The notes under the pieces were generated by a model. That model searched no databases. It was not told where the DNA came from and saw only the letters and a program-made list of their open reading frames with translations. A stretch of DNA of 64,000 nt from Ciborinia camelliae. Lineage: Eukaryota; Ascomycota; Leotiomycetes; Helotiales; Sclerotiniaceae. The stretch covers positions 1,096,299 through 1,160,298 of the forward strand of contig JANPYM010000011.1 in the NCBI GenBank assembly GCA_025890175.1, in the 5' to 3' direction. A program made the translations under genes and the position numbers. This document shows, piece by piece, positions 1-64,000 of the stretch. Positions within the stretch are counted from its first letter, which is position 1; every line of letters begins with the position of its first letter.

Positions 1-2052
1 GAAATTAGTTTTAATACCACAGTCTTTACAATATTATGAATCGTATACAGAATTAAACCTCTTATACTTCGCGCTTCACTCGATCTATGTGTTGGCCCAG
101 CGGCTAACAATGTTTGTAAAGGTACTATCAAATTGAAAAAATAGCTTGCCATCGCGAAGGAGGTCAATGTCAGAGAGATTAAAGAAAACCGAAGTACAAT
201 GCAACTAGGTAGGTAGCCTAAAATCATCAATCCACTCCCCACCAATTCAATTCTTGCCTGCCAACCCAAACCCCAAGTCTTTCTCTCCCCATCCAAAATA
301 TCTCGCTTACCACAAAAATATATCCCCACTTCACTTCGATTCACTTCGCATCCTCATGCCACTTCTCACGAAATCAACCAACCAACCAGCCAATCCCCTC
401 TATCCAATCTTTAAAATTTACAAAATAGTTCTCCGATTCTAGTGCCGGCCGGGATCGGTCAAGGGCCTAATGGACTACATTATTGAACCCCGCACGCACT
501 CTTCTATAAGCGGATGATAGCCAAACTCTTTGTAAAACTTAGTTATACGATGAGACCATCGGGAGAGAGTGTGATACACTTCGAAACTTCCAAGATTACT
601 GAAATGTTTACGTATAAGCGAAAAGCCTCGGGTATTCCGCCTTCTCAAATCACCCCACAACTTATGTTGGGATGAAGTGTAAGGCTTCACTTATCTGTTT
701 AACGGAAGCTGGCAAGGGGAATTGTAGGTAAAATCTTCCAAGACCAGAGGCTTTGCCACCCTCTCGTGATATATTGATGCTACCAGTTTATCAGTCATCT
801 TATCTGGTATCATACTCTGTCTATAGTATCCGTACAGCACTAACTGCACTATTTATTAATGTGAAATTATATGATGTGGCATTCTCGTCAAAGACCTTAT
901 TAATATGAGTTTGGGGGTTTATTTCAGGCGAGAGGGGCGAGGTTGGTAAAACTGATTATGAAGATGAAGAGGGTGACGTAAGATTTTGCTTGGTATTTGA
1001 TCATGTGCAATACACCATCCCGAGGTCTGATTGACTTGGCTAATTAGGTCTTTCTGCTGTTCCTATATCATTATTGGCCGTATATATCGCCGTGAATTAG
1101 GTGTCCGTCAACACTCCCTATTTATGTAGGTAGGCATAGTAAGACCAAGGTAAACTCAACCAGCCTTTTCTAATAGCAAGAAGCAATCTGAATTCTGCTC
1201 AGACTTTTCTGTCAATATTCAAGAAACTGTAGTTTCATCGTCCTCATCTTCGCTTTCACCTTACAAAGTACGCGATCATCCTAACTGCCGCAGCAAGCAT
1301 TCCCACATCACATCACACCACACACAACATCCCACTTATATCGAGTATTATGTTCATTCATCACATCACCGACTCAAAATTATTGGCAAAGAAATTTCGA
1401 TTACTATCCAGTAGGCATCTCGTGCAGAATAAGCTGCGTGCCCAAAATGACATTCCTCCATTCATCCATATCATCCATCATCCCGTTTGATTTATAGACG
1501 CTTCTATGACTCATGATTTTTTCTCTGTAAAAATTCTCATCCCAAACGTTTTCTTTATAAGTCCCATTCATTCATTCGTCCCATGCATCAATCCAATTAG
1601 TCCCACTACACACCACCAGGGCAATATAATTTTCGTGGCCGTTTGTGAAAATGAAGAACCACTTTTGAAGCTGCAAACGAATACGCAAGCTATGCCGTTA
1701 TGATGAAGTATGTAGAAGCTCTGTCTCGCCAAAGAAAAAGTTTTTTTTTTTTTTTTTTTTTTGGAAAAAAGAAAATCTGTAATCAGATAGGACCAGATAT
1801 AATAGCAGGTAGCTTTTATCTCAGGCATCCGATACCCCGAGTGCCATACATCCAAATCATCACCCCTTATCTAGTTGGTGAAGCCATTGACCCTAAAATC
1901 GGAATCATCATCAACCAAATCATGCTCAGTGAGGAAGAGGTATAGTCCGGAGAACCGATGCCGAAGACGAGAGATATAGACGTATAAACTTCGAGCAGAA
2001 GATGCCGAGATAAGGATCTATATCGTTGAAGCGCAAAATTTGGCGAGAAAAT
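1..2052. other. Intergenic region, left edge
   Basis: I see no convincing gene here. The stretch holds short open frames without recognisable motifs, for example a 71-codon frame on the minus strand at 475-690, and a poly-T run of about 22 bases near 1741-1762. The last few hundred bases probably contain the 3' untranslated region of the zinc-finger gene that ends at 2053 on the minus strand. Confidence 0.5.
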
Positions 2053-3589
2053 TTAATGATGAGGACCAGGAACTTGATCTTGGCCATTGGTATAACTAGT
2101 AACTTGATCTTGGCCATTGGTATAACCACGAACTTGATCTTGCCTATTGTTATAACCACGAACTTGATCTTGGCCATTGGTATAACCACGAGCTCGACCA
2201 TTGAACTGCATCTTGGAATCACCACTGTTCTCTTCCTCCTCTGGTAGAGGGAGACTCCGATTCATAGAACCACCCGAGGACGAGTTCGTAAGGCGGCGGT
2301 TATGGGGAGGACCAATTGGACCGAATGAGCTACGACGATCTGCAGTGCCAAAATCAGTTATTGTTGCTTCATGAATAGGTCGTGCTAGAAGAGACATACC
2401 ACGACCATTTGCACCGCCTTGAATTGAGGACGGGAATGAGAAGGATGCGACGTCCTTGCGGCGCCAAGGTTGAGACGTACGAGATGTTCCGTTTGTTGGT
2501 GTTGTACCAGATGCTTCAGCTTGACCATTTGATCCACTTGGTGAAGATAAAGGCAAGTTGTGTTCTTTGCGATACCAAAGGGGAGGTCCATTGGGAAGAC
2601 CAAGTGATTTTTGGATTTCCCTATCCTCGGGCATTATATGTTTGTACTTGCATCCAACTTGCATGAAAGCACAAGTTCCTGAATGCAACCATTTATCACA
2701 ATAAACCTTTTCCCGACGCATAGGTGGACCTCCCATGGGTACCATCGCATTGTTAAGTGTAGAGAAACTGATCGGAGGAGCGACAGCTGAGGCAACGATA
2801 GAGTCGATGGCCAACTTGAAAAAAGTCAGTATATACATTTCATTGGTGATATATTTGGAATAATGATATAATCTTACCTGGGTTTGATCGCCTGGTCGGC
2901 GGAAATGACCTTGCGGGTTGTTGAGTGAAAAAATAGGAGGGGAAAGTTGGGGTAGCTGAGAAACGATCTTTGAATAATACATGTCAGCCCATGACTTGAA
3001 ATTATATGTCTCCACAACTTACCTTGTTGGGAATCATTGGTATAGGAGCATCCGGCTTTGGCGAACCATGGTGAACCTCAGGGAGAATAATCAATCCTTC
3101 TGGTCCTTGGTGTTGAGGAACGCCGATGAGATCGGGGAGCTCATCGGCAGGTAGAAGTCGTGTGTAAGAGCCATCAGCTCGACGAATACCATAGGCAAAT
3201 GCAGAGTTGATTTGGTCTGAGGTTGGATACACTGAACCAGGGCGAACCATAGTGATCGGAGTGAAGCCTTCTGGGCCGGCATAAGTAGGGCCACAGAAGG
3301 ATTGGCGGCGCCAGGCGTTGGCATTGGCATCAATTCCAGGGCCCATATTCTGGGCTGGAGTCTGAAATGGAGTTGTACCGTTTCCGCGGATACGCTGGTC
3401 ACGCTCACGAGCTGAGTGAAAAGCATCCATCTTATCGGGAGTAAAGCTTCGAGTACTATCATTATCGATCGATGTTAGTGGAGAGGTCATTTCGGTATCG
3501 ATCGCATCGACTACGTCACAACTTTCGTGACAAGACTCAGGAGAGTTGGAAAGTTTTATATTAGAACAGGATTTGACTTCAGTTGCCAT
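2053..3589 (-). CDS. CCCH-type zinc-finger protein with C-terminal decapeptide repeats
   Basis: Probably an RNA- or nucleic-acid-binding protein; no specific target can be assigned. Three exons on the minus strand (3589-3023, 2967-2878, 2814-2053) are separated by 55- and 63-nt introns with GTAAG donors and CAAAG/CAAG acceptors, giving 472 residues. A single CCCH finger lies at about residues 258-278 (C258-x8-C267-x6-C274-x3-H278). The rest is low in complexity: a Ser/Thr-rich N-terminus, a Ser/Gly/Asn-rich middle and, near the C-terminus, four copies of a ten-residue Gly-Tyr-Thr-Asn-Gly-Gln-Asp-Gln-Val type repeat encoded by 30-bp DNA repeats. I chose the ATG at 3589 (MATEV) over an in-frame ATG at 3616; either is possible. 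CCCH fingers usually bind RNA, but one finger alone is weak evidence for function. Confidence 0.82.
2071..2190 (-). repeat. Four 30-bp direct repeats inside the CCCH gene
   Basis: Four tandem 30-bp units at 2071, 2101, 2131 and 2161 differ at only a few positions. They keep the reading frame of the zinc-finger gene and encode the repeated decapeptide at its C-terminus. Copy number could easily vary between strains. Confidence 0.9.
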
Positions 3590-6500
3590 GTTGAAGATTA
3601 TTGAATGATAATTCAATAGGGAAGGAAATACTAGGGTGCGAAGAAGATGTGAAAGCTAAAGGTACGAACGATGTATAGTCGTAAAGTGTTGAAATGAGAT
3701 TTTGGAAATCCTAAAATATGATGTCAGATTAGCCAACACTCTTAGGAATAGAAGTACAGAATAATCGTTGAGCTACATACCTTTAAAAAGGATTTTTCTA
3801 GAGCTTTGAGGAAAGCTTCTTATGAAACTTCGCCGTTTGCTCTTCCAAATATAAGGTTGGAAGCCTGCGGCAACCTGCAGTTGTTTGCGGTAAGCCACAG
3901 ACCACAATTATTCTGTTAAAACAGGGGCAAGCTGCAGGGACAGCGATGAGATAATTAGACAACTTACTTCCAAGAATTTTGAGAGACAATTTGAAGACCT
4001 ACACAATTGTCAGTTGCTAATCAAGGATACAACGTGAAAGAGTGGAAGTTGCTGAAATAGTAAAGCGTCAATAGTAGAGTCAACGCACACACTACTCTGA
4101 TCATTACTCATTAGAATAAATAATCCCAGATTCTTCAAGTTTGATGTTTGTTCATACCATCGACAAAGAGGGATATTATGCCATTGCAGACATGCAAATA
4201 TCAGTCAAGTGAGGAGTGCTGATATACGTACAGATATTGCGATGGGAATTCAAGCCGTTGATCTAAGCAAGCAGATCAAAGTGTCTACCGTTTGATTTAG
4301 AAAAGCGTGTGGGGGTAAGTGTTGTTTGTATGTTGCAGTCTTGGGTTGCGAATTTTTGAGAAGGTTGTCGAACTGTCGATGTGACCACAGCAATCTGAAG
4401 GCGATAAGATGGATACAATAAAGAGAAAGAAGTAAGTTGATTTTCTTGTAGGCAGGTCTATCTATGATAGAAAGAGACAGGAAAGTTTAAAAAAAAGGAA
4501 GTAGCGTGATGAAATACTGAAATAATTCATCTGGTGGATTTTAAGTTCAAGGGAGGAGAATCCAAGTTCAAAACAGCAGCAAGTGTAAGCACTTTTAAAA
4601 TTGACTAAACCCAAGGCTTGGCATATTTCGTCCGGCGGTGCCGCGAATCCAACAGCAAGAAATTTCGAGTGAATTCGAGAAGTTGCGGTATTGAGAAACC
4701 GAGGTCTTCTTATGCCGCTGCACTGCGAAGGAAGTACTGAAAGGCCGTAACCAATAGACATCGATCTTACCATAAGAAAGTTCTTCATACTAGATTGGAT
4801 AGACATAGAGTCTGAGATCCGATTTCTTGAGGCTGTTTTCGTACAACTGAGAAGCTTTTATCGCATAGCCTATGGGATGCGTGGTTGTAACGTGGATTTG
4901 TGAGGTGAATTCATCAATTCAATGCTTGATATTGTCTAAAGATATTGTCCGATAAAATTGCCATATAAATGCTTTGTGAATTTTAATGGGTGTAACTTCA
5001 TTAACACGTTGCTCTACTTCGAAGCAGTTGCTGGATTGTTCTCAAAGCCCGACATAGTCGGGTCCAGCATTCTAGATGAAGACATATATCCAAATCGAGA
5101 CATGCATACTTTGCATGGTTCAACAGGTGTATCGAATATCTCTTCGAAGTAAACATCACGATTGTGGATTGTGAACTTCGCCTTCAGCTCTAGACTCGTC
5201 CATTCACGCGATTACCGCCATAGGAAGTAGAAATATCAAATCTTCGATGTATGGTTTCTTTCAACACTGCCACCGGACTATATGTACACTCGGTAAATCT
5301 TCGACCTGAGTCTCTAGGCTCAAGAGCCAAAGATGGCTACACTTTACTCTTGGCAATCATTTACTATTGATAATGCCAAATTAGCATTTTTCTGTATGCA
5401 AAATTCTAATTTGGCGGGAACGGAATGATCATTATCTTGCCATCAAGTCTATGTTATTTGAACTAGAAACAAAATGATATTCTGTGACCGAAAGGCAACC
5501 GAAAGACTCGAAAACATGGGCAGATATACATCTAAATTTAAGGTAGAAGGGGATGGAGTATATGGATTCGGATATATTGGATTTGGGATTATCTTGAGAA
5601 GCCACTAGGCAGTAATGCATCAAACGGACAAATTCCTTTTACATGTCTTCCTTCGCATGATCTCCCACTGTATCATTCTGGGCCAAGCTGGTCCCAATGC
5701 AGCAATATTATCTCACGGCTGGCATTTAGTATGCCTGATGAATTGTGTACAGAAAATTAGCCTGAGATGGCAGATGAGACAAAAAATGATATTGCATCAA
5801 GAACCACTTGGATCCAGGGACCTGACCCTTTCTATACCAACCAGTGGCCATCTTTTTAAATAGATCCATTGTATAGCATAAATATTTTCTTGTGAAACCA
5901 AGTTAACTGATTGAAAAAACAGTAATTCTTCCGCACATTAACTTCAAGTCCATGTTCATATGCTCGGGAGCATAGTAATCCCGTCGATATGGAACTTGGA
6001 TTGCACTACTCACAGCCCACGATTTAGTATCTAAAACCGCTACTGAGTACCACTACGAGTCAAGAGATTTATATTTGGGTGTATATCTCGGAGCCAAATC
6101 CCATTACATGATAACTTTCAAGTGGCCCTGGCCTCCCAACATCTTCGGGCATTACTTGGGGCTGGGTAAGTTAATAGATACGGGCACTGAATCTGCCAAG
6201 CCTCCGTTGCAAGTCGCAAGTTAACTCTGGGGTAAGGAAGTCTGTGACATAAGTCTACTTCTCTTTTCAGCATAGGCTTGTGCGATGGTTAATGGAAAGC
6301 AATAGGACTGTGGTTGCTTCCCAAGATGTATAAAATCTGATGGAAGAGAAAAATTCTCGCCTTGCTAGGGGAGGAGCAAGACGACGTTTGGGATTTCGTT
6401 GCTGCTCACTTGATGAAGTCATTCCTTGGTTCTAGTGATAGCTTTTCTTGGCCAGAAGTCTGTCCCAATAACAGATTCTGGGATTGAGTATAGGCTCCGG

Positions 6501-7312
6501 CCCCGCTTCATGGACAGTTTGTGCGTATTGAAAATCAAGGGCAAATGATCATGATTCCTCGTGATCATATTCCCTTGCAGTATATTTAATGCTAGTTTTC
6601 CACTCGTCTGTATTCTTGTCCTTGGAAATGTACGATGTTATGTTCTGATTCTTCAAAGTTTTGTGCAATCAGGAAGTTGTCCCAAGGTAACACGAAAACT
6701 CTTGTTCTACCACGAGGGAAAACTGACGCAAACTCCCTCGCCTCGGACTCTCCAATGGAAGCCGTTTTGTCTCCATTATTGTCCTCTGCCACGCGAAAAT
6801 CTGATGATTGGAACTAGTAATAGAAAATCAGAATACTCTGATGATATCAGAGGTAATGAAACTCTCTAGCTCTTAGTAATCTTGAGTTGCTGGTACGAAC
6901 CAGTTTCTCGAACTCCGTGGAATTCTGCTCCTGGCGTGAAAATTATTGGCATTGTCGTTAAAGCTTCATGACCATTCCATTTTCAGGCTGAATGAAGCCT
7001 TCTGCAGCTACGTTCCGGGGCACTGGAGTATATTGATGCAAGATATCTGTTCAAACTTCCAAGAAGCGTTTCCGAGTCATGTTGAGGGGTAACCCCAGTG
7101 TCGAGCATTTGTAGGGAATGTGATCTATGAGTACCAGTCGCAGGTAGGGAGAAGAAAGTGATTTGAACTTCATTGCGCCAGCCTATCATTGTTGGTAACA
7201 GAACGTAGTCCATGGAACTTTGCAGGTCTGCAGATAGCTCAAAACTCAAGATTGAAGTTCGTCTTTTTTTTAACATTTGAGGCAGCCTTGTGGCTCTTCC
7301 AGATGGTGTAGT

Positions 7313-7711
7313 TTAGTATTCTATGTAAGTTAGCTGATCTAATCGCGTGTCCAATCGATACCAGCTCATGTAGGAAATTCTGCAGCCCAACCGTGGATGA
7401 ATCGGAGGAGGTTTGTCGGTTATGGGCGACATAATTGTATAATATATGGAGGAATTCGGTATTATCGAGGCTTCAGGGCATGAAGTGGCGAGACTCTTTA
7501 TCATTGGAAGCCACATCGTATCGAAATCCTCGAAAAGCTGTGGAGCATGCAAGTTAGCGGATTGTGTCGTGATGCAGGATAGTTCGAGTTCCTGAGCGAG
7601 TCTGTGGCACTGTGCAACCAACTCTGCGTGGCCATCTGCAGGGTTACATTCGCAAACAATTGAGGTGGCTGGCTGCATGTCTCGGGTATAACCATCCTCC
7701 CTATCCCGCAA
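7313..7711 (-). CDS. Possible hypothetical protein or gene fragment (132 codons)
   Basis: This open frame has a more natural composition than its surroundings, including an aromatic/acidic stretch around residues 60-70 (F-E-D-F-D-T-M-W-L-P). I do not recognise a family. Another minus-strand frame at 6983-7276 lies just downstream and could be a second exon or a later part of the same decayed gene, but I could not place a convincing intron joining them. It may equally be chance. Confidence 0.2.
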   Translation of the reverse strand: MRDREDGYTRDMQPATSIVCECNPADGHAELVAQCHRLAQELELSCITTQSANLHAPQLFEDFDTMWLPMIKSLATSCPEASIIPNSSIYYTIMSPITDKPPPIHPRLGCRISYMSWYRLDTRLDQLTYIEY

Positions 7712-10700
7712 AAAACCCCATCAGTTATTTAAAATATCCATATCAATTCAACGGAAAGTGAAAACTCCAAATGTTAGGTTGAGTTGGTGGTGACTGGTGA
7801 AATTGAGAAGAGCGAGGTTGAAAGTTTAGGTTGAAGAAGGGAGATCGCTACCTACCTAGGTATGGTGGCCCCATTTTCTAGCTTCCTTCTCAATGAGGCG
7901 GCCTTCTAAAACTGGAATTAAGTAATGGACCACTTTCGGCAGGAGCAATTCAATATCTTCTTGCCTTACAATATGGACCCAAATTGCCCCAGAACCCCTT
8001 TTCTTTGAGTTTTGTATTCGACAGTAAGTGGTATTACCTCCGCCAGCACCTTAACTGAACACCTCGTCATTACACCTGGTACTCCAATTTTCAAGATTCT
8101 AAGCAGGAGAATTCGCGGACCATAAGGAAAAGTTTTGATTATCACGCTCCTGGGATTTGTAGGTTGGAGCTGAGGAGTTGGGTATACAATCAAGAAGATT
8201 AATAGTGGCCCAAGGTTCTCCGTAATTGGAACATATCAATGGCTTCAATATGCTCACAATAAACCCATTGATTCATAATTGTACTCGGCTCACAGTTTTA
8301 GTATTATCACAAAGCCTAGACTTTCTCTCATCTAGTATGAAGACATTGGCAAACAGTTTCCCAGGACAAAGGTGAAGTTGGACCTGCCCAAAATCTGCTG
8401 CTAAGAACCTGGGAAAATGGCTCTTAAATATATGGATTGCAACTTGAAGTTGAGCTTTCAATCTTATCATTCTAAATATGAACTATGGATTTGCTACTAC
8501 AGTATAGCTCTGCCCAAAGAATCCTCCAATATCAATGTCTGACAATACAAACTCGGATTCCAATCTTCTTTTTGTGAATAGAAAGTTTTAAATCTGCCAA
8601 TAATATAAAATATCCCTTGATTTCCAATAACCTGATTCAGAATGAAGAAATCCAACTCTGTAAATACCCTAGCACTATCTGCAAACTCCAAAAGTCTTTC
8701 TCAATACTAACCAGTTTTATCTCCAACTACATCCGACGGGAGCCATGCTTAGATTTAACCCTTTCAACAATGCTCAATTTCTTTTTCAACACCCTCTCGA
8801 CCATAACCTCAAGTCCCTTATTGTAGTATTTGAGAATGTATGCGGAATCTCATCTGGTGTATTTTCTGCCAAAGGAATTCAACCATATATGATCAGACTT
8901 TCTTCTTTTCTAGATAATAGACCATTTCTGATCTGAATTTTTCTACCAGTGTATATATATTTATATATGCATTGGCTCCAGAGACTCCTCCCATAATAGG
9001 TGGTATTGTGCTAGTATAGTTTCGATGACAGCTTATGAAGTTTATTGTTGCCTTTGAAGTTGTATGTATTTGTAATAGCATTATTTGATGAGATGCTTGA
9101 CAATGACTCAGAAGACCAACACCTTCCACTACTTGTTCTTGTTCCACCGGAGCTCTGGATGCTATAGTGTTCCTGTTGCTACATTGTTTTTAAGCATTAG
9201 CCTTCTCTGGCCAAATGTCTGGGGGAGACTATTTCTTACTGTTGAAGTTCTTGTGGAAATCAAATCTGTCTTATCGAAGCTATTGGGGTTGGAGTTTTTC
9301 TGCACCTAAATTCTTTGTGAGTATCAGCCTTGTATCCTCTAAATCCCCCAGAGAACTGCTACTGGATGCTGACTCCCTTTTGCATAACCGTTACTGTAGA
9401 GGTCCTTGTGGTTGTCTAGCTAGTTTTAACAAGCTTTTGAAGTCTTTGTTCCTCAATGTATGGCATATAGCTCTGGCAGTATAAAGCAGTTAGTAAACAG
9501 ATACCTCCATTCAGGCTGATAGTGAGGATTGGAGAAGACTTTCCTTTAGTAATTTTGCCTGAAATAGCCTCCAGTCAATGTCTCATATCTCCAATCCCTT
9601 TTTATTTGCTAGTGAGTTCTTGTAGTCTTACCAAGCACCCATATAAATCGTCGATCTTTCACAAAAGCCAAGTATAGATATTGTTGGTGTGCAGAAGCGA
9701 GAGTTCAATTGCTAAGCCAAGCAGACTTTTGCCCGCAGGCGCAAACAGAAGCGACTTCCTTCATCCTGCCAATGGCGGGCAGGGTGCGAGCAAAAGCGAT
9801 ATCTCCTCCCTCCTCCTCAGCATCACAGCTAACACTCAATAGCTCCTCCCTCCTCTCCTCCACCTCCACCAGCACCGACGCGACGATCCCCCGTGGGTCT
9901 CCAAACTCTCATTCCATGGTACTCGGTTGCACGAGACACCACCTTCGGCCAGAATTTCAAAGCACAGAAGATCATAACAATCAAAGCCTGTTTAAAAAAT
10001 CTAGTCGTTAGTACATAATCAGATCATTGGTCGAAAGTTATGGAAATTCCTTAAAAAGTGCCTGAAAATTACTCGAGGATTATCAAAAACGTATACATAC
10101 ACTAAGGCCGTACGTTGTGTATTTGGCCCAGTCGGGTGGGCTCCAGTAAAAATTGCCCATTTGTCACTGGGCGAGTAGTTTGTAGTAGTTTTATAGTAGT
10201 TGATTTCGTTTGCTGAGGTGTTTTTCGGAGAGGTTTCGAAATTCTCGTTGATTTTCACCTATGTATTGTTAAATTCTGTAAAATCTGGTCCATATACCTT
10301 AATTTCAAGGCTATTTGCCTTGGGCAGTAGGAGCTATATCCCTTCTCTTCTTGTCAATGTTTTATTGCATTCCTGACGCTTCTATTGGTTCCCGAGGACT
10401 CATATGGATCATCTCGCACACAAGACGGGATACCTTGGGAGATATACTTGTCCTCAAGCTATTTTGTTGCATATCTAAGATATTAGTGGCATCTCTAAAA
10501 GGATGGGCTAGCCAGTAAGAACCCTGTATATCTGAGGTTCGTCAGGCAGACATATTAATTTCAAGATACATCATCCAGTTACGGAAAATATCTCTGACTA
10601 CCTAGCTCATTTGAAAACGCCACTAACAATTCAGATATGAAACAAAGTAGCTTGAAAAGAAGGAAAGAGATCATGTGCTTCGATTAGCAGCCAGTCGTAA

Positions 10701-11383
10701 GGGACTTTCTGTATTGTTGCTCATCTAAAAATCACGCGTTTTATTGGATCCACTAGCACTTACCAGCTCTTCTACTATGCAACAATCTGAGATTTATAGG
10801 TTTACCGCGGCCTATATTGCCAGGCTGGCTTTCTAGATTCAATTGGTACCAGCTTTTAGTATCAAGACTTGTTAGAATTTCCGTTTTCACTGAGACAGGT
10901 TCTAGCATTGTTGAAATATTCTTTGAGGCTTGTCAATTGCTTAACAATCAAAAATTACATTCTAAAATAAGCATTTACAAACTAGAGTTTACAATAAAAC
11001 ACAGGCCACAACAAACAGATTATTTGCCCAATTTCAGCTTTTACAATGTCAACATAAGGTTATTTGTTGACAATTGAACTACAGTAGGTTGAGGGTGGAT
11101 TTGGTAGCTTACCTAGCCTCGGTTAGCTAACCGAAGGGGTAAATTAAGTTATGTTTTTAGGCTCACAACCTTAGGCCATTGACAACACATAACAAGCAAT
11201 GATAAAGCAAGCATATAGGATAGATATAATTACTTTCTTGATATCTATATTGATTTCATGGGAGTAAATATCTGCGTATATAATTAGCTCGTTTTTTCAT
11301 TCTCATAACTACCTAGGCTCTCTCAACAAATCTACCTCCGAAGCCCTACCTGATGATCCTTCAGAACTGAATCTATCCCCCCC

Positions 11384-11393
11384 NNNNNNNNNN
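11384..11393. other. Assembly gap (10 N) inside poly-C
   Basis: Ten undetermined bases are flanked by runs of C on both sides, so the gap probably reflects a homopolymer that assembly could not resolve. Its true length is unknown. Confidence 0.95.
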
Positions 11394-11989
11394 TCCCCCC
11401 CCCCCCTTCAACCCAAAGAGACTGCGCCATATAATGGTGAGATGTTATTGCTCTTGAAATCACTGGAATTTCCATACAGGCGCCACTATCTATAGGTATG
11501 CAGTGCTCAGGACTTAACCAAGCCATTTTGGTCACATTAGATATTTTGACGCACAACCTGCGACAGCTTCACCCCGAAGTTTCACAATTTTACGCCTTTT
11601 TACCCATCTATAATCGGACCAGCAACATCGGAATTGCGCCTCCTTAAACTTTTCTCCGGGCACACCAGACAACACTCCGCATCCACCTTTCAATGGGGTC
11701 AAACAGCACAAAGCTATACCAACTTCGAGCAACACTAACGAGATAACGAAAACTATCACGAAGCACCATAGATCATAAAAATAGCTCTTCTACTTCTCCT
11801 AAAGGACTCACAGGTATATATACAGCCAAACTCTTTCTCATGGCAATTCAGAGATAACAAATATCGGTAGCCCAACCTCAAAGGAGTTTCCCCCCCCCTC
11901 TTTCGATTTGGAATTTCTGAAAGATATATATAATTTCATTTCTTATCAACCCAGAATATCTGATCAAATACCAATACCAGATACTGATC

Positions 11990-14900
11990 TTAACTTGAGA
12001 TCTCCTTCAAATACCCGGTGGCTCTGATATAAGAAACCAATTCAGCCTCCTTTGTGATACTGGGTAACACCTTCAAATCTCCTAAAGCTACCTTCATGTT
12101 CGACAAGAAGGTTGAAAATTCCAAATTTCTTTCTTTTTCCGATAACGCAACTTCTAGCAGGAAAGTAAGTGTCCTATAGATCTGCAACAGGAGTTTCTCT
12201 CTCTCGGCAGGGTAGAAGATTCGACGAGCTTCTACAATGCGCTGTTTGACAACCTTTATAATTTCTTGCCGGTACCGGCCTGAAGCAAGCCCAGCGTGGT
12301 CGAGAATCAGTGAAGCTAAAGTGCTCAAGCGGTTGGGCCATGTCTTTTCGCCTGCCGCAAACAATGTGACAATAGCGTCAAAGATGCATCCCAGGTCCCG
12401 AATTAGGATATCTTGAGATTCGGTTACGGCCATCCGTCCACCATAACCAGTATGACTTTGTCGCGCCAATTGGAAACCAGATTCTATAAAGGTCTGTAGC
12501 GAAGATATAATCGCATCACTTCCCTGCTCGAAAGCCGCGCGAAGCACCTCCATGCTTGCAAGTGTGAGGCTAAGCGCTTCATCATGTTTCTCGTTCTTCA
12601 GGCATTCTTGGTATTCTTCATATCTCCGTTTGAACAAATCCTCGGCCATGTAGTCCATTTTCGCTTCTAAAATCTGCCCCCACTTTATCACCCATTCCCC
12701 GCTAAATCTTTCCAGCAATATTTTCTTCCTACTTAACGCTAATGCTCGCAAGAGCTCAATTATAGCATGGGCAATGATCTCGGCATTGGCTGCATCTCGG
12801 ATTTTGATTGCGTTCGAGAATCGCCCTCCAAACATACCGATCAGTTTCTTCACGGATGCCTGGCAGTTTTCAGCGAGATCCTCCACATCATTGACCGCTT
12901 TCATCCAAAGCTTAGAAATGATAAAAGACAAGTGTTTAAACTCTGGTCCGCGTCCAACAGCTACCAAAAGTAATTCCATAGCGACGTGGCCCAGGAGGTC
13001 AGCTTTGTCTAAATCCTTTTCTGGAATCTGATCTGTATTTTTTAGGTATTCTTTGACCTCGTCCGCTCGGTTCTGAACTACACTTTCCAGCACCTGCTCA
13101 CCAAATTCTGGGTGTGCGAAGAGATTATTGAGGGAATCGACCCACTTATTGGCAATTAACTCAATTGCATCTCTTTCTTTGTGAAGAATGGCGCTTTCCA
13201 AGATATTCACTGCAGCTTCGGTCAACAGATCTAAGACTTTTAAGTGCTCTCCATTGAACTGGACGAATATACCTGTCCTTCTACGAGGATGTTGGAAGAG
13301 AACATCAGCCAGTCTAGTTACCCTGGCAAGTCTGCCTTTTTTGTTTCTAAAATATTCACAGAAACGGCTGTTTGCTTGCGGCAGTGACATGCGGTCGTGT
13401 TTTTGTTTGCTTGTTATTGTGTTGAGATTGCTACGTATATTTGTGGCCACCAAGTTTGTTATGTCCCGGAAGATATTTTCACCGAGATTGATCAAGCTCT
13501 CGAGAAGTTTGGTTTCATCTTTTTCAGTTTCGTTTACCATCTGATTTTCAAATTGGTTAATGATGCTGTTAATGACCCCCATGTTACTATTTTGAATCAT
13601 GAGCATAAAACTTCTTCGCTGAAATTGTTGCCAATCTCCTGTTTTGGGTGTACCGGCTACACCATAATGCGCAGCATTTGCGTCCCTCTCCAACAAAATT
13701 GCCCTGATCTTTTGATGGCCACGTTCAGTTGCAGCCTCATAGGCTGTTCCCATTTTCCCATTAGCGTTGCGAACCTCAGCACCCCTATTCAAAAGTAAAC
13801 GAACAATCTTCGAGCACCCTTGATATGCCGCCATGCGAAGAGCTGGTCCAACCATACCGCTTTGATTGTTGACATCCACCCCATGATCAATCAACTCCTC
13901 TATAATCTTCAGGTAAGCGTTGAGGTCTCCTCCTGGGTTAAAACCCGCAACTGCGGCTGTCACAGGGCTCCCGTATGTTTTATCTGTTGCACGACGATTT
14001 GTCTGTCTTGAACAAAGAAGCTTAACGAGATCTAAATGGCCGCAATAAGCTGCAGCATGAAGGGAAATACCCAACGGCCCGCAAGATTCAACGACTTTAG
14101 AATTTCCATAACTTTGAAGTATTCTTTTAGCACAAGCGCAGCACCCAATCGAGGAAATAGCTTGTAGAGCGGTTCCAAAAATGCTTTGTACCTTTACATT
14201 TGCTCCAGCCTTGACGAGATGTGATACTACAAGGCAAGATGATTTTAGGCGAGATGCTTCCTCCTCATGAAGCGCAGTCGCTGCTGTCTCCTTTTTCTTG
14301 TTCTTTACATAATGCTTTCTGCAAGCAGCAATCAACGCTGTCTCTTCGTTCTTGTCTTTGATATCAAGTTTAGCCTTTTCTTCAATAAGCAATTTTGTTG
14401 CATGCTGACATCCGTAATAAGCCGCATAATATATGGGGGTGCGATCTTGATCATCTGCCTCATTTATATTTTGGCCATATTGGATCAACTTCGTAACAGT
14501 GTCTACAAGGGATCCAATATCGCTCTCACTACGTAGCGCCCAATGTATCGGTCTCAGCCCGTCATCATCAGACTTGGCCACGTCAAACCAGTTCTTGTCC
14601 TTGAAGATATCGAAGATACTGAAAAGAGAAAAGTAGCTGAGGATATGTTCATGACTGACCCCGTTTGAAATTGCCTTCCCCAGGCTGTGCAAGTGCACCT
14701 GAAATGCTAGTTGTAGATTAATTTTCCTGTTGGCTGCTTCCCCTTTACCAAAGAGTATCTTAAGCAGATTGAGAACCTTGGAGAGGCTTTTTTCGATATC
14801 CGCTTTTTTCGCGTGAGGATTTGCATCGACGGTCTTTTTGATGCTCATAGCCCATTTAGAAGATGCAAATAGTAGAAATGGATGCTTCTGCAAGATCGGT

Positions 14901-16441
14901 CCAAGGCCACCAGCTTTGCACCATGTAGCGTCAATTTGAGGACCTTGGGAGAACTCTAGCGAGGACAGATATAATAAACAAAGTTCAGCAATTCGGCGGT
15001 AGTTAATATCTGACTTGTATTGAACAAAGAAGTCAAAAACGGTTTTGTGACAAAATCCAATGATCCCACGGTTTTCGTTGACTTGAACCAGGTGATTGCA
15101 AAATCGAGCAATTTTGAAAGGATCCTCGGTAAGTTCTCGATGAGTTATTGGGTTTAGTTTCCCATTGTTCGCATTCAATGAGAGCGCCACGATGATGGAT
15201 TTTTTTGTCATTGATCCCGCATTAGATGCTAGTAGGGCCATTGTCCTTGTAGCTATCTGATTCCCAATTAGACTCAGATCTTTCTCGAACTTTTCGGCGT
15301 AGTTTTTGTACATTTCTTCCATTCCATGTGGGTTTTCCAGAGCGTCTTGAACTTCTGACTCCAATATCATTTCACAGATATTAAATGTCTGTATGCGAAC
15401 CCATAAAAACCTTGAAATCTTCCTGTTAGCTGGCGCCAAAGAAACAAATTTTTGATTCTTACATTCCATCCGCTTTTTTGTTCAGTTCTTTCAAGACTAT
15501 CTTTCTAAACTCCGGGTTTTCGTCGAAAAGTGCAGACTTGAGATTTTTCTCTAGATAGGTTTTGATATCGCGTTCATTTTTGATAGTTGTAACTTCAATC
15601 GGAAATATTTCATACCCTAGCAACTGCTCCATACCGGTGCAATCACGAGAACTAATGGCCACACGAAGGCGACAGCCGCTCTTTTCGTCCTTCAGCTTTT
15701 GATCTAGGGATTTGAGTGCATTAATCAATACGAAACGAGACCGTTCGAGAAGATGATCCAGAGCATCAATAATGATGTATATATCACGTTTTGATGAAGC
15801 TAGACATTTAAGAAGCTCCTGTTCAATTGACTCGGGAGGAGAATCCGACTTAATATTGGTAGATTGTCTTTTGGATTTCTCGGTTGCCTGTCCCAAAAAG
15901 GTCAACAACATGTCTCGATAGAGCCTATCCTCTTTTTGATCGATCCCGTAGCCGATGAAGCAGTACAGGAGGTGGATAACCTCGGGACCCTCAGCTGCAC
16001 ATCTATTTGCATAAACGTTCTCAATCACACGGGACCTGATGAGCAGAGAATTAACCTCTATTTTTTTGAGCACTATTTAAATGGATGCTTACATTAAAGT
16101 CGATTTTCCGCATCCAGCTGTGTTTTAGTTAGCGTAATATTGTTTGCACCTAGTATCTTCTTTCGTGGGTGCAATAACTTACGACGGCCGTGCAGCCAGA
16201 GGAAGGAACATGCTTTGTTCGTTTTTTCCCAGTATTTGAAATTTTCCTCCTGTAACAGCCAGTCACAGGTATTAGAAGACTTCCATTTCGCTTTTGCCTT
16301 TTTATAATCGTTCGATGCAAACTCCTCCAGGGACGTCGTTTTGACTTGGCAATTACTGTAATTGTTGTCGCCAACGTGGACTCCAGTTGTTGTACCGGAA
16401 TTTTTGTGTTGGTAGATTGTGATGTTTTCTAAAGACATCAT
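11990..16441 (-). CDS. NLR-like receptor: N-terminal amyloid-type motif, NACHT/STAND NTPase, ankyrin repeats
   Basis: Likely a fungal NLR that senses a trigger and relays a cell-death signal. Four exons (16441-16183, 16117-16093, 16035-15463, 15410-11990; introns 65, 57 and 52 nt) give 1425 residues. Residues 14-27 carry a motif (N-S-G-T-T-T-G-V-H-V-G-D-N-N) shared with the divergent HeLo gene. The Walker A loop (G85-R-P-G-C-G-K-S-T93) is rebuilt only after splicing, with most of it on a 25-nt exon. Walker B is Y-I-I-I-D-A-L-D-H-L (about 181-190), followed by an I-S-S-R sensor-like motif near 221-224 and an A-D-G-M-F-L-W segment at about 283-289, typical of fungal NACHT proteins. Ankyrin repeats span about 569-866. 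The last roughly 555 residues are helical-looking and unassigned. An ATG three bases inside the first one is an alternative start. The intron model is strong because each join restores a conserved motif. Confidence 0.88.
16093..16117 (-). other. 25-nt micro-exon encoding the Walker A loop of the NLR
   Basis: This exon contributes most of P-G-C-G-K-S-T-L-M and is bounded by a CAG acceptor (intron 16118-16182) and a GTAAGC donor (intron 16036-16092). The first codon, Pro87, and the last, Met95, are split across introns. Skipping it would remove the ATP-binding loop and shift the frame. Confidence 0.8.
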
Positions 16442-17105
16442 GATTGGAACGATGGGTACTTTCTTCCTAGCATAGTTCTATACCATGTGGTTGATGTTGA
16501 CAACTGATGACAAGAGAGATTACTGTGACAGAAGATAACTTATTGTTTGATCGTTCGAAAGGCTGGAAGCGCGGGTGCTTACGGACAGCACGCTCTAGTT
16601 CATTCCTTAATCGTAGGCATGGAAGCTACTGACCTGCACTCGACCGGACTTGGAGCAATTTTTACTCCTACAAACGTGCAGGCTCTTACCCCTTCATTCT
16701 CTTCTTCGAGTAAAGATAAAATTTGTCGAACGTTCGCTGGGAGGTGGGGGGAAGGGGGAAGCACGCTACCCTCCCCCTCCCTCAAGACTATTTAATGCTA
16801 TCTACCAGTATCCATTGCTATTAACCTTATATCTGCGTAGGGTAAGTTTCGGGCTCTGTGGGTCTCCCCCCACTCTAGTATATGGTCACATGCATGCGCG
16901 CACGTGCCGGCGTGGCAGACGAATAAAACTTAATTGAGGCCTGCTGCTTCCAACTCAGATCAGCTGCATACTTGCGACCAACTGTTTACATTTGAGACCT
17001 ATAAAACATTGAATACAATTATTCTTTTGTCCATTTCGTCTTCATAAACTGCGCAAAGGGGTGCTTACTCTACCCATCAGTACTAAATCTCTCCTCTCCA
17101 CAACC
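16442..17105. promoter_or_regulatory. Shared divergent promoter of the NLR and HeLo genes
   Basis: About 660 bp separate the two start codons, which point away from each other. Both promoters must lie here, so the genes could share control elements. It contains G-rich and C-rich tracts at about 16740-16790. I could not identify a particular transcription-factor site. Confidence 0.6.
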
Positions 17106-17885
17106 ATGGACAGCGTGGGCACTGCTACCACTCTCTTCCAATTTGCCCTCGAAACTCTGGGTCATATACAACTTGCTAGGGAGTTTCAAGATGACTTTGA
17201 CCCCTATCAGTTGAAGCTCGACATCATGCAGCTTCGCCTTTCCCGCTGGGGCGAGATTGCCAGTATTACCACCATCGACAGCTCTGACAAGAGCGGAAAC
17301 GAAGCTCAGCGGGCAGACATGAAGAAAGTAGAAGAGATACTCGGTGACATCCAAAGTCGCTTGTGCATGGCTCAGCGCGATTCAAAAAAGTTGCAGGCAA
17401 AATTAGATGCCAACGGAGCTCAGGGGCTTGATCCAGAATCGTGCCTGTCCATAGATTTGAAGAAGATCCACAACCGGTTTATGACATTCCTTCACAAGCG
17501 CAAAATCCAAACTACTAAGGCCGTCGAAAGTCTTAAATGGATATTCTACCAAAAGGAACACTTCGAAAAATTTATAGTCGACATATCTGAGCTAATTGAC
17601 GGCCTCGAGAACACAATGCCGGAGGAGGATCGTAAGAAGCTCCGCAAGCTTAGCGATGAAGAGTGCAAGGGGATCAGCAAGTCAAATCTCGAGGAACTCA
17701 AGGACATTATTGATGGATGCGACCCCTGGCTGGAGAGCTCTGTGCATGGCGCACTGAATGCTAGAAGTTCTGGGACTGTCATCAACCAGTCTCACAATAC
17801 TGGCCATACGGTTGGAATTCACAACGGCGACATCAATAGAGGCAACGCCTATGGTCATGCCACAACAACTAATACATTCAACTAG
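17106..17885 (+). CDS. HeLo-domain cell-death effector with C-terminal amyloid-type motif
   Basis: Predicted 259-residue HET-S-like protein. HeLo domains are helical; in HET-S, amyloid templating of the C-terminal tail exposes a membrane-permeabilising N-terminal helix. Here the N-terminus is hydrophobic, followed by the family pattern I-Q-L-A-R-x-F, an L-K-L-D segment and R-L-S-R-W-G-E at about residues 38-52. The helical domain runs to about 215. The last about 42 residues are Gly/Asn/Thr/His-rich; residues 231-244 (N-T-G-H-T-V-G-I-H-N-G-D-I-N) match residues 14-27 of the divergent NLR at 8 of 14 positions. I chose the ATG at 17106 because it has an ACCATGG context and places the HeLo start correctly; an in-frame ATG at 17061 would add 15 residues. 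No introns. The tail is not the two-repeat sigma prion domain of HET-s and looks closer to PP/RHIM-type motifs, which is an inference. Confidence 0.88.
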   Translation: MDSVGTATTLFQFALETLGHIQLAREFQDDFDPYQLKLDIMQLRLSRWGEIASITTIDSSDKSGNEAQRADMKKVEEILGDIQSRLCMAQRDSKKLQAKLDANGAQGLDPESCLSIDLKKIHNRFMTFLHKRKIQTTKAVESLKWIFYQKEHFEKFIVDISELIDGLENTMPEEDRKKLRKLSDEECKGISKSNLEELKDIIDGCDPWLESSVHGALNARSSGTVINQSHNTGHTVGIHNGDINRGNAYGHATTTNTFN

Positions 17886-17901
17886 CCACATAACAATGCG
17901 G

Positions 17902-18142
17902 TTATACAACTGTATTCAAAATGGTCGCAAACTTCTCACCAGACGACCACTCATCAAGTGCCTTTTCCCTCTCAAATTTATCAGGCTCAGTGTTTCCAAT
18001 AGTCCAGACTGCAGTCCAACAATGAAGCACTTCTTCGTTCTTGAATCCAATTAAAACATTTATATCATTTGGATCATTTATGTCATTTGAAATATTCAAT
18101 TCGGTTCGAACATCAAATCGTATCCATACATTGAAAGCTCAC
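17902..18142 (-). pseudogene. Exon-like gene remnant, convergent with the HeLo gene
   Basis: A minus-strand frame ending at 17902 reads as well-composed protein over about 80 codons, with segments such as F-N-V-W-I-R-F-D-V and W-T-A-V-W-T-I-G. It opens with no good start (an ATG at 18099 is internal to the coding-like stretch) and an in-frame TGA lies just upstream. Coding-like sequence seems to continue upstream in another frame. I read it as a decayed gene or a single 3' exon, and I do not recognise the family. It lies 17 bp past the HeLo stop. Confidence 0.33.
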
Positions 18143-18474
18143 ATCTAGTCTGCTGGTCCGGACTATTGGACACTCTGAGCTTCAGGCCCATTCTTGTTTC
18201 ACTGGATGATGATTGTCTGCTTGGACTTCGGGTGGAAAGGCTCAGACAATTTAGGATATACTACTTCAGTAAGCTCTTATGTCACAGCACTTATACAAGT
18301 TGGAATAGATTCAGATAGTGTAATCAAACAGGGTGTAATATCACCACTTAATGCTCCGCCTGCTACTTGAACTGTGCAACAAATACAGTACTTTGTAAAG
18401 CTTCAAAGCTTTAGTATGATTCAACTTTTTAACAAGGCATGGGTTTGTAGCTGTTGAGAAAGTATTACTTCTTT

Positions 18475-18860
18475 CAGGGCTGAGCAAAAGATAGGGTAAC
18501 TCGGGTAGCCCTAGGTAGAAATTATAGGGTAATCACCCTGCTACATCCTACACGGTAAGGTGGATACCATATAAAATATCGGTACAGTCTACTCATTGTG
18601 TATTAGCACGTGAGGCTATATATTTGAGGGAGGACGTAAAGCCTTTGAAATGATGATAATATGATACGATCATACGATCATATGATTAATATCTGATTAA
18701 TCCTGATTTATTCATATGACGAGGAATAACCTCAACTTTGGATGACTATATTGGTACAATCACATGACAAATACCCGCGGTGACCCTGCTATGCGCTACG
18801 GGGTAGGGTGACCACCAGTAGAGTAAAATATGCCGGGTAGGGTCTAAGTGCCCAGCCCTG
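18475..18860. mobile_element. Non-autonomous DNA transposon (MITE), hAT-like
   Basis: A 386-bp element begins with CAGGGCTGAGC and ends with GCCCAGCCCTG, so its termini are inverted repeats matching at 10 of 11 positions. It is flanked by an imperfect 8-bp duplication (ACTTCTTT on the left, AATTCTTC on the right, 6 of 8 identical). CAGGG termini plus an 8-bp target duplication fit the hAT superfamily. The interior has no transposase frame and repeats GGGTAG/GGGTGAC-like motifs near both ends. The decayed target duplication suggests an old insertion. Confidence 0.55.
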
Positions 18861-21562
18861 AATTCTTCGAAGAATAAGGATTAAGTAGGGGTATTGCCCA
18901 ACTTGACTGTGGCCACTGGCCAACAGTACGTCCCATGAAAATAAGATCATAAGGGATGATGTAGGAACTAATACGGGCAGTGTATAGATAGGGCAAAGTT
19001 TTGGTTATAGTAAGAGTTAAACAATGCATTGTCAAATCGCGGGCGAGACTGAGAACACCACGAAAATGATATGAATGTTCAAGGTGGCCAACTCCCTCCA
19101 CCCCAACTCCGAGAATGGAGCAACTTAAAAAATGGGGAGAACAATCGGGACCGAGGAACAAGGAGCGTAACAACCTTCTTTCGTCGCTAATTCAAACGCA
19201 AGACAGCCCCGAATACACGGACGAAAGCGCATATTCATCTGCTGACTCGAATAGACGTTCTACTATGTATCACATACAGATACCGCATCCTAGTGCTTGA
19301 ACTTCACATGTAGACTTTATCTGAAAAGCAGAGTGATAATATAAAAGCATGAATATGCAATAACAAGACTATTGACTGCAATGCAGGACAAAAATGCGAT
19401 ATCTCGAGAGATTTTATCATTTCTTCCAAACAATGAACACGTGGGATGTGCAAGAGATTATACGATGTTAAAGGAGAAATCTTCTCGAAAATAATGATTC
19501 CAATCTTCCTTTAAAAGGATCTCTGAAAATACCCTCTTATTATCTAGGTGTAGGCGCTAAACAAGGGGTTGGGCTTTCATTTATGTAAATTACAAGCTTA
19601 ATAATTAGAAATTAGGCCTAGTAGTATAACAAAGGGTATAGATTCTGAAAAAGCCAACTCAAAATTTTCAAAATTTTATTTATCATATGAATTGATATAT
19701 ATCGCTGAAAAGTTATATACTTGATTGAAATAGCATCGGTTGAACAAGTCCTGGGGAAACTTGAAGATTAACTTCAAACCCCTTTCCAACACATAATCGT
19801 GATCCTCCATCTACACATCTAAAGGCTCCCCTATTTAAGATGGGATCCCGGAAATGAGAGCCGTCTGATTTCTAGATTGTAACGACTCGTACTCCCAAAC
19901 CCCCAGAATACCTCAAACGGTACTACGAGCAGTGAGGGTCATCTGATGTTCCCAAGATAATAATCTCCAATCTCCGTGTACCCATATACCGAGCTAGAAT
20001 CTCTCTCATGACCACGCAGGATTCAGAAACCCAAGGACCCGGGATTGAGTGGAAACAAGGTACAAGGTCCTCCTCCAATCCTGGTCATCCATACATTTTC
20101 CCCAGGAATAAACCCCCACATGAAGTAGAAGAAATGAAACCCCCGAGCACTCTAAAATGCGGGGAAGCCACTGAGCTCTTTCAATGTTCAACCACTAGTT
20201 TCGTAAAGGTAGGTAGGTATTTGAGACTTGAGTACAGTACCGGCTAACAACAACATTATTCCACTGGTATTCCTTTTCTTCTGTTAGACGAAAGAAAGAA
20301 AGGATCTCCAGTACAGTACTCCAGAACCATACCGTAGGTACCGGAATGGCCAAGGTACATGATCACACCTCGCATTCCAGCCTCGTGATTGGATCGTATG
20401 TACAGAAAACGACGAAACGCATGTGCGGAGACACTTGCGTACATATCCGGTTGTACTGTAGCTATGCGTATCTCGAGTGCATGCGTGGTGAACCAACCGA
20501 AACGCACAACACATTGGTCCCTTTGCGCATATTACCTCATCCATCTCGATTCTTGCACTCAATACATTAGGTAGTTAGTAGGAACTCAGATATTGCTTTG
20601 ACCATGATCCATCGCGAATTTTGCAATTGCAGGTACAGTCGAGAATCAAAAAAAAGAAAAAAAATCTCCAGCCCACACTCCCAAAACCCATCCCCTTTTC
20701 CATTCCTCCCCCTTTCCCCGCATTTCAAAATTCATTACATGTGAATCAGGAGTAGATTTCCCATTACGAGAAGAAAATCGCTTTGGGTATGTTGGAGCGG
20801 TGAGGTGAGGGAATTCCAAGGTTTGATTTAACTTGGGGAGTTGCCCAAATATCCGGGAGCGGGGAAGGTTTTGGGTTTGGTTTAGGGTTGGTTGATGTTG
20901 CACTGTTGCCAAGATGGGAAATTGGCGGATACGTACCGGTACCTTGGTATGTAAGGTACCACCTGATGGTAATAATGAAAGTATCACAATGGGTGATTTA
21001 GGATTCATAATTCACACAGCTTCAAACTTTCTTCGAAATTATTATTGTAAAAATATTTATTTGATTGTATTATGATTTAGGTACGATAGCTTCATGTACG
21101 ATAGCTTTATAGGTCAAACGAAGACTATCCTTACTAGGTATTCTCCCCTCCTTCCCCCCTTCCTTCACTCCCACCCTCAAATACATAAAAAGTCCGGGGT
21201 ATCATAAAAAGGTATCTTGAGCTATCCTAAGTAGCTCTTCGAATGGAAAATAAAATCACCAGGAACTATTTTGATAAAGCTGGAGTCTGCCAGCCAGCAA
21301 CGTAATGTAGTCCTGAGATCCCAATCAATAACTTTTTTTGTTCCCCGTTTTCCTTTGCCGTTTGCCGTGTCCGTCCGTGTTTTGCGCCCCGTTGCCATTG
21401 TTGAATGATGATTATGAGTAATGTAGTAAAGTGATGTTGAAACGCCGTTGTAATGCTTTTGTAGAGTGTGTTTTTGAAAGTGTGGAGTGTTGAACACAAT
21501 GAAATGAAATCATCGGTATCGTAAAATGTTGAAGTAAGGACAAGAGAGACAACCCTCGAGCC
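18861..21562. other. Intergenic region
   Basis: No supported gene. Short frames on both strands around 20000-20570 overlap each other and show no motif. The far end holds the probable 3' untranslated region of the DUF3602 gene. Confidence 0.5.
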
Positions 21563-22024
21563 CTACGAAGACCTCGAAGTCCAACGTTGCAAAAATCCCC
21601 CACTTCTAACACTTCTCACACTGCCATTACTATCACCGGAGCTGGTTGAGGTCTTTCTCTCACTTGCCGTTCTTCCACTTGCATAGTTGCCTGCTCCTCC
21701 TCTGCCTACATGCCACATGCCTCCCTCGCTGATCTTTTTGTCTCGGGTGCTTTGTCGCTCGAGTTCTTCATCGAAGGAGAATGGGGCTTTTTCGGATAAA
21801 GGAAGGATGTTTCCTGCGCCACCGCGGCCGCTGCTGAATTTGGAGGAGGTTTGGGGAAGACCGAGGGAGAAGAGGGATGCAGGCCCTCGAGCGGTGCTGC
21901 CATTCGTGGTCCTGGGAGCTTTGAAAGTATTGCCTGCTCCTCCACGTCCCGAATGAATGAATGAAGAGGTAGAGACGTGAGGGTGAGGCTCGGTGACTTG
22001 GTATTGAGATGTCATGGTTGGCAT
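21563..22024 (-). CDS. DUF3602-family protein with GRGGAGN repeats
   Basis: A 153-residue protein with three copies of the motif G-R-G-G-A-G-N spaced through a Ser/Thr-rich, probably disordered chain, ending in a basic Ser/Arg tail. This motif defines the DUF3602 family, which includes yeast Par32, a phosphoprotein of the nitrogen/TOR response that restrains ammonium transporters. Family membership is clear from the repeats; a Par32-like role here is inference. The frame is open further upstream, but I chose the ATG at 22024 (a second lies at 22015) because the upstream residues are AT-rich, repeat-poor and look like untranslated leader. No intron is needed. Confidence 0.8.
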   Translation of the reverse strand: MPTMTSQYQVTEPHPHVSTSSFIHSGRGGAGNTFKAPRTTNGSTARGPASLFSLGLPQTSSKFSSGRGGAGNILPLSEKAPFSFDEELERQSTRDKKISEGGMWHVGRGGAGNYASGRTASERKTSTSSGDSNGSVRSVRSGGFLQRWTSRSS

Positions 22025-25000
22025 TGTTTGATGTGTTATTGAAGGTGTTGATTTGATATTGGTTTGTAGAATATATTTGAAAGGTTGTAAGAAGCTCGAA
22101 TTTGAGTTGATGGGGTAGTAGGTTATGGTTATGGAGTTGTAAGTTGTTAAGGTAGGAACTTGGTATTGAATGCGTTCAAGTTTATAGTAAGAGTTCAAAG
22201 GGTTTGAAGTGAATCGATGATGAAACGATTGCGGCTTCCTATTGTATGAGCGTAGTATGTAGTATGTAGTACGAGTAGTATTGAATATCAATTGAGGAAT
22301 ACGGCCTTCAGTTTCTTATATCCTGTTTGTTTCTTAACCTTACTACCGTAGTAGCCGTACATCTTGTGTGACAGGTGACTCCTCCTAAAATACGAGTCAT
22401 CTAACCAAAAAAAGCCTTTTTTTCTTTTCCAAGGTCTAGGGCTTTCGATGATTCAATCTCTCAAATTTCTCACGATGTTTTGCACTTTGCACTTTGCAGT
22501 TAGAGGTAACCAACCGCCTTACCGTTAACTGAAGTTCCAAGGGCAACAGGGGGGTCAATTTTAAGTCATTTCTGGCACGTACCAATAAAGTCTCGCACTC
22601 GTGATGAATTGTGGTTATTATTACGAAATCATTAAACGCTAGATTCTTCCATTTCCTTACAAAGTTTCGCTTAATTACAAATCCAAGAAAAAATGATCAT
22701 TTTAGTCCTTTCTTGATCCTCTCTTTTCCTTGCCTCCTAGCAAACCTGGGGGTAATTGAAATTCGGATATCCAGTCGATCTTGCATCATGGTGAGAGTTT
22801 TGGTCAATTTCATCAGCAAATTCGCATCAGATCTATTATTATGCGTGCCAAGCCGATGAAATAAAGTTACGCTTGTACAGTCACGACTCACCAAGTGGCC
22901 ATGTGGTGCGTGTGGTACGGCGAGATTCGAGAGACATTTTTGGAAAATTTTGGTCGTAGAAAGTGGCACCATGAGGAGAGGAGAGAAGATTCGTTGATTT
23001 GTTTCCTACCATGATAGGACCGGTACTGTACTTGTAAGCTGGGTATCATCAATCTCATCAATTCCTCTCGAGGTTTCTCAAGTTTCAAGTTTCAACTCAT
23101 CAACTGCCGGTGAGTCATCGGGTACTCGGGACCTCGGGTATCCATATGAAAGAGCCTCGTCCTACCGCCAATTAGCTTGTTTGTCTACTTCAAAATTCTC
23201 CGCTCGGGGTACATTTTCAGGTACCATGGAATGGAAACCCAAACTTTATCTGCTACCAATAATGATAATAATGGTAAGGTGGTAATAATGTATGTAATGT
23301 AGGCGAAATGGCTCAGAGTGATCAATTGTTATTATATTGGATGCCCTAATAATGCGATAAATTATAAAAGCGAGCCAATGAGACCATCCTTGACCGGACA
23401 TTCCGAGACCTTTTGTTTAGAATGGGAATGGAATATTATATTATTATTGATATTACTGATATTATTACTTTATTGCTGTATTCCCAAATAAACCTTGGGA
23501 CTTTGAAGCCCAAAGCTCCATAAAATAGAGTCCGGATTCCGAAGAGATTTTCTTCTTACCTACCACCTAATAACTTTAATAAGTAGTTACTAGTAGTGTC
23601 CACGGTCCAGGTGATGTCAACAGCAGTGCAGTTGGAACGGTGAACAGTGAACACACTGAAAAATTTGATCTATTCCCCACCGCCAGCGAGCAGCCCAGAC
23701 TCCAGCCACTCCAGCCCCTTACCCAAAGTAAAACCAGGGGCGGCCCAGCAGGGCTGAAAATGATAATATCGCTTCAATGGACGCTTCTACTGTTGTTCCC
23801 TTGTATCCCCCGCAAAATCTAAACGCCCATGAAAAGAAAATTTCATTCGATCCACAAGTTACAACACTGACAGGGCCCACTGACAACGATCAGGATACAT
23901 CATTCAGGAATCAGGAGATGAGGAGACGGGGAGATGAATCCAAGAATCCAAGATGGAGTGACTGGTTGTTGAGAGTAGAGACTTTTTACTTTCAATCAAT
24001 AGAGTCACGACCCATGAGACTCATGAGACTCACGAGACTCACGAGTCACCTGCCACCGTCAATGGTTCCTGCATTGTTGTAATGTTAATTTGCAACTCCA
24101 TCGTGAATTCGGGCTTTGTATTCCGCAATGCCGAGGTTGAATGGGAGACCAAGAGCAAACGCTTAGGTGAGGTCCACATTGAGCGCTCAGATTCTACCCG
24201 TGTCTTCTCATGAAACGGAAGACATTACAATTTTCTTGATAGTTCCCAAGAGGGACTGTAGGAGACATTTAATGCAACCTATGCTTCAATGCTTCAATGC
24301 CCGCTTCATCACTATATTCACTCAAACCGATCGGACTTCTTGGCCTTGCCAATGGACATCCAAACAAAGTCGGTTCCGAATGTTTAGAGCCAAAGGTATC
24401 CATATACTAGGTGACCCGTGGAGCACTTCGATCGTCGTGTTTGAAGTCTTAAAACAGCTGTTTGGTCTTTCATCCCATCTTTTTGATCTCATGCCAGCCA
24501 CGCAACCACGCAACAGACACCAACGCGTCCACTCCACAATTACTTCTCGCGAAGCTTATTATTGGGCTCATAAACCTTTGGATCTCGATAGAATTTGCAG
24601 ATACCGCACCGCATGTGTCAATTTGGCGTTCTGTGTCTTTCGTGAGAATTTCCCCAAAACAATGCACAGTATCAGTCTCTGCATCGATTTGATGGGCAGG
24701 TATATTTCGGTATCTAAAAGGAAGGGGCAGCCTCATCGCGATGGCAATTTTGGGAGAGCCTCAACGCTAAGTGGCAACCTCTGCACATAATCCGAATTTC
24801 AGATTTTTACCAACATTTCCAACTCCATCCTTCATCACGAACTTTCGAAACCAAAAATGACATTTTATCTTCGTCATACTCCAGTTCGTGCAGCAGAAGG
24901 CTAATGAAGATGGTACTGTCGTTATTGGATCATCAAAAATGTATCAACATCGAAAATGGAGAGAAATAATAACATTTTATTCCATCCACTACACAATACA

Positions 25001-25824
25001 GCATTTTTGAAGTACAAGATGTACGATGGAAATGATTGCACACGTCGAAAAACTCACCCAATAAACTTCTACGATATCAAATTCATTCAGTCCTGCGATG
25101 TAGAATATCGCGACCTAGACTTTTATAGACAGGATTTTCCCGATTTGAGAGGGTGACATTTGAGATACTGCGAGAACGTAAACCAAAGGGTTTCGATTCT
25201 GCAGGGCAAACAAAGACACAGGCGGTTACTCTACCAGGACCGAAACAAAACGTTATTACTCAACAAACCAGCCTCACTAGGTATTTGAAGCTCTAGGTAC
25301 TTAATACGATAAGTACCACCCTCTTGCTCGTGAACTTTGATGACCGCGGGATTAGGATATCATTGGAAGCAGATATTTACTCTACTACTTAGGGTCCCAT
25401 CCATATATGGCACACTAACATACACATGCAGAATCCATTCATTTACTCTAATCGAACCATCTTCAAACAACCAATCCTGTTATAGCCTTCATATAAAACC
25501 CTGCAATCAATAATGCTGTTGGATGCGGTGCAACGGGATCAATGGAAAACGCGTGACTGTGCCACCACACTGTCATTAAGTGGTCCGGGGTGTAACTTTT
25601 TTAAACTTTACTTTGACCGTTGTCTACTGTCTATTTGTGCTGAAAAAGACGAACCCGACGACAACCGAGTAACGAAACGAGGCTTACAATGTACCTGATC
25701 GCCCCCACTCGCATATTTCTATCATATAGCACGACTGCCATGACAAGGCCGCGATCTATCGGTTGTTTATGTCGATGAGACGAAGCGGTGGTGCCAGAAC
25801 TGTGTGCAGTGTACAATGTATCTT

Positions 25825-25890
25825 CATGGCCGTATCACGGCCATGCAGAGAACACCGTTTTCTTGCAAGGATTTTTTACAAGGAAACGGT
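25825..25890. repeat. Two adjacent short hairpins
   Basis: The first is a perfect 9-bp stem (CATGGCCGT / ACGGCCATG) with a 3-base loop at 25825-25845. The second pairs 25854-25865 with 25879-25890 over 12 bp with one mismatch and a 13-base loop. They lie in the gene-poor region with no gene ending nearby. Confidence 0.6.
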
Positions 25891-28035
25891 AAGAAGATAT
25901 AACTTTGTTAATATATAAACAATCCCGACTTTCCCCTTGAGCGCATACAGGCAAAGTTTGGAATTTTGGGAACAGTGATATCAACGACCCTAAGCCGCCC
26001 CTGGATAATCGATCAACTTGATTCGCATCACCTCCGTCTCCCCTCTCACCCAGGATATTTCCTTGGGATCAACATCAGTCAGATGACCGGTTCCATAACA
26101 GCGGGAATATTATATTGACAAGCTGCATGCAATGTAGGAATGGTTGGCCCCACATCGCACTACCGAAACGTTCTCTCTTTGATATCGAGACATTGTTTAT
26201 CTGTCAATTTTGGGGGCACATCCTCTACAGTTGGCTTGCCAATCGAATAACTCCTTTCTCAAATGTCCTTTTTATCGAGTACCAAATGCACAACATGATG
26301 ATGGATTATGGAACCAACTCTGTCGGTAGCGATTCGCTAAAAAGAAGGCGTGGAAACGCTGGCACCAATGAAAAAATTAGGTAGATACGTTCGGATATGT
26401 TGTACCAGCATCAATTTTCTTTTTCTTTTTGAGATTCATGGACATCGAGGATTTTGCGGGTGTCCAGTAATGTAATGGGATTTTCTTCGCCCAATACGCA
26501 GACAGCATAGACGAATTAAATAGGGAAATAGTCAAAATTACCTATTTGAATACAATTTTTCACTGTCCATGCCCATTGTTGTAAAGAGCTTATCCGCAGT
26601 AGTAAGTTAACTCTTGTTTTCAATCCTAACATGCATTATTTACATGCATTTGCGCTCCTAGTATCGAGTATGTCGTGTTCCCCTGTGGCATATTTAACAC
26701 TAACTAGGTAGAAAGATATTATTAGAAGAAAAATATGCGAAAAGCTGCAGCTTGGCTGGAATTCAGTCTCAAACACCGAATCAAATTCATTTAATCAGTT
26801 ATATGGAGGTCAATAAGAATATCAGTTCAACCTATTCACGATCATCAAAAAACTCCCAAGGGCACCTCCCGTGTTCGCAAGAATATGTCGTACGCACCTC
26901 CACCATCAACACCCACAAAATAATGTCCCCGTGACAATTCTCGGTATTTGTACTCCACCTAGATTTTTCTCTGAATTTTGTAACAATTTCGAACACAATA
27001 GAAATTCGAACACAAATTGATACTGCGAGGAAAGAAAAGATACAAACAAACCCCACATGGAGCATTTGAAGAATGGAATAGGCTGGCTTCCTGAGCTCAA
27101 CCGGAGCATCCAAGTAGGAACTGCTGAAACTTCAGTGTAAAGTAACACCAAGTCTTGCTGATCAATTTCAAAAAAAAAGGTCCCCAACTCCACTCGAAGG
27201 GTGTCACCCCCCTCGACGACATGACCGGTCAAGAAGCTTTTTTGTTTGGCTTTTCAAAGTTTGGTCTTCCCAAATCATGCCGTATTCCGTTATCCCGAGT
27301 CACGAAAACGCCGTTGTACACCCGACCGACTGGTTGCATTCCGACGGAGTGATAATGAATATTCGTCGTCCCGAGGCCATGGAAATCCCGCAGTCACCAA
27401 CTCCATTCTCCCCCACCCAACGATCGCTCTCGATGGCACCCAATCTCGAATTTGCTTCCGTATATCCGTCTTTCTTTCAGTGTCTACCGTTCTGAATAGT
27501 CCTGAAACTGACATGTATAACCAAATCCTGATCTCCACGCCTTAAAACCTAAAATACGGATCCCTCAACTCACGGCGCCAAGACTTCTCAGGGTAGTAGA
27601 CGGATACTAGAGCCAAGTTTTTAGTAGCAGGTACTACATTCTGCAAAGGTTGGTTTTGGCCAATGTGTGAACTCCTGATCCCTTTGGTACCAACGTCATC
27701 AGAAACCTATGAACGCCAAAAGCCGACAATGACAAAATTCACCCCCTATTCTCAACTCGGAGCACACGAGGAGCCGATTTATCTGACAGTTCTCTCACTT
27801 CTCTTCCCAGAAGAGCGTTTTACTTCCTGACTACTCTGAGCCGGCACAGCATGCACACTGCTGGAATAGCAATTCCCGGAAGCGGGGTGATATTCACAAC
27901 GGATCGCAAGTACCCTTGAATCATTGCAGGCATTGCAGGAACTATGAAATCCCTTATTAGATTAGGTATATTTGAGCCTCAATGTGCAAAATAACAAGGA
28001 GAGATGGGATATACAGATAAGATATTAAGAAGAGC

Positions 28036-28131
28036 TTACACTTTACTAGAGCCACCGCAATGTTGACACGTGTCGTAGATTATACCACCCGTGCAGCAGC
28101 CGAAGCCGTCTTGAGAGGGGTATTGGGACAT
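28036..28131 (-). CDS. Possible 31-residue Cys-rich micropeptide
   Basis: A minus-strand frame of 31 codons encodes a compact Cys/Gly-rich peptide with C-C-T-G-G, five residues, then C-Q-H-C-G-G. Two paired cysteines of this kind could bind a metal ion. It has its own ATG at 28131 and a TAA stop at 28036-28038. I do not recognise a named family, and the frame is short enough to be chance; the tight cysteine pattern is the only positive evidence. Confidence 0.3.
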   Translation of the reverse strand: MSQYPSQDGFGCCTGGIIYDTCQHCGGSSKV

Positions 28132-31100
28132 TGTAGACGTGATATTGGAAGGTCTGATTGAGGCTCAATTATGACAAAGCTCCCGTGGTATGTGAAGATA
28201 GATAACTCTTTGATGATGTCGAAGTTAAAAAGGGCTTTCAAGTTATGTGTGGCTGTAGAACTAAAAGAAGACTTTGACAATAAAGTGGAGTTAAGTTCTG
28301 ATGCGCATTCCAAAATGCTAACCTTGGTGCGGTGATTCTCAGTCTTCTTATACAGATCATGCTCTCTTACATACCCTCTCAGCTGTCCTCACAGAAAGAT
28401 CCCCCCCACGCTTTTCAAAGGTCAGTCGATCCCACCCCATGCAATACTCTCACCGTTAGCTATCTTTTCTATTAAAAACACACATTATCAGATATCGTGA
28501 GAATTTACCCGGACAACTCCACTCACATGGTATTAGACACCGCTTTCCCGACCAGGCCTCACCGCTCTTACTTGAGATTCCCAAACAAGGCAATTTCTGT
28601 TCTCTCTCGTACATATATCTCATCCCATCATTGGCCACCTCGAATGCAAGAGCAATTTATGAGATGTGCAAAACAGTCTGCTGATCTATGCCGGGAATAT
28701 ATCACCCACGTTTGTTATAAGGAAGCTAAAGTTTACTTTGACTACGCCATTGCCGCGGATGGCTATGGGACGGCCGTTTTCTGTCAGTTCTCGTTTTACC
28801 AACGGAGTGGCATCTTGTCGGACATACATGTGGTGCTACGATGCACAATAAAAATGGTTAGACAAACGTCTTTGGTTTAGAATTGGAAAAATTCGTGGCC
28901 GCAATGTATGTAGGGCAAAAATGGTCGCTGCATAATGGAGGTAAGGTACTGGAAACCCATATTTCCGAAATACATACGAAGGCACACAAAGATCGTCTCT
29001 ACCGAAATGATATGAACTCGTGGATACTTCATGGTACTCACTGTTCTTCCCAACACCCTTTCAGTTGACCGAAAGAAGCGATACCGTTGGACGGAAAGGA
29101 ATAAGAACGGAACGGTTTAACTGGCGTTACGTGTATTATACACACGTTTTGAACTGACGGATATAACAGGCCAATAAGATGTAAATCCTTTGTATCTTAC
29201 TTTGTGTTCATCTGGACCGTCAGTTTCATCAACCTGATTCGGCCACTATAATGGCTTGCTTAGTGGCGCTTTGTGCCCCTTTCCAAGACTCAATACTCAA
29301 CTTCTACCTCCACGCTTTTGAGTACCCTGCCACACATCCAGACGATCATTCCTCGAAACAATTCTTCATACCAAACTTCGAAAAAACACTCCATTCATTA
29401 ACCTAATCATCCTATTTACCATAGACAGCGCCGTTCTGATTCTAGAGACACCTCGAGTATAAAATATGCAGTTAGCCGCAAGTCGGGATTACATAGCTAA
29501 GTGGCTGGCTTGGCCATTTATCTATTCGCTCGATTACGTGAAAGAACTGCAGCACGACACGAGTGTTCGTGGATGCTGTGTAACTTTTAAGACTGGATGA
29601 ATTGATAGTTGCATGCAATTGATTGAACTTCCATCGAGTGTGAAGTGCATATCAAAATGTCATATGTATAGGAAGATCTACATAAGTATGTAAATGTTGT
29701 TATCTATAATGATTCATTCTCATTCTCATCATATGCGCTTTTCAGGGGTGCCTGAGTAGAAGAGGTGTTCTTGAGAGTGGGGGTCCACGTCGAGGGTCGT
29801 GATGATAATAATGTCAATCCTTGAGGAGTTTGATGGAGCGTCTTATTTTCAGGATGGCCGAATGAGCGCTGGCCACGAAGATTTTGTGTAAGGTGCCGAG
29901 ACACGAAAAGTTAATTGATACAGTGGGGCATACGGTCTTCCTGGATTCATCTTTCTCTTTTGCCTCACTCGGGGGCGAATTAGTCGACAAAACTTGATCT
30001 CTACAAATTTCAGTTCCATATACTCCCTTGTACAACATCACTTCCTTTTGTACTACCCACTAAACCCTACTGTCCCATATTCATCACATCAATCTACCCA
30101 CAGATGTTTTATCCTCACACATTCTCACACCGATCCCAACTTGCTGCGCATTTGACTGGCATGCATCATCTAGAAAAATATGATAAATCACGCGTCACTG
30201 CCTCGACGCACATTTTCAGACCCCAACCCAGATGGTCCCTGCATTTGGGGTCTTTTCTTAGAATAGTTTCAAAACTGATAAGATATGACAGAGTTTCTTT
30301 TCGGATCTAAAGTTTGAATTACATACTGACAGCACCGTTTGGTTCGCCGGCGTCGGGCAGGATCCGTATATGTGCGTACCCGTCATGCAACCCGCAATTT
30401 TTCCCAGCTAACTTTCACTTGGGGGATGACTCGACTCACCTTTTCCCGAAGTCAGACTGATCATACCCAAGTACACCCTACCGAGGCCATGGAACCAGTT
30501 GTTCGCGTACCCACCAATTCTTACCGTCTGAACGGAGACGTCACCGAATGATTGTGCCCAATGCATGTACCCGTTCCTTCCACCCATCCTTCCTTTCTAG
30601 CTTGCCTTTCATCTGATCATGATCACTGATTCTTCATGATTAGATATGATAAGTTCAATTTCGCATCTTTTATCGCGCATAATCTAAGCTAAGCTGCCTA
30701 AATTATAGTAGCCAATGAATGCATATCATTGCAATCCTTTCAGTCGGTCTCTCACCGTGTACGCAAGTAGCCGTCAGTGTATATTCATGCCGAGGTATGT
30801 GGATATTACTTGTCTCTAGTTCTGAAATGAATGAAGGGTCTAAAATCAAGGGTTACTTACATGGAGGATTTTCTTGCAGGGTCCCTTATGGATATGTACA
30901 GTACTGAGCACAATCTATGCGAGCTAACGATGGTCCCCGGTGGCAGTGGTAAGCCATTTGACTGAACGAAATAGCCGATATCCTAAACGTCAAATAACAA
31001 CATCTGTCGGATTTCAATTATGACAGCCTTGGTGTCTTCTTCTCTTCCATCTCAACACTACACAAAATTCATTGCACATGTGTCAAATCAGACCACCTTG

Positions 31101-32366
31101 ATGTCAAATTAACCCCAAAGTATGACATTTTCTCATGATTCCATCCCTACACACCTATGCACGAATGAACCAATCTCAATGTCGCCAGAACAACAACCTT
31201 GGAATACTCCGCAGAATTGCTTTCTTACATACACATTCATGTATGTAACCATCCTTTTTGCATATCACATGCATATCGCATGCAAATCATGCTTACGTCC
31301 CATCCTAACTAAATCCCGAGTCTTGTCTTGCCTTGACTAACCCCACTTCCACCCCCGCATACACTTCAATCCCAGCCTTTATCAATATCACCCATGGTTA
31401 AATCCATATTACTGCACTGCACTGTAACTGAAGTCCTTGCCACAGGCTTGACCTAGTCGGTAATCCTTTACTCTTCGGCGAATTTTCGCATGAAGCTGCA
31501 CTCAGCTCAGCTCAATTGAGAAAGTCAATAGAGTCTAATGTGGAAATCGAAACAGAAGTCAAAATGGAAGGTAAGCTCAAAGGACTCGGGATCGCCGTGG
31601 CGTTGTAGCTTGCGAGGCTGTGGGGAACCTTCATATTCGTAATGAATGGGGGTGGGTCTTTGTGGGGAGCTTAGAGGCTGGACGTGATTAGTTGGTGTTA
31701 CTGAGGCTTGGAATGGCAGTGGGGTGGTTTGTGGGGTTCTTGTTTATAGTAAGCAAGTAATGTAATCTTATCAATAGATTTCATAGATTCGATAGATAGA
31801 GGGGTGATTATGATAATGGACCAAGTTAGCTGGTCTGCAATGATATGGTAGCCAGTGATATGATTTGCAAAGTCACTCACGTCATTGTGACTACGAGATG
31901 GACAAGATAGTATTGGCGAATTCTGTGATCATGGGAAAATGAGCTGGCAGGAGAGATATCTAAGAAGTGAGATGAGAGAAACTACCCTATTATCGAGAAA
32001 GAGTCAAGGAAATGATAAGTAATCGTCTCGTGAAGCATGAGCCAAGAAAATAGACAGTCGAATTATAAAGAGAGAGACTTGCAGAATCTCATTCAGATGT
32101 GATGATGAGTGGATATCTATGATCTTAAATTTAGATTGAGGTGTTGAGATGATATTGTCTGAAGAATCCTAATTCAATACCTTATAATGATGAATTATAA
32201 GAGAGATCTTAGTGATTTGGGATGAAACTTGGAAATCACAGATGTAGACTGAGATATTTGGAAGTTGTGGACTTATAGTTCTTTAGATGGGAGTTTGGAT
32301 TGTTGGAATCCATATAGCGGGTAAGGAAAACATATTGAACGGATTAAAGTGATCATGTACCGCAAC

Positions 32367-32427
32367 GCCAGTGCCAGTGCCAATGCCAGTCAGTGCCAGT
32401 GCCAATCAGTGCCAGTGCCAGTGCCAG
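32367..32427. repeat. GCCAGT-type simple repeat
   Basis: About 60 bp of degenerate 6-bp units (GCCAGT, with CAAT and CAGT variants) in otherwise purine-rich intergenic DNA. No gene overlaps it. Confidence 0.85.
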
Positions 32428-34202
32428 CATAAGCACTTAAGAGATCTTCTGATGAGAAGTGGGCAAGCTGGTAATAATTCTCTTCCGGGAGGTCATGTAT
32501 GAAAACGTGATGGTATTGGGGGTAAATTGAGATATGAATATGAGAAGGTGTTGTTTTTGTGAGAGTTTACTTGTTGGAATGTAAATTAGGAACCATCAGG
32601 CACTTCTGGAAACGATGACACGGGGATTTGATTATATTGAAGTCAGGCTAGTGGGATTGAGGAGATTAGTTCTAACAGATCTACTAGTAGTTGAAAGTTC
32701 AAATTGTTGAGATGATTAAAATGATTGGGTAAAACGCTTTAAATTAGATGTTTGAATATCATAACACAATACCGAAGGTAAACAGATACAACCAGTAAGA
32801 TCTATTTCAAGTATCATGGTCAAGGCCTGATCACTGTACCATAGAGAGGGAAGAAAGAGAAGAGAGGAGTTGCATGGAGTGGTATGACGGGAGAGTCTTG
32901 AGCTCAGTGATGCTCTTGGCTACTGTTATTTAGGCCGCGAGGACTGTTGGATTGAAATGAGTGGGATTGGAGTCTGCTTGTTGGGTTTCAGGTGGAGAGG
33001 TGCGTAGCGACTACTAGCGAGGTTGCTAAGTCGGGGATTCAAGTCCGTTTTAACCTCGATATGGTCTTGAAACCTTCAAAAATAAGATCATGAGGTTTCA
33101 CATCCCAGAATACTTTTCTGTCGGTGTTTCATATTCAATATCTCTCTCACACTATTTGGATTTTGTTTACAAATATTTACAAGTTTGACTTCCTAACTAA
33201 TCGATTCCCAACCTTCCCACACCATTAATCTGGAGTTACTCTCGCCAATCCCGGCAGAGATAAAAGGGGGAAGCAATGAACATAAGTTTATGCATTACAC
33301 CGTTCTATATAACTGTGGACGCCGGTATTCCATTCCTTTTTCGTTATAGGCTTCCTTTCGTACTAGTTTCGTCGAACTTCGAGCGGCTAAACACTGTTTC
33401 GCCAATTAACCTACATAATCAGGGCTATTGATTCGGAGTGGGCTGCTCTTCAATCGTGGATAGTACGTTTACGTGATGGACGAGAGAGAATATTATTCTA
33501 TAAATATGAGTAAGAAACACATCAGAGAGGGGGAAATGCTTCGCCTTTCCGATCTTGAAACTTCTGCATTTGAGGGTTACCTGACCAATCATTTCTTCTC
33601 CCCGTTGGCCTATCAGCAACCTTTTATGTCTGCCTTTGGGCTTTATCCAGTTAACGACGCCATGCATTCCAATTGTTAGTCCTTCTTCATTGGAGAATTA
33701 TTCGCCCCTCTATGAGGGCTTTAATGGAAGGTATGTGTTGTTTTTGAAAAACTTCGAAGTTCGAAGAGAAAGAGGGCATATTGGCAGGCGAGTGGATGCA
33801 AAGATTCAACTCAGCCTCCACAAGAGATTTGGAAAATTCCTGTTGTAGAACTAGAGGCCCCTAAATATATTTTTACATTGATAAAGAAATTCAACATGAA
33901 GATTTTAGCCTTCTAGGTTAATAACAGCCTTGCCTTTAATTCATGATTACTCTATAATAATTAAGAGGGGGACAGATATCAAATTTATTATCACCAGTAA
34001 ATCGTCGCAATTTAGAGTAATCCAAAACTTCCCTTCAACATGAAAAAAAAAAACGGTTTGTAAAAAGAAATCTAGATATCTGTATTCTCTGCAGACTTGT
34101 TTAGAAACTCATACATGGTTTTCTTCCTCAATTATTTCATTAGATTACGTCCTTCGGGCGTCCCTCGCTTGTATTTCGAATCACCCTAAGCCAAATTTGC
34201 GT

Positions 34203-35858
34203 TCAAAATCCAAATTCAGCCAACTCCTGAAGTTCACCCGCAAAGTTCTTGAATTCCATATGCTCCCACTGTGTTCCTGCTATCGAATCTGTCAAATTTT
34301 CCTCGTTCGTTATCGCTGTGGGCTCCTGAGGGATCCTCTCGCCATCGGCAGTAGACTGCGAAAGCTTTATACCTTGGCTCCAATTGAAGAAGTTGTCTTT
34401 ATCCCATATGTCCTTGATACGCCGCAACTCTTCGTAATTATCCCCGTAATACGCTCGTTCATGAGCAAATGTCGAAAATGCTCCATCGGGAAAGTTGATG
34501 AATGAAGCTTCACCTTGCAGTGAAAATGGCCTCAGTTTATTCTTCAACTCCTGTAAAAATCCCCTCATGTCCTTTTCCATCCACTTGTCATCCCACTCTA
34601 TCATTGCGTATGTTGGATAGACGCCATCACGCCAGCGAAAAGCTGTATCTGAAGGCTCTTTTTCACTTGCTTTGCCCCCAGAATGGATCCAAGTTACCTG
34701 AAGTTGGACTTGTTCCCCTGTAAAACGACTTCGAAAAGCTTTCATCTCTTCTCTGATGATGGCGGTGATGTTGTGGATACCATCCAGATCGTTGTTGAAA
34801 ATGAACGAAGTGGAGATACTATAGGTTTTATTGGTGGGAAAGGATTTCATGATTTCCTCTGACCATTGAGCCACAAGAGTCTCGTGGAGAAACCGTGTAG
34901 ACTTTTCGGGCAACGATCTTCGTTTGAGTTGTTTAGCTAATTCTTTGTATCGAATATGTTTGTCAATCAGGTCGTCGAATTCATCTTTGTTGCCGTCATA
35001 ATAGATGAGGAACCGGACTGCAAAATCACTTGTGGTCTGCCGGTCTCGAAGATTGCACAGCCAGGTGCTATCAATAGTCATCTGATTTGGCCATTTGGTC
35101 GTGTAGAATCTGATCATGGTATCCGTAAAATCATCCATAGCCTCAGAAGATGACTTCGGAAACCAGGTATATCTTCCAGCTACCACAAGACCAGTCTTGT
35201 TCTGCAGCTTCTGAACTTTCATCTTCATCTTCACTAGAACCCCAAAGTTACCACCACCTGCACCGCAGAGTGCCCAGAAGAGCCGACCGTTAGCTGAGAG
35301 CGGATCATCGCTGTCTTTTACAGTGACTAGCTTTCCATCCGCCGTCACTATAGTGGCCTCCTTCAAAGCATCGCATCCCATTCCGAGGCTTCTTGTGAAC
35401 GGCCCGAGACCGCCTCCCAGAATGAAGCCGCTCACTCCCACTGAAGGGCAACGCCCACCATTAATCATGTACCTATCGTACCGACCGTTAATTAGTTTCT
35501 TGTAGGCGTGGGCCCATTGTGCACCTCCATCTAATGTAACAGTTCTCGTCTTGATGTCGAGCTTAACCTCCCTCATCTTCGTAAGGTCTAAGGAAATTCC
35601 TTTAAAAGCAGTCGAAAATCCCGCATAAGAATGACCGCCGTTCTTGATAGTGATTGTCAACCCCCGTAATTTTGCCTGTTGGACGATGGTTTGGACATGA
35701 GAGATGGTTTCAGGTTGAACAACACAATCGGGTCTCGAAAAACGGTACAATTGATTTGGAGTCGCAACAGAACGTTCATATTCTGTTTCTCCAGGCTCAA
35801 ATAATAGAATATTTTCTGATTTTGTAAGTTTCATAAATTCGTTCATCTTTTCGTTCAT
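34203..35858 (-). CDS. FAD-linked oxidoreductase, berberine-bridge-enzyme type, bicovalent flavin
   Basis: A 551-residue intronless enzyme of the FAD_binding_4/BBE class, which oxidises alcohols, sugars or ring systems in fungal secondary metabolism or carbohydrate oxidation; the substrate cannot be told. The PCMH-type FAD domain covers about residues 40-210: G-G-H-S-Y-A-G supplies His76 and G-R-C-P-S-V-G supplies Cys137, the two usual covalent FAD anchors, followed by G-G-G-L-G and G-A-G-G-G-N-F-G. A BBE C-terminal segment (Y-Y-G-D-N-Y then D-K-D-N-F-F-N-W) lies at about 470-500. No secretion signal is evident, unlike many family members, so it may be cytosolic, or the start may be wrong. 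Alternative in-frame ATGs are at 35846 and 35834. No biosynthetic backbone gene lies nearby, so cluster membership is unsupported. Confidence 0.9.
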   Translation of the reverse strand: MNEKMNEFMKLTKSENILLFEPGETEYERSVATPNQLYRFSRPDCVVQPETISHVQTIVQQAKLRGLTITIKNGGHSYAGFSTAFKGISLDLTKMREVKLDIKTRTVTLDGGAQWAHAYKKLINGRYDRYMINGGRCPSVGVSGFILGGGLGPFTRSLGMGCDALKEATIVTADGKLVTVKDSDDPLSANGRLFWALCGAGGGNFGVLVKMKMKVQKLQNKTGLVVAGRYTWFPKSSSEAMDDFTDTMIRFYTTKWPNQMTIDSTWLCNLRDRQTTSDFAVRFLIYYDGNKDEFDDLIDKHIRYKELAKQLKRRSLPEKSTRFLHETLVAQWSEEIMKSFPTNKTYSISTSFIFNNDLDGIHNITAIIREEMKAFRSRFTGEQVQLQVTWIHSGGKASEKEPSDTAFRWRDGVYPTYAMIEWDDKWMEKDMRGFLQELKNKLRPFSLQGEASFINFPDGAFSTFAHERAYYGDNYEELRRIKDIWDKDNFFNWSQGIKLSQSTADGERIPQEPTAITNEENLTDSIAGTQWEHMEFKNFAGELQELAEFGF

Positions 35859-36704
35859 CTTTTCGTTGATCTTTTTGTTTTGTTTCGTTAAATTAGATGT
35901 TGGGTTTGCGCCAAAACAAAGTCACTGACTCACTGTGCAGTTCGATGTTGTAGGACACTGCGATACCGGCTTATTGAAAACGATTTAACGCTGAAAAGAC
36001 ATCTCCTAGGTCGTATCCTCGCCTGGGATTGTGATAAGTGGCACTTCAGTCTAAAGAGAAGAGAGAACCCCTCCTGGCCCCTGGAAAAGCCAAAGGTGGC
36101 ACTTGGGTCTGAGGTGCCAGGAGGGCCACTCTTTACAACCTCTCGTAGATAGCCACGAGATATTTTGTATGTATACGGTGGCTCGTGGCCACATTGTGCC
36201 AAATTTTCAAGCAAGTGATCAGGGTTAGGCAAGGGGTAAGGTTAGGGTATAAGCGGGGCCATCAGGGATAAAAATCCATCGAGATGAGCACCCGACCACC
36301 CAGTTTGTAATCCGGTAATAACTTCAACGCCCTTTTGAATGGGTACCGGATTCATGAAATTTGTTGACACCACACCGGAGGGAGCGCTGGTATCAGTTGG
36401 GTAAAATAAGCATCCTCAAAATATTCCAAGTATTTGAGGTATCCGGAGTGAATATCGAATTCTGCAAATCAGATGAAATATAAACAGTTATATAATTCTA
36501 ATCTCGAATATATTATATAATTACCTAGATACCTATATAATCATGTAATTTGTCTTCGATTTCAGACGACTATATAGAACGGACACATAAATAAATACCT
36601 ACAAGTAGGTAGCCTTAACTACCCGGAATACCCAGAATTATCTCCCCTATACGAACCTACGGGGTAAAGTTGTTGTAAGAACATATGAATGTGTAACATT
36701 CACC
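35859..36704. other. Intergenic region upstream of the FAD oxidoreductase
   Basis: This holds the oxidoreductase promoter and an inverted repeat at 36069-36125: a 14-bp arm beginning CCCTCCTGGC pairs with its complement at 13 of 14 positions across a 29-nt loop. The 100-codon minus-strand frame at 35930-36232 overlaps the inverted repeat and shows no known motif. Confidence 0.5.
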
Positions 36705-36780
36705 GTGTGGGGAATATGCTACAGATACAGAACTAGCGTGAAACGCTAGTTCTGTATCTCGTAGCATATAATCCTCACAC
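36705..36780. repeat. Long near-perfect hairpin (fold-back)
   Basis: A 15-bp perfect stem (36724-36738 with 36744-36758) closes a five-base loop. The pairing resumes after a small bulge for nine more base pairs (36714-36722 with 36761-36769) and then for another nine with one mismatch, out to 36705 and 36780. The whole is about 33 paired bases per arm. It could be a small fold-back MITE, a transcript hairpin or an AT-rich cruciform. No clear target-site duplication flanks it. Confidence 0.8.
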
Positions 36781-36832
36781 TACATACTAGGCATAATAAT
36801 ACAACAAAAGTAAGCCATTCGGAAGGGTTAAA

Positions 36833-37060
36833 GGCCGGGATAAGATACGGGTGCCCAAGCCCGTGAGTGTTATTAAATCAACAAGTTCAACCAACTCGGT
36901 CAAGAGTGTTTGTCTGCCTTACGACGTGTTCATAAACCACCCGTAAAGGACAAATACCCGGATAAGGTACCGGTGCCCAAGCCTGGGAGTATGGAATCTA
37001 CACGGCAAACGAACTCGGTCAAGAGCGTTTATCTGCCTTGCAACGTGTTACCATACAAAT
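36833..37060. repeat. Two diverged tandem copies of a 122-bp unit
   Basis: Sequence from about 36835 recurs 122 bp downstream from about 36957. Shared blocks include GGTGCCCAAGC, AACTCGGTCAAGAG and a TCTGCCTT...ACGTGTT segment. The copies have diverged by substitutions and neither contains a gene. They lie 240-460 bp upstream of the ankyrin-vWA start and could be promoter duplications or an old repeat. Confidence 0.75.
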
Positions 37061-37296
37061 CAACCTTTGGAGGCAAATTGAGGCTCAACTTCTGATAAAA
37101 CGTGGGGGGTCTTTGAAATGCTCAGCAGCCTTGTTTAGTTCTCCTGCGATTCGCTATCTGCTTATCTCCTCTTCACCTCCCATTTCTTCTAAATACCTAG
37201 TCTCGGGATAAGTTCATTAAATAGCAAGCTCAAATACACATTTCAAGTACACATTTCAAGTACAAAGTTCAAGTACGCATTTCAAGTATTGCCATC

Positions 37297-39142
37297 ATGG
37301 GAATTCACGAAGATGCTCGGCAAGGAACTCTGGTCCGAACTAACCTTGCAAAATATTTGGAAGCCGATGCCAATTCGATCCATCAACAAGACCCCCTGGA
37401 TGGGATGACGCCATTAGCGCTCGCCACGATTGGGGGACATGTTGATGTAGTTAAAGAGCTTCTAAGGAAAGGCGCTAAAGCAGATGCACCTTCACGAAAT
37501 GGTGCCACCCCACTTCTCCTCGCAGCTTGGAAAGCCAATGAGAATCGCGCTCGGATAATCCAACTTCTTCTCGAAAAAACACCCCCCGAGTCTGTTGACG
37601 CCACGTGCGAGCTGGCTGCGAACAACACGCCTTTGATGTATGTTATTACGAAAACGCATCCCGTTGACATTGAATCCATCAGGCTTCTGCGAAAGGCTGG
37701 CGCTTCTCTAATATTAGAAAATGCCGAAAATGACACTGCTGAAGAACTAGCTTTGATCACTAATAATCGGGAAGTCAAGCGTGCGATATATCCTGACAAA
37801 GAGGAAAAGTTGATGCAAAAGTTGGTCGAAATGGTCCTATCCTTCTTGCTTTACGTTGTTGCCGTGTTAAACAGATTTGTCGATGGGGTCTTACACGAAC
37901 TATACGAGCTAAATCCGAATGTGGACCCGGTTATCAATAAGGTAATCACCCCCATCTCTTCTTCTTTTGCTACACAGGAAAATGCAGAAAGGTTCATTAA
38001 CAGGAAATACTAGGATGTAAACCCCACGGAACCTGGGAGCACTGCTGAATTTCTGGCCAACGTCAACAGCTTCATTGAAGATAGTCCCATAGAGCGCTTT
38101 TTCAAGGGAAAGCCATTCATCAAAGAATTGGCCGAGAAAGCTGCGGCCCTACAGGACAACCCGGACACGCCGCTATGTGAAAAAGATCTTCTACCCAAAA
38201 CTATCAACGTATCTCTGCACCAGCAAGTGGTTTACTGCGGTAGGTACTTCAAGGCAGATTTACTAAGCATTTCTAATTTCTGCTTCGACGCTGACAAGGT
38301 CATCTAGATGACAGCTCCTCGATGAGACGCGAAGGTCGTTTCGAATCCCAGAAAAGACTTGTCGAGAGAATCACTCGGGTCAGCACGATGATTCTCCCCG
38401 AAGGTGAAGGTGTTGCACTGCGTTTCATAAACCAGAACGTGGACAATGCCGATAACCTGAGTTTTAAGCAGATCGGGGATACTCTCAACTCGATGACGTA
38501 CAAGACCAATGGCGAAACGGAGATTGGCACGAACCTAAAGACTAAGATACTCGAGCCCATGATCTATAGCAAGCTCGAGACCCAAAGTCTCGAGAGACCG
38601 TTACTTATCTCTATTATTACCGATGGTCAGCCCTCCAGAGAAAATCCGAGTACACTCATCGATGCCATAAAGGAGTGTGGTGATAGATTAGAAGGTGCGG
38701 GTTACCCTCGCGAAAGTAAGTTTTATACCCAGCGTTCCTTCACTGGGTTTATCGCCTCCTAATCTTTTCAAATCATAGGTGTGAAATTTCTACTCGGACA
38801 AATCGGATCGGCCAAGGCTGCCACAAAATTCTTGGAAGGTATAAGGGACACAATAGCGAATAGTGATGTTGCCAAAGTGATGTATTGTACTTCAGGTATA
38901 TTGAATATCGAGCCGCCAAATATACCCGGCCTACACAAATTGTCTACTAACACATTGCAGATCAGCTAGATACAAAATTGAAGGAATTCCACGACAACGA
39001 GCGGGACATAGACCGATGGGTGAGCATAGCTTCTATACCCATTTTTCTTCCTGTCGCTTACTTAGGTGTCATCTACTATTTTTAGTTAATCGAAATCCTT
39101 TTCTCGCCGATAAGAAATCGGGAAGACGGACAGGGCCAGTAG
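37297..39142 (+). CDS. Ankyrin-repeat and von Willebrand factor A domain protein
   Basis: A 503-residue cytosolic protein of unknown biochemical role; ankyrin and vWA domains both mediate protein binding. Six exons: 37297-37941, 38014-38239, 38308-38715, 38779-38895, 38961-39019, 39086-39142, with 63-72 nt introns. Ankyrin repeats occupy about residues 30-165. After a hydrophobic stretch near 178-195 comes the vWA domain, with the metal-site motif D291-D-S-S-S295 rebuilt across intron 2, the T-E-I-G-T segment, and I-T-D-G. It ends in E-R-D-I-D-R-W-L-I-E. The TAG at 38011-38013 looks like a stop in the first exon, but the same frame stays open beyond it and the TAG is exactly the acceptor of a 72-nt GTAATC...TACTAG intron, so the gene is probably intact. 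I recall fungal proteins of this architecture but no characterised member. Confidence 0.85.
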
Positions 39143-40689
39143 GCATAGCCGGACCTCTACGACTTGCGGAAAAATAATTAGTGAAGGCTCTTCGACCAGG
39201 AAACTTAAACACATTGCTTCTTCGGCGTTTGTACGAGATGTACAGACTCGCTTCCAGGAAAATGCTACTATAGCAGCTTTACCTACATCAACCTCAACAA
39301 CTCAGATGTCTCTGCATACATGGGCGTATTTCACAGCTATTTTATTTAGTCATTTGTTTTCTATATATCCTCTACACAGCTTGTGCTTATTTCGTATACC
39401 AACAGTGTTCTGCGAGTCTTCGAATAGCTTTCATTTTCCTCGTGTTGACAATTTCGAGTTCCTATTGTGGTCGGTTACATTCACTGACTAGATATAACAC
39501 ATTGACTGAGGAGCTGTAGTACCTTGCCTTCAGCGATTGTTCAATTGCGACAACTGAATTCCTCCACTGCTTCCTCCTCCCGTTCTCTTCCTAAAATTCT
39601 TTTTCATCCCCTTCCCTTTCCTTCTCTCCCAAATGCCCAAACACTCCCTCTCCCAGTCAATCGCTATCACTATCTTAAATCCTCCAAATCCCCAGTGAAC
39701 AACCACAACCACACCCATATCCACTCACCAGCCATACCGCAGTACCATTCCCTTGCCTTAGGTAGGTGGTATCTAATTCTCCCCATTCTAAACAAGAGGT
39801 TTGATTCTCCTTTGCAAATCCAACAGATCAAAACAACCCGATAAAACAATACAAACAATGAATTTTTATCGATGTACAGAAAGTTTCAAGGCCCCAAATA
39901 TGGATTATGATGCTTAGATGAATATCGGTATGATTGGGTGTATATCTTGACGTTTACCTTCTAGTGTATTCCTCCTTGATTTTCCCGTGCCTTTACTCTC
40001 CTCTTCCTCTCCCCCCTCTCAATTACATGCACTTCGATTCAAATTATCAATCCCACTTCATCAACCCAGCTTATCAACCCAAACAAAATCCAAGAAGCGC
40101 CCATCTATCCATTCTACCCCCATCCCGATTCACACTAAAGAAACCACAATATTCAGCACATGTTTTTCCTTAGCTTATCATAACTTTATCTTCTCCTCAT
40201 CATTAAATCACTACTAGACCAAATTCAAAAAATCTTCATCATGGTCATGATTTATGATCATTTAAGAATGAAGAGATCGTGTCAGTCATATCGGCATCGC
40301 AAATGTGGAAATGCGGTTATAGCAGTTGAATAGCTTGCCTTACCATGATAAGGACGGGGGACGTTGAAGGTAGGTATACATTTCACACTGTGGAAGTTAT
40401 TCACAATCGAGCTGCAATATCAGTCTGGTTGATATATCTGGTTATTCATTATATCTTGGAAAGCTATAGAATGACCGACAACAAGCCTGGACTAGGCACT
40501 TTTGCACCCAGTCTTTTTTCTTGGAGATTTACAGTTGATGATCATGGATATCTGCTTTACCGCCCAATATCTGATCAAAATTGCAACCTCATTGATAACC
40601 TTCGCTTTCTCAAATAGACGCCTTCAACCTCAGAACTCTTCATTAAAGTCCCTCCTCAACTCACATGCCATCACTTCACTGTCTATAGC
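39143..40689. other. Intergenic region between convergent genes
   Basis: This 1.5-kb stretch separates the 3' ends of the ankyrin-vWA and RGG-protein genes. It is pyrimidine-rich around 39540-39660 and 39985-40220, which produces several proline/serine-rich open frames that look like chance. No motif or gene was recognised. Confidence 0.55.
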
Positions 40690-43600
40690 CTACATACGTT
40701 GCTCCGCCAAGCTCTTATTGAGTCTGGCTTGAACAGCTTCCTGTTGCGCATTCTGGCGGTTGAGGACAGGTGATAATGCTGATCGAGTCATAGCACTGCC
40801 GTCTCTCTGGTGGGAAGGGGTGAAGACTGGCGCAGTTGCTTTCAACACGTCTTCGCTGTCGGAATCGGAAAAACTCTTGTCGAACATTGTGGGTCTAGGA
40901 GGGAATGAAAATGAACCAGACGATGTGAAACCTCTTGCGGTTGGGGGAGAATGTCCTACATAAGCAGGTGGCATATGCGCAACTGGAACATGTGTTCGAA
41001 CTGAGATACCAGTTACTTCCGTGACTTTACCCGTGACTGGATCTGTGACTAGAACCGTTGACATTACAGGGTATTGATGGCTGACTTCCGGAGAAAAAAG
41101 TCCCTGTGAACTTTGTTCTTGCGGAAAAGAATACTGATTTTCATGGTGTGAAAATTCTCCATATGGTGATTGCGTTTTTGTTTGCACAAAGGGGTTATGA
41201 TGACTATTCTGAGAAGAGAAAACCGTATCATATTGCGGCTTGTTTGAACCCTGTTGGCTGTAGCCCGCCGGAGTTGATTGTGAAGTACGAGATGCGGGTT
41301 TGAAAACAGGAGCTTGGGGGCTTGCCCATTTTGATGTTGCCAGTCCGTTTGCACGCTTTTTCTGGAGTATTTCTTCAATAGTAGGGCTAGAACTGCGCTC
41401 CGGAACCGGCAAACCCTTGATTACTACACCATTATCCTTGTCAGTCTTAACGTCCAAATTGCTCAAAACTTGTGCAAGTCTATCGATCTCTGAATCAGTT
41501 GCTGCATGTCGACTCCTGGATGTAAGATGGCATTCAACCTTGGGTACAGTCGTCTCCTTTTCTGTGGCCTTTTTGAGCGCAAATGGATTAGTCTCTTGAG
41601 AATTAACGTTCTTCGCCATTTTGTTCCCAGATCTGTCAACAGTAACCCAGGCCCCAGTTTCGACAACGGTAACGGGCTTAACAGTAATGGGGGCCTCTTT
41701 CTGTTTCATATCCTTAAGTTCAAGAACCTGTTTAGAGTTTGAAGCAGTGTTAACTTTGGATACTGCTTGAGTTGTTGGAACTGTAGGGTTTGACTCTAAA
41801 ACAGACTTGTGGGAAATTGTCACAGGGACAGACTTTTGGGGTTCGGGAGTAAAAGCAGCATCTTTAGGTTCACTCTTAGGAGCTTGGGGGCTTTCAACTT
41901 CGATAAAAGGTTGTCTTTGCTTACGCCCCAAAATTTTATCCCACATGAATTCGGGAGTAGAATCGGCATCTCCAGGCTCGTTATTTGTGGCTTCAGGGCT
42001 TTTAACTTCGATAGAAGGCCGACTTTGCCTAGACGACAAGAGTTTTTCCCACATGAGAGGATCATGCACTTGTGTTGATCTCAAAGGTGTTGAAGATCCA
42101 CTCGATCGATCGGACGAGTCTTGTTTCTTGACGATCTGGCGCGGGGGATGTTTATAACCAGACGTGGCACGAAGAACATCTGCTTGATTAACGACCTCTG
42201 AAGTGGCATACCTAGAAGTGCCTAGACCTCTATTTGATGGAAGTACAAGAGGACTAGTATCACTTCCAGACTCCACCTTGAACTTCACCTCGCTCTCAAT
42301 AGTTGTGGCAGAATCCTTTGGAACATTGTGAGGTAGAACCTGAAGGTCAATAAAGGATGTTCCACTAGACTTGTCAGACAAACTCGAATGATATGCATTG
42401 GCCGATGATTTGCTGACATTATTTTCGGCTGAAACATTTGAAAGTACAGCATTCTCAGTGCTTTCACTACTGCCTGTGATTCGGTCTTCCTTAACAACTT
42501 TGGTGAGTTTTGAGGATGTATGATTGCTGGGAGTAACACTGAATTTGGTTTTCCATTCTGCAGGGGAAAGCTTGGAGAATGATGTGCCATATCCTTTGTC
42601 AAGAGAGTCTTGACGATCGGCACCTTCTGATGAATTGTAATTGGCATTTTCAACAGACAATGATTCCGGTGCGAGTCTTTTTTGTTGTGGTGGCTGCTTT
42701 TCAACAGTTTCATGTTGGTGGATGACCTGTGGAACTCCTTGCTTGCTAGCTGTGGTAGCGAATCGAGTCTTCCATTCGGAGGGTTGGAGTTTTGTAGCAG
42801 TAGCTCTATGTGAGTCCTTATACTGTGGTCCTCGACTCTTACCAGCCACAATTCGCACTCCCAAATCAGTAGTCTGAACGACTTCGGCTGGTGCTATCTC
42901 TCTTTTATAACCAGGTAGGTATTTTTGGAGAGAATCTCTTGCCTCGAAAACTTTTCTAGTTAAACTGGCAGCTGGTCGCATTTTCATCATCTCCTCTATT
43001 GAATAGATTATTCGTTCTTGTCTGGGAATGAGATCAGAAGTATCAACAGATTTGATGACTGTTGCAGGCTCTACAGCTTCAACAGCTTTGATATCTTCAG
43101 TGGGCTTGGCAGCTGCAACGGCTTTGATATCTTCAGTGGGCTTGGCAGCTTTAACAGCTTTGATAGCCTCGGCAGGCTTGGCAGCTTCAAAAATTTCAGA
43201 CACATTAACCAGTTGGCCAGCCTTTGCAGGGTTGAAGCTCTCAGTATAGTTAAAATGCTCTGTTTCATTAGCATTCTGAGGATTCTGGGCTTTGTCGAGA
43301 ATTTTCTTGGATATTTCTTTGATATAAGTGTCAATAAACTCCTGAGGGAATTGTAACAATGTTTTAGACTTTTTGAGAAAGTCTGCGACAAGTCCTTCCG
43401 TAACCGACAAGATATCAATGGGCTTCGAGTTTGAATAGCGAGAGGATGATAGTCCACCAATGAAAACATTCTTGGCATGCTTCATGAAGTCTGCATCGTC
43501 TTCAAGACCTACCACTTTTGCCAGCTGGGAAATGTGATCAATAAAAGAACCACCGTGGTCTGCGTTCAGAACCTGGAGTGTACCCTCAACGATATCTCCT

Positions 43601-45476
43601 TCCATTAAGCTTAAGAGGTCTTGAAAAGATGAATACACAACAGTTTCGTTATCCTCAGGTTGAATTTCCTCTTCGTGGAGAGAGAAAAGCATCTCTTGGC
43701 CATTGATTTCAGCGAGATCAGCAAATGTGGCACTGCTGATTCTGTTCGTAAAATATGATGTATCATTGAGCGCTGTTGTATTTGATGAGCCGGAAACTGC
43801 AGATGATTGAACGGGGGATGATGGAACGGGAGATGGAGGCATGAGTGAACTCTGATTTCCATCTTCCGAGGAGTGAGATGGGCAACCATTGTTACGTCTC
43901 AGCTCAGAAAGTTTGAAAATATTGTAATTGACGAAACTCTTGGCAGGACCTGGTAGCTGGAATTGGAATTTCCAGATGGGTGTTTGTTCTATATTAGAAT
44001 CAGCGCGATATGTGACAGTATTTATATCGACCTTAAGTGTCGCGGTCTCCGTCAGTAACTCGCTAAAAATAATATCACTGCCGATTTGAAGTTCGAGAGT
44101 CAAAGGAGATCTTTCATCAGATTTGACGAGTCTCACAATTCCTTGCTTGGTGGTCAAACTGTTGTTCTTGCTGGCCTTGACGCTTCTCTCATCTACTACA
44201 GTACGAATGACGACTGGCGTTTGGCGGATGGCTAGACCATTTGTCACCAAGGTTAGCGGGCCGGGAACAGTCGCAGGTTGAATAGAACGGTCCGAATGGG
44301 AATTATTTATAGGAGTGGCTGATATTGCTGATCTAACGGAATGACTTGACGCGGGAGTGCTTGTAGAAATTGTAGGTTTAGCCAATTGATGGGGGTCATT
44401 GGGCTCGGTCGTGTCAATAAGTGTAGCCGGAGATGCTGCCCATCGCGAAGCCGCAAGACCACCTTGAGGTGCCAAGTTGGATGCTGGTGGTGGTACCAAA
44501 AAACCATTGCCAGTGTTGGGTTGAGGTACAGAAATAACAGGCTCCACAACTCTTGCAGCTGGGCTAGAGCTAATATTAGCGTGTGAAAGAAAAGCTGCAG
44601 AGGAGACGAGCTTGAATTTCGAGGTTGGAGTAGGTCGAGGTACTACTGGAGAAGTAGCTCTAGTAACTGGATGGGAGGCAGCTCGAAGAGCAGCTTTCGC
44701 AGACCTGGGTGCTGATGGAGCCATCTTGACAGAACGACCCTCAGTTCGATGCATTCTGCTAAATTCAGCCTCGCGTTGTAAACGAGCAATACCAGCATCA
44801 ACTGTAGCATGAGATTTGCCACCACGTCTAGCATCATTGAAATAGGTTTGACTAGTGATTTGTTAGTTCAGAATGGACAATTTTCTGTTGGCGACAGCAT
44901 TTAGAAGCATAGACATACCCAGAACTCGAATGATCAACATTTCTGCCTTTTGGAGCAAAATTTCCGCGACCACCCACAGATGCATGACCACCTCTGTTCG
45001 AAGCGCCACCTCGACCGCGACCCGCCGAGTGACCACCTCTTCCACCACTACTTAGTCCACTACCACCTCTTCGGATTCGATATAATTGTCCGCCGGCAAT
45101 ATCTTCAAGATCTTCAAGGCCAGGCTCGATATCATCGAGACTGAGGTCTGAACAAGATGAGTCAGCACATATGCCAAAGCCAAAGTTTCTGAAAGTTGAA
45201 GTTGAACTTACTATGCCACGCAGATGCAGGGTTCTCTGGTCTAACACGTTTGGTGGGAAATTTCAATGGAACCATTGGAACATTAGCAGCTCTATCCTCG
45301 AGTGGTAAGGCATCTTTGCGACCAATACCAAGCTCTTCCTACATGGAGATTAGAATCTTACAAGGAACGAGTGTATGAGAACTTGCCATCATAGCTTGGT
45401 GTAGTGCCTCCATCTCAGCAGCCGATCTTTCTCTTTCCGTCGGCTCTTGGCCATATTCGCCATTTTCGTCCATCAT
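40690..45476 (-). CDS. Large RGG-rich, mostly disordered protein
   Basis: A 1535-residue protein that I cannot assign to a characterised family. Four exons (45476-45387, 45338-45212, 45147-44919, 44851-40690) with introns of 48, 64 and 66 nt. The first is a GC-AG intron. About residues 98-142 are rich in R-G-G and G-R-G, typical of RNA-binding tails. Most of the rest is Ser/Thr/Pro/Gln/Lys-rich and lacks a fold I can name. A more ordered, acidic helical segment lies around the middle (DNA about 43270-43720). A 12-residue Ala-Lys-Pro-Thr-Glu-Asp-Ile-Lys repeat follows it in the protein. RGG motifs together with long disorder suggest an mRNP-associated protein; that is inference. The start ATG at 45476 is followed directly by a second ATG. 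Confidence 0.8.
43070..43190 (-). repeat. 36-bp coding repeats in the RGG protein
   Basis: Three to four units with a 36-bp period encode a 12-residue Ala/Lys/Pro/Glu repeat (A-A-K-P-T-E-D-I-K-A-V). The two central units are nearly identical and the outer ones have diverged. All keep the frame. Confidence 0.75.
45339..45386 (-). other. Non-canonical GC-AG intron (48 nt)
   Basis: The first intron of the RGG gene starts GCAAGT and ends ATGTAG. It removes 48 nt in phase 0 and joins two coding exons in frame. Apart from the C, the donor matches consensus well, as known GC-AG introns do. No workable GT donor is nearby: the only GTAAG would leave a 23-nt intron. Confidence 0.65.
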
Positions 45477-47570
45477 GAGAATGATGAATTTGGTTCGAAA
45501 GTCGAGGGAAGGAAAATCTCGAAGAATCGAGAACCGACTGTTGTTACGTTAACGATGCACGATGCACGATGTAGAATGTAGTAGCAAAAGAAGTTATGCA
45601 TGCGGAACAGAGGCAAATTCCATCAAAGTGAATTAAATATAAGAGGGCTAGGCAAGATAAGAGAAGATGCCATGATGGTGCTGAGCCTCAATCTGAAGGA
45701 TGAGAGAGTGCGACCGTGAGGGCACACAAAAGCAAAATACAGAAAGAAGTATGTCGATGACAAGATAGATTGAATGAAAATCGATTGAAGGGATATGCGA
45801 TGAGCATAGATGGAATTTGAGGCTATGATATGGGAATACTTAGAAGAAAGTGAGAGCGTACCTTAACAATGAGCTTATGACACCTGCCCTTTGGCATGCG
45901 TCAAATATGGAAGAAGGAAAACAAACGCGACGCTGAATTTAGTACGAGAACCAATACTACAAGGCTACAAGGAAGCCAATGAAATTAAAAAGGGCACACT
46001 CATGCGGGTGCGAGTATGACCTTTACGACTGAATTGATTGAAATAGAAAACGATTGGAAAAGAAGGTGGATGGGAAGAGGTTGAAGGAAGTTGATTTGTT
46101 TGTGTTGCGATGGTGATATTTTAAATTCTCCAGCTCTCACATCACAGTTGACTTGCTAGGAAACCAAACTCGGTACACAAGTAAGCTAAGCTAAATCGAG
46201 AGAAAGGATTCGTCCAAATTATTCCATCATTAAGGACGGGAAGTCGAGTTGAGTGAAGTGAACTAGAGTGGGGAGTGGAGGGAGTGGAGTGGAGTGAGTG
46301 AAGTGAAGTGAGGTGAAGTGTGAAGCTGAGACGAAAAGGAAAGAGCGAAGGAAAGGGGAGGTGATGATGAATCGTGCGGGGTAGGAGGAAATTGTAGATT
46401 TACAACTTCAATTTCATTACTTAAATTGAATTCTCCTCCAACTAGGTATGCTCTATGTTCCCTTTACATAAAAAGAACGGAATGGAGGGAAACATACGCA
46501 TCCATACTTTCTGTTATGGATGTCATTCTTTTTGAGATTCTCTTTACCAAAATACTATTCCAAGTCTAAGGATGTCAAAGATACTTCTTTTGTTTCTTAA
46601 GAAGCTTTTGTTTCCAACTTTCCATACCTAGGTACCTACATAACATTGACAAGCTTGTGTTCATGTATCTACTAGGTAAGCTTCACCTTGAAAGGAAACC
46701 ATCAACTTCATCATGTGAAACTTATGTCCTTACATGATTGTATATCCCAAAAAGCAATGACTATGACTTGTCTTCAAGCCCATGATTAGATCAAAGATCA
46801 AAAGAATAGAATTTCTTCTGAACTTGCCATCTTCTCAAATTCACCATATAAGCAGCTTCAGCAAATATCCAAAAGTTGAGGTTGTATTATGATATTCAAG
46901 GAAATAGTTCATGTTTGAAGACTTTTTTTCTTTTGTCTTCATGACTATCGACTCTCTGTCCAAAGTTGACACCTGCAGTTCTTTCATTATCTGAAAGGTT
47001 GATGTTTCAGCCCAACAGAAGTCATTCATGCATTCCCATGCTTATGATACTGCTAACTTCCATACACCTTTATGTGTATATGGTGTCTAGTGTCTAGTAT
47101 ATAATAAGAGAACTGCGTAAAAATAAAAATTAGAAAACATCTAAACTAGCGTCATCACTTGTGATATAACGAACATAATGATCATAGAAGACCCCATCAA
47201 GAGAACAAGGGCATCTTGAAAGTTCACAGCCTCAGTTCTCAAGTGTTGTGTTATTGAAAGGGTTTTCTAGAACAGAGGAGGATCTGAAGGAAACCTTTTG
47301 AGTTGGGTAATTGACGTCCAGAGGGGGACCTTCCGTGTGGGGTTCTTGAGCTGCTTTAAGTTCTACAATGTTATAAGGTATTCATAAGGTATTCATGATT
47401 CAGATATAGTTAAAGCAGCATCCCAATCATGTTCCCACGAATCGGTTGCCTCCCGAATGTCAGGAATAAATTCTTAGCGATATCGCAATTATTGAAGATT
47501 GATGAATTTCCATTTGCCTTTTTGTGAATTGCTTCAAGTTCGCTTCAAATATTCTGTGAGATTCGCAAAT
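45477..47570. promoter_or_regulatory. Divergent intergenic region between the RGG gene and aco2
   Basis: About 2.1 kb separate two divergent start codons and must carry both promoters. It includes a GAGTG/GAAGTG simple repeat at about 46242-46326. No coding frame with motifs was seen. Confidence 0.5.
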
Positions 47571-50436
47571 ATGAAGTCCTGCGGGCTTCTCAAGAGCAGT
47601 GGTCTAGCTATCAGGGTAAGCTTCTATTTTTATCTAAAAAATTTCATACGATTGACTTAGTATATAGAGGACTAATATCCCAACTCTTCTAAGACCCATA
47701 AGCGGACGAACTCTTGCGACTGTGAATACAAGCAATTCTACATACAAGCCTGATATTGAATCTCGAACTCCTCCCTACCCGAAACTCCTCAAACGACTCC
47801 ATGAGGTTCGAAGAGTATTGGGTTCCTCGAGGAGCTTAACACTCGCTGAAAAGATTTTATATTCTCATCTCGACAACCCCGAAGAATCACTTTTGACAAA
47901 TACCGACAATGGACTTAATATCAGAGGAAATGCCAATCTTAAGCTCAAGCCAGATAGAGTTGCTATGCAGGATGCGTCGGCACAAATGGCATTATTGCAA
48001 TTCATGACCTGCAAACTTCCTTCCACTGCTGTGCCAGCCAGTATTCATTGCGACCATATGATTGTTGGTCAGAGAGGGGCAGATGTTGATCTTCCAGAGT
48101 CAATCAAAGGCAATAAGGAAGTTTTTGACTTCCTAGAATCTGCAGCGAAGAAATATGGTATCGAGTTTTGGCCGCCCGGAGCAGGAATCATTCATCAAAC
48201 TGTGTTGGAAAATTATTCGGCTCCTGGCTTGATGATGCTTGGCACAGACAGTCATACTCCAAACGCTGGTGGATTGGGAGCCATTGCAATTGGTGTTGGT
48301 GGGGCTGATGCCGTGGACGCAATGGTTGATGCGCCATGGGAGTTGAAAGCCCCAAAAATTCTGGGTGTAAGACTTGAAGGGGAATTGAGCGGTTGGGCGT
48401 CTCCCAAGGATGTCATCCTTCATTTGGCAGGCAAATTAACTGTCCGCGGTGGAACCGGATATATCATAGAATATCATGGACCAGGAGTTGACTCGTTGAG
48501 CTGTACTGGAATGGCAACTATATGCAATATGGTATGTTCTCTCCTTTGCTTGAAACCTTTAATTCTCCTCTCTATAACCTATCGCTAATAATCCCAAAAG
48601 GGTGCTGAGGTCGGTGCTACAACCTCCCTCTTCCCATTTTCAAAACGCCACGTCCCATATCTCCAATCCACACATCGATCCTCTATCGCTTTACAAGCTC
48701 AAACTATCGCAGGAAGTCCTTCGCTCCATAACTTACTGAGAGCTGATGAAGGTGCTCACTACGACGAACTTATTACTATTAACCTATCCACATTAGAACC
48801 CCATATCAACGGGCCAGCCACACCTGATTTATCTACCCCATTGTCACAATTCGCGAAGGCTGTTAAAGCAAACAACTGGCCGGAAACAGTGTCCTCAAGT
48901 TTGATTGGTAGCTGCACGAACAGTTCATATCAAGATATGGCACGAGCACAGAATTTGGTCAAGCAAGCTTCGGCTGCAGGTCTCAAGCCAGCTACCGACT
49001 TTTTTATCACACCTGGTAGTGAGCAGATTAGAGCCACCTTGGAGCGTGATCAGATTTCATCGACGTTTACTGAAGCTGGAGGTATTGTGCTTGCTAATGC
49101 TTGTGGGTGAGTACCATTCGCTCCTTTTTATCGTACTCCGCAATCTTAAAGCCCAGCATCCTACTCCTTCCCAATACAGCCTGGATCTTTATTTTCACCC
49201 CATAAACTCTCCTTGCTAGGCAATAACTGAACCTCGGGCTCCAAGCCTGGCTGAATGGCCAGATATATTTGGAAGCCTAATATTGTTTGGAAGTCCTAAG
49301 TTCTATCTGGTTGTTCAAATCCATTGGATATCTGATCTCGTGTTTTGCTTTACTTCTAAGCCCAGCCGAAACCTATCTATTCCTCTCACAACCCTCTCAT
49401 GATAAAATTACTGACTTGATGAAGTCCATGTATCGGCATGTGGAGCAGAACCGATGGAGTTGCAAAGGGTGAGCCCAACGCGATTTTCACATCATACAAT
49501 CGAAATTTCCGAGGCCGTAACGATGGTAACCCAGATACCATGAATTTCCTCGCTTCTCCAGAGATTGTTACAGCTATGTCATATGCGGGAAGTACCTCCT
49601 TCAATCCACTCACAGATTCTATCATGACTCCATCTGGCAAAGAATTCCGTTTCGAGCCACCCACCGGCGCCGAACTTCCCCAGGAAGGTTTCGAAGAAGG
49701 AAACAAAGAATTTTTGCCATCATCAGGCGCCCCTTCTCCTGAAACACAAGTTGTTGTTTCTCCAACTTCCGATCGTCTAGCGCTTTTAGAGCCATTTGCG
49801 CCATTCCCAGACCATGATTTGGAAGGACTTCGCGTTCTCTACAAGGTCACCGGAAAGTGTACTACTGATACCATTTCCGCTGCTGGTCCTTGGCTCAAAT
49901 ACAAGGGTCATCTTCCAAATATCTCAGCCAACACACTCATCACAGCTATAAATGCCGCCACGGGTGAGGTGAATGTTGCCTATGACGCTGATGGTAGCAC
50001 ATCTGGTATCCCCGAACTTGCTCAAAAGTGGAAGGATCAGGGTAAAGAATGGCTCGTAGTTGGAGAAAGCAACTATGGAGAAGGTTCGGCACGTGAACAC
50101 GCAGCACTCCAACCCCGTTACCTGGGAGGGCGAGTTATTCTCTGCAAGTCATTTGCACGTATCCACGAAACAAATTTAAAGAAGCAAGGTGTGGTACCGC
50201 TTACCTTTGCTAACGGAGAGGATTATGGAAAGATCGACGCACTTGATGAGGTCAGCACTATTGGATTATATGATATGTTGAAGAATGGCGGAAAGGGTGA
50301 GGTGAGCCTACGGGTGAAGAAGCATGAGTCTGGGGCAGAGATTATCCTCAAGACCAAGCATACGTTTAGTCCCGACCAAGCCGGATTTGTATTGGCAGGG
50401 AGCGCATTGAATTTATTAGCCAAAGCAAAGAGGTAG
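47571..50436 (+). CDS. aco2: Mitochondrial aconitase-family hydratase (Aco2-like)
   Basis: An iron-sulfur hydro-lyase of 808 residues interconverting citrate/isocitrate or, for Aco2 enzymes, acting on homocitrate/homoaconitate in lysine synthesis. Four exons: 47571-47615, 47668-48531, 48601-49106, 49425-50436. Exon 1 and the start of exon 2 encode a basic, acid-free presequence expected to target mitochondria. The catalytic T-D-S-H motif is at about residues 208-211. The three [4Fe-4S] ligands are Cys408 (S-C-T-N-S-S), Cys471 and Cys474 (A-C-G-P-C-I-G), the last two joined across the third intron. The C-terminal swivel domain holds G-E-G-S-A-R-E-H and S-F-A-R-I-H-E. G-M-W after the cluster motif, rather than G-Q-W, and S-Y-N-R-N-F-R-G-R suggest Aco2 rather than the main citrate-cycle aconitase; this is from memory and not certain. 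The third intron, 318 nt, is unusually long. Confidence 0.88.
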
Positions 50437-50746
50437 TTGTATATCTAGATACAAATGAAAGTTAAATACCCCAGTCGGACTGTCGGAGTCGGACACTATA
50501 TGCAATATGGTTTCCGAGCTTTAAATGTAGGTACCCGGTACCCGACAGTAACTGCAGTATTATGGATTTATATGGAATAGTGGAAGGTGCCAGTGCTTCG
50601 GTGGAGCGGTGGGACATTGAAAAATCGAGCCACGTGATAATTCGTAAAAGTTGAGCTGAATCGCAGGGAGTAGGAAGTACCAACATTAGGGAGGGAGGGA
50701 GGAAGGGGGGTAGGGAGGGGGTAGGGAGGTAATTAATCGATAACAT

Positions 50747-50782
50747 TGATAAGATAAGATAAGCTAATTTTGATAATTTGAT
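50747..50782. promoter_or_regulatory. Cluster of GATA sites
   Basis: Several GATAA motifs, including three overlapping GATAAG-like copies, occur within about 35 bp. GATAAG binds AreA/NIT2-type nitrogen regulators in fungi. The cluster is 1.9 kb upstream of the amino-acid permease and 0.3 kb past aco2, so the regulatory link is only a suggestion. Confidence 0.3.
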
Positions 50783-52117
50783 GATTTGATATTGATGTTA
50801 ATGCACGATTGCAATTTGCAATTTGCATATTGCAATTTGCCATCAGCTCGAGAGAGTCAGTCGAGAGTTGAAGGTCGAGACTCGAGACTTGAGGAACCTA
50901 AGGCAAAGAAGCTTCGGCTAGCTACCTACCTAGTAGTATGTAATCCATACATTGGAAACCTAAGCGGTATCTACCCTACATATGGATACATATACTACCT
51001 ACCCTCATGCTCCCTCCCCCACAGCACAAACATTGGATGGAACGACTGGGGTAAATAGGGAGGAGGACCAAGCCAAAAACCAAGCCAACACCCCCCAAAA
51101 CCAAAAACCAAAAAACAAAAAAAGAAGGGAAAAAAAAGGAAAGACCGAAAATGGCTCTAGATAGTTAGTAGGTTTCAACTTTCCATCCATACCTTCCAAG
51201 GTTATTATTCAACATATTATTCAATAATAATATCTTCAGCTGCCAAGTGTCTTTATCGCCCATGACCCCATTCATCCTTCTTTCCCACGCCAAGATCATC
51301 CAATAAAAAGTATAATCTCTCTTGGCCCTTGGGAATCTTTGGGCCACCATTTCGCATGGACGGTATAGAAAAATTGGAAAAATGGGAAAGAAAAATCGAA
51401 AAATCCAAGGGTAACACGATAACAGCTCTGGGCGCCCAGGCCCTAATTGCGTGCTACGACCAACGTTGAAAAGTTTGAAAAGTTGACATCAAATCAAAGC
51501 GAGGAAAATGAAGAGGGTGACCCGATTTTACCCCATACGTTTAAGATTATCCTTGATATCTGGTGGGGTTTTCTTCCTTTTTCAAGTTCTGATGAACACT
51601 TCACTACCTAATAAGTCGAGTAGTCTACCAGGACTCTACCTGCACTCTACCTAGACTTTAACCTACTGGCGAAAGTTCGAAGGCCATCATAAAGATTGAA
51701 AAGATTGAATAGATTGAATAGATTACCCGAAGAAGGCTGCATGAAGGTTCAAGGGATGAACTTTGAAACTTAAAGGGACTTTTATATGAGAGATCAGTCA
51801 CAAATTACAATTGATCAGACGAATTAGACGATTCAGACCGGGCATGAATTATTGAGAGATTTGAGAATTGAATGAGAAATGGGAATTGGGGGAAAGGACT
51901 TGGCAATAGCTCTAATCTTGATTACTCTAATTACTCTGATTACTCTGATTACCATGATCTATTAGCAATGATTTGAATGGTCTATTGTCCGAGTACAGTA
52001 CAGTATCTAGGACCTACCTAGGTGACCTACCTACCTAGGTACCTGGAGGCATCATCTGTAATTCAATCAAATCTTATCGAGTGCCTTTGGGACACAACTT
52101 TGGAACTTGTAGACAAA

Positions 52118-52170
52118 GTACCTACCTACTAGGTACCTACCTACCTGCCTACCTACCTACCTATCTAGGT
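52118..52170. repeat. TACC/CCTAGG-rich simple repeat
   Basis: Tandem TACC units interrupted by palindromic CCTAGG or CTAGGT. Similar short copies occur elsewhere between genes, for example near 7850, 46630, 52014 and 55214. Confidence 0.8.
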
Positions 52171-52680
52171 AAGTAAAGAACAGCCATCTAGATTCTACAT
52201 AGGAACGGTCTACTCAGTACTGGTCGTCTGGTAAATTGTAATAACACGTACCATTCATTGTTGCATTATCCATTATATTATCCATTATTATTGCGACTAA
52301 CTTAAAAACTTTAGGTTATCTAAACCTCCAAGGGTATCCAAGGTATAAAAGTTATCTATAACAATCTATCATATTTCAAGCATACCTAGAGTCATTGATA
52401 GACGTCACTAAAACTAGCGGGGAGCTTTCCAGTGTCTAGGTAGTAGGTAGTAATAGGTGGACTTCCTCCTACCCTTCATGCAAATCATATCCCTCCCCGT
52501 ACTAAGTGGGTAGCAGTATCAACCGAGTTCCATCACTTGTTACTAAGTAGTTGTTAGACTTATTAATTACTCCGGTTTTCCCTCTGCTTCCCCTCTTCCT
52601 TCTGTCTGTCACCTTCTTCTCACCATTTGCCATCTGTCTAATTTGCCAAAGGATTTTGATACCAATTGATATCCTCAACA

Positions 52681-54680
52681 ATGGCTACAAACAATCTACG
52701 GAATCACTCGTCATCGAGTGCAGAGAAAGGATTTGAGTCGAATCTTCCCATCGAGCAAGACCGTCCAGCGTCGCAAGTTGAGGGCGAAACGGAAGATGCA
52801 GATCATAGTCTTCATCGTGGGTTGAAGTCTCGACAAATTACGATGATAGCAATTGGTGGTGCCATTGGAACTGGATTAATTATTGGAACGTATGTATTTT
52901 TGCTTCTTTTTCTCTCTCCAAAGATTGGCCATTCTTTCCTTGCATGAAAAGTCTGCAAAAAGGCGCAGAGTGATTTCGCTGACACGATATTACAGGGGGA
53001 AATCACTTGCACAGGCAGGCCCCGCGCCACTTGTGATAGGTTATTCGATTGTGGGACTATTGTGCTTCTTGGTTATGGCTGCTCTCGGTGAGGTATGTTG
53101 ATCATGAGGTCCCTTTTCAAATGATTAACTGCTGACAATATGAAAGATGGCTGCGTGGTTACCTTTGCCTAGTGGATTCACGGGTTATGCTACCAGATTT
53201 GTTGATCCGGCTTTGGGATTCTGTTTAGGATGGTAATTCTCACATTTCTCCCTACTCGCCAGAGTAGCTGCTGACAAGTTTTAGGAATTATTGGTTCAAA
53301 TACATCATCGTCACCCCTAATAATCTCACGGCAGCATCTCTGGTTATACAATATTGGCTACCGAGAGACAAAGTCAACCCTGGTCTCTGGATTGCTATAT
53401 TTTTAGTGGCCATCGTCCTCATCAATTATTTTGGTGTGAAATTCTTTGGAGAATTTGAATTCGTGTTGTCAAGTATCAAAGTGGTTGTGATTTTGTGTCT
53501 CATCCTCCTAAGTCTAATCCTTGCATGCGGAGGAGGACCTGATCATCATGCAACTGGGTTCCAGTACTGGAAGGATCCTGGAGCATTTCACGAGTATATT
53601 TTAAGTAAGTGTTCTATGTACCCGAATAACTAGATTTGTTAACATGGCTAACAACATATAGCTGGAAATGCTGGTCGATTCCTTGCCGTCTGGTCTACTT
53701 TCACTACTGCTGTCTTTGCCTTTTTAGGTACAGAACTCGTCGGTGTGACAGTAGGAGAAGCTGCCAATCCGCGCCAAGTAATCCCAAAAGCCATCAAGAT
53801 GACCTTCTACCGAATCGTTCTCTTCTATGTTGTGCTCGTTTTCCTCCTCGGCCTGATTGTTCCCTACAACTCTCAACTCCTCATCGACAGCAACAAGAAG
53901 AGCAACAGTGCCTCGGCCTCACCTTTCGTCGTCGCCATTACAATAAGTGGCATCAAAGCTCTCCCCGCCATCTTCAACGCTTGCATCCTCATCTTCGTCT
54001 TCTCGGCCGCAAACTCGGATCTTTACATCGCCTCCCGCACTCTCTTCGGTCTCGCCGCTGAAGGAAAGGCTCCCAAGATCTTCACACGCACCGATAAACG
54101 GGGCAATCCCATTTTTGCCCTCGGAGCGAGCGTTGCATTCTGTCTCCTCGCTTTCTTGAGTGTCAACAAATCTTCCTACACCGTCTTCGGCTATTTCGTC
54201 AATCTCGTGACTATGTTTGGTCTCCTCACCTGGATCTCCATCCTCATCTCGCACATTTTCTTCGTGCGCGCCCGTCGTGCCCGCGGAATCCAAGACCACG
54301 AGCTAGCATACGTCGCACCCCTCGGTATCTACGGATCTTACGGCGCTCTCGTCTTCTGTATCCTCATCGCCTTTTTCAAAGGGTTCGCACTCTTCTGCTA
54401 CAAGTTAACCGCACACAAGGGCACCAAACCCGTCTTCGATCATGAGACATTCATCACGACGTATTTGGGTATTCCATTGTACATCATCATGTTCTTCGGA
54501 TATAAATTTGTCATGAAGACGAAGATTCTCAAGCCCGAGGAAGCAGATTTGTTTACTGGCAAGGACAAGATTGATGAGCAGGAACGGGAGTATCTGGCGG
54601 AGGAGGCGGCCAAGAGGGGTACTACTGAGGAAACAAAGAAGGAGAGGCTCTACAGGTTGACCCTTGGATGGGTATTCTAG
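52681..54680 (+). CDS. Amino-acid permease, YAT family (DIP5-like)
   Basis: A plasma-membrane proton symporter for amino acids; closest in sequence style to dicarboxylic (Glu/Asp) permeases such as yeast Dip5, though substrate is inferred. Five exons: 52681-52889, 52996-53092, 53147-53232, 53285-53604, 53662-54680 (introns 106, 54, 52 and 57 nt), giving 576 residues. A hydrophilic N-terminus of about 50 residues precedes the family signature H-R-G-L-K-S-R-Q and the first membrane helix, I-G-G-A-I-G-T-G-L. About twelve hydrophobic helices follow. The conserved E-L-V-G-V-T-V-G-E and F-S-A-A-N-S-D-L-Y-I-A-S-R-T segments are present, and the charged cytosolic tail is Glu/Lys-rich. All intron joins restore conserved family sequence. 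Confidence 0.9.
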
Positions 54681-56264
54681 AGGGGTGCCTTGTGAAAGCC
54701 CGAACGGGTTTACGTTATCCCAGTAGGGGGTTTTGTATGGGTAAGTCAATAGACAGACATTGTAATATAATAATATGACATAGAAATATTGGATATAATA
54801 ATATTTCTCACTTTCTTCTTTCTACCCCTATTCTCCCTTGTCACATCCTTATCGCGATCTCCATGTATCTGACCAAACCAAATAGCTTTTAAACTTCATA
54901 TCCAGAGTGATTGACCAGTCAGCTCGCTGACAGCGCTGACTATCCACTTCTAGCGTCAGTCCATCAGTTGAAGCTTTCTGAATATTTATTATTGGCAAGG
55001 AATTAATCGACAATCATAACAACAATAATAATCATAGAATATAGTTGATAAACTAAATTTAATAATATTAAAAGTTTATTTATTTTTCGTTCATATATAT
55101 CTAGCTGACTAACCTTAAACTAACTGATCAACCACCTCACTCACTCTTTTCATCACCCGTAACACTATCCAACCTCCGAGTTCCCTTACCCATCCGTCTT
55201 TCCTCTAACTTTCACCTACCTACCTAGGTAATACCTGTACCTACTAGGTACTAGATGACTAGGTATCTCTCCTGTGACCCCCAATCATCCATCAACCATT
55301 AACAATGACTCATCAGAGGCTCATAGCTATACTATCAAAATTCAAGTTGTCAAATCGTATCATCATGATTGAAAATCCCGGTGAAGTTATAATTAAATAT
55401 TTGGGTCGCTCATGACCTAGGTCATTTGAATCCATCATTATATACAGTAACTCCAGAATTTGGGACGGGATGGGCGGGCGATCTTTGGAAGATGACGTGG
55501 GGGATTTAGATGGAGGAGGTAGGTACCTAGTAGATGTGAAAAGTTGTTGGGTGTTGGGTGTTGCTATGAAACTTAAAAGGGGGATTGAAAAATTGAGGCG
55601 TAATTAGGAGGAGGTTTAATCGGTTACTGGAGGATTCCTATAGGGATATATATAATATATATAATATATATCCATCCTTATAGATGATCGTGGCTGGCCA
55701 AGAAACATGATATGATTCCCTTTAAATAAGCTTTTATTTAATACAGAACAGTATCATATGATGGATGTTGAAGGTATGGTAAAGTAAAGAACCTTGGAAA
55801 GTTGAAGTTGAAGCGAAATGATTACCACCAGTAAGGTTCTGTAGACGATTAGTCTTGAATTTTGACCTACTCGTAGTGAATATACTACTAAGTAGTGCTA
55901 TACGGAACAGAAATACCAAATCAGAAACACATGTGAAGTGAAATGAAGTGTGTGAAAGGTTGTTTCTTAAGTTGTGAGTTCGGAAATTAAATAGGATTTT
56001 AGTTAAAGGCAGGAGGTAGTTAACTTATCAAGGTCCCTGGAGATGCTCTTGCAATTTGTATTCGATAATTGATGTTTTCCTGGATTTTATAGTCTATCGG
56101 CAATGCATAAACCAAATCCTATTCCCTGTTCACCATGATTCTGCTCTTAATCCTAATGCTAATCCTAATGTCTATGAATTTTCCTGACTCGCTTCACCAC
56201 CCGACAGACTAGAAACATGTAACCAATAATCCATCCATCGGAAGCCGTTTACTGCAATCAATAC
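54681..56264. other. Intergenic region between convergent genes
   Basis: About 1.6 kb with no coding signal. It contains a TACCTACCTAGG repeat near 55214-55250 and an AT-rich palindromic tract near 55640-55672. The 3' ends of the permease and of the minus-strand paralogue probably extend into it. Confidence 0.55.
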
Positions 56265-57287
56265 TCATAGAGACAGCTTTGCCAATTCATCGAAGATTTC
56301 CGTGTCTACGGCCTGACTCCTCATCACTCCAATCTTCTCAATCTCCGCCTTCTCACTCCACGCTCCTCTAACTACCTGCTTCTCAATATGCACCCTATGC
56401 AGCGTATGTCTCTCCATATCCAAAATATCAAAGCCATACTCCCCATCCTCCTCTACAAGTAACCTCAAATGTTCCTCAGGCACATTTCTACAAGTCTCCT
56501 CTGCAATCCTTTCCACAAATCCATTTGCTTCTTCAAGCGTTGTATAAACACCCGTGACAGTAGTTGTTGCGAGAGATTCTGCTGCGAGTGGAACCGCATC
56601 ATGTAGTACGATGTAGGTATATTGTTGTTGGCTTTGTTTGCGAGCGGCGATGGTGCTGTCTTGGAGGGGATTGGGGAGGGGAGATAGAATTGGGGTTGCT
56701 GTTCGAGTGCCAAATTGTCCTGATGGGGATGGGGCTGTACAGTAGGTTGGTGTTGGTGAAGAGTTGGGACTTTCGGAAATTGTGTAGGCGATTTTGAATG
56801 CCTCTGGGGAGCTTGTTGGAGTTGTTGGTAATAAAGTAGGGGTTTGAACCGGGGAGGAGTTAAAGGATTTGAGCACCTCATTGTAACCTGTTTCGAGTCT
56901 AGAGGGTGTGTTTTGGGGCGTGGCTCTTTGCTTTTTGAGTAGCTCCGTGGTTTCTTCATCGGAGTCATCACTGGCAGCAAGTGCGTGGCGTGTTTTGAGC
57001 CATACATCGTTGGACAAGTCTTTCTCCAGAGGTTGGCCAATTCGATGCCAGTCTAATCTCGCAGGACGATGGAGGCCCGGGTAGGATGTTAGTCGAGCTA
57101 AAGAATAATTCTCAGATAATAGTACTCGGGTTTCCTTAGACAATGATACACCATTCGAAGATGATGAGCTCTTGAGTTGATTTTCTGCCCCGTACAGCCC
57201 GTCATATAATCCGTCCATTCCGGTATCACAAGTAGGGGTCTGAGAGATCATATTATACAAATGTGGTGAATGTAATGAATTCTCCAT
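56265..57287 (-). CDS. Unrecognised protein, tandem paralogue A
   Basis: A 340-residue intronless gene of no family I can name. Residues 1-220 are Ser/Thr/Pro-rich and look disordered. Residues 223-313 look folded and align with residues 37-123 of the neighbouring gene on the same strand: Y-x-Y-I-V near the start, then V-x-G-[IV]-[FY], [VL]-E-[DE]-A-N-x-x-V-x-R and finally E-K-x-x-V-R-G-x-x-S-E-K. The two genes therefore arose by tandem duplication, with this one gaining or keeping the long N-terminal extension. The start at 57287 is the first ATG of the frame. No signal peptide or membrane segment is seen. Confidence 0.72.
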   Translation of the reverse strand: MENSLHSPHLYNMISQTPTCDTGMDGLYDGLYGAENQLKSSSSSNGVSLSKETRVLLSENYSLARLTSYPGLHRPARLDWHRIGQPLEKDLSNDVWLKTRHALAASDDSDEETTELLKKQRATPQNTPSRLETGYNEVLKSFNSSPVQTPTLLPTTPTSSPEAFKIAYTISESPNSSPTPTYCTAPSPSGQFGTRTATPILSPLPNPLQDSTIAARKQSQQQYTYIVLHDAVPLAAESLATTTVTGVYTTLEEANGFVERIAEETCRNVPEEHLRLLVEEDGEYGFDILDMERHTLHRVHIEKQVVRGAWSEKAEIEKIGVMRSQAVDTEIFDELAKLSL

Positions 57288-57515
57288 GATGATGCTTTCG
57301 ATTAACCAAAAAAGTATGAAAGAAGTACTATTTTGATGTTTGCTTATGAGTTGTGTTTTGTTGATGAGAGGAGTAGGTCTGAGATATAATAATATAGCAT
57401 AGGGTTCCTTCCTTTTTTGATATTGTTTTGTTCACGGTTTGGCCCTTTCTTCCTTCCAAGTTGAGTCCTACCTCAAATACAATGATTCGATAGAAAGTCC
57501 GGAACATTCCTTCTG

Positions 57516-58274
57516 TTAGGTCTCCTCTCTAATAACCGAGTTGGAAGATGCAAGACTACAACTTTCGAAAGTTGAAATTCGGCACCCAGTTTTACTACTA
57601 CTCCTCGTCCTCCTCCCCATCCTCCTCCCCATCCTCCTCCCCATCCTCCTCCCCATCCTCCTCCCCATCCTCCTCCCCATCCTCCTCCCCATCCTCCTCC
57701 CCATCCTCCTCCCCATCCCTCCTCCCCATCCTCCTCCCCATCCTCCTCCCCATCCTCCTCCCCATCCCTCCTCCCCATCCTCCTCCCCATCCTCCTCCCC
57801 ATCCTCCTCCCCATCCTCCTCCCCATCCTCCTCCCCATCCTCCTCCTCCTCGTCGCCTTCTTCATCATCCTCGTCCCTTTCTTTAGCCTCTGGCCAATCC
57901 CTTTTCTTTTCCGAGCCTGACCCACGTACTTTATGTTTTTCCACAAAAAGAGTTGCGGTATCACCTTCCCCTGTATCACTACAATGCCACTGCACCATTC
58001 CTTCACCGCGAGTTGTTATCTCACACAACTCATCCCCATGATGATACTCCCGTTCAACTAGCCTTTTGACGCAATTGTTGGCATCTTCAACGTCTACAAA
58101 AATGCCTGACACTTCGGAAGAGTCCTCTCCATATTGCATTTTTTCATGTTTGACGATGTAAACATATTGGATTGGTGAATCTGAATGCTTGGTGCGTTTC
58201 TTCTCGGGTTCAGTAACGGCGGACGTCTCTGTGGAGCGTAATACTCGTTTAGAGGAATTCATACCACTGGACAT
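57516..58274 (-). CDS. Unrecognised protein, tandem paralogue B, with frame-slipped acidic repeat
   Basis: Current frame gives 252 residues. Residues 37-123 match the folded segment of paralogue A. From about residue 141 the protein is encoded by a tandem 12-bp repeat and reads first as Glu-Glu-Asp-Gly units, then Gly-Gly-Trp-Gly, then Met-Gly-Arg-Arg. Each change coincides with one extra C (plus strand) in the repeat, near 57718 and near 57767. Without both insertions the acidic frame would run to a TAG at 57598-57600. The basic tail is therefore probably a product of slippage in the genome or of a sequencing or assembly error. The gene shares a 415-bp divergent promoter region with argB. 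Confidence 0.65.
   Translation of the reverse strand: MSSGMNSSKRVLRSTETSAVTEPEKKRTKHSDSPIQYVYIVKHEKMQYGEDSSEVSGIFVDVEDANNCVKRLVEREYHHGDELCEITTRGEGMVQWHCSDTGEGDTATLFVEKHKVRGSGSEKKRDWPEAKERDEDDEEGDEEEEDGEEDGEEDGEEDGEEDGEEDGEEGWGGGWGGGWGGGWGGGMGRRMGRRMGRRMGRRMGRRMGRRMGRRMGRRMGRRTRSSSKTGCRISTFESCSLASSNSVIREET
57608..57850. repeat. Coding minisatellite, 12-bp unit, about 20 copies
   Basis: The plus-strand unit is CCTCCTCCCCAT, repeated about 20 times almost without change. Two places (about 57718 and 57767) carry an extra C that shifts the phase. The array lies wholly inside the minus-strand gene and also creates long open frames on the plus strand that are shadows. Confidence 0.92.
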
Positions 58275-58689
58275 GACACTATACTAAAGGGTTGATGGTG
58301 TTGTTCTTTACCCAGGAAAAGGAATTACTTGTTTGGGGACCAGACCATCAACTTCATTCAGTACAGTACTATTTCACACCAGGATTTCAACACTCATGAA
58401 GCATGACTTGAATGATTAACCGCATGATATTTTCAAGTCTCTGATTCAATATCAGTGTCGGTAAGATACTGGGGAGGCGATCAATTTATTGGAATTGCCA
58501 GATGATTGACACATTGCCAAACTTGGTTTAGCGTCTTTGTGCGGGGTTGGGTTCCAAAAGGGACGTGCGTGCATGACTCGGGAAGCTTTGAGCACAACCT
58601 GGGCATCTATACGCATTTCTCTTCTCTCCCACTTACTGATTTCTCAACGATTTCTACTCAATTGACCTATCTCTTTACTCACCAACAGT
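58275..58689. promoter_or_regulatory. Divergent promoter region of paralogue B and argB, with a CPC1/Gcn4-like site
   Basis: The 415 bp between divergent start codons hold a TGACTC at 58574-58579, about 115 bp upstream of argB. TGACTC is the core bound by the Gcn4/CPC1 general amino-acid control factor, which activates arginine genes in other fungi. One six-base match is weak evidence alone; the position is suitable. Confidence 0.4.
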
Positions 58690-59839
58690 ATGTCTCTCAA
58701 TTCATTACGTCCTGGGTCTCGAGCTCTGCAGAACTTCAGCAGAGCTCAATTGCGTTCGTACGGCCATGCTTCAACACCTCTCACCTCACCTCGCCATCTT
58801 CTCTCCATTGCGGACCTCACTCCCGCCGAACTTACTACACTCGTCCGCTCCGCAAACTCACACAAAATTGCACTCAAATCTGGTGCTGTTCCTACATCTC
58901 TCCTCAATTCATTGACTGGCAAAGTAATTGCCATGCCATTCTCGAAACGCAGTACTCGCACGCGTGTCTCTACCGAATCCGCCGTTACCACAATGGGCGG
59001 GCATCCTATGTTTCTTGGTTCCGGCGACATCCAACTCGGTGTCAATGAATCATTATACGATACCTCGGTTGTAATTTCAAGTATGACTGCAGGTATTGTA
59101 GCTAGAGTGGGACCTCATTCAGATGTTGCGGGTCTCGCAAAGTGGTCGAGTGTACCAGTCATTAATGCTTTATCCGACGAATACCACCCCTTGCAAACTA
59201 TTGCCGATTACCTCACAATCCACGAAGCATTTTCCTCGCAGCCTTCCAGAAGCTCGTCACAAATTACACCAAGCTTGGGTCTGGAGGGCATGAAGATCGC
59301 CTGGATTGGAGATTCAAATAATGTTCTTTTCGACCTCGCAATTGGAGCAATGAAATTGGGTGTTAACATTTCGGTTTCGTCACCAGAGGGTTACAAAATT
59401 CCAGAATATATGCGCAAGATCATACAATCTGCTGCAACCACAACAGGTACACCAGGAACGCTTACGGAGGTTTCTGTGCCCGAAGAAGCTATAAAGGATG
59501 CGGATGTATTGGTGACTGATACATGGATATCTATGGGCCAGGAAGAAGAATCAGCAAAGAGACTGAAGGCCTTTGCAGGATACCAAATCACTGAGGAAAT
59601 GGCAAAGAGGGGTGGCGCTAGAGAAGGGTGGAAATTCATGCATTGTCTACCCAGACATCAAGATGAAGTCAACGATGCGGTATTCTACGGCCCCAGGAGC
59701 TTAGTCTTCCCAGAGGCTGAGAACAGAGTATATTCCGCTATTTGTAAGTTCTTAAATCGCCTTCAAGTTGGGATTCACATACTAACCAAATATAGCTACT
59801 TTGGAAGCATTCGTAGTCAACAAGGGCAAGATCGTATGA
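58690..59839 (+). CDS. argB: Ornithine carbamoyltransferase, mitochondrial
   Basis: Makes citrulline from ornithine and carbamoyl phosphate in arginine biosynthesis. Two exons (58690-59743, 59796-59839) with a 52-nt GTAAGT...TATAG intron; total 365 residues. The N-terminus is rich in Arg and Ser with no acidic residue in the first about 40 residues, consistent with mitochondrial import. The carbamoyl-phosphate site S-T-R-T-R is at 88-92, H-P-L-Q at 166-169, the ornithine-loop S-M-G at 281-283 and the catalytic H-C-L-P-R at 318-322. Splicing the last intron produces the family C-terminus L-E-A-F-V-V-N-K-G; reading through it instead gives an unrelated tail ending at 59853. Gene name follows Aspergillus usage (arg-12 in Neurospora, ARG3 in yeast). 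Confidence 0.95.
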
Positions 59840-60210
59840 GGCATTTGAGTTAGCATATATACCAAGGCGCTATCTGGAGTATAAAAGCAATGGTAATCTT
59901 AGGAATCACGAAGTCACAATATACACCGTGGCTCACATTTGAAAGTAATGTTGTCTCCTTTGGGCATTCTCATAACCATGATAGCTATCTCCAATTCCCG
60001 AAACCAAATGGATATCCGATCAAAATCAAAGCATAACCCTCCACCATCCCATAATTAACTTGAATATCGGCAACATTTCCTCCATACAAAACTTCAGAAC
60101 AAAAAATTGATATATCTCAAAAGCAAGCAACCCATGGATCGACACAGCCACGTCCTTGAGGTCAACCTTGCTACTGGAAGAAAATTACATAGTAGGCACC
60201 ACACAGAATC

Positions 60211-60765
60211 CATCCGTCGAGTAAAAGTCATAGCCAACCACCCCAATTCCAATAGTCTAATTCCACCATTCCCTCAAAATTCCTACCCTCACCAATCAGT
60301 ATCACCATGTCCTCGAGGACCACACTCAAGACCTCGTGTTGATCGACCTTAAACTTTGGCTCCGGTGTATTAACACTGGGATTGACTGGCTGCCAATTTT
60401 CCACTTCTCAATATTTGTTCGTCCTCGCAACATAAATCCGTTTAGCTTGCAAAGCTGCTGTGATGTCTTTGAAATCCTTTGGCGTTGCCATCCAATATGG
60501 CATCTGGTCTGGAACGAAATTTGGATAACTCCTTAACCCTCGGGGATTGCCGGATTCTCTTGAAGTCATAAAGCGTACTAGGTAGTTGCATGGTTAAGGT
60601 TATCGAAAGTGGTATACTCGTGAACGAAATGTTGAGGGTTAGTTCTGGTTTGATTTTCACGAGGGCGCGGCTGATAAATTTCGAGTAAGGGAATATGACA
60701 GAGGAGAGCTCGAAGTGTTGTCTATGATTAGGATGACGAATCCGAGTGTTGTGAATTTTGGACAA
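60211..60765 (-). pseudogene. Possible decayed gene, unidentified
   Basis: Several minus-strand frames read as good protein but break into each other. Around 60420-60570 one frame contains F-V-P-D-Q-M-P-Y-W-M-A-T-P-K-D-F and A-L-Q-A-K-R-I-Y-V-A-R; an in-frame TGA follows, after which coding-like sequence resumes (V-L-S-V-V-L-E-D-M-V-I-L-I-G-E). Upstream, coding-like sequence lies in a different frame. No intron was found that repairs both breaks. I do not recognise the family. It is next to the SWIM/RING pseudogene on the same strand. Confidence 0.3.
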
Positions 60766-60910
60766 GAATCCTTAACAACGGAATCCCCTCTCAGGAAGCC
60801 ACTACGACAAATCCTGTAAAAAGTGTTTGTGGCGCCATATGTTGTTCCATTGGACTTTTTGAATAGCCAATCTAAACAAGTCGATAATGGAGGATGCCAT
60901 CGGTGGTCAG

Positions 60911-61915
60911 TTAGGCATAGTCAGAAGGTTCCTCTTCAAAGTCAAAAAAATCATCTTCATCGGATGTGATCTCTCAGTCTTCCAGCTCTTCAACTTGGGG
61001 GTCCAAATCGTAATATGGGACCGCCGGCCTCTCGTAGGAATCTTTGGTGCCTCTGTTATTCTTCTTCTCCATTTGACACTGATTCTTTCATCCCCAAGAT
61101 CTCAGCGACATTGATATAACCCCCAGTATCGTCTCCGCCTCCGCCGTTTTCAATCACTTTTGACAATTCCTCGTCGGTAAACATCCCACAACGCGCGACA
61201 ATGTCTACATGTAGCGTCGCGTTTGACTTTCCAGTTTTCTGCAGCCCAGTGAAGCATGCAATGTCGATGGAAACTGACTCCACATTGGCTTTTACACCAC
61301 GTGAGAGTATTGTCGTTGGCGTCTAGCTCGTCTAGACAGATGTAGCACATATCGACCCGCTTGCGTTGGCAGTAATCGTCGATGACCACGATATCGAGCA
61401 TGTTATCCACCTCGGTGGATAAGAATGCGACTTGGTGACGAAGTGGTGCCTCCAGCTCCAAGACCTTCCCAAGAACCTACAATGAAAACTGTTAGTCATC
61501 ACCGATCATCAACTTGAGGGCGATAAATAAGTAAAACTTACGAAAACAATATGTTTGCAGAGATGACCACGACCCCAATCCCGACAATTACATATGGGCT
61601 CCTTTACCATGATGACCTGGTGCATATTACCGGTAGTTCCAACCACCAAGTACTGCTCTTCCCTATCCTCGCTCCCGTATCTGCGTTGGTGGAAAATGGA
61701 GTACATTATCTGAGTCTCAGCAGTATTTAGTAATCTTAGAAACTCGACGGTAGGTTAGGTTCCGGATGAAATCGTAGAAGTCGTTGCTCGTCCCTGGTAG
61801 CTGGTAGCATTTTCTCCTGACTCCTCTACTTCGGTGTCGATGTCATCCAAGGTGGGGTCAATGAATGTTAGACCTGCATTAGGATTGCGAGCAGGAGGTT
61901 GTGGACTCCTTCTGG
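60911..61915 (-). pseudogene. SWIM/RING zinc-finger protein, disrupted
   Basis: The intact part (61706-61555, then 61490 or so down to 61150 after a GTAAGT intron) encodes a SWIM finger (C-N-C, eleven residues, C-K-H) followed by a RING-like domain (C-Y-I-C, then C and H-R-H-C, and C-R-H-C), an architecture of fungal E3 ubiquitin-ligase-like proteins. The rest is broken. Right after the last RING cysteines the family-like continuation (G-Y-I-N-V-A-E-I-L-G) is found one frame over. The acidic C-terminal tail (D-E-D-D-F-F-D-F-E-E-E) lies in the third frame beyond a TGA. The N-terminal part at 61707-61915 reads R-N-P-N-A-G-L-T-F-I-D-P in one frame and E-F-L-R-L-L-N in another. At least three frame breaks and one premature stop indicate decay, unless assembly errors are numerous here. 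Confidence 0.6.
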
Positions 61916-62399
61916 ATCACAGTTTGTTGGGGTGGTACTAATTATGGATAGTGATGATTGATATAAATTACACTATGAATGAAAAATAAAGTTCTCTCTC
62001 TCTCACACACACACTCGCTCTCTCTCTCTCTCCCGTATTCCCCTTTTCGAAGCGAACATCTCTGCCTTGGAACCCAACAACCTAGGTATCCCGAGGTCTT
62101 CTGCAGGTGCCTTCTACATCCGAGGCACCTCCAATAAGTTACGTACATGGATGGGTTAAGATATCAATACGCAACGTCGAATTATCAAGGCCCCACTTCT
62201 ATTCTTCTCTTCTGCACACGCCACATCGACCATTCACTGCCCAGTTCCCAACAGTTAATACCTAATCAATTGTCCACGGGTCTCTCAAATGTCCTTCTTA
62301 CGTTTGAGATTTGTATCTGGAAAATCAAATCTCAAACAACTCACCTCTTATTCAACTCCCCCGTTTTCTTCTTCATACCCAGCAGTAAATCTTAGAAAA
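61916..62399. other. Intergenic region with CT/CA microsatellite
   Basis: Between the SWIM/RING pseudogene and the YCII gene. A CT-rich microsatellite with a CA block lies at 61993-62032. The rest is the likely promoter of the YCII gene. Confidence 0.6.
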
Positions 62400-63005
62400 A
62401 TGTCTTCAGCAACAGCGACGTCGGCGGCGGAGAAGATTGAGTGGCTGGTCATACTCCCTGATAATGAGGGCGCGTTGGAGAGGAGACTTAGTGTTAGGCC
62501 GTGAGTTTATCCGATGGTTTGGTACTGGGAGCGTGATGTTTGGAGATGAAGGGAAAAGGGAGCTAAGAAATTTGATAGCAAGCATTTCGAAGGTCTTAAG
62601 ACTGGTCTTGAGTCTGGGCTCTGGAAGATGGGCGGTAAGTCCTCAATCCTCTCTACAAACTCTCGTTGCTTGGTTCGAGAAGTCGTCGACATATTGGCGG
62701 GAGCGGACTAATCAAAAACCCCACAGGAGCCTTGCTCTCGGAACCTCCCTCCGGCGACTCCCCTTTGAAATTTCAAGGAAGTTGTATGATCGCTCTTGCC
62801 AGCAGCAAAGAGGAAGTCCTTGAAGCATTGAAGAAGGATGTTTATGCCGAAAATGATGTTTGGGATTTCAGCAAGGTATGTAATATTATCACTGCCGCAA
62901 TTACTTGTGGTCACGAGTTAAGGTCACACGATTGGGGACTGATGACTGATGGTTGTGCAGACCCAAATCTATCCTTTCAAATGTGCATTTAGGAAGGAGG
63001 CATAA
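62400..63005 (+). CDS. YCII-related domain protein
   Basis: A small 116-residue protein of the YCII/YciI-like fold, a ferredoxin-like domain with a conserved His often proposed as catalytic; no substrate is known. Four exons: 62400-62500, 62579-62634, 62727-62875, 62961-63005, with introns of 78, 92 and 85 nt. The protein starts with a short Ala/Thr/Ser-rich segment, then E-W-L-V-I-L-P-D, R-P-K-H-F-E-G-L (the His is restored across intron 1), W-K-M-G-G-A across intron 2, and A-L-A-S-S-K-E-E-V and D-V-W-D-F-S-K, ending Y-P-F-K-C-A-F-R-K. The pattern fits fungal YCII proteins of about 110-120 residues. Intron sizes are larger than most in the window, but every join is in frame. Confidence 0.85.
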
Positions 63006-63826
63006 AGCGTTGAGGTTATTTGGTGCAAGCAGGTTGCGGATGGGGTTTTGGAGAGGAAGCATGATATCAAGCTTCCTCTTCAAACTTCGAATTAATCAGT
63101 ACAGGCGAATGAATGTATTGATCGACTTACCAAATGAAATGAAACTTCCCATGATTTTTCCATTCATTCAGTGTTTCCATGGTTATAACAACTCAACAAT
63201 CTTGCAGGCAGACACCACAACTCAATTCACTGACGCAAACACTTCCATACTTCACGTATCAGACATGGTATTCTAATGATTGGTAGGCGAAGAAGTTCGG
63301 AATATCAATCGTCTGAATTATCAAGCAGAATGGCTTCCGCAATATTGAGCCGGCCCCATCAATCATATATCAGATATGGTATTATAACAATTGGTAGGCA
63401 AGAAGCCAACGTTTACCACACCCGCAAGAAATTCTACACATGTGCGACAGAGAGACAAAATTTCAAGGCCGATGCATGCATACTTGCCACGACCCCTCTG
63501 GAGTCGGAGATCAAGCGTGAATGGTGATTTGGTATTCGAAGTTCTAAGGGCAGCGGTTAGAGCTCAAGTATGATATGATAATTCCCCCCTTTTACATATA
63601 TCCAACTGTTTGTTATACTGTCATTTTCATTTTCATCTATGACAATGTATTAATGGTAACGGAAACATTCCTGGTAACCCTTACCTTTTTCCCATTAGAA
63701 GGGCCAGTATAAGTTAAAATGTACGGAAAATATATCCGATACAATTCATACAACTTTATTTCAACGTATTGATCAATACACATATTAACCACTGAGGTGA
63801 TTCCGTTAGCTCAGTGTGAAGTTTCA
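63006..63826. other. Intergenic region
   Basis: No gene recognised. A near-duplicate phrase (a short ATCAGANATGGTATT-like stretch followed by ATTGGTAGGC) occurs at about 63261-63290 and 63370-63400, pointing to a small local duplication. Confidence 0.45.
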
Positions 63827-64000
63827 CTACGCTTCTTTCGCTTGTACTTTGTCGCAGAAATCTTTGCAAGTCCGTTTAGTTTGTGTTATCGTATTCATCA
63901 AATTGATAAAAGTATCTTGTTCAGATAACAATAACGTTGGTTGAAAAATTTGTTGGGAGTTTTCATTGTGAGAGGGTGTGCGTTGAGGGTCTTTTGCTAG
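63827..64000 (-). CDS. 3' end of an unidentified gene, cut by the window edge
   Basis: A minus-strand frame is open from the window edge to a TAG at 63827-63829, giving 57 C-terminal residues. The composition is protein-like: a Gln/Ser/Pro-rich start, then T-F-I-N-L-M-N-T-I and a Cys/Lys-rich end (T-C-K-D-F-C-D-K-V). No family recognised. The start and any introns lie outside the window. Confidence 0.5.
   Translation of the reverse strand, partial: LAKDPQRTPSHNENSQQIFQPTLLLSEQDTFINLMNTITQTKRTCKDFCDKVQAKEA

Follow-up and report, generated by a model that had tools for sequence, protein, structure and literature searches.

Divergent NLR/HeLo gene pair of Ciborinia camelliae with a shared, putative PP-related amyloid signalling motif lacking the central glutamine

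Two neighbouring, divergently transcribed genes of Ciborinia camelliae encode an NLR receptor and a HeLo-domain effector with homologous copies of one short motif, located at the N-terminus of the receptor and at the C-terminus of the effector. The two genes very probably constitute a fungal NLR-to-HeLo amyloid-signalling pair for regulated cell death, of the NWD2/HET-S kind. This type of NLR/HeLo system is already known, and the motif is best explained, as far as its sequence indicates, as a divergent variety of the PP (RHIM-related) type that lacks the central Gln. The features of the pair, numbered within the window (i.e. the whole stretch of 64,000 nucleotides that was analysed), are as follows:

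17106..17885, forward strand: HeLo-domain effector gene, single exon, 259 aa (PF14479, E=3.9e-29)
17118..17705, forward strand: HeLo domain, residues 5-200 (Pfam match; predicted helical fold, confidence mostly high)
17769..17882, forward strand: C-terminal tail, residues 222-259 (low model confidence, low charge)
17796..17837, forward strand: effector motif copy, residues 231-244, NTGHTVGIHNGDIN (alignment and profile searches)
16442..17105, no strand: divergent intergenic region between both start codons, 664 bp
11990..16441, reverse strand: NLR gene, 4 exons, 1425 or 1429 aa depending on the version of the third intron
16441-16183, 16117-16093, 16035-15463 and 15410-11990 (homology-preferred) or 15422-11990 (first model), reverse strand: NLR exons
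16361..16402, reverse strand: receptor motif copy, residues 14-27, NSGTTTGVHVGDNN (alignment and profile searches)
15645..16273, reverse strand: NPHP3_N/NACHT-type nucleotide-binding domain, residues 57-225 (NPHP3_N, E=2.5e-26)
13685..14515, reverse strand: ankyrin-repeat region, residues ~589-865 (ankyrins, E=8.7e-26)
11993..13670, reverse strand: NLR C-terminal region, ~560 aa, conserved across the receptor family

The effector HeLo domain is classical and homologous to the HeLo domains of HET-s and HET-S, on the grounds of both its sequence and its predicted fold. Besides the Pfam match, a PDB sequence search recovered the HET-s HeLo chain 2wvo (E=1.2e-15), and the predicted fold matched 2wvq/2wvn (E=3.6e-10, TM 0.89 by target length); all four chains matched at E<0.001 are HET-s or HET-S HeLo domains, in agreement with the HeLo effector of the original prediction. 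The structure model has a mean pLDDT of 81, and the tail, with values below 50 at residues 223-232, 236-240 and 242-259 of the monomer model, is probably unstructured. Its composition is poor in charged residues (DEKR 5%) and dominated by N, Q, G, S, T and H (71%), and a PDB search with the effector-tail profile gave no matches. The moderate hydropathy of the N-terminal HeLo helix (0.77) was weighed against the explanation as a cell-death pair.

The NLR gene starts with the ATG at 16441 on the reverse strand, and its introns are predicted from sequence and homology. For the third intron, homology favours a length of 52 nt (15462-15411, with AAG at its end), which restores ADGMFLWV as found in relatives and yields a protein of 1425 aa; the alternative intron of 40 nt yields the 1429-aa version that was used in the searches, and neither version contains internal stops. 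The nucleotide-binding domain presents a Walker A motif (GRPGCGKS at 85) and a Walker B motif (YIIIDALD at 181), and no Pfam model matched the C-terminal ~560 aa over its cut-off. The receptor carries a short N-terminus without an effector domain and adjoins the HeLo gene across a gap of 664 bp. Elsewhere in the window, a stop-to-stop frame of 1390 aa (40690-44862, reverse strand) has no Pfam match at E 0.001 and includes a 36-bp tandem repeat (43074-43190), about 20 copies of the 12-bp unit TCCTCCTCCCCA form a nearly perfect array at 57608-57846, and the assembly contains a run of ten Ns between C-rich stretches near 11385.

Re-alignment reproduced both the residue ranges and the identity given in the original prediction: residues 14-27 of the receptor and 231-244 of the effector are identical at 8 of 14 positions. 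A local alignment of NLR residues 1-45 with HeLo residues 218-259 scored 59; when the HeLo tail was shuffled 20000 times, this score was reached twice. Profile searches in both directions extend this likeness to the relatives. The HeLo-tail profile, built from 45 relatives after the tails of P0028, P0043 and P0049 had been dropped, placed the window NLR, matched at residues 6-27 with E=1.9e-4, fifth of the 121 receptor-search proteins. At E<1 it detected 23 of the 121 proteins, all of them family receptors matched within their first 37 residues, and none of the 78 non-family proteins, a set that includes a few non-NLR ankyrin proteins; the motif-bearing family receptors P0076, P0072 and P0056 scored worse (E 1.9-2.6). 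Conversely, a profile of the N-termini of 25 related receptors matched the window HeLo tail with 18.7 bits, compared with 3.7 bits for the best of 500 shuffled tails, and it ranked the tails of 44 of 50 HeLo proteins higher than any of the 500 decoys. The remaining six are three tail-less proteins, two proteins with PP-type tails (P0047 and P0048) and another HeLo protein of the C. camelliae genome. Finally, profiles from 22 of the 46 usable tails and from 21 of the 25 relatives' motif-bearing N-termini, trimmed to ~26-43 aa and excluding the window, aligned with each other over 21 columns (probability 95%, E=2.8e-8). Chance, or a low complexity common to both segments, could be suspected, given their shortness, their high content of G, N, T and H and the two shuffles that attain the alignment score, but the profile-to-profile match and the reciprocal searches with decoys make this explanation practically negligible. 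Gene anatomy and reciprocal searches together bear out the proposal of a neighbouring NLR with a short N-terminus and a motif common to both proteins.

The majority core reads N-[IV]-G-[LI]-[VAT]-Q-[GA]-[VI]-[HN]-x-G-D-N in receptors and N-T-G-x-[VT]-[TV]-G-[IV]-H-x-G-D in effectors. The PP core is given as NxGxQxGxN (PMC9815663) and the longer PP pattern as FxGx(x)NxGLQLxGxNxGxL (PMC3321046). Positions 1, 3, 7, 9 and 11 agree with the PP core, so that the N/G spacing of PP is kept among members that were chosen by likeness to their own consensus, and His is usual at position 9; this fits the predicted nearness to PP/RHIM motifs with a His in the core. None of the 24 receptors and none of the 43 effectors over the likeness cut has the central Gln at position 5, and Gln at position 6 occurs in 18 of the 24 receptors and in none of the 43 effectors; the window receptor has TTT where these 18 carry it. 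These counts lean towards the consensus because the cut (score 30) measures likeness to that consensus. It leaves out the effectors P0028, P0029, P0043, P0047, P0048 and P0049 and the receptors P0079 and P0088, both of which carry the motif by eye.

Two of these effectors link the motif to PP. P0047 (Lasiodiplodia theobromae) and P0048 present a PP-type core with Gln at the same place of the tail and also share a similar downstream G-x-S-x-G...N-x-W segment. The Pfam model for PP is PF17046, misnamed Ses_B according to PMC12261475; it matched full-length P0047, whose core reads NYGLQLGKNYG, with E=0.0011 and 19.2 bits, below the Pfam cut-off of 23.2, and did not match P0048. A tail profile built without these two proteins scored P0047 with 19.8 bits (best of 1000 shuffles, 9.7) and P0048 with 30.4 bits (best of 1000 shuffles, 12.8). 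In a HeLo-domain tree of 46 HeLo proteins and one outgroup, from which P0043, P0045 and P0049 were left out, both fall within a group of Botryosphaeriales proteins that bear the new core (support 97/91, and 96/92 one level up); the PP rows and the outgroup are on long branches, and the root is drawn. Because a PP-type core occurs in the same tail within the same HeLo clade, PP and the new motif appear to be two homologous forms taken by one and the same tail.

It is possible, though in our view doubtful, that the motif is an ordinary PP motif that has drifted and has nothing distinct about it. The identical spacing (N1-G3-G7-N/H9-G11), the PP-type tails inside the clade and the use of the Pfam model for comparison, rather than the published in-house PP profiles, are compatible with such drift. 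However, PF17046 matched 0 of 21 receptor N-termini, one of 22 tails and nothing in the window, the central Gln is missing from all members counted, and the receptor profile that recovers 44 HeLo proteins does not recover P0047 or P0048. For the same reasons, absence of the central Gln and of a PF17046 match in the window, the motif was not filed under PP. Assignment to sigma was also rejected: PF17106 matched neither the window nor the relatives' segments while its positive control P0133 scored 44 bits, and no repeated GxGxQFN or GGTQNIN units were seen in the motif segments, in keeping with the prediction that the tail is not of the sigma type. HRAM was set aside since each effector tail holds one motif copy, as judged by eye from the alignments, and not two pseudo-repeats. 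The HET-s models PF11558 and PF17108 had no match either, which is a weak test: the HRAM-like HeLo protein of the second pair described below is unmatched too, no positive control gave a match, and PF11558 is reported to match only 38 of 155 HRAM proteins (PMC4518210). A check against amyloid-motif models, as proposed with the original prediction, therefore left the window unmatched by the PP and sigma models and, with the weakness just described, by the HET-s models. PUASM, FxGxGxQxxGxGxF on a PNP_UDP effector, was discarded given the HeLo effector here, the patterns being compared by eye. PADLOC returned no families, and NCBIfam no match over a cut-off.

Within the C. camelliae genome (46.2 Mb, 27 contigs), profiles built only from relatives were run on six-frame translations of 46 loci, several of them overlapping. 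The set takes in 6 HeLo places and the top 30 of the 60 places matched by NPHP3_N; five loci belong to the window and three to a locus on C12. The search for the motif at NLR N-termini suggested with the original prediction singled out the window pair: clear matches occurred only at its two genes (31-36 bits with the profile of their own kind, 17.6-19.1 bits with that of the partner), and neither profile gave a further match at E<0.5 among the 46 loci, the next best scores being 8.5 bits at the C12 locus (E=0.55) and 6.0 bits (E=1.8). Searches of the genome with the window's own motif segments recovered only themselves. Searches with peptides from single relatives had little sensitivity: that with the receptor peptide missed even the window and gave no match at all, and that with the effector peptide recovered the window (E=0.011) and one other place (E=0.37). 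PP was sought as well, and its best PF17046 match (E=0.058, C12:2978455) was not accepted because the frame resembles a cytochrome P450 by eye. The same genome holds a second divergent HeLo/NLR pair (G000:C12:2550700-2560600), whose HeLo protein (302 aa) ends in a tail of another kind; by eye, the two pseudo-repeats of this tail resemble HRAM, though PF11558 gives no match.

Conservation across species was assessed with two protein searches. The HeLo search yielded 49 proteins including that of the window, 43 of which present the motif core over the likeness cut; named matches are ascomycetes, and the six species checked belong to Pezizomycotina. The receptor search yielded 195 proteins, from the best 120 of which a family was delimited (P0050-P0091, drawn at P0091; P0057 is a partial model of the window's own receptor). 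Including the window model, this family counts 43 receptors: 26 with the motif, 3 without it and 14 whose models miss the N-terminal end. On 14 relatives' contigs a HeLo gene appears to be accompanied by one or more receptors of these families, two genes being assigned to one contig when its length was identical and the species or source agreed. These pairs span Sordariomycetes, Leotiomycetes and Dothideomycetes, and a motif-bearing HeLo protein was also found in the Eurotiomycete Aspergillus wentii. Consecutive locus tags were observed in Botrytis deweyae (EAE98_004288/004289), Diatrype stigma (SLS62_010221/010220) and Daldinia eschscholtzii (Daesc_006887/006886). Homologues lacking the motif in both genes would speak against the original prediction; both copies are readable on 10 of the 14 contigs, and on the other four the deposited gene model misses the relevant end. 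The three motif-less receptors, P0063, P0064 and P0089 of Trichoderma, count against it: their N-terminus is present, and no partner on the same contig is found among the matches listed. Five Trichoderma HeLo proteins (P0026, P0029, P0033, P0035 and P0038) carry an altered tail core of the VLGVNNGN or VMGVNNG type, and these cores and the motif-less receptors perhaps represent a decaying or re-wired pair. Four Fusarium receptors (P0071, P0072, P0076 and P0081) have the motif, and no named Fusarium protein is among the 49 HeLo matches, which was likewise weighed against the explanation as a cell-death pair; their effector may be another domain.

Decay or loss of function of the pair in C. camelliae itself is quite unlikely. 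The window receptor does lack the common Gln, its introns are only predicted, and the Trichoderma receptors show that the motif can be absent, but neither frame (1425 and 259 codons) is interrupted by a stop, both Walker motifs are present, and the TA/AT ratios of the two genes (0.66 and 0.58) are, by thresholds that we presume to apply, not suggestive of RIP.

Over 11 pairs, including that of the window, cores of cognate partners are no more alike than those of permuted pairs: their likeness was reached in 7410 of 20000 permutations. Concerted evolution, in the sense of likeness within loci, was thus not seen in this test. For known systems, sigma extensions are described as grouping by locus (PMC3321046) and HRAM motifs as resembling those of the cognate partner (PMC4518210). 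The lack of cognate-specific likeness and the systematic differences between receptors and effectors speak against a simple copy of these systems. One speculative reading, which we hold to be rather improbable, is a PP/RHIM-derived signalling amyloid that has lost the hallmark Gln and whose partners are systematically unlike, with Gln at position 6 in receptors (G-x-V-Q-[GA]) and Thr or Val in effectors (G-x-V-T-G or G-x-T-V-G). If so, templating would be heterotypic and perhaps one-way, a seeding barrier towards PP and RHIM amyloids would be expected, and the change between this motif and PP within Botryosphaeriales, in whichever direction, would represent an evolutionary switch of signalling specificity.

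For the pair as a whole, amyloid formation, templating and killing are what we infer from the NWD2/HET-S and PNT1/HELLP precedents. A ligand sensed by the ankyrin and C-terminal regions would cause the NACHT-type domain to oligomerise, the clustered N-terminal motifs could then nucleate a cross-beta fold, and this fold would serve as template for the effector tail; once active at the plasma membrane, the HeLo domain would damage it and kill the cell. The segments might instead bind through a soluble, non-amyloid strand or coil contact, with HeLo recruited to the NLR oligomer and switched on there by proximity. Such a contact would suit a common part of only ~21 columns, and the amyloid character assumed here is drawn from precedent; we nonetheless consider it unlikely, as the low charge, richness in N, Q, G, S, T and H, likely disorder and position of the segments resemble validated amyloid signalling motifs, and the motif is apparently homologous to PP, which forms prions (PMC7885112).

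The original prediction held that both the motif subtype and the pairing may be undescribed. The pair architecture is of a standard kind, and therefore only the motif subtype may be new. In the literature searched, covering main texts and including PMC4518210, PMC3321046, PMC9815663, PMC5485727, PMC7885112, PMC12261475, PMC7889193, PMC12881547, PMC12258605 and PMC8086366, the motif is neither named nor described. Since supplements lie outside this search, the status as undescribed is provisional, and the distinction is based on Pfam, with the in-house PP profiles and the NLR34 motif outside the comparison; the latter appears in PMC9815663 as an unnamed motif of Ascomycota with no effector partner. 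Named families of fungal amyloid signalling motifs are few in the texts searched: HRAM, PP, sigma, PUASM and GDQN. A Gln-less PP/RHIM-like family on a classical HeLo domain would allow the role of the central glutamine to be tested, as well as the evolution of signalling specificity and a systematic difference between receptor and effector amyloids. The 14 of 43 receptor models without an N-terminal end, one being the fragment of the window's own gene, may show why such pairs are missed.

Several known systems resemble this pair. The GDQN motif of Fusarium oxysporum, recently proposed for an NLR and its effector, also contains G-D-x-N; it differs, in a comparison made by eye, in its spacing (NxxxGxQYxxxGxGDQN) and its SesA effector (PMC12261475). 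Sigma systems (HET-eN, SesA and SesB; PF17106) likewise combine a NACHT/ankyrin NLR that bears an N-terminal motif with an adjoining effector, whereas PF17106 and the repeated sigma units are not found here. PP systems (PNT1/HELLP of Podospora and Chaetomium; PF17046) are alike in the single-copy motif of ~20 aa at the NLR N-terminus and effector C-terminus, the spacing N-x-G-x-x-x-G-x-N/H-x-G, the adjacent genes and the cell-death effector. They are distinguished by the central Gln; here His is usual at position 9, G-D follows, and Gln at position 6 is confined to most receptors. In addition, the C. camelliae pair combines a classical HeLo domain with NACHT and ankyrin repeats, and Podospora HELLP/PNT1 a HeLo-like domain with NB-ARC and TPR. 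Of the two precedents originally invoked, HET-S/NWD2 and HELLP, both share the logic of the pair, but the domain of HELLP is HeLo-like rather than HeLo (PMC7885112). NWD2/HET-S (HRAM1) differs in the two 21-aa pseudo-repeats of its effector, compared with one copy here (by eye), in WD instead of ankyrin repeats, and in the Pfam HET-s models, whose failure to match here is a weak test. It is alike in the adjoining classical HeLo effector and NACHT NLR, in the same logic and in a homologous HeLo domain.
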